A DNA stretch of 22,675 nt from a virus. A program made the position numbers and the translations under genes. Under the pieces are notes generated by a model that did no database searches, was not told where the DNA came from, and saw only the letters and a list, made by a program, of their open reading frames with translations. Shown here in pieces: positions 1 through 22,675 of this stretch. Where the stretch lies: positions 1-22,675 of the IMG/VR virus record IMGVR_UViG_3300035698_012653; one strand, 5' to 3'. Positions within the stretch are counted from its first letter, which is position 1. The number at the start of each line of letters is the position of its first letter.

Positions 1-412
1 ACTCGGTCATACCTACGATGGCAGTTATAAATATCTGATCACCATTAGAATAAGGGTGGCCGCTATCGGTAACCACCACAGGGTTTGCAGCTGTTGCACC
101 AGATATCGTAGTGGTTGACTCTAAAATTGCCCCACCGTTCTGGTATGGACGCATATATAGGTTACCAAATTCAAGATTGTAAGCTTGCTCTTCGTTAAAC
201 CTGAAAGATATGTTTCTGGTAATGTTAGCACTGTCTTTAACTTCTTTTATGAATTCAAGACCTGCTCTGTTAGATGTTCCACCTTCAGCATGTACAAAGA
301 AGTCATCGAGTACACTAACCGAGGATCCAAATTTTGATAAGTCGATACGAGCATAGGCCCCTTCAGAAAGGATACCACCGCCGAATGATATTTGAGGAAT
401 GTCTAATGGCAT
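1..412 (-). CDS. Phage stabilisation / tail tubular protein B-like, N-terminal part
   Basis: This gene starts at ATG 412-410 and runs off the left edge, so only about 137 residues are visible. I translated it by hand. The N-terminus reads MPLDIPQISFGGGILSEGAY, followed by an Arg-Ile-Asp stretch, a DDFFVHAEGGTSNRAGLEF block, and an FRFNEEQAYNLEFGNLYMR block. These match the start of the large podovirus tail or stabilisation proteins, which usually read F-x-GGELSP, then VxxxGGxxxRPG, then FxFxxEQxYxLEFG. Family members are normally many hundreds of residues long. The start codon directly abuts the TAA stop of the tail tube A-like gene, so the two are translationally coupled. The role in the tail is inferred from the family; the N-terminal match is clear. 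Confidence 0.75.
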   Translation of the reverse strand, partial: MPLDIPQISFGGGILSEGAYARIDLSKFGSSVSVLDDFFVHAEGGTSNRAGLEFIKEVKDSANITRNISFRFNEEQAYNLEFGNLYMRPYQNGGAILESTTTISGATAANPVVVTDSGHPYSNGDQIFITAIVGMTE

Positions 413-1009
413 TTAAAGTCTAGCCCTTTCCCATGGAGAGTCGAGCTCGACGTCGGCCTCTCCTTCGTTGCTGTCCATTGCTTGTGCACCTGCTAAGGTG
501 TTACGGTACACGGTTACTGCAGCCTGTTGAATGCTCTCAGACCCACTGAGTGCTGGCGCTAGTTCAGAAGCAAGATACCAGCCTAATGCACTGACGAACC
601 CGGGAGAAAACATCGACGAATTTTCGTTATCCCATGTGTATACTCCGGTCGCGCTTATAGTATCAGTTAATATTGAAAGACCAGACTTTGTCCCGTCGCC
701 TTCGACAAGATAAGGTACAGGCACATCAGCCTTGCTAGCACGTTGAATATATCTAAACTTTAAACAATCAGATGGGTAGTCATATCTATAACCCCAGGTC
801 GCAGGGGGTGAGCCTATATCGGTAAGTATTACCCGCCGTTTGGCGAAGTTCCAGTTATGGTCAGCTAACACAAACTGGCGAGCAACATCGTAATGGATCC
901 GACACTGTACCGCAGTATTGCCAGTGTCAGTTGTCAGATTAGATATTGTAGTCTTGGTCTGCTTAATATGAGCCAAGGCTAGATTGCATATTTGTGCTAC
1001 TGTTGCCAT
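413..1009 (-). CDS. Tail tubular protein A-like (gp11-like adaptor)
   Basis: The 198-aa product begins MATVAQICNLALAHIKQTK. A YDVARQFVLADHNWNFAKRR block follows at residues about 40-59. The pattern of an N-terminal helix with ALAxI, then YDxxRxxxLxxHxWNFAxRR, is the signature of T7 gp11-like tail tubular protein A. That protein joins the portal ring to the tail tube in podoviruses. The usual family length is about 180-220 aa, so this one looks complete. It lies 2 bp downstream of the 102-aa gene and abuts the stabilisation protein gene, as in many podovirus tail modules. The family call is made from sequence; the position in the virion is inferred. Confidence 0.8.
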   Translation of the reverse strand: MATVAQICNLALAHIKQTKTTISNLTTDTGNTAVQCRIHYDVARQFVLADHNWNFAKRRVILTDIGSPPATWGYRYDYPSDCLKFRYIQRASKADVPVPYLVEGDGTKSGLSILTDTISATGVYTWDNENSSMFSPGFVSALGWYLASELAPALSGSESIQQAAVTVYRNTLAGAQAMDSNEGEADVELDSPWERARL

Positions 1010-1011
1010 AA

Positions 1012-1320
1012 TTAGTCTTCCCCGTACAGACGTTCAGCGACGGACAATTCGCCATCTGGTTTGATTTCCATGTCTGTGATTTGAAGCGTCATAGATCTTT
1101 CTGTGCCAATATCGCCGGGTTCTAAATCTACCTGGGTGACAACAGCAATTGCTTTGAAAATACATTCTTCGCCTACCTGCTTGAGTGGTAAGTTAAGCTT
1201 ATCGAGTTCAGATCTGTCGAGGTGGATGCGTAAACCATATGGATATTCAGGACGATCAGGATCGGAGTTGACCATGGTATTGGTTTCTAACTCAGTCCGG
1301 TTTAATTTCATGTTTGGCAT
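1012..1320 (-). CDS. Capsid staple-like small virion protein
   Basis: The product is a 102-aa acidic protein. Its middle reads YPYGLRIHLDRSELDKLNLP, followed by a Val-Gly-Glu and a hydrophobic strand. This resembles a widespread phage family with a (Y)P(Y/W)GLxIxLxxxxLxKLGL motif, sometimes annotated as capsid staple protein. The gene lies between the head and tail genes, which suits a minor head protein. A strong hairpin lies just upstream (1339-1364), so its expression relative to the capsid genes may be reduced. The function rests on family resemblance from memory and is tentative. Confidence 0.5.
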   Translation of the reverse strand: MPNMKLNRTELETNTMVNSDPDRPEYPYGLRIHLDRSELDKLNLPLKQVGEECIFKAIAVVTQVDLEPGDIGTERSMTLQITDMEIKPDGELSVAERLYGED

Positions 1321-1338
1321 AATGACCTCGTGGAAAGT

Positions 1339-1364
1339 GAGGGGTCAGTTTTACCTGACCCCTC
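1339..1364 (-). terminator. 10-bp perfect hairpin between head and tail genes
   Basis: The arms 1339-1348 and 1355-1364 are perfect 10-bp complements (GAGGGGTCAG / CTGACCCCTC) with a 6-nt loop. The hairpin fills the only gap between the 61-aa and 102-aa leftward genes. In the leftward direction the stem is followed by only a short T-run (ACTTTCC), so a weak terminator, attenuator or RNA-stabilising stem is more likely than a full stop. Confidence 0.55.
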
Positions 1365-1369
1365 GGTTT

Positions 1370-1555
1370 TCATAAAGGGGTATCAAGTTCGTCATCGAGG
1401 TCTTTGGATGGAGCCTTTAGTATAACCTTCTTAGGGGCTTTACCTACTTCAACCATCCAGGATTTTGAGAATTCTTTCTTATCAATATCAAATTCTTCAC
1501 CTGGGTCACGAACTTTTGATCCGTAATAGCCTTTGAGTGTTGCTTGGACTTTCAT
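1370..1555 (-). CDS. Small conserved phage head-region protein, function unknown
   Basis: The product is a 61-aa charged protein. It begins MKVQATLKGYYGSKVRDPGE, then a DIDKKEFSKSWMVEV stretch. Small proteins with this layout (K-A-T-x-x-G-Y-Y, then a Phe-Ser-x-x-Trp-Met motif) are common beside phage head genes and are likely minor head or connector components. The C-terminus is Lys/Asp-rich and probably flexible. It sits 12 bp after the Bbp16-like gene and before the 1339-1364 hairpin. I do not know its function. Confidence 0.6.
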   Translation of the reverse strand: MKVQATLKGYYGSKVRDPGEEFDIDKKEFSKSWMVEVGKAPKKVILKAPSKDLDDELDTPL

Positions 1556-1567
1556 GGATCATATCCC

Positions 1568-2014
1568 TTAGTTGTTAGTTTGAACGCCCCAACAAATGCC
1601 AGCAGTACAAGTGCCCGCAGTTGTTGTTGCGCCAGCAATAACGTAATTGATGCGAACATAACGAGACATATCGTTAGGCATAACAGCAACTTCGAATTGC
1701 ATACCGGCTACTAGCTCAGCAAGAGCGTACACACGAGACTGTGCAACAATCTTGTTAGCTGTTGAGAAACCGACAGCCGTATCTGTTTCAATTTGAAACT
1801 GGACAGTAGCTGCTCCACCTGAAGTGAAAGTTTCTGTAACCTGTGTTAGGATTGGAACAGGCATGCCTTTACCTACATCGCGAGCAAGAGCGGCTGCAGC
1901 ACCGAAGACGGTACCACTTGCACCCATGTCGATAATGTTTGTAGAGGCAACTGTCTGAACTGTAGTTGACAGGTCTTGATCTTCTGAGAAGATTGCTTGT
2001 GCAGACAAAATCAT
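1568..2014 (-). CDS. Bbp16-family capsid cement protein
   Basis: The start chosen is the ATG at 2014, because AAAGGAAA lies just upstream. A longer frame to 2101 would overlap the capsid gene and has an unrelated N-terminus. The 148-aa product begins MILSAQAIFSEDQDLSTTVQ and continues with STNIIDMG. It later has GGAATVQFQIETD and a C-terminal YVRINYVIAGATTTAGTCTA. This matches the Bbp16 family of capsid cement proteins, known from Bordetella phage BPP-1 to sit on the capsid surface as jelly-roll dimers. It directly follows the major capsid gene, as in BPP-1. It should be made in amounts similar to the capsid protein. Confidence 0.8.
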   Translation of the reverse strand: MILSAQAIFSEDQDLSTTVQTVASTNIIDMGASGTVFGAAAALARDVGKGMPVPILTQVTETFTSGGAATVQFQIETDTAVGFSTANKIVAQSRVYALAELVAGMQFEVAVMPNDMSRYVRINYVIAGATTTAGTCTAGICWGVQTNN

Positions 2015-2042
2015 AGGATTTCCTTTCGTTTGTCTATGAAGC

Positions 2043-3056
2043 TTAGACGATCCGAGCTTCAGTGTTGAGGAGAGCATCCGTCTCACGAATAGGAATGCCA
2101 CGATATGTCAGTACTTCAGCACCTTCAATTTCGCCTGGCTTAAGACGAGTGAAGTTATCAGAAGAACCAGCGTTTGATGCCAAAGCATCGAGTGCTTCAA
2201 GGACGTCACGGTTGCAATAAATTGCCTGACGACCAACACCTGCATCGCCACGGCGCATACGAGACTGAAGCTTGTAGTAAGCTTTACGCATGAAGTCGTA
2301 GAGAGCAACAGAGCCAGCGTCCATTAGGCTCACATCGACGTTTGCGATGCGAGAGTTATAACGCCAGTCTTTTACTGCACAACCCATGTGCCATGTGAAT
2401 TTCTCTTCTTCAACATAGTAAGGGTTGCTTGAACCGTCCAACACACGTTGGCGACCCATGTCTTCACGTTGAAGACCAGCTTGAGTTCCTTCAGGATAAA
2501 GGAGGTGAGTGAAGCGATCGCCCCAGGTAACAAACCAAATGGATGTGTTATCTGAGCCAGTGCCACCAGCATCAATGATCTGGTTGCCAGCGCCGTTACC
2601 CGCAAGGGCACCATAACGAGCAGACAAACCCTTGAACTTTTCAGGAGTGGTCGCTGTGTCGTGATAGAAAAGACCTGAACCCATTTCCTGGTTCATGGAC
2701 TCGATGAAGGACATAGCTTCGTTCAAACGAACTGCAGGCTTGTTCTTCGCCAGTTTCAAAAGACGTTCGTCAATCGTTGACAAACCTTCCAAGAAGCCAG
2801 TCGTATCGGTGACTTGCTGTGTGGTTGATTTAGATTGAGCGATACCTTTGTAAAGCTGACCCCAAGATACGGATGGGAGACCGGTACGAGTGGTATGCAA
2901 ATGCTCACCACCCTTGTTGCATTCCATTGCAACTGCATCATCCAGAATAGGGTTCATCTGTTTCAGCAATTCAATGATAGTAGCAATAGAACCGTTAGGA
3001 TCCTGTTGCTTGATTACGTCAATCATATCGACGTATGTCGCTCCGAGTGTAGCCAT
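2043..3056 (-). CDS. Major capsid protein (Bbp17-like)
   Basis: The 337-aa product begins MATLGATYVDMIDVIKQQDP. Notable blocks are TRTGLPSVSWGQLYKG near residue 57, SFIESMNQEMGSGLFYHD near 117, and a central IWFVTWGDRFTHLLYPEG block. These are typical of the major capsid family that in BPP-1 is Bbp17 and has a topologically permuted HK97-like fold. The context supports this call, with scaffold upstream and Bbp16-type cement protein downstream. There is no N-terminal delta domain, because the scaffold is a separate gene. The capsid identity is well supported; the exact fold is inferred from the family. Confidence 0.85.
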   Translation of the reverse strand: MATLGATYVDMIDVIKQQDPNGSIATIIELLKQMNPILDDAVAMECNKGGEHLHTTRTGLPSVSWGQLYKGIAQSKSTTQQVTDTTGFLEGLSTIDERLLKLAKNKPAVRLNEAMSFIESMNQEMGSGLFYHDTATTPEKFKGLSARYGALAGNGAGNQIIDAGGTGSDNTSIWFVTWGDRFTHLLYPEGTQAGLQREDMGRQRVLDGSSNPYYVEEEKFTWHMGCAVKDWRYNSRIANVDVSLMDAGSVALYDFMRKAYYKLQSRMRRGDAGVGRQAIYCNRDVLEALDALASNAGSSDNFTRLKPGEIEGAEVLTYRGIPIRETDALLNTEARIV

Positions 3057-3063
3057 GAGTTAA

Positions 3064-3759
3064 TTACTCCTTGTTCTGGCCGTATAGGATTTCAGCTGCG
3101 TCCTTCTTTGTCGAAGCCGGTCGGCCGCGAGAAAGAGTATCTTCAGCTAAGGTTTCACCGACGCGATTTAGCAGCCGGATAAGTGACGGGTTCTCACCGT
3201 ACATCTTATTCGTCTTTAACAGGGTAACCATTTCCTTATCGCCATAACGTTCTGCAGCTGCAAGGACGTTAGGAATAGTCGTCGTGACGAACTTCTTTCC
3301 ACCGATATCTGGATCAGAGTGAACTTCACCTCGCCATTCTGAGAATTTGGTTTCCCAGTCTGCTGCTTGCGACTTAACCATCTCGGCTCGGAAATTAACC
3401 ATGGATTGGGCATCTTCTTTAGATAACCCTTTTCCCTCGTTCATCCCTTGAGCCAACTCTTTGAAACTACCTAAAGCAGCCTCATCGATCGTAATGCCTT
3501 CCGGCATTTCCAGGTCGTCGTAGCTTACAGCATCCGCCTCATCGTCGTCACCGTCTTCCTCGTCTCCATCGGAGCCCTTGGTTTCGTCGGTATCGTCTGA
3601 GTCATCAGCGGTCTTTCCATCAGCGCCCTCGGTATCGTCTGTCGGTTTGACGTCCTTGGTTGCTTCGGTTTCCTGACTCAAAATTGTTGAGTCAGTATCT
3701 TGGGCATCTGTGTCACCAACGGTATCGGTGATTTCTTCCGCAGGTAGTTGATCAGCCAT
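3064..3759 (-). CDS. Capsid scaffolding protein
   Basis: The product is a 231-aa protein. The first ~90 residues are very acidic and rich in Thr, Asp and Glu (for example GSDGDEEDGDDDEAD), and are probably disordered. The rest is helical and charged, with MVNFRAEMVKSQAADWETKF in the middle and a basic C-terminal RGRPASTKKDAAEILYG stretch. This layout, directly upstream of a major capsid gene, is typical of podovirus scaffolding or assembly proteins, which help procapsid assembly and then leave. Its 5' end overlaps the Bbp19-like gene by 8 bp. The assignment comes from composition and position rather than from a motif. Confidence 0.75.
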   Translation of the reverse strand: MADQLPAEEITDTVGDTDAQDTDSTILSQETEATKDVKPTDDTEGADGKTADDSDDTDETKGSDGDEEDGDDDEADAVSYDDLEMPEGITIDEAALGSFKELAQGMNEGKGLSKEDAQSMVNFRAEMVKSQAADWETKFSEWRGEVHSDPDIGGKKFVTTTIPNVLAAAERYGDKEMVTLLKTNKMYGENPSLIRLLNRVGETLAEDTLSRGRPASTKKDAAEILYGQNKE

Positions 3760-4060
3760 TATCTTTCTCCGGTAATTGTTTCATCATCATATCTGCAAAC
3801 GCTTGAGGGTTTGCTTCCATGATTTCTTGGTATAACCATAAACCTATATCACGCTTTCCAAGATTATAAAACGTGGTACTGTTACCTGTAAACATGTCAG
3901 GGGCCAGCATTTTAGATTGATCTAGTATGCGCCAAACGAAAGCTTTACCTGCTGGTGTGTTGAGGACAGTCTCTAAATCTACGAGTTCATCCCGACGACG
4001 TTCAGCTACGGCACGTTTACCTTTAGCGACTTGTTTGGCATCAGTGTAATCAGTTGTCAT
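3752..4060 (-). CDS. Bbp19-family phage protein
   Basis: The 102-aa product has GKAFVWRILDQSKMLAPDMF at about residues 53-72 and GKRDIGLWLYQEIMEANPQA at about 68-88. The pattern of G-x-x-x-x-W-x-L, a Cys- or Lys-containing turn, then (E)GxRDxGLWL and a Pro, is characteristic of the Bbp19-like domain found between portal and scaffold genes in BPP-1-like phages. Its role in the head is unknown. It overlaps the end of the portal gene by 4 bp (ATGA) and the scaffold gene by 8 bp, so the three are translationally coupled. Confidence 0.7.
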   Translation of the reverse strand: MTTDYTDAKQVAKGKRAVAERRRDELVDLETVLNTPAGKAFVWRILDQSKMLAPDMFTGNSTTFYNLGKRDIGLWLYQEIMEANPQAFADMMMKQLPEKDNG

Positions 4061-5775
4061 TGTGGTTGTCGCCCTGCTACTGCACCAAGGATACCAGATA
4101 AGGCGTTACCACCATTGCCTGTATCCATTTTAGAAAGTTGACCGGCTGTGTCAACCATACCGGCCATTGCTTGTTGATCTTTAGCTTGTTGCTCTTGAGC
4201 TGCTCGTTGTTTGCGTATTACCGCAACCTTGTCGTCGCTGTTGACTGCACTGTTAGGGACACCTAAGTCTTCAGCCATGCTATCGGCCAGTTCGTCCTCG
4301 TTGATCTTGTCAAGTACTCCCGGCTTCAAGGATGCCAGTTGAGCAACAAAGCCTGTCCATTCGGTCATTGCACCAGTACTAACTAATCGCTGAGCTTGGG
4401 CCAAGACAGATATGTACTCGATCTTCAGTTCGGACCCAGCAAGTTCAGCAGGAGGTGGTGGTAATAGCATTTTACCTGTGCCCTTCCACCCAGGTTGGCT
4501 GAGTTCAATTAAGCGTGCAAACGTCCGATCGATCAAAGGATCTAACAGTTCATCGTGCATGCTCTCAAGGACTGGACCTAACTGTAATAGTTTTTCTTCC
4601 TGGCGAGCGGCAATCTCGGTAGCTGATCGAACATCGTCTTGGCGGCTCATCATCAGGAATAAATCAACATAAAATGCCCGGTTGATACGGTCTTCAGTCT
4701 GTTGAATGTCAGCACGTAGCTCATTAACCCTGGGATCCACCTGGTAAACAGGGCGAAAGATATTGTTAGGATCATCACTGAAGTTGTTAGCGCCAGGCAG
4801 CAGGCTTGTATTGCCATTCTTCATTGATGATGGAGCTGTTGTTGGAGGGGCGACCATTTTAGCAACTGCTTTGCCCTTCTCTTTCTCTTGAACCTGCAAG
4901 GCTCGGCTATCACCAAGTGCGTCCATACCGGGCGACATACCATAAGTGTCACCGGACTTTGAGTCCCAGCGGGGTGCCAAGATAGGAAAGTCACGGTAGC
5001 CTTTGACAGCTAGGTATTTCTCACCACCAACACCGTCTGCGCCTGGCTCATATGATACAGAGCGATAAGTAAACTTCTTATCTAGTTTAAACTCTTCGTA
5101 ATCGGCAGTTTCTACTGGTTCAATCAGATGAGCAACCCGTACCCAAGCGTTGTAGTTACCATTGTCGTAGTTGTTCCTGGTAGCGGTAGACACATTCTCA
5201 AGTCCGAACTTACCGATAACCTGGTTGACACTCATCTCATATTCACGAGCAAACGTGTCTACTCGCAGTTCACCGTTAATGTCAAGCATATACTCCCCGG
5301 TTTCAAACGGGGTGAACCTGGTGATTGTTTCGAAGTCATCTTCCTGGATCATGGCTGATGTGCCAATAACCCCGGCTGACTCGTATATACCTGGTAAAGT
5401 CTTATACAGGTTCGAACTAGCAAACACTCTATACATGAGACGTTCAACTGTGTCAAGCCATTCGCGAACAGGGCCAAAAGCATTCATTGCATGGTCAGGT
5501 GGTTGAACACGGAACCAAGGACGAGCGGGACTTGTGATACCTGTCATCATGCCCGAAGCTAAAGTACGACGAGCAAACAGTGGAGTGTTGTTGCTCAAGA
5601 AGTTCCTGCGGTTGCCTTTGTTCCGATCGGCTTCAAAGAATTTACCTTTGCGAGGACTAAACTGGGTGATGAGTTCTTTCCAGTGTGGATCCCAGGACGA
5701 CCGCTCAGACTTCATGTCAACAATACGTCGGTTGACATGTTCCCGGTGTGATCTACGGTTCTTAGTTATTGCCAT
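4057..5775 (-). CDS. Portal protein (podovirus head-to-tail connector)
   Basis: The 572-aa product begins MAITKNRRSHREHVNRRIVD, followed by a basic W-x-x-x-x-x-x-x-x-x-P-R block (HWKELITQFSPRKGKF). Other typical stretches are LASGMMTGITSPARPWFRVQ near residue 72, FSSNLYKTLP-like residues around 118, and a C-terminal region with DIQQTEDRINRAFYVDLFLM and a TATEIAARQEEK-type helix. These match the podoviral head-to-tail connector family, a dodecameric ring at one capsid vertex through which DNA enters. The length is normal for the family. The C-terminal ~60 residues are Gln-, Ala- and Gly-rich and probably flexible. Confidence 0.9.
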   Translation of the reverse strand: MAITKNRRSHREHVNRRIVDMKSERSSWDPHWKELITQFSPRKGKFFEADRNKGNRRNFLSNNTPLFARRTLASGMMTGITSPARPWFRVQPPDHAMNAFGPVREWLDTVERLMYRVFASSNLYKTLPGIYESAGVIGTSAMIQEDDFETITRFTPFETGEYMLDINGELRVDTFAREYEMSVNQVIGKFGLENVSTATRNNYDNGNYNAWVRVAHLIEPVETADYEEFKLDKKFTYRSVSYEPGADGVGGEKYLAVKGYRDFPILAPRWDSKSGDTYGMSPGMDALGDSRALQVQEKEKGKAVAKMVAPPTTAPSSMKNGNTSLLPGANNFSDDPNNIFRPVYQVDPRVNELRADIQQTEDRINRAFYVDLFLMMSRQDDVRSATEIAARQEEKLLQLGPVLESMHDELLDPLIDRTFARLIELSQPGWKGTGKMLLPPPPAELAGSELKIEYISVLAQAQRLVSTGAMTEWTGFVAQLASLKPGVLDKINEDELADSMAEDLGVPNSAVNSDDKVAVIRKQRAAQEQQAKDQQAMAGMVDTAGQLSKMDTGNGGNALSGILGAVAGRQPQ

Positions 5776-6051
5776 CTATTGACCCTCTCTCATGTTCAAT
5801 ACACCGATAGTCCACGTTGAGTTTCCTGTCCTTGTTGTCGCACATAACGTCAATGTTTCACCGGGCTGTAAAGTCGTTACGTCCTCGAATTCGTGTAACA
5901 CCGCTCCTGCATCAGCGACACTTACGGAGATCATGTTTGCTAAGTTACCAGTGTCCGTAACTGGGAATGGATCAACCGCACTAGCAACAAGGCCGTCATG
6001 GATTAAATGACGGCTTGCTGCAGGGTGTGTGATGATCGGGTCTTTAGCCAA
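5776..6051 (-). CDS. Small unknown protein upstream of portal (TTG start)
   Basis: The product is 91 aa from a TTG codon at 6051, supported by AGGCGG eight bases upstream; no earlier ATG is available. It begins MAKDPIITHPAASRHLIHDG and has a central run of short hydrophobic strands (NMISVSVADAGAVLHEF). The C-terminal half, LCATTRTGNSTWTIGVLNM, looks beta-rich. It contains no known motif that I recognise. It directly abuts the portal gene and lies in the virion operon, so a small structural or head-completion role is possible but unproven. Confidence 0.5.
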   Translation of the reverse strand: MAKDPIITHPAASRHLIHDGLVASAVDPFPVTDTGNLANMISVSVADAGAVLHEFEDVTTLQPGETLTLCATTRTGNSTWTIGVLNMREGQ

Positions 6052-6055
6052 AGTC

Positions 6056-6271
6056 TTAGCCGCCTAACAGCGTCGTTGAACCAGTGCTCTCAGTTGTTAA
6101 CAAACCTTGAGGACTTGTGAGGAATGTGGATTGACCACCTGCGAGAGACTTGATACGCTTCTGACTGTCATCCCTAGCTTTCTTAATAGCCGGGTCAGAC
6201 CGGTCAGCAACTTCAGGGGGTTTGATAGGGGCTGGGGGAGTGGCAGGAGCTGGAGCGCCACCGATGCACAT
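6056..6271 (-). CDS. Small Pro/Ala-rich podovirus protein, function unknown
   Basis: The 71-aa product begins MCIGGAPAPATPPAPIKPPE and ends with QSTFLTSPQGLLTTESTGST and TLLGG. The pattern of MCxGG, a Pro-rich segment, a short basic helix, then (S/T)xLTxPxGL and a terminal LLGG is recurrent among small proteins encoded next to podovirus portal genes. No function is known to me. AAAGGA lies eight bases before the ATG. It is transcribed between the 81-aa gene and the 91-aa gene. Confidence 0.6.
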   Translation of the reverse strand: MCIGGAPAPATPPAPIKPPEVADRSDPAIKKARDDSQKRIKSLAGGQSTFLTSPQGLLTTESTGSTTLLGG

Positions 6272-6274
6272 GGT

Positions 6275-6520
6275 CTATAATCCTTTAGAGAACGGGTTGA
6301 GGAAGTGGCAGGCAATCAGTACTCGATGTCGCCAGGCGTATACCTTGGGTGTGAACATACACTTAACTTTCCAGGCATATTCACGTACGATAACATCAAA
6401 CTGTTCCTGGGTGATGCCAACCTCGTTAGCAACCTTGTCAGCATGGTCAGCAAAGCCTTGATCCCATTCAAGACCAATCTGTTTGCAGTACTCTTTGCCT
6501 GATGCGTGGTTGTACTTCAT
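6275..6520 (-). CDS. Small unknown protein after large terminase
   Basis: I place the start at the ATG at 6520, giving 81 aa (MKYNHASGKEYCKQIGLEWD onward). An upstream GTG at 6583 would add 21 hydrophobic residues but has no better ribosome site and an unusual sequence. The middle is acidic and helical (GFADHADKVANEVGITQEQF). The C-terminus is aromatic and basic, with WKVKC, YAWRHRV and CHFLNPFSKGL. I recognise no family. It lies between the large terminase gene and the 71-aa gene, so it belongs to the late operon. Confidence 0.5.
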   Translation of the reverse strand: MKYNHASGKEYCKQIGLEWDQGFADHADKVANEVGITQEQFDVIVREYAWKVKCMFTPKVYAWRHRVLIACHFLNPFSKGL

Positions 6521-6597
6521 ATCATACCTATCAAATATTATCAAACAGGACGGATAATAAGGCACATTTAGTGTAAAAGACACCTAAAACTTCCAAG

Positions 6598-8136
6598 TCA
6601 GTCAGCATACGGGTCAAAGTCATGCTCAGTCTCAACTGTTGGTACATGGTGGGTACTACTGTTGACTACAGGACTGGCGAAGGTGAGGAACAACGCATCG
6701 GCCTCGTTAGGCGATGGAATGCCTTTCTTCTTCATGGACTCTTTGCTCTCGAGCTGTATCTTGCCGTCTAGTCTTGGGACAGTTTCAGGGCCGGTAATGT
6801 CTTGTCGAAGTGTATCGCTGTTTTCAACGGTGCCACCCTCTTTCAACCATTTCTTGCCCTGGTTCCACATGTGAGCTCTTAAGTTCAAGCACCCGATGTC
6901 AGGACTTTTACCACTGAACCAGATGATTTGCCAGTTGCGACCCATGTTTTTACCTACCGATACAACGCCTGTACCAAAGCCCCCGTCAACAAACACAGCG
7001 TCTGCTTTAAGTTCATCTTCGTACCTGGCAATCACGTTAGCCATTTCAACGTCGTTATCATTCTTGGTAAATTTCTCCAGGAGCTTCGAATAATTACCCT
7101 GACGCATATAGATCACGAACTCATCGTCGCCTGACCACGCCGGGTCAACGCCAATGATGACTGGTGCGAAACTATACTGATGCTCTTTTAGGGAAACAGA
7201 CCGGTCAACAGCTGCATCGAAGTCGGCTTCACTAATGAACTGCATAGCCGACTGGGATGGGAACATACCACGGATACGGATCTTAACATGATCGCTACTC
7301 TCGCCATAATCATCGATGAGCTCTTGTAAATACTTCTTGTTCGTGATCTGCACTTCACGGCTATCAATACGGTATGTCTTCCATCTGTGTTTAAACTTAC
7401 GCCAACATTCTCTAAAGTACCCACTGTTTCTTGTAGGGTTACCGAAGTTAAACTGCATTGGCTCACCATCAGTCAAACCACCGTCTTGAACTTTGTAAAT
7501 CACATCCGGAATAGCTGAACCTTCATCGTTGAGATAAAACGAGGTGCTATCCACAGCGTGTTGACCTGCGAATGACTCAGAGTTCTCTTCTCGACATGTT
7601 TGAGCAGAACAAAACCATGAGTCTTTGTAATCTTTATGGTATATACGTTCGCCACCAACAACGAACCAATGTGAGGTAACACTCAGTTTGAACCATTTCT
7701 TAATTTGTGCCCATGTCTTAGTTTGGAGTTGAACGAACGTATTAGCAGTCACTGTGCCTTGAGCGTTTGGTCGCGTGCTCATGATCCAGTTACACAACCA
7801 GCCAGTCATTGCTGATTTACCAACACCATGGCCTGATGTCACAGCCATTCGTATTGCATCGACAGCGTTCACACCATCAAAACCGTTCTCTCTGACTTGG
7901 TCACCTAAATCATCTAGAAACTCACAAGCCCATTTGTCTGGGCCATACTTGGATCCTGGATATCTGGATTTCCATGGTTCCACAAGTTCTACGACTTGGA
8001 TGCTTGGATCCGATGTCCAAGGATATGAATACATGACGTGCCCTAATGGATCTGCGTAGAACGACGCCATATCTTCGGACAACATCCTATTAAAACTGTC
8101 AACTTCGCTTTGATTTTGGCTTTGCGGCTGCGACAC
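6598..8136 (-). CDS. terL: Terminase large subunit
   Basis: This is the DNA-packaging motor and nuclease. I choose GTG at 8136, because AGGAGG (8146-8151) lies nine bases upstream; this gives 512 aa. The ATG at 8085 has only a weak, very close AGGA. Residue positions below are for the 512-aa form. The ATPase domain has Walker A SGHGVGKS at 101-108 and a LNDEGS box with the catalytic Asp-Glu at 204-205. The nuclease domain has IIGVDPAWSGDD (Asp 331), a VFVDGGFG strand (Asp 384) and PNEADALFLTF (Asp 480), the expected three acidic RNase H-like positions. The gene overlaps the small terminase gene by 38 bp. It is confidently a terminase. Confidence 0.93.
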   Translation of the reverse strand: MSQPQSQNQSEVDSFNRMLSEDMASFYADPLGHVMYSYPWTSDPSIQVVELVEPWKSRYPGSKYGPDKWACEFLDDLGDQVRENGFDGVNAVDAIRMAVTSGHGVGKSAMTGWLCNWIMSTRPNAQGTVTANTFVQLQTKTWAQIKKWFKLSVTSHWFVVGGERIYHKDYKDSWFCSAQTCREENSESFAGQHAVDSTSFYLNDEGSAIPDVIYKVQDGGLTDGEPMQFNFGNPTRNSGYFRECWRKFKHRWKTYRIDSREVQITNKKYLQELIDDYGESSDHVKIRIRGMFPSQSAMQFISEADFDAAVDRSVSLKEHQYSFAPVIIGVDPAWSGDDEFVIYMRQGNYSKLLEKFTKNDNDVEMANVIARYEDELKADAVFVDGGFGTGVVSVGKNMGRNWQIIWFSGKSPDIGCLNLRAHMWNQGKKWLKEGGTVENSDTLRQDITGPETVPRLDGKIQLESKESMKKKGIPSPNEADALFLTFASPVVNSSTHHVPTVETEHDFDPYAD

Positions 8137-8509
8137 GTTTTCTACCCTCCTGAAGTACATCGACCATTGCGCCACTTAGATTTAATTCTGCCTCAACTTT
8201 AGTTGGCATCATTTTAACCCACAATTTGAAGAACTCAGCAGGATTGTCACGAGCAAACTCTGTTAATGCCTCTTCACCACCAATACCAGCATAAGCTGCC
8301 TTTAGAGCGTCAGTCACAGACTTCGTCAACTTGTTTGGAGTTCCCTTCACCCTACCACCAACTTTTGGGTGACCCATCTGAAATCGCCACCAATGAGTCT
8401 TAGGATCCGGTGCTGTCGGATTTGTCGCGTGGCTAAATAACGCCTCGGTCAATTCGGCCTCGCGTTGTTTTGCTTCCTTCGCACTCAGCTTTTTAGCTTT
8501 TTCAGTCAT
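8099..8509 (-). CDS. Probable terminase small subunit
   Basis: The product is a 136-aa protein with a basic start (MTEKAKKLSAKEAKQREAEL). A WWRFQMGHPKVGGRVKGTPN block near residue 41 leads into KLTKSVTDALKAAYAGIGGE, and the C-terminal tail is basic (KPKSKRS). The G(R/G)xxGxxN(K/R) motif followed by helices is common in small terminase-type and related DNA-binding phage proteins. The best evidence is position: it overlaps the 5' end of terL. Small terminases bind the packaging start site and recruit the motor. The upstream ribosome site is weak (GAAG). Specific recognition of a family is only moderate. Confidence 0.65.
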   Translation of the reverse strand: MTEKAKKLSAKEAKQREAELTEALFSHATNPTAPDPKTHWWRFQMGHPKVGGRVKGTPNKLTKSVTDALKAAYAGIGGEEALTEFARDNPAEFFKLWVKMMPTKVEAELNLSGAMVDVLQEGRKRVAAAKPKSKRS

Positions 8510-8561
8510 ACTTCAATTTTCACCAGATTATCACTACACTAATTTTGAACTTCAAAAGAAC

Positions 8562-8589
8562 AGGGTGTAGAACTCTCGCACTACACCCT
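8562..8589. other. 9-bp perfect hairpin upstream of small terminase
   Basis: The arms 8562-8570 (AGGGTGTAG) and 8581-8589 (CTACACCCT) are perfect complements around a 10-nt loop. The T-run after it is short in both directions. It could be a weak terminator for leftward primase transcripts entering the late operon, a leader hairpin of the late mRNA, or a protein-binding dyad. Confidence 0.45.
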
Positions 8590-8642
8590 AGTTTTGGAAG
8601 GGTATCAAAGTTCAGTGTCCATAACTATATTCCCTAATTCTT

Positions 8643-8656
8643 GTTTGTAAACAAAC
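8643..8656. promoter_or_regulatory. Operator-like dyad GTTTGT-AA-ACAAAC
   Basis: Six-base inverted arms are separated by two bases in the non-coding region upstream of the late operon. It may be a binding site for a regulator. The dyad is short and could be chance in AT-rich DNA. Confidence 0.3.
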
Positions 8657-8691
8657 GGTTTTTATTACGCCGATTTTCTCAAAAATAATAA

Positions 8692-8980
8692 GGTAACCAA
8701 ACTTATCACCCTAGATACCTTCTTGTTACCTCGCCCCAAGCCTTGCTCACCAAAGGTTTCAGCCCTAAAAGGTAACAGGTAACAAGATTTTTCTCCTGAA
8801 GTCCGTTATAGTAGGTAATTTTATTTTTATTTTATTATTATTTTCCTTATATATATCTATATATTACTTGTTACCTTGTTACCTTGTTACCTTATATAGA
8901 TATAGTATAATAAAAACAACAACTTAAGTAGGTAACAAAAAAGGTAACAAGCCTAGCAAAACAAGCTAAAAGGTAACAAG
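8692..8980. repeat. GGTAACAAG iteron-like repeat cluster
   Basis: Copies read on the plus strand as GGTAACA(AG) lie at 8771-8777, 8778-8786, 8931-8938, 8943-8951 and 8972-8980, with a variant GGTAACCA at 8692-8699. Copies read on the minus strand lie at 8722-8730 and as three exactly tandem 8-bp units at 8868-8875, 8876-8883 and 8884-8891. A further degenerate copy (GGTAATT) is at about 8813. The cluster spans an AT-rich segment. The copies change orientation across the cluster. Repeat identity is directly visible; an origin or regulator-binding role is inference. Confidence 0.7.
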
Positions 8981-8997
8981 TATTGCAGTTTTCACGC

Positions 8998-11325
8998 TTA
9001 TAAGGGCTCCCCATCTTTCAATGATATACGAATTTCATCATTAGAAAGGTTCTTCTTCAGCCATACGCGATGTACAGTATTGTCAATTTTTATAGTTTTT
9101 GCCATTTTTGTGAAGCCAAGTTTTTTCATTATTATGTTCTTTTTTGAGTTATGGAGCTCAAGTTCTGGATGCTCAAACGTCAAAGCGCTGAATAAACTAC
9201 TTGTGCAAACACAGTCTTTGTTGTATAAATATCCCCCAATTTCAAGCATTTCACGTACCTCCGAGAGCCCCTCAAAGGAGTCTTCCTCAGTAGCAACCAT
9301 GCTTAATTTTGCATTCGTCATAGGCGCCCATTTCATTGTAAGGAACTCTTCTGATAGTTCCATATCCAAGAACCAGCGATGCACCTCAGCACTGTACGTC
9401 CTGATCCCTTCAAACAGTTTAGGGAAGTATTCTTGGTATGGCATACCTACAATCTTGTTAATGTCGCCCAATTCTTGTATGTCTGAGAACATAACCATCC
9501 AGCGACGGTCACTAGCTGCGATCGGTAATGCCGTCTTGAAGTTCGTGAAGCATATATAATTCGTGGTGTTATACGTCATATATGTCTTCACACCTTTTGG
9601 GTTGATCTGGATCCTACTATCAGTAATCAAAGGCTTCAAGGCATTCATCGCGTCGTAACGATTATGCCCTTGGAGTAAGAGCTCTTCAAGTACGTTAACA
9701 ACCACATTGACAGCCCAGTCATTAAAGTTTGATGAGACCTGTGTCGGGTTGACAACGCCGACGTTTGGAACACCTAAACATAAACGAAGCAGCTCGCCGA
9801 TGAAAGACTTACCTACACCCTCGATTGACTGTATCAAAGGAGACCATAGGATTTTTCGCCCGGGGAATTGCACTTGATGGGCCAGCCACTGTAAAAGGAT
9901 GTCTGCATCTTTCTCGTTGCTAACCAACATCGCCAAATGTCGCTTTATACTTTCAGCAACCTCGAGCCCCTCTTTAGTCAGGTTATCAGCAGCTTTAGGG
10001 AGTGAGTTCTTATTGAAAGTATTTACAACCTTCTTCCCGTCAAGGAACAATATCCGGTCTTCAAATTCAGGTAGGTAAGCAGGATAACTTGTTCGTTCAA
10101 CAAATCCGTAGTCGGCGACGAAGTACGACGCTGATTGTTTACTGCCTTTCTCACTCACAGGGATGCGCCAGCCGTTTTCCATGTTAAAACTCTGAGCGCT
10201 ATAAAAATCGCAAGAGGTTAAATTGATAAAAGCACCGTGGCTGACAACATACGACCACTGCTTACACCATTCCGGTGCGCTGTTATTGCCGTTCATCTTT
10301 TCAATTTGAGCAGGTCGAACCATAGCCCTACAAAGTGCGATTGCCGGTTTGACTTTCGTCAAGAAGTGTAATCGAGTTTGAAGTACACTTGCTATACGTT
10401 CAAAACCTTCGCCACTTAACTCGGCTTTTCTTATCGCAGGCAGGATATCAAGATCGATGTCTCGTTTATCTGAGGAGAATATCTTTTCGATAAAACCTTT
10501 GATATTTGCTTCAACTTGGAGGTAGTCTACCTCTTTACACATATAAGATATTGTGCCAAGCGTCACACCACCACCAACTTTGAAAGATTTCCAGCGCTTT
10601 TCGGTTTCACCCTCTTGATATGTATCGCCGCCTAAAGACCAGTTCTCCCAAAGTGTAAGCCCTTCAACTGTATCCCATTCGTTAAGGGCCATTCCGACTT
10701 TCACCCATTCATCGTTCATCATGTTGGGATCAAGCTTAGCAAGCAATTCCTCAACCTTATCAGTATCCCAACCATGGTTGTCACCATTGATTAAGCCTTC
10801 GAAGTCACCTAAGTCGCTGTCGTCAGATGCGGCCGTTGTCTTGTGGATAAGTTTCGCCAAAGCTAACGGGGTTTCATCTTCAAACAGTTCAAAGTCTCTA
10901 TCAAACCATTCGTATTCAACACCGTCAACAGAGCTGCCGACGATAACGCACTGTGCACCCACCGTGAGGAAATCAATTCCAGGATACTTCTTAAAAGTCT
11001 TATGGAATGATCCCTCACGGTAATCTTTCGGAAGTCGTGTATAATAATGTCTACCGCCAGAAGGTGTGAGCACTGTAGGATCCAAACTTATGTCTAAATC
11101 CTTTACTAGTTGATCATAGCTTTCTTCGCCACCGTTTTTAGGATCAACATCAACAACCAAGTAACCCTGTTGGATAACCATACCAATGTTGCCGTCGTAG
11201 CTTAAAATTTCGCTATCAGATAAAACCCTGTTAACCCAATCTTTGAGATAAGGTCTTTTACCTTTTAGCGTCGTTAAAACTTTACCTGCTGCGAGGTATT
11301 TCTTTACTGAACTTTTGTTTTTCAT
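8998..11325 (-). CDS. Primase-helicase: Prim-Pol, PriCT and SF3 (D5/P4-like) domains
   Basis: The product is a 775-aa replication protein. The N-terminal archaeo-eukaryotic Prim-Pol domain shows YLVVDVDPKNGG (Asp 59, Asp 61), TPSGGRHYY (His 93) and PGIDFL (Asp 118), the catalytic set of the family. Residues about 186-265 (WDTDKVEELL through GTISYM) look like a PriCT linker domain. The C-terminal superfamily 3 helicase has IEGVGKS Walker A at 501-507, a Walker B-like VVVNVLEELL at 541-550, and TTNYICFTN then SDRRWMVMF near 587-613. Such proteins open the origin and lay down primers. The gene starts 8 bp after the HTH regulator gene, and the iteron cluster lies just past its stop codon. Confidence 0.9.
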   Translation of the reverse strand: MKNKSSVKKYLAAGKVLTTLKGKRPYLKDWVNRVLSDSEILSYDGNIGMVIQQGYLVVDVDPKNGGEESYDQLVKDLDISLDPTVLTPSGGRHYYTRLPKDYREGSFHKTFKKYPGIDFLTVGAQCVIVGSSVDGVEYEWFDRDFELFEDETPLALAKLIHKTTAASDDSDLGDFEGLINGDNHGWDTDKVEELLAKLDPNMMNDEWVKVGMALNEWDTVEGLTLWENWSLGGDTYQEGETEKRWKSFKVGGGVTLGTISYMCKEVDYLQVEANIKGFIEKIFSSDKRDIDLDILPAIRKAELSGEGFERIASVLQTRLHFLTKVKPAIALCRAMVRPAQIEKMNGNNSAPEWCKQWSYVVSHGAFINLTSCDFYSAQSFNMENGWRIPVSEKGSKQSASYFVADYGFVERTSYPAYLPEFEDRILFLDGKKVVNTFNKNSLPKAADNLTKEGLEVAESIKRHLAMLVSNEKDADILLQWLAHQVQFPGRKILWSPLIQSIEGVGKSFIGELLRLCLGVPNVGVVNPTQVSSNFNDWAVNVVVNVLEELLLQGHNRYDAMNALKPLITDSRIQINPKGVKTYMTYNTTNYICFTNFKTALPIAASDRRWMVMFSDIQELGDINKIVGMPYQEYFPKLFEGIRTYSAEVHRWFLDMELSEEFLTMKWAPMTNAKLSMVATEEDSFEGLSEVREMLEIGGYLYNKDCVCTSSLFSALTFEHPELELHNSKKNIIMKKLGFTKMAKTIKIDNTVHRVWLKKNLSNDEIRISLKDGEPL

Positions 11326-11333
11326 AGATCATC

Positions 11334-11537
11334 TCACTGCTCGAGGGATTTTAGGTAGGTGCTCATTCGGGTCAAGGTTGAAAGTTGATAGTTCTGAACC
11401 ACGCCTTTCCGTAACTTATAAACGGTGGGGTATGAGACTTCACTGTCAGCGGCGATCTTAACAGGTTTGATATTCAAAGCTTTCAACCTGTCAGAAATTT
11501 CCTTAAGACTAAGGACGTCAATTGTCATGTCACTCAT
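11334..11537 (-). CDS. Small HTH DNA-binding regulator
   Basis: The product is 67 aa. Residues 24-45 (KPVKIAADSEVSYPTVYKLR plus KG) have the spacing of a lambda-type helix-turn-helix, with the recognition helix around SYPTVYKLR. The start at 11537 has AGGA eight bases upstream. The gene is first in the leftward unit that continues into the primase, and its promoter region faces that of the rightward early operon. A Cro-like role repressing one or both divergent promoters is a natural inference. No multimerisation or cleavage domain is present, unlike CI-type repressors. Confidence 0.7.
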   Translation of the reverse strand: MSDMTIDVLSLKEISDRLKALNIKPVKIAADSEVSYPTVYKLRKGVVQNYQLSTLTRMSTYLKSLEQ

Positions 11538-11570
11538 GTAATTTTCCTAATTATTATGGATAATCGTCTA

Positions 11571-11584
11571 CATTATATATAATG
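11571..11584. promoter_or_regulatory. Perfect 14-bp palindrome in divergent promoter region
   Basis: CATTATATATAATG is its own reverse complement. It contains TATAAT on both strands and overlaps the -10 hexamer proposed for the leftward regulator-primase promoter. It could be a -10 core, an operator, or both. Confidence 0.45.
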
Positions 11585-11602
11585 CCTTGAAAAATTTGTA
11601 CA
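11574..11602 (-). promoter_or_regulatory. Leftward promoter for the HTH regulator-primase unit
   Basis: Reading leftward, TGTACA (11602-11597) lies 17 bp before TATATA (11579-11574). Transcription would start near 11567, about 30 bases before the ATG at 11537. The same TGTACA-N17-(-10) layout occurs at four other intergenic places in the window. Confidence 0.5.
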
Positions 11603-11620
11603 TCTTTATAAACAAAAAGG

Positions 11621-11649
11621 TGTACAGTGCGCTAAGGGTAAGACATAGT
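11621..11649 (+). promoter_or_regulatory. Rightward early promoter
   Basis: TGTACA (11621-11626) lies 17 bp before CATAGT (11644-11649), which matches 4 of 6 bases of TATAAT. A start near 11656 would give a leader of about 45 bases before the ATG at 11702. It faces the leftward promoter, so a regulator bound here could control both. Confidence 0.45.
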
Positions 11650-11701
11650 ATCTCTATTGAACGCGGCATCTGATCGCAATATAAAGGAAAAGGAAAATGA
11701 A

Positions 11702-12055
11702 ATGACTTTAACTTTGACTGTTGCCTCTAATACTTCTGAAGTAATGACTGCTTGCGGAAAACAGTTAACCAAAGAAGCCGTTTGGGGAGACTATTCTAAA
11801 GAGAACGACAAGGGCATGATCGTTGCTGATTGTAAACTTGGTGGTTTTGAACGAGCAAAAGCTCGTTCTAAAGAAAAATGTCCTATTTTCAAGTCTTTCG
11901 TTCCTTATAAATCCGTCACAGTTGTTTGTGATGAACATGAAGCAGATGAAGTTGTTTATTGGTTAAATTATGTTCATGGCGGCGACTGTATTTCACGTGA
12001 AAAGAAACTTCCAAACGGTAAGATTGCTTTTCGTTCCAACTATATGTGTTGGTAA
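11702..12055 (+). CDS. Early protein of unknown function (117 aa)
   Basis: The start at ATG 11702 is chosen over an upstream TTG at 11657 because AAGGAAAAGGA lies just before it. The 117-aa product begins MTLTLTVASNTSEVMTACGK. It has five cysteines (in ACGK, ADCK, EKCP, VVCDEH and GDC) plus a C-terminal MCW. A VTVVCDEHEADEVVYWLNYV block near residue 72 looks like a strand-helix unit. I recognise no family. As the first gene of the rightward early operon it may act on the host, but this is inferred only from position. Confidence 0.55.
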   Translation: MTLTLTVASNTSEVMTACGKQLTKEAVWGDYSKENDKGMIVADCKLGGFERAKARSKEKCPIFKSFVPYKSVTVVCDEHEADEVVYWLNYVHGGDCISREKKLPNGKIAFRSNYMCW

Positions 12056-12087
12056 ATCTTAAGTCTCAACGGTATTAAAGCCTTAAC

Positions 12088-12212
12088 AGCCTCAGACATC
12101 TTCGGATGCTGGGGCTTAGTGCGTGAGAGAGTGTTACTTTCGCCCCATATAGGATAGGTCCGGCTTTTTGCACAAAGACTTATCTAAAGGTTGCCTCAGA
12201 ACGCTCTCTCAC
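12088..12212 (+). ncRNA. Structured leader RNA with alternative pairings
   Basis: The 189-bp gap 12056-12244 folds strongly as RNA. Bases 12088-12095 pair with 12109-12116 (8 pairs, one U-G). After a bulged A, CATC (12097-12100) pairs with GATG (12105-12108) around a UUCG tetraloop. A long-range 13-pair stem with one wobble joins 12123-12135 to 12200-12212. Inside it, 12153-12160 pairs with 12177-12184 (one wobble). No U-run follows the first hairpin. Hence it is not a classic terminator, and a cis-regulatory or separate small RNA is more likely. The structure was found by eye, not by an energy calculation. Confidence 0.5.
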
Positions 12213-12244
12213 TAACGATAAAATGATAAAAGGAACTAACCAAA

Positions 12245-12511
12245 ATGACAACTGTTACACGCCGACAGCTATTTACACACGCCCAATCAATAGGTGTTGA
12301 AATCACTGAAGAAACCGGCGGAGGCTTTAGACACTTTCACGCCTATTCTCCAGTGGGTAAAATATTTATAGGTTCAACTTGTCATAACACAGGGCTTGGT
12401 GATGCTTACCCAGGTGATAAGCCTGAGTGGGGATTTATGTTAAATGAAATTGAGATAGAAGATTGTGGCGCTGGTAAGAGTTGTGAAACTTGTTATCCAA
12501 CAGATGATTAA
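12245..12511 (+). CDS. Early protein of unknown function (88 aa)
   Basis: The product is 88 aa, with AAAAGGAACTAACCAAA before the ATG. It begins MTTVTRRQLFTHAQSIGVEI, then GGGFRHFHAYSPVGKIFIGS, a Cys-His pair (TCHNTG), and a C-terminal GAGKSCETCYP. The Cys-x-x-Cys and Cys-His could bind a metal, but nothing confirms this. No family is recognised. It lies between two strong RNA structures (12088-12212 and 12515-12574), so its mRNA segment may be processed or regulated separately. Confidence 0.55.
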   Translation: MTTVTRRQLFTHAQSIGVEITEETGGGFRHFHAYSPVGKIFIGSTCHNTGLGDAYPGDKPEWGFMLNEIEIEDCGAGKSCETCYPTDD

Positions 12512-12514
12512 AAC

Positions 12515-12574
12515 TTTCGATTTTATCAAATCGTTGACACGTAAAACTGTGCCAGCGATTTGATAAAATCGAAA
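12515..12574 (+). repeat. 60-nt long hairpin: 19-bp perfect inverted repeat
   Basis: The arms 12515-12533 and 12556-12574 are perfect 19-bp complements. The stem continues inwards with three more pairs (one wobble), a mismatch and three pairs, closing on an 8-nt loop. Each arm is itself nearly palindromic (CGATTT-N4-AAATCG and its complement), so the DNA could equally hold two regulator-binding dyads. No U-run follows, which argues against a simple terminator; an RNase III processing site is plausible. Confidence 0.6.
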
Positions 12575-12608
12575 TCTACAACCAAACTGAAACTAAAAGG
12601 AAACTAAA

Positions 12609-12962
12609 ATGTCATTAGAAAATGAAGTTAAAGAATTGACTGCAGCTATTGCCGCCCTTACGAAAGTGTTTGTAGACGCAGCACCCACGGGCGTCGACGA
12701 TATTACTACTGAAGACAAACCTAAAGCAGCAAAAAAGTCCGCTAAAGTTAAGGTTAAAACTAAAGCTGAACTCAAGGCTGAAGCTGCAGAAGCAGAAGCA
12801 GAAGCAGAAGCAGAAGCAGAAGCAGAAGCAGAAGCAGAAGCAGTTGAAGAAGTTGAAGACGACGATCGTGATAAAACAGTTGATGCCCTTCGTGAGTTGG
12901 CAGCACTTAAGATCGGTGAGGGTATAGCACGTGGCGACATCAAAAAGATGATCAAAAATTAG
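12609..12962 (+). CDS. Acidic Ala-Glu repeat protein, C-terminus probably frameshifted
   Basis: The open frame codes for 117 aa. An N-terminal helix (MSLENEVKELTAAIAALTKV) is followed by a Lys-rich stretch (PKAAKKSAKVKVKTKAELKA), an Ala-Glu repeat coded by nine exact GCAGAA units (12786-12839), and a VDALRELAALKIGEGIARGD segment ending MIKN. The stop comes abruptly after five A's. The next 72 bases, in the -1 frame, code for a sensible continuation and end 2 bp before the next ATG. Related phage proteins, as I recall them, end with a similar Gly-x-x-x-x-x-Asp-Leu-Asp motif. The full product would be about 141 aa. The function is unknown; an accessory role in replication is possible from context. 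Confidence 0.65.
   Translation: MSLENEVKELTAAIAALTKVFVDAAPTGVDDITTEDKPKAAKKSAKVKVKTKAELKAEAAEAEAEAEAEAEAEAEAEAVEEVEDDDRDKTVDALRELAALKIGEGIARGDIKKMIKN
12786..12839 (+). repeat. Nine tandem GCAGAA hexamers
   Basis: Fifty-four bases consist of exact 6-bp units that encode alternating Ala-Glu. Gain or loss of units keeps the frame, so length variation among isolates is expected. Confidence 0.95.
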
Positions 12963-13033
12963 GTGGTGACACTGTATCAGACCTTGATGCAAAAGCTTGT
13001 GCTAAATTGTATACGCAGCTTGAGGCATTATAA
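12962..13033 (+). other. -1 frame continuation of the Ala-Glu repeat protein
   Basis: Reading from GGT at 12962 gives GGDTVSDLDAKACAKLYTQL, then Glu-Ala-Leu and a TAA at 13031-13033. Joined to the preceding frame by one extra A in the A5 run at 12954-12958, it forms an unbroken protein with an ending normal for its family. It stops 2 bp before the DUF2800 gene and contains that gene's ribosome site (GAGG, 13022-13025). Either one A has been lost, or ribosomes shift here. Confidence 0.55.
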
Positions 13034-13035
13034 GC

Positions 13036-14172
13036 ATGGCTGCTCATGCAAAATTGTCAGCATCAGGATCCTCGAAGTGGCTTGGTTGTCCGGGATCCGT
13101 AAATGCTGAGGCCAAATATCCGAACGAAAGTTCGGAGTTTGCTATCGAAGGGACGCGAGCTCATGAGCTTGCGGACCTTTGCCTCAAAAGCAATCAGGAT
13201 ACAGAGGAGTATATAGGGCGAGTTATTCACGATGTCGAAATTGATAAAGAGATGGCGAATTATGTTCAAGAATATCTTGACTACGTTCGTGCTCATATAA
13301 GTTCTACATCTATGTTCTTCACTGAAGATCGTGTTGATTTTTCTAATTACGTTCCAGGTGGCTTCGGCACATTAGACAGTGCAATCATTGATATGAAAGA
13401 ACGTGTCTGTCACTTGTTCGATCTGAAATATGGTCGAGGTGTGCAAGTATATGCCTTTGAAAATTCACAAGGTAAGCTCTATGGCCTTGGACTTCTTAAC
13501 GAATTAGGATGGATGGACGCCTTTGATACAGTACGCATCCATATCGTTCAACCCCGTAAAGTGACACCTGAGCCTTTCGATATTTCAGTTGAAGATTTGA
13601 AATTGTTCGGGGAATACGCTCGAGAACGGGCTGAACTAGCTTTAACAAAGTCGGCCCCACGTGTCCCAGGGGAAAAACAATGTCAATGGTGCGAAGCAGA
13701 GCACGAGTGCGAAGCCCTTGATAAATTTACAGAGGAGACTATCATGAGTGAATTTGATAATCTTGACGGTGAAATAGCTACGGGCACCTTAACTGACGAG
13801 CAGAAAAAAATCATTCTCGACAGTAAAAAACTGATTGAAAGCTTCTTGTCGGCGGTTGAAACTTCAGTCTATAAAACTCTTGAAACAGGCGATGACTTTC
13901 CGGGCTACAAATTGGTTGAGGGTCGATCTACACGTCGATGGACTGACGGCGCAGAGGGGTTTCTCGTGGGCGAAGTTGGTGAAGAGAAGGCTTATAATAA
14001 AAGTCTTATCGGCATCGGGGCTGCTGAAATCCTTTTAGGTAAAGGCAACGCTGATCAGTTTTTAGCTAAGCCACCTGGAAAACCCACCCTCGCGCCTGAG
14101 GGCGATAAACGTCCTGCAATTTTAAACAAAGATATCTCAGATGAATTTGATAATATGGAGGACGAGTTATGA
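13036..14172 (+). CDS. DUF2800 PD-(D/E)XK nuclease, Cas4/RecB-like
   Basis: The 378-aa product begins MAAHAKLSASGSSKWLGCPG, with EGTRAHELADL near residue 38; this His-x-x-Leu-Ser and EGTxAH start is the DUF2800 signature. The nuclease core has GGFGTLDSAIID (Asp 114) and HLFDLKYGRG (Asp 129, Lys 131), with Gln 145 and Tyr 149 after it. One N-terminal cysteine (Cys 18) and a CQWCEAEHEC cluster (216, 219, 225) give the four-cysteine layout of Fe-S nucleases such as AddB and Cas4. It probably resects or trims DNA ends in recombination-linked replication. Its stop overlaps the gapR start (ATGA). The Fe-S cluster is inferred. Confidence 0.85.
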   Translation: MAAHAKLSASGSSKWLGCPGSVNAEAKYPNESSEFAIEGTRAHELADLCLKSNQDTEEYIGRVIHDVEIDKEMANYVQEYLDYVRAHISSTSMFFTEDRVDFSNYVPGGFGTLDSAIIDMKERVCHLFDLKYGRGVQVYAFENSQGKLYGLGLLNELGWMDAFDTVRIHIVQPRKVTPEPFDISVEDLKLFGEYARERAELALTKSAPRVPGEKQCQWCEAEHECEALDKFTEETIMSEFDNLDGEIATGTLTDEQKKIILDSKKLIESFLSAVETSVYKTLETGDDFPGYKLVEGRSTRRWTDGAEGFLVGEVGEEKAYNKSLIGIGAAEILLGKGNADQFLAKPPGKPTLAPEGDKRPAILNKDISDEFDNMEDEL

Positions 14173-14217
14173 GTAAGGACGGACAAAATGAAGGAACAAG
14201 TGTTGGGGGTGTTGCAA

Positions 14218-14311
14218 GTGAAAGGTTGAAGTCTTTTATTGAACGTGTCGAGCGCCTTGAGGAAGTGAAAGGTTGAAGTCTTTTATTGAACGTGTCGAGC
14301 GCCTTGAGGAA
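14218..14311 (+). repeat. Exact 47-bp tandem duplication inside gapR
   Basis: Bases 14218-14264 and 14265-14311 are identical. The unit is not a multiple of three, so it breaks the reading frame. Perfect identity means the duplication is recent or technical. Confidence 0.95.
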
Positions 14312-14485
14312 GAGAAAGGTGCATTGACCGCTGACATTCGTGAAGTTTACAGTGAAGCCAAAGGCACAGGGTTTGACGTAAAAGTTTTACGTGAGATCGT
14401 TAAACTTCGTAAACAAGACAGTAGCGACCGCACTGAGTTCGAAGAACTAGTCGCAGTCTACAAACGCGCTTTAGATATGGTATAA
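14273..14485 (+). CDS. Downstream gapR frame, possible TTG restart
   Basis: The downstream open frame codes for 70 aa (MKSFIERVERLEEEKGALTA onward) from TTG 14273. This codon overlaps the TGA that ends the upstream fragment (TTGA). A good ribosome site, GAGGAAG at 14259-14265, lies seven bases before it and is itself created by the first repeat copy. The product would keep nearly all of the GapR helical core and lack only the first ~19 residues. Translational restart could therefore rescue function. A start on TTG is unusual, and no product has been shown. Confidence 0.5.
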   Translation: MKSFIERVERLEEEKGALTADIREVYSEAKGTGFDVKVLREIVKLRKQDSSDRTEFEELVAVYKRALDMV

Positions 14486-14494
14486 GGAAAAACA

Positions 14495-14743
14495 ATGTCA
14501 GATTATAAACGCAAAGAATGGTTGAGAATTCGAGACCTCCATAAACAACTTCGTTTCGGTCGTAAGATTGAACACAAAAAGGGTACTGCTTTTTTCAAAG
14601 GTAAAATCCTACCCCGAGGTCTTCGTCGAAATATCTTCAGAGCTCAAAAACGCTTCGTCGGATGGCGTACAATGCAATTCCGCCAAGTAATGGCAAATGG
14701 AATGCACATCGTTGGAATGCCACGCACTGATGGTGGTAAATAA
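14495..14743 (+). CDS. Small basic protein of unknown function (82 aa)
   Basis: The product is very basic, beginning MSDYKRKEWLRIRDLHKQLR and continuing with FFKGKILPRGLRRNIFRAQK. Many Arg and Lys residues suggest nucleic-acid binding, but no known fold is recognised. TAAGGAAAAACA precedes the ATG. Its stop overlaps the start of the exonuclease gene (TAATG), so the two are translationally coupled. It follows gapR in the replication operon. Confidence 0.6.
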   Translation: MSDYKRKEWLRIRDLHKQLRFGRKIEHKKGTAFFKGKILPRGLRRNIFRAQKRFVGWRTMQFRQVMANGMHIVGMPRTDGGK

Positions 14744-15267
14744 TGCAACATATAATGCTTGATTTAGAAACGATGGGCGCAAATTCAGACGCAGCCATCG
14801 TCGCTATTGGCGCAGTACAGTTCGATGTCATGGAAATCACAAAAGAATTTTATGTGTCAGTTGACTTACAAAGCTGTATTGACAAAGGTTTGACTGTTGA
14901 CGGAAGTACGGTCAACTGGTGGATGCAACAATCCAACGAAGCCCGTAAAGCTTTACTCAAAGACAAGAAACCTTTGAAGGATGCTCTCAAATTATTTCAA
15001 GACTGGTTGCCCTCAGACAACCACGCTGTATGGGGTAATGGCGCCGGTTTTGACAACGTTATTTTAAGAACAGCATTCAAGAAATTTCGAGTAGATAACC
15101 CTTGGCCTTTTTGGGCTGATCGGTGTTTTCGCACCATGAAGGCTTCGTTTCCTGATGCGAAAGTCGTTAACATTGGTACCGCTCACAACGCCTTGGACGA
15201 TGCGAAATATCAAGCTGAGTATCTCATGGCGTTGGTTGATAAAAATAAACTGAAAGGGGTGTTATAA
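14743..15267 (+). CDS. DEDDh 3'-5' exonuclease (RNase T / Rv2179c-like)
   Basis: The 174-aa product carries the four DEDDh motifs: HIMLDLET (Asp 7, Glu 9), GNGAGFDNVIL (Asp 104), and GTAHNALDDAKYQ (His 148, Asp 152). NWWMQQSNEARKALL near residue 58 is typical of the phage and bacterial Rv2179c-type exoribonuclease family. Such enzymes degrade single-stranded RNA or DNA from the 3' end using two metal ions. The polymerase encoded further on has its own exonuclease domain, so this one is more likely used in nucleic-acid turnover than in proofreading. All catalytic residues are present. Confidence 0.88.
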   Translation: MQHIMLDLETMGANSDAAIVAIGAVQFDVMEITKEFYVSVDLQSCIDKGLTVDGSTVNWWMQQSNEARKALLKDKKPLKDALKLFQDWLPSDNHAVWGNGAGFDNVILRTAFKKFRVDNPWPFWADRCFRTMKASFPDAKVVNIGTAHNALDDAKYQAEYLMALVDKNKLKGVL

Positions 15268-15303
15268 GGATTTACAAATACGGTATACTGTGCATTATTG
15301 CAC
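15262..15303 (+). promoter_or_regulatory. Possible promoter with dyad before DUF2815 gene
   Basis: TATACT (15284-15289) is a good -10 hexamer, with a poor TTATAA (15262-15267) 16 bp upstream. GTGCA-TTAT-TGCAC (15290-15303), a small inverted repeat, follows at once and could be an operator. The gap 15268-15348 would otherwise be unexplained. The -35 is weak, so this is tentative. Confidence 0.3.
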
Positions 15304-15348
15304 CTGCCAACATAGCAATTTAACCTTTAAATAGAAAGCAAATATAAA

Positions 15349-15873
15349 ATGGCTAAAGTACATCTAAAAAACGTTCGCCTCTCATTTCCTTCAGTTTTCA
15401 AGCGCCCTGTATTTGACGGCAAAGAAGGTAAGTTTGAAGCGACTTTCCTCCTTGATAAATCTGACATCAAAACCAAAAAAATTATCGATGAGGCTATTGC
15501 TGCGGCAATCAAAGGCGCAAACGTTAAAGTCCCTTCTGACAAACGTTGTCTGAAGGACGGTGACGAAAGTGAATACGACGGCTACGAGAATATGTGGTCT
15601 ATTAAGGCCGCTAACTCAAAGCGTCCAACCATTATCAACCGTGATCGTTCACCGATTGCTGAAGATGATGAAGTTATTTACGCTGGTTGTTACGTCAATG
15701 CTATCGTTGATATTTGGATCCAGAACAACAATTACGATAAGCGTGCCAACGCAAACCTTTATGGTATCCAGTTCTTGAAGGATGGTGATCCGTTCGGTCA
15801 AGGTCCAGTTGACGTTACCGATGAGTTCGATGAGCTCGACAATGACGGTCTCGACGATGACGACGAGCTATAA
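15349..15873 (+). CDS. DUF2815 single-stranded DNA-binding protein candidate
   Basis: The 174-aa product begins MAKVHLKNVRLSFPSVFKRP, continues with GKFEATFLLDKSD, and later has VNAIVDIWIQNNNYDKRANA and LYGIQFLKDGDPFG. This is the DUF2815 pattern of an N-terminal VRLSFPxxFxP and a G-x-N-x-x-L-x-x-x-Q-F strand. The C-terminal 20 residues are almost all Asp, Glu and Leu, like the acidic tail of SSB proteins that recruits partners. DUF2815 proteins occur beside DUF2800 nucleases, polymerases and VRR-NUC proteins in phages and are thought to coat ssDNA. A strong terminator lies right after the gene. The ssDNA role is inferred from family and composition. Confidence 0.8.
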   Translation: MAKVHLKNVRLSFPSVFKRPVFDGKEGKFEATFLLDKSDIKTKKIIDEAIAAAIKGANVKVPSDKRCLKDGDESEYDGYENMWSIKAANSKRPTIINRDRSPIAEDDEVIYAGCYVNAIVDIWIQNNNYDKRANANLYGIQFLKDGDPFGQGPVDVTDEFDELDNDGLDDDDEL

Positions 15874-15882
15874 ACAAGCTTG

Positions 15883-15917
15883 AAATCGGTGTGCTTCGGC
15901 ACACCGATTTTTCTTTT
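15883..15917 (+). terminator. Rho-independent terminator with UUCG loop
   Basis: A perfect 12-bp stem (15883-15894 with 15899-15910) closes on TTCG and is followed by TTCTTTT. It lies ten bases after the DUF2815 stop. This separates the DUF2815 transcript from the methylase-polymerase genes, which would then need their own promoter in 15918-15994; I could not identify one with confidence. Confidence 0.9.
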
Positions 15918-15994
15918 GCGTGGCATCAAACGGAACATGTGACGCACAAAAAGGTTTGTTGCACATACCCACCACATAAAAATAGAAAGATAGA

Positions 15995-16432
15995 ATGATG
16001 ATTAGGCAAAAAATTTTTCATAATAACTGGTCGACACCAAAATATTTTTATGATAAATTAAACTCTGAATTTGATTTTGACTTTGACCCTTGTCCCTTAC
16101 ATTTCGGGGAAATTATACCTGAGGTTGACGGTCTACTGCTCCCCTGGGGTAAAAGAAATTTTGTAAACCCGCCCTATGACAGAAAATCCAAGGAGGCTTT
16201 TGTTAAAAAGGCAATCGATGTTAAACACTCAGGCCGATTATGTGTTCTATTGTTGCCTGTTTCTACCAGCAGCAGTTTATTCCACGATTTTATTACGCCG
16301 AATTCTGACGACATTCGTTTTATCCGTGGTCGTATAAAATTTGAAGGTAAAAATAGTTATGGAAAACACGTAAAAAATACAGGGGCAGCACATGACAGCA
16401 TGGTCGTTGTCTTAGATGGTAGAGGCACATGA
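15995..16432 (+). CDS. Phage Dam-type DNA N6-adenine methyltransferase
   Basis: The 145-aa product begins MMIRQKIFHNNWSTPKYFYD; the second Met is an equally possible start. WSTP, then FDFDPCPLHFG (about residues 28-38) and NFVNPPYDRKSKEAFVKKA (NPPY near 56-59) are the motifs of the small phage DNA N6-adenine methyltransferase family. NPPY is the catalytic motif and contacts the target adenine. It may protect phage DNA from host restriction. The recognition site cannot be read from sequence. Its stop overlaps the polymerase start by four bases. Confidence 0.85.
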   Translation: MMIRQKIFHNNWSTPKYFYDKLNSEFDFDFDPCPLHFGEIIPEVDGLLLPWGKRNFVNPPYDRKSKEAFVKKAIDVKHSGRLCVLLLPVSTSSSLFHDFITPNSDDIRFIRGRIKFEGKNSYGKHVKNTGAAHDSMVVVLDGRGT

Positions 16433-18246
16433 TTACTTCATTAACGGGTGCTGTTGTTGTTGACTGTGAAGTTTATCCTAATTACTTTTTAGTTGCATTT
16501 AAAAATGTTGACAACGATAAAGTTGTTACTGTTGAAGCCAAAGGTGCGGATCAAAGTCTGACGGACGCTCAGCGACAGCAGTTGACGTTTATCATGAAAA
16601 AGCGTGTGACCTTTGGCTACAACAGTAACAACTATGATATTCCAATCATACTGTACGCCTTAGGCAAAAACACGTGCCGCAATATCCATCGTTTATCTGA
16701 CTGGATTATCTTGGGCGATCATGGCGACTGGAATAGTTGCCCTGGATGGAAAACATTGCAACACTTTAATCTGACAATGCCAAAGAGCTTTCAGCATTTT
16801 GATATTCAGGAACCTGCCCCCGCTGTTAAGATTAGTTTGAAACTGTACGGCGGGCGTATGCACTCCGAGCGACTTCAAGACCTCCCCATCGCGCCTGGCA
16901 CAACTTTAACTAAAGCTGAAATGGCGATAACTAAAGATTACTGTATAAACGACCTCGACACAACAATTGATCTGTTCAACTCAATCAAACCCCAGCTTGA
17001 ACTACGCATTGATATGTCCTCAGAATACAAGCAAGACTTAATGAGCAAATCAGATGCACAAATCGCTGAAGCAGTTATCAAGTCAGAGCTTACAAAAGCC
17101 ACTAAACGATCTATATCAAAGCCAAAAGCCCTAAGTAGAAGCACACGTTTCAAGTACGCTGTCCCTGATTTTATCAGTTTTAAAACCCCGGTTTTACAGG
17201 ATGCACTCGAGGTCATTCGCACCCATTGGTTTGAACTTGATAAAAAAGGCTCTATCTTATTGCCTGAAGAACTGAAAGTCTTAAAGATCCAGTTGGGTCA
17301 ATCTGTCTATCAGTTAGGGTTAGGTGGTTTACATTCAAAAGAGAAAAAGCAAATCGTCATTCCGACTGATAAGCAGATTTTAGCAGATCGAGACGTTGCC
17401 TCTTATTATCCTAGTATCATTCTTCTCTTAGGTTTATTCCCGAAGCATTTAGGACCTAAGTTTCTTGACGTGTATAATACCATTGTGAGTACACGCCTTA
17501 ACGCTAAACGCGACGGCAACAAGGTTGTCGCCGATGCCCTTAAAATTGTTATCAACGGATCCTTTGGAAAATTAGGGTCGAAATATTCTGCACTGTATTC
17601 TCCAGATCTGATGATGACTGTGACGTTAACTGGTCAACTGTCTTTATTGATGTTGATTGAACGGTTAGAACTTGTAAACATAAACGTGGTGTCCGGGAAT
17701 ACTGACGGTTTTGTTTCCCTGGTTGACAAAGCAAAGTACAAACTCTACTGTGATACGTGCTTCGATTGGGAACTTGATACAGGTTTTGAACTTGAAGAAA
17801 CACGTTACAAAGCACTTTACTCTCGCGACATTAACAACTATATGGCTGTCACTGATTACGGCACCAAAGGTAAGGGTATATTTACTGTAGACAAATTGAG
17901 GAAAAATCCTCAGGCTCAAATTTGCATGGAGGCAGTTGTAAGCTTCTTAACCGACAGCACACCTATTCGCAAGACATTAAAAGACTGTCGCGACGTGCGA
18001 AAATTCTTAAGCGTGAGAACTGTAAACGGTGGCGCAATTTGGCGAGGCGAATACCTGGGTAAGGTTGTTCGTTGGATATACTCAACTGACGGTGAAAAGA
18101 TCGTGTATAAAAAGAATGGCAATAAGGTTGCAGGTTCTGACGGTGCGAGACCCCTTATGACACTCAAGGATTTTCCTGACGACATTGATTATGGGGAATA
18201 CTTTCTCAAAGCCGAAAAGATGTTAACAAGCTTGGGTATAAAATAA
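16429..18246 (+). CDS. Family B DNA polymerase with 3'-5' exonuclease
   Basis: The 605-aa replicative polymerase carries all three exonuclease motifs: VVVDCEVYP (Asp 12, Glu 14), FGYNSNNYDIP (Asp 70) and DYCINDLDTT (Tyr 171, Asp 175). The polymerase motifs are RDVASYYPSII (motif A, Asp 322), KIVINGSFGKLG (motif B, Lys 372) and VVSGNTDGFVSL (motif C, 424-427). Motif A with SYYPS is diagnostic for family B rather than family A. Motif C reads Asn-Thr-Asp-Gly, where the textbook form is Asp-Thr-Asp-Ser, so the first acidic residue is replaced. The protein is compact for the family. AGAGG precedes the ATG. Confidence 0.9.
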   Translation: MITSLTGAVVVDCEVYPNYFLVAFKNVDNDKVVTVEAKGADQSLTDAQRQQLTFIMKKRVTFGYNSNNYDIPIILYALGKNTCRNIHRLSDWIILGDHGDWNSCPGWKTLQHFNLTMPKSFQHFDIQEPAPAVKISLKLYGGRMHSERLQDLPIAPGTTLTKAEMAITKDYCINDLDTTIDLFNSIKPQLELRIDMSSEYKQDLMSKSDAQIAEAVIKSELTKATKRSISKPKALSRSTRFKYAVPDFISFKTPVLQDALEVIRTHWFELDKKGSILLPEELKVLKIQLGQSVYQLGLGGLHSKEKKQIVIPTDKQILADRDVASYYPSIILLLGLFPKHLGPKFLDVYNTIVSTRLNAKRDGNKVVADALKIVINGSFGKLGSKYSALYSPDLMMTVTLTGQLSLLMLIERLELVNINVVSGNTDGFVSLVDKAKYKLYCDTCFDWELDTGFELEETRYKALYSRDINNYMAVTDYGTKGKGIFTVDKLRKNPQAQICMEAVVSFLTDSTPIRKTLKDCRDVRKFLSVRTVNGGAIWRGEYLGKVVRWIYSTDGEKIVYKKNGNKVAGSDGARPLMTLKDFPDDIDYGEYFLKAEKMLTSLGIK

Positions 18247-18249
18247 GGT

Positions 18250-18278
18250 TGTACAATATAAAAAGTACATTATAATAT
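18250..18278 (+). promoter_or_regulatory. Rightward promoter for the nucleotide-metabolism genes
   Basis: TGTACA (18250-18255) is 17 bp before TAATAT (18273-18278). Alternatively TTGTAC (18249-18254) is 16 bp before a perfect TATAAT (18271-18276). Either gives a leader of about 27-30 bases before the ATG at 18312. The TGTACA element is shared with the other proposed early promoters. Confidence 0.6.
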
Positions 18279-18311
18279 ATTACATTACACTCACCCTAGA
18301 AAGGAACTAAA

Positions 18312-18710
18312 ATGTTAAAAGATGTAATTTTGATGCACCATAAATTCGGAATAACTAATGCTGATATTAAGTTTTCAGCTGAAGAAAAAGAATTCCGTAT
18401 TCGTGCCATGCAAGAAGAGCTAGACGAGTACGAGGATGCAGAAAACTTTGCTGACGAGCTTGATGCTCTTGTTGACTTAATCGTCTTTACACTCGGCACT
18501 GTTGAGCGCTCAGATATGGCTCACGTTTTCCAGGAAGCTTTTGACCGTGTGATGCAGGCTAATATGCAGAAAAAAGTCGGCACAAATGAGAAGCGGGGTT
18601 CTTTTCAAATTGATCTTGTAAAACCTGAAGGTTGGTTAGCGCCAGATCTCCGTGACCTGGAGCATATGACAACTAGCGAAGCTCAACTAAAATTCGGCTT
18701 TGCGCTATGA
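18312..18710 (+). CDS. MazG-like nucleotide pyrophosphohydrolase
   Basis: The 132-aa product has RAMQEELDEYEDA (Glu 35, Glu 36, Glu 39) followed by DELDALVDLIVFTLG (Glu 49, Asp 55). The ExxE then ExxD layout on two helices is the magnesium-binding signature of the all-alpha NTP pyrophosphohydrolase (MazG/HisE) superfamily. Phage members cleave (d)NTPs or ppGpp-like signals to nucleotide monophosphates. In this operon it probably feeds monophosphates to the ThyA-family enzyme and dCMP deaminase. AGAAAGGAAC precedes the ATG. The substrate cannot be read from the sequence. Confidence 0.75.
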   Translation: MLKDVILMHHKFGITNADIKFSAEEKEFRIRAMQEELDEYEDAENFADELDALVDLIVFTLGTVERSDMAHVFQEAFDRVMQANMQKKVGTNEKRGSFQIDLVKPEGWLAPDLRDLEHMTTSEAQLKFGFAL

Positions 18711-19033
18711 GTAAGGTAGAAGAAACACTTGTGCAGCGACGTTCCAAATACGGACCAATTCAATATAACTCAGCGTTCACACAGTTAGTTATGCGTGAAA
18801 TCGCAGTGTCACCCGCAGCTGATGAATTGACAGACATACATATTGAATGTCTCCATATGATTATACACAAGATTTCCCGCATTATCGGTGGGGATCCATT
18901 CCATAGCGACAATATGCACGACATCGCGGGCTACGCAACTCTGTTAGAAAATTATGTACTAGGATCAACCGATCCTAGTACCGCTTTAACAAAACCTCCT
19001 AGCAAAAAGGGAAAAACCACCAATGCGAGCTGA
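18707..19033 (+). CDS. DUF6378 / MazG-related small protein
   Basis: The 108-aa product begins MSKVEETLVQRRSKYGPIQY. Its core reads CLHMIIHKISRIIGGDPFHS, then DNMHDIAGYATLLE. The pattern R-x-x-x-YG, then a helix ending K-(I/L)-x-R-I-x-x-GD and DxxxDIAGYAxL is typical of the DUF6378 family, related to MazG-type pyrophosphohydrolases. The C-terminus is a Lys/Ser/Thr-rich tail. Its start overlaps the MazG-like gene (ATGA) and its end overlaps the ThyA-family gene by 11 bp. A tight DNA hairpin (18957-18980) lies in its coding sequence. Confidence 0.65.
   Translation: MSKVEETLVQRRSKYGPIQYNSAFTQLVMREIAVSPAADELTDIHIECLHMIIHKISRIIGGDPFHSDNMHDIAGYATLLENYVLGSTDPSTALTKPPSKKGKTTNAS
18957..18980. repeat. 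Perfect 10-bp inverted repeat inside DUF6378 gene
   Basis: TACTAGGATC at 18957-18966 is mirrored by GATCCTAGTA at 18971-18980 around a 4-nt loop (AACC). It lies shortly before the overlap with the ThyA-family start, and could shape translation or decay there. Confidence 0.7.
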
Positions 19034-19799
19034 ACTGAAGTATTCTGAAATACTGCGTACAGTGTTGTCAGGTCACAAAAATACGTCTCGAAACGGCGAC
19101 ACTAGATTTATCAGTGGAGCGCAGTTAAAATTTGACTGCGTTACTATGCCAATCTTGACACGCCGTAAAATGTACTATAAAGGGGTGCTCGGCGAATTGG
19201 CAGCGTTCTTTCAAGGGCCAAAAACACTAGAGGATTTCACAAGTCGAGGGTGCAACTACTGGAAGGACTGGGCTGCTGAAGACGGCACCATCAACGTTGA
19301 CTACGGCAATAAGTGGATAAACTTTAACGGCAAAAATCAAGTCGCACAGGTTTTACACGATTTAGAAGTCAACCCTCAGTCAAGACGCATGTTGATCAGC
19401 GGTTGGGATCCTGCAAACATTGAAAATCTATCTTTACCTTGCTGCCATTACGCTTACCAGTTTATTGTTCGAGGTAGCTATTTAGATTTAATTTGGATCC
19501 AGCGAAGCGTTGATTGTGCGATCGGCTTACCTGCTGACATGCTGCTTGCCTTTTTCATGCTTACCACAATCGCAAACCAAAGTGGATACGCAGTTGGTGA
19601 AGTTACAATGCAGCTGGGTCATACGCATATTTATGAAAATCATGTGCCAGGGGTAATCGAATACTTAGGACGTCGTATGCATCCTTCGCCTAGTTTTACG
19701 CATGACGACAATTTATGTATCGATAACCTTAACAGTGGATCAATCCTTCCTATAAACTATATACACGAAGATCCAATTTCATTTGAATTGAATGTATAA
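19023..19799 (+). CDS. ThyA-family enzyme, probably dCMP hydroxymethylase or methylase
   Basis: The product is a 258-aa member of the thymidylate synthase superfamily. Conserved parts are GELAAF (Glu 58), Trp 80 and Trp 83, DYGNKW (93-98), PQSRRM (Arg 121, Arg 122), LSLPCCHYAYQF (catalytic Cys 141), IQRSVDCAIGLPADM and GHTHIYENH (His 202, Tyr 204). The distance from the catalytic Cys to Asp 172 is 31 residues, the same as Cys 146 to Asn 177 in E. coli ThyA, so Asp 172 replaces the Asn that selects dUMP. T4 dCMP hydroxymethylase has Asp at this point, and the corresponding Asn-to-Asp mutant of thymidylate synthase favours dCMP. I infer a dCMP-directed enzyme. Its gene stop is adjacent to the deaminase start (TAATG). 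Confidence 0.75.
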   Translation: MRAELKYSEILRTVLSGHKNTSRNGDTRFISGAQLKFDCVTMPILTRRKMYYKGVLGELAAFFQGPKTLEDFTSRGCNYWKDWAAEDGTINVDYGNKWINFNGKNQVAQVLHDLEVNPQSRRMLISGWDPANIENLSLPCCHYAYQFIVRGSYLDLIWIQRSVDCAIGLPADMLLAFFMLTTIANQSGYAVGEVTMQLGHTHIYENHVPGVIEYLGRRMHPSPSFTHDDNLCIDNLNSGSILPINYIHEDPISFELNV

Positions 19800-20233
19800 T
19801 GGCACGTGAAGCTCGCTACAAATATATGCTGAAGCTTGCTGAACTTGTATCGACGAGGGCCACTTGCCCTCGTCGATCAGTGGGTTGCGTAATCACAAAC
19901 AAGTTTGGCCATATAAAAGCAACAGGGTATAATGGGGTTCCTAGGGGTTTTCCACACTGTACTGATACACCCTGTGGTGGTGAGACGGAAAATAGCGACG
20001 ACGGTTACGATGCTTGCATGGCAACGCACGCTGAGCAGAATGCTTTGTTACAGTGCGATGACGTTCAAGATATTCACACAATTTACCTTACAACAACACC
20101 TTGTATCAGTTGCGCAAAACTTATTGCCAATACTAGTTGTGAATTTATTTTTGTCGGAACGCCACATCGTAAACAAGGGTCAGTTACTTTTTTAGAAAGC
20201 TGTGGAATAAAGGTGCGTAATGCGGGAGAGTAA
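19799..20233 (+). CDS. Deoxycytidylate (dCMP) deaminase
   Basis: The 144-aa product has the zinc deaminase motifs THAEQNALLQ (His 77, Glu 79) and TTPCISCAKL (Cys 102, Cys 105). An N-terminal TCPRRSVGCVI and TGYNGVPRGFPHC are typical of dCMP deaminases, as are the extra cysteines (Cys 54, 59, 73). It converts dCMP to dUMP for dTMP synthesis and is often regulated by dCTP and dTTP. The gene lies between the ThyA-family gene (overlap by one base, TAATG) and VRR-NUC. Near its start a 12-bp perfect hairpin (19849-19877) is built into the coding sequence. Confidence 0.9.
   Translation: MAREARYKYMLKLAELVSTRATCPRRSVGCVITNKFGHIKATGYNGVPRGFPHCTDTPCGGETENSDDGYDACMATHAEQNALLQCDDVQDIHTIYLTTTPCISCAKLIANTSCEFIFVGTPHRKQGSVTFLESCGIKVRNAGE
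19849..19877. repeat. Perfect 12-bp inverted repeat inside dCMP deaminase gene
   Basis: The arms 19849-19860 and 19866-19877 are exact complements (ATCGACGAGGGC / GCCCTCGTCGAT) around a 5-nt loop. It begins about 50 bases after the start codon. The stem is GC-rich, so a stable RNA hairpin is expected within the early coding sequence. Confidence 0.8.
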
Positions 20234-20504
20234 AATTGAAACTGAAACTTGTGACTATGCTAAAAATTTAGGTTGGCTATGTTACAAGTTCAGCTCCCCT
20301 GGTAATCGATCAGTTCCTGATCGAATTTTTATACGTGACAAAATTTTATTTTTTATTGAATTTAAAGCAGCGGACAAACAGCTTACAAAACTTCAAGCCC
20401 ACACAGCTCGAAAAATATCAAGCGAAGGGTTTGAAATTTATGTGATTGATAATCTTAAAGCTGGCATCGCGCTCTTTGACAGGATGGAACAATATGTTAG
20501 TTAG
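20220..20504 (+). CDS. VRR-NUC nuclease
   Basis: The 94-aa product begins MRESKIETETCDYAKNLGWL, followed by CYKFSSPGNRSVPDRIFI (Asp 34), ILFFIEFKAADKQLT (Glu 47, Lys 49) and LQAHTARK (Gln 60). This is the stand-alone VRR-NUC form of the PD-(D/E)XK nuclease fold. Such phage proteins cut branched DNA and act with the SNF2 helicase next door. The gene overlaps the deaminase end by 14 bp and the helicase start by 11 bp. All catalytic positions are present. Confidence 0.9.
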   Translation: MRESKIETETCDYAKNLGWLCYKFSSPGNRSVPDRIFIRDKILFFIEFKAADKQLTKLQAHTARKISSEGFEIYVIDNLKAGIALFDRMEQYVS

Positions 20505-21825
20505 AACTGATCAACACAAATATCAGGTCCAGAGCGGCGATTTCGTCAAACAAAACTCGTCCTGTGGCCTCTTTCTGGATATGGGGCTGGGGAAAACTAC
20601 GACCGCCTTGACCGTAATAAGCGGCTTTTTGGCTGATTTCAAAGTAACTCATGTTTTAATTATCGCGCCGCTACGGGTTGCGAATACAGTGTGGAAACAG
20701 GAAGCACTGCTCTGGGAACACCTAAAACATCTTGATATCGGTATAGCAACTGGAACGCCAGTCGAACGAAAAGCTGTTGTCAACAGACGTTACGCAATCA
20801 CGGTTATAAATCGTGAAAACGTCGTTTGGTTAGTGGCAAACTGTCCCTGGGTTTGGGATATGGTTATTGTAGACGAGAGCTCTGGCTTTAAAAATCATGC
20901 CGCAAAGAGATTTAAAGCATTGAAAAAAATTCTACCTGAAGTCACTAGCATGGTTTTACTAAGTGGGACACCTGCTCCGAATAGTCAAATAGATCTTTGG
21001 GCTCAAATATATCTATTAGACCAGGGGCGTAGATTAGGGCGAACTATTAGCAACTTTCGCAACAGGTTCTGTACCCGTGATCGTTCAGGTTTTGGATATG
21101 AACTTCGGGAAGGGGCTTCCGAAGAAATAAATGAGTTGATATCGGATATTTGTTTATCCATGTCAGCTGAAGACTATCTAGATCTGCCGAAAACAATTTC
21201 CATAATACACTCAGTAAAATTACCCCCTGTTGCGAGAGCTGCCTACAAAGAACTTGAGAAAGAATGTCTACTAGAACTTGAGACCGGTGACATAACCGCT
21301 TTATCCGCAGGCATTTTAGTCGGTAAGCTTTTGCAAATGTCAAATGGCGCAGTGTACGACGAGGACGGTAAAACCCATCTAATTCACGACGCAAAGATCA
21401 CTGCATTAGAAGACATTGTTGAAGAAAATCCAACTGAAAATTTGTTTGTGGCCTACAATTTTAAATCAGATCTCAAGCGCTTGCAGAAAGCTTTCCCCCA
21501 TGCGAAGGTACTGGATAAGGAGGGGAAGGTTTTAGAGGAATGGAATAAGGGTAAAGTTAAAATGGTTTTGGCTCATCCTGCATCAGCAGGTCATGGGCTT
21601 AATGCACAGTACGGCGGATCAGTGGTTGTATGGTTCGGTTTAAACTGGTCCTTGGAATTGTATCAACAGTTAAATAAAAGACTTGACCGTCAAGGTCAAA
21701 TAAAACCAGTGCGTATCATACACATTGTAAGCGAACAAACCATGGATACGAAAGTGTTAAAAGCTCTTGAAGGTAAAGCAAAGAACCAACAAGAGCTTTT
21801 AGACTATATTAGATATGAAACTTAA
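20494..21825 (+). CDS. SNF2-family DNA helicase/translocase
   Basis: I start at ATG 20494, because AGGA lies about nine bases upstream and the frame before it belongs to VRR-NUC. The product is 443 aa: MLVRTDQHKYQVQSGDFVKQ, then FLDMGLGKTTT (Walker A 31-35), MVIVDESSGFKN (DEAH-like box at 127-130), VLLSGTPAPN, and in the second RecA domain a QLNKRLDRQGQ motif VI near the C-terminus. This is the small phage SNF2 type that commonly pairs with VRR-NUC. It probably moves along double-stranded DNA and remodels forks or junctions. The stop codon (TAA, 21823-21825) shares bases with the stop of the opposing gene. Confidence 0.9.
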   Translation: MLVRTDQHKYQVQSGDFVKQNSSCGLFLDMGLGKTTTALTVISGFLADFKVTHVLIIAPLRVANTVWKQEALLWEHLKHLDIGIATGTPVERKAVVNRRYAITVINRENVVWLVANCPWVWDMVIVDESSGFKNHAAKRFKALKKILPEVTSMVLLSGTPAPNSQIDLWAQIYLLDQGRRLGRTISNFRNRFCTRDRSGFGYELREGASEEINELISDICLSMSAEDYLDLPKTISIIHSVKLPPVARAAYKELEKECLLELETGDITALSAGILVGKLLQMSNGAVYDEDGKTHLIHDAKITALEDIVEENPTENLFVAYNFKSDLKRLQKAFPHAKVLDKEGKVLEEWNKGKVKMVLAHPASAGHGLNAQYGGSVVVWFGLNWSLELYQQLNKRLDRQGQIKPVRIIHIVSEQTMDTKVLKALEGKAKNQQELLDYIRYET

Positions 21826-22274
21826 AGAAAATCACACAGAACTTTTTGAGCTTCAGCTATCGGAAGATCGTTGATAATCGTAGCTTGCGGGAACTCTTTT
21901 GCAATGTGTAAACGTATTGTATCAATGTTAGCAGCTTTACAGTTGTAGGTTAGGATTTTACCTTCGTTTTGAATTGTAACTTTTTTCAAAACTTTTTTGA
22001 TTTCGCGCTGCTTCAAAACTGCGTTTACCATTTCACTAATAAAAATATCTTCATTAGTGTGGATCATTTCACCGTTGCAATCCCATTTAGGAAGTGTGAG
22101 ACAGTGAGCTTTCAAACGAGCTTCTGCTGCTTCATCAGTGAAGTCAAACTGTAAATCTCCGCCCCAACCGTCGTCAACAACAAACGCAACCACTTTATTA
22201 TTAAAAGCAAGCTTGGCTTCCCAACCGTGACCGTCGTGACCGCGAAAAGTTTTTACTGTTTTGATGCTATACAT
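21822..22274 (-). CDS. Phage protein of unknown function (150 aa), lone leftward gene
   Basis: The product is 150 aa. It begins MYSIKTVKTFRGHDGHGWEA and has VAFVVDDGWGGDLQFDF near residue 29, a conserved-looking patch with Gly and Asp residues. A long acidic-basic helical segment follows (SEMVNAVLKQREIKKVLKKV). I have seen this start among hypothetical phage proteins, but no function is known to me. GGAGAATTATA precedes the ATG. It is the only leftward gene in the right half and is served by a TGTACA-type promoter at 22338-22310. Confidence 0.6.
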   Translation of the reverse strand: MYSIKTVKTFRGHDGHGWEAKLAFNNKVVAFVVDDGWGGDLQFDFTDEAAEARLKAHCLTLPKWDCNGEMIHTNEDIFISEMVNAVLKQREIKKVLKKVTIQNEGKILTYNCKAANIDTIRLHIAKEFPQATIINDLPIAEAQKVLCDFL

Positions 22275-22309
22275 TATAATTCTCCATATTGGTTTGTTTC
22301 AATACAGAT

Positions 22310-22338
22310 ATTATGTCGATGCTGCGCGCTGTTGTACA
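22310..22338 (-). promoter_or_regulatory. Leftward promoter for the 150-aa gene
   Basis: Reading leftward, TGTACA (22338-22333) lies 17 bp before CATAAT (22315-22310), a 5-of-6 match to TATAAT. A start near 22303 gives a 29-base leader with GGAG before the ATG at 22274. Confidence 0.6.
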
Positions 22339-22371
22339 TAGTTATATACAAAAACTTTTTACAAAAAAGTA

Positions 22372-22400
22372 TGTACATATAAATAATGATGCCGTATAAT
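22372..22400 (+). promoter_or_regulatory. Rightward promoter for the right-end operon
   Basis: TGTACA (22372-22377) lies 17 bp before a perfect TATAAT (22395-22400). A start near 22407 gives a ~24-base leader with GGAG before the ATG at 22431. It also excludes the ATG codons at 22386 and 22389 as starts. Confidence 0.65.
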
Positions 22401-22430
22401 TTCTATATTAAATGTGAATTGGAGAAACAA

Positions 22431-22649
22431 ATGACTAGACCTTTTGTACATAAGCCTAAGAATTTAGACATTCTCACAGTAAGTCCGATGATGGACAAAG
22501 TGAAATGGCGCGAGATTATGGATCTAGCTAAGCTTCAGGCTTGGTGGGTCGACGGTATGACCTATCAGGGTATATTAGGTAGCGCCGCTTACTTTCAAGC
22601 ACCAAGGGTGCGCACAGGCTACGCAAAACTCGATATTCAAGGAATTTAA
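22431..22649 (+). CDS. Small unknown protein at right end (72 aa)
   Basis: The start at ATG 22431 has GGAG seven bases upstream and lies after the proposed promoter. The 72-aa product begins MTRPFVHKPKNLDILTVSPM, has a tryptophan pair in LAKLQAWWVDGMTYQGI, and ends KLDIQGI. I recognise no family. It is the first gene of a new rightward unit that continues beyond the window. Early position suggests a small regulatory or host-directed protein, but there is no direct evidence. Confidence 0.55.
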   Translation: MTRPFVHKPKNLDILTVSPMMDKVKWREIMDLAKLQAWWVDGMTYQGILGSAAYFQAPRVRTGYAKLDIQGI

Positions 22650-22650
22650 G

Positions 22651-22675
22651 ATGCATAAATCAATTCAAAACATTC
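22651..22675 (+). CDS. Start of the next rightward gene, cut by window edge
   Basis: ATG at 22651 follows the previous stop by one base, with AAGGA about nine bases before it. Only MHKSIQNI can be read. Operon spacing supports a real gene; nothing can be said about its function. Confidence 0.35.

Follow-up and report, generated by a model that had tools for sequence, protein, structure and literature searches.

A ThyA-family protein with aspartate at the dUMP-selecting position, a putative phage dCMP methylase

In the window analysed here, a complete IMG/VR record of 22,675 bases that is a fragment of a phage genome, the open reading frame (ORF) at 19023-19799 on balance probably encodes a dCMP methylase, which would feed 5-methyl-dCMP into the phage DNA as 5-methylcytosine. 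The protein carries Asp at the position of the dUMP-selecting Asn of thymidylate synthases, lacks the residues of hydroxymethylases, retains an intact tail, belongs to a clade of phage proteins and is encoded in a cassette with two MazG-like proteins and a dCMP deaminase; dCMP as substrate, 5-methyl-dCMP as product and modified phage DNA are what these features would predict. The enzyme probably works like the dCMP methylase of phage Xp12 while lying outside its clade, and not as a T4-type hydroxymethylase; judged by its residues, it is the natural counterpart of the engineered Asn-to-Asp synthases. Very few phages are known to make genome-wide 5-methylcytosine before replication, Xp12 being the usual example. 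Methylated cytosine may extend through the whole DNA of this large phage family, most of which is mislabelled. If the clade makes it through a separate ThyA-fold lineage, aquatic and marine systems may commonly harbour cytosine-methylated phage genomes; the annotation thymidylate synthase would then hide them, and surveys based on restriction or deamination could misread them.

The features of the window concerned are the following.

18312-18710, + strand: MazG1, a MazG-like all-alpha nucleotide pyrophosphohydrolase (PF01503 3.5e-3, below the curated cut-off; phrog_671 4e-17).
18707-19033, + strand: MazG2, a second MazG-like/DUF6378 protein (PF19905 2.4e-6), whose start overlaps the stop of MazG1.
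19023-19799, + strand: ThyA-family enzyme with Asp172, a predicted dCMP methylase (PF00303 4e-56, residue classes, clade and AF2 model).
19440-19448, + strand: Cys140-Cys141-His142, the catalytic Cys141 and the family-specific Cys before it, where canonical synthases have Pro (alignment).
19536-19538, + strand: codon GAC of Asp172, aligned with Asn177 of E. coli and Asp179 of T4 gp42 (alignment).
19620-19622, + strand: codon CAT of His200, which takes the place of Asp205 in GDxHxY; found in no other clade member and fixed in the Xp12-type enzymes sampled.
19799-20233, + strand: dCMP deaminase (PF00383 1.4e-17; phrog_174 6.9e-39).

The ORF at 19023-19799 begins with ATG and encodes a complete ThyA homologue of 258 amino acids, which the PF00303 profile matched end to end; solved thymidylate synthases were also matched, the best at 6e-37. 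Residues conserved in the window protein (E. coli numbering) were E58, W80, Y94, R126, R127, C146, H147, R166, S167, D169, H207 and Y209, and the fold together with the catalytic set E58, Y94, C146, R166, D169, H207 and Y209 places the protein in PF00303. An AF2 model built from 51 sequences (pLDDT 96.9, pTM 0.94) aligned from residue 2 or 4 to residue 258 with closed ternary complexes of thymidylate synthase (Z about 35, rmsd 1.4). A model from the single sequence was discarded (pLDDT 34). As the original prediction had stated, Asp stands in place of the dUMP-selecting Asn: MAFFT alignments with ThyA, T4 gp42 and the relatives set Asp172 on N177 without a gap, so that the Asn177 marking canonical synthases is replaced. 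The spacing of 31 residues between Cys141 (codon at 19443-19445) and Asp172, given there as the same as in E. coli ThyA, was indeed that between C146 and N177. The altered motif GHTHIY, to which it had also drawn attention, is real, His200 occupying the D205 position, but was rejected as a functional marker of the clade because it was found in the window protein alone; the other members have Asp, rarely Asn, at this position. His205 was present in 10 of the 10 Xp12-type enzymes sampled.

Relatives were collected from IMG/VR, where a single-protein search gave 28 loci and a profile search 205 confirmed relatives, 80 of which were fetched. No relatives of the window at the DNA level were found in the phage collection. 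When 229 distinct ThyA-like proteins, including phage reference sequences, were compared, they could be sorted by residues into four classes. The class of the window protein (81 distinct sequences, the members being about 40-50% identical to the window protein) has Cys145-Cys146 and Leu143, and nearly all members also have His147, W83 and the tail; its signature reads GCNYW...VDYG...LPCCH...GLPSD. Asp177 was present in 79 of these 81, indicating that Asp172 is not a chance substitution. The canonical class (78) has Asn177, Leu143, His147 and nearly always Pro145. The T4-type class (59) is distinguished by Asp177, Asp143, Thr147, mostly Val83 and a short or absent tail, and the Xp12-type class (10), in which DLP4 ATS92206.1 and PaMx28 ALH23652.1 stood in for Xp12 itself, by Asp177, Pro147, His205 and the presence of the tail. 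In an unrooted maximum-likelihood tree computed without column 177, the window class formed one clade (SH-aLRT 99) beside the canonical synthases, and the T4-type clade (100) and the Xp12-type clade (100) both excluded the window protein. The Xp12-type enzymes, which are the ThyA homologues of Bosavirus and Pamexvirus, share Asp177, the lack of Asp at -3, the tail and the adjoining MazG and dCMP deaminase genes with the window clade, and His at 205 with the window protein only. They differ in their separate clade, in Asn at -3, Pro147, a long insertion between W80 and Y94 and a DHFR gene nearby, whereas Cys145 and His147 are features of the window clade. A table of four characters (177, -3, 147 and the tail) would allow simple sorting of phage ThyA homologues into makers of dTMP, methyl-dCMP and hydroxymethyl-dCMP.

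Clade members are labelled thymidylate synthase in GenBank in Dickeya phage Amaethon, Edwardsiella KF-1, Vibrio VPMS1, Pseudoalteromonas PH1 and Pelagibacter Kolga. When 84,980 species of bacteria and archaea were scanned, each represented by one genome, relatives turned up on only two contigs, both from metagenome-assembled Gracilibacteria. Asp93 (VDYG, beside the catalytic Tyr94; 19299-19301) and Cys140 (CCH; 19440-19442) were invariant in the 21-sequence alignment A1; canonical synthases have Val and Pro, respectively, at these positions. In a sub-branch formed by L027:9756-10454 and L028:9992-10696, His147 is replaced by Trp and the C-terminal region is shorter, although both proteins still end with the same KFELK motif. 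Two proteins that lie inside the clade in the unrooted tree, L231:6001-6816 and L287:5962-6789, carry Asn177, probably as reversions to dUMP use, and neither record contained a PF00383 deaminase.

In thymidylate synthase, Asn177 holds uracil, and Asp at this position protonates and holds cytosine (PMC6400193; MilA paper PMC5175136). Laboratory Asn-to-Asp mutants become dCMP methylases and prefer dCMP (Liu & Santi 1992; Hardy & Nalivaika 1992, as cited in PMC8670742). The engineered E. coli N177D and L. casei N229D synthases share with the window protein Asp177 in a synthase-type active site, the tail, Leu143 and His147; they are laboratory mutants, whereas the window protein is a member of a conserved, naturally occurring clade and has Cys145 and Asp93 in addition. 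Its R126, R127 and S167 are retained, which is the deoxyribose-preferring pattern; MilA, which prefers CMP, has Lys/Ala. Because Asp177 is combined with these deoxyribose-type residues, the substrate is very likely dCMP. The earlier suggestion that Asp points to dCMP preference is thus strengthened by the mutants at the same site and by the conservation of Asp in the clade.

The two MazG-type proteins upstream and the adjacent dCMP deaminase, which had been named beforehand, were confirmed by matches to PF01503 (below the cut-off) and phrog_671, to DUF6378 and to PF00383. In the series MazG1, MazG2, ThyA, dCMP deaminase and the following ORF (20220-20504), the end of each gene overlaps the start of its successor, the deaminase start overlapping the ThyA stop (TAATG), so that the five probably form one translational unit. 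MazG1 probably converts dCTP/dUTP to dNMP, and it matched the MazG adjoining the Xp12-type synthase of phage DLP4 at about 1e-12. The HAE and PCxxC zinc motifs of the deaminase are intact. A MazG gene was found within 2 kb at 57 of 78 family genes and 10 of 10 Xp12-type genes, compared with 2 of 77 canonical and 12 of 59 T4-type genes, and a deaminase gene at 48/78, 10/10, 4/77 and 20/59, respectively (flanks of 2 kb for the canonical and T4 counts). A MazG2-like gene lay within 2 kb of 18 of the 78 family genes. The proposal that the order MazG, MazG, ThyA, deaminase fits a cytosine-modifying phage is in agreement with the same neighbours in all ten Xp12-type loci and with the MetaGPA domains.

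The same deaminase could instead serve a thymidylate route in which methylation comes first: 5-methyl-dCMP would be mainly deaminated to dTMP, replacing the order dCMP to dUMP to dTMP, and the DNA would be unmodified. Some dCMP deaminases accept 5-methyl-dCMP. The translational overlap in the window, the frequency of a deaminase near the relatives (48/78) and the presence of one ThyA each, with no second ThyA and no ThyX, in 29 records are consistent with such a route. It is nevertheless unlikely, since the records of VPMS1, Kolga and several IMG/VR relatives carry the enzyme and lack a PF00383 deaminase, and since Xp12-type phages have the same deaminase, yet Xp12 contains 5-methylcytosine in place of all cytosine (PMC9206674, PMC7653180). 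With no PF00383 deaminase, ThyX or second ThyA in their records, the enzyme of VPMS1 and Kolga, at least, does not belong to a phage-encoded dTMP route of this kind. A rather unlikely extension of the preferred dCMP methylase reading would combine both outcomes: the clade would be a further, previously unrecognised dCMP methylase lineage that is found on over 200 phage contigs, a Pelagibacter phage among them, and annotated as thymidylate synthase, and its deaminase-bearing members would also make dTMP by way of dCMP, 5-methyl-dCMP and dTMP. If true, a single enzyme would supply both 5-methylcytosine and thymine. In KF-1, Amaethon and PH1 (L032:17611-18216, L031:19048-19644 and L033:13348-14094), the dCMP deaminase is fused to an N-terminal PF18909 dATP/dGTP diphosphohydrolase domain.

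The nature of the product was approached through the hydroxymethylase signature, which consists of Asp at -3 from the catalytic Cys, Ser at -2 from Tyr94 and loss of the C-terminal tail; T4 gp42 D145N yields no 5hm-dCMP (PMC6400193). Leu138 is found in the window protein at -3 from Cys141, where hydroxymethylases carry Asp, and Leu occupied this position in 81 of 81 family members. Position 92 is Val in the window protein and Val, Leu or Ile in the family, with no Ser. The folate-closing tail is intact, extending 34 residues past E. coli position 230 and ending ISFELNV, the AF2 model aligned with the closed synthase complexes through the last residue, 258, and W83 is retained. SPO1 gp29, a dUMP hydroxymethylase that served as an independent check, has Asp at -3 and no synthase-type tail. 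T4 gp42 shares Asp177, the PF00303 fold, the Cys, Tyr94 and Glu58 with the window protein and differs from it in Asp at -3, Ser92, Thr147, Val83, the absence of the C-terminal tail, its own clade (100) and a beta-glucosyltransferase neighbour. Among the marks of hydroxymethylases, the window protein therefore has Asp177 but neither Asp/Glu at -3 nor Ser/Thr at 92, nor tail loss, nor grouping with T4; like the Xp12-type enzymes, it has Asp177 without the hydroxymethylase Asp, and the tail is present.

Reductive methylation converts tetrahydrofolate to dihydrofolate and hydroxymethylation does not, so that methylation needs DHFR. A DHFR gene was located within 50 nt of the gene at 12 of 79 loci of the D177 family (4 of the 12 being weak matches) versus 0 of 59 T4-type loci, and within 2 kb at 8 of 10 Xp12-type loci; most D177 relatives have no adjacent DHFR. 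The genes of L229 run MazG1-MazG2-DHFR-ThyA, as in the window except for the additional DHFR. In L015, ThyA and DHFR overlap at the stop of the former and the start of the latter, and a T4 gp1-type DNMK kinase lies 1.6 kb upstream. Neither DHFR nor kinase was found in the 22.7-kb window, a genome fragment. The annotation 'bifunctional DHFR-TS' of MW202744 was not accepted, as no DHFR or TS domain was detected there with Pfam.

Given dCMP as the substrate, methylation is likely. A T4-like dCMP hydroxymethylase, which would add water to the methylene intermediate and lead to DNA with hydroxymethylcytosine or a derivative, is decidedly improbable and was ruled out as the main reading by the signature residues, the tail and the tree. 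Asp177 in common with T4 gp42, the annotation 'pyrimidine hmase' on one relative and the lack of DHFR beside most family genes argue for it; the missing Asp/Glu at -3 and Ser92, the synthase-type tail with W83, the clade separate from T4-type enzymes and the occurrence of DNMK in 1 (L015) and of carbamoyltransferase in 0 of 29 records argue against it. Of the two products envisaged at the outset, hydroxymethyl- or methyl-dCMP, the methyl alternative is favoured by the retained tail and by the adjacent DHFR in relatives, and T4-type hydroxymethylation is disfavoured by the absent signature. For the same reason there is no need to expect a hydroxymethyl-dCMP kinase or glycosyltransferase elsewhere, as had been supposed; the glycosyltransferase queries used on the relatives were T4 beta-GT and Eleri GT (phmmer). 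An ordinary thymidylate synthase that tolerates Asp and still uses dUMP is very unlikely, for although the active site, tail and fold are synthase-like overall, the neighbouring deaminase produces dUMP and two clade members (L231, L287) have Asn177, Asp is kept in 79 of 81 distinct sequences at about 40-50% identity to the window protein and the published Asn-to-Asp mutants, as cited in PMC8670742, prefer dCMP.

In the proposed dCMP methylase pathway, the two MazG-like proteins would reduce dCTP and provide dCMP. Asp172, standing where synthases have the dUMP-selecting Asn, would allow cytosine to be protonated and held at N3, and methylene-tetrahydrofolate and dCMP would give 5-methyl-dCMP by thymidylate synthase chemistry, that is, attack of Cys at C6, methylene transfer, hydride transfer from the folate and release of dihydrofolate. 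A host kinase (a T4 gp1-like kinase in one relative) would phosphorylate the 5-methyl-dCMP, which would then enter phage DNA as 5-methylcytosine and, as in Xp12, shield that DNA from restriction. The deaminase next to ThyA would provide the host synthase with dUMP, and it may likewise deaminate part of the 5-methyl-dCMP to dTMP. No PF00145 cytosine-C5 DNA methylase was found in 27 records, so any 5-methylcytosine would arise at the nucleotide level.

HhaI should not cut fully methylated GCGC. DNA of VPMS1 was reported to give an HhaI band profile (PMC4870561), and this profile might reflect unmodified DNA. Complete digestion would be expected to yield mostly fragments below 2 kb, the largest one predicted in a 24.7-kb stretch being 1.8 kb, and the published profile is not a clear match to complete digestion either. 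That digest, described too briefly to be decisive, was all that was found in the literature on restriction resistance of clade phages, with nothing for KF-1 or EPP-1; an enzyme assay or a nucleoside or DNA analysis was not found for any clade member. AXL1, which is close to Xp12 and has the arrangement MazG-TS-deaminase-DHFR, resists most restriction enzymes (PMC9206674, PMC7653180). In MetaGPA (eLife 2021, PMC8670742), Asp177 synthases were linked to cytosine-modified phage contigs: PF00303 with Asp177, PF01503, PF00383 and PF14437 were experimentally associated with cytosine-modified phage DNA, and positions 147 and 177 were the most differential residues between modified and unmodified contigs. 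These environmental synthases, which lie on modified-cytosine phage contigs, share Asp177 and the PF01503 and PF00383 neighbours with the window clade. They differ from the unmodified synthases at 147 as well, whereas the window clade keeps the canonical His147 and may for this reason be atypical of the modified set. We judge the presence of 5-methylcytosine in the DNA of the window phage to be fairly probable.

Several other features were observed in the window. A GP7-family major capsid protein is encoded at 2043-3056 (- strand; PF20911 3e-128), and a phrog_332 head-tail adaptor is also present, together indicating a podovirus-like phage. The ORF at 12609-12962 (+ strand) encodes a predicted protein with a long Ala-Glu repeat, and that at 14273-14485 (+ strand) a phage GapR-like DNA-binding protein of 70 amino acids (PF10073 1e-30). 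A Dam-type N6-adenine methyltransferase (15995-16432, + strand; PF05869 7.5e-14) overlaps the start of a 605-amino-acid polymerase of the phrog_1252 family.
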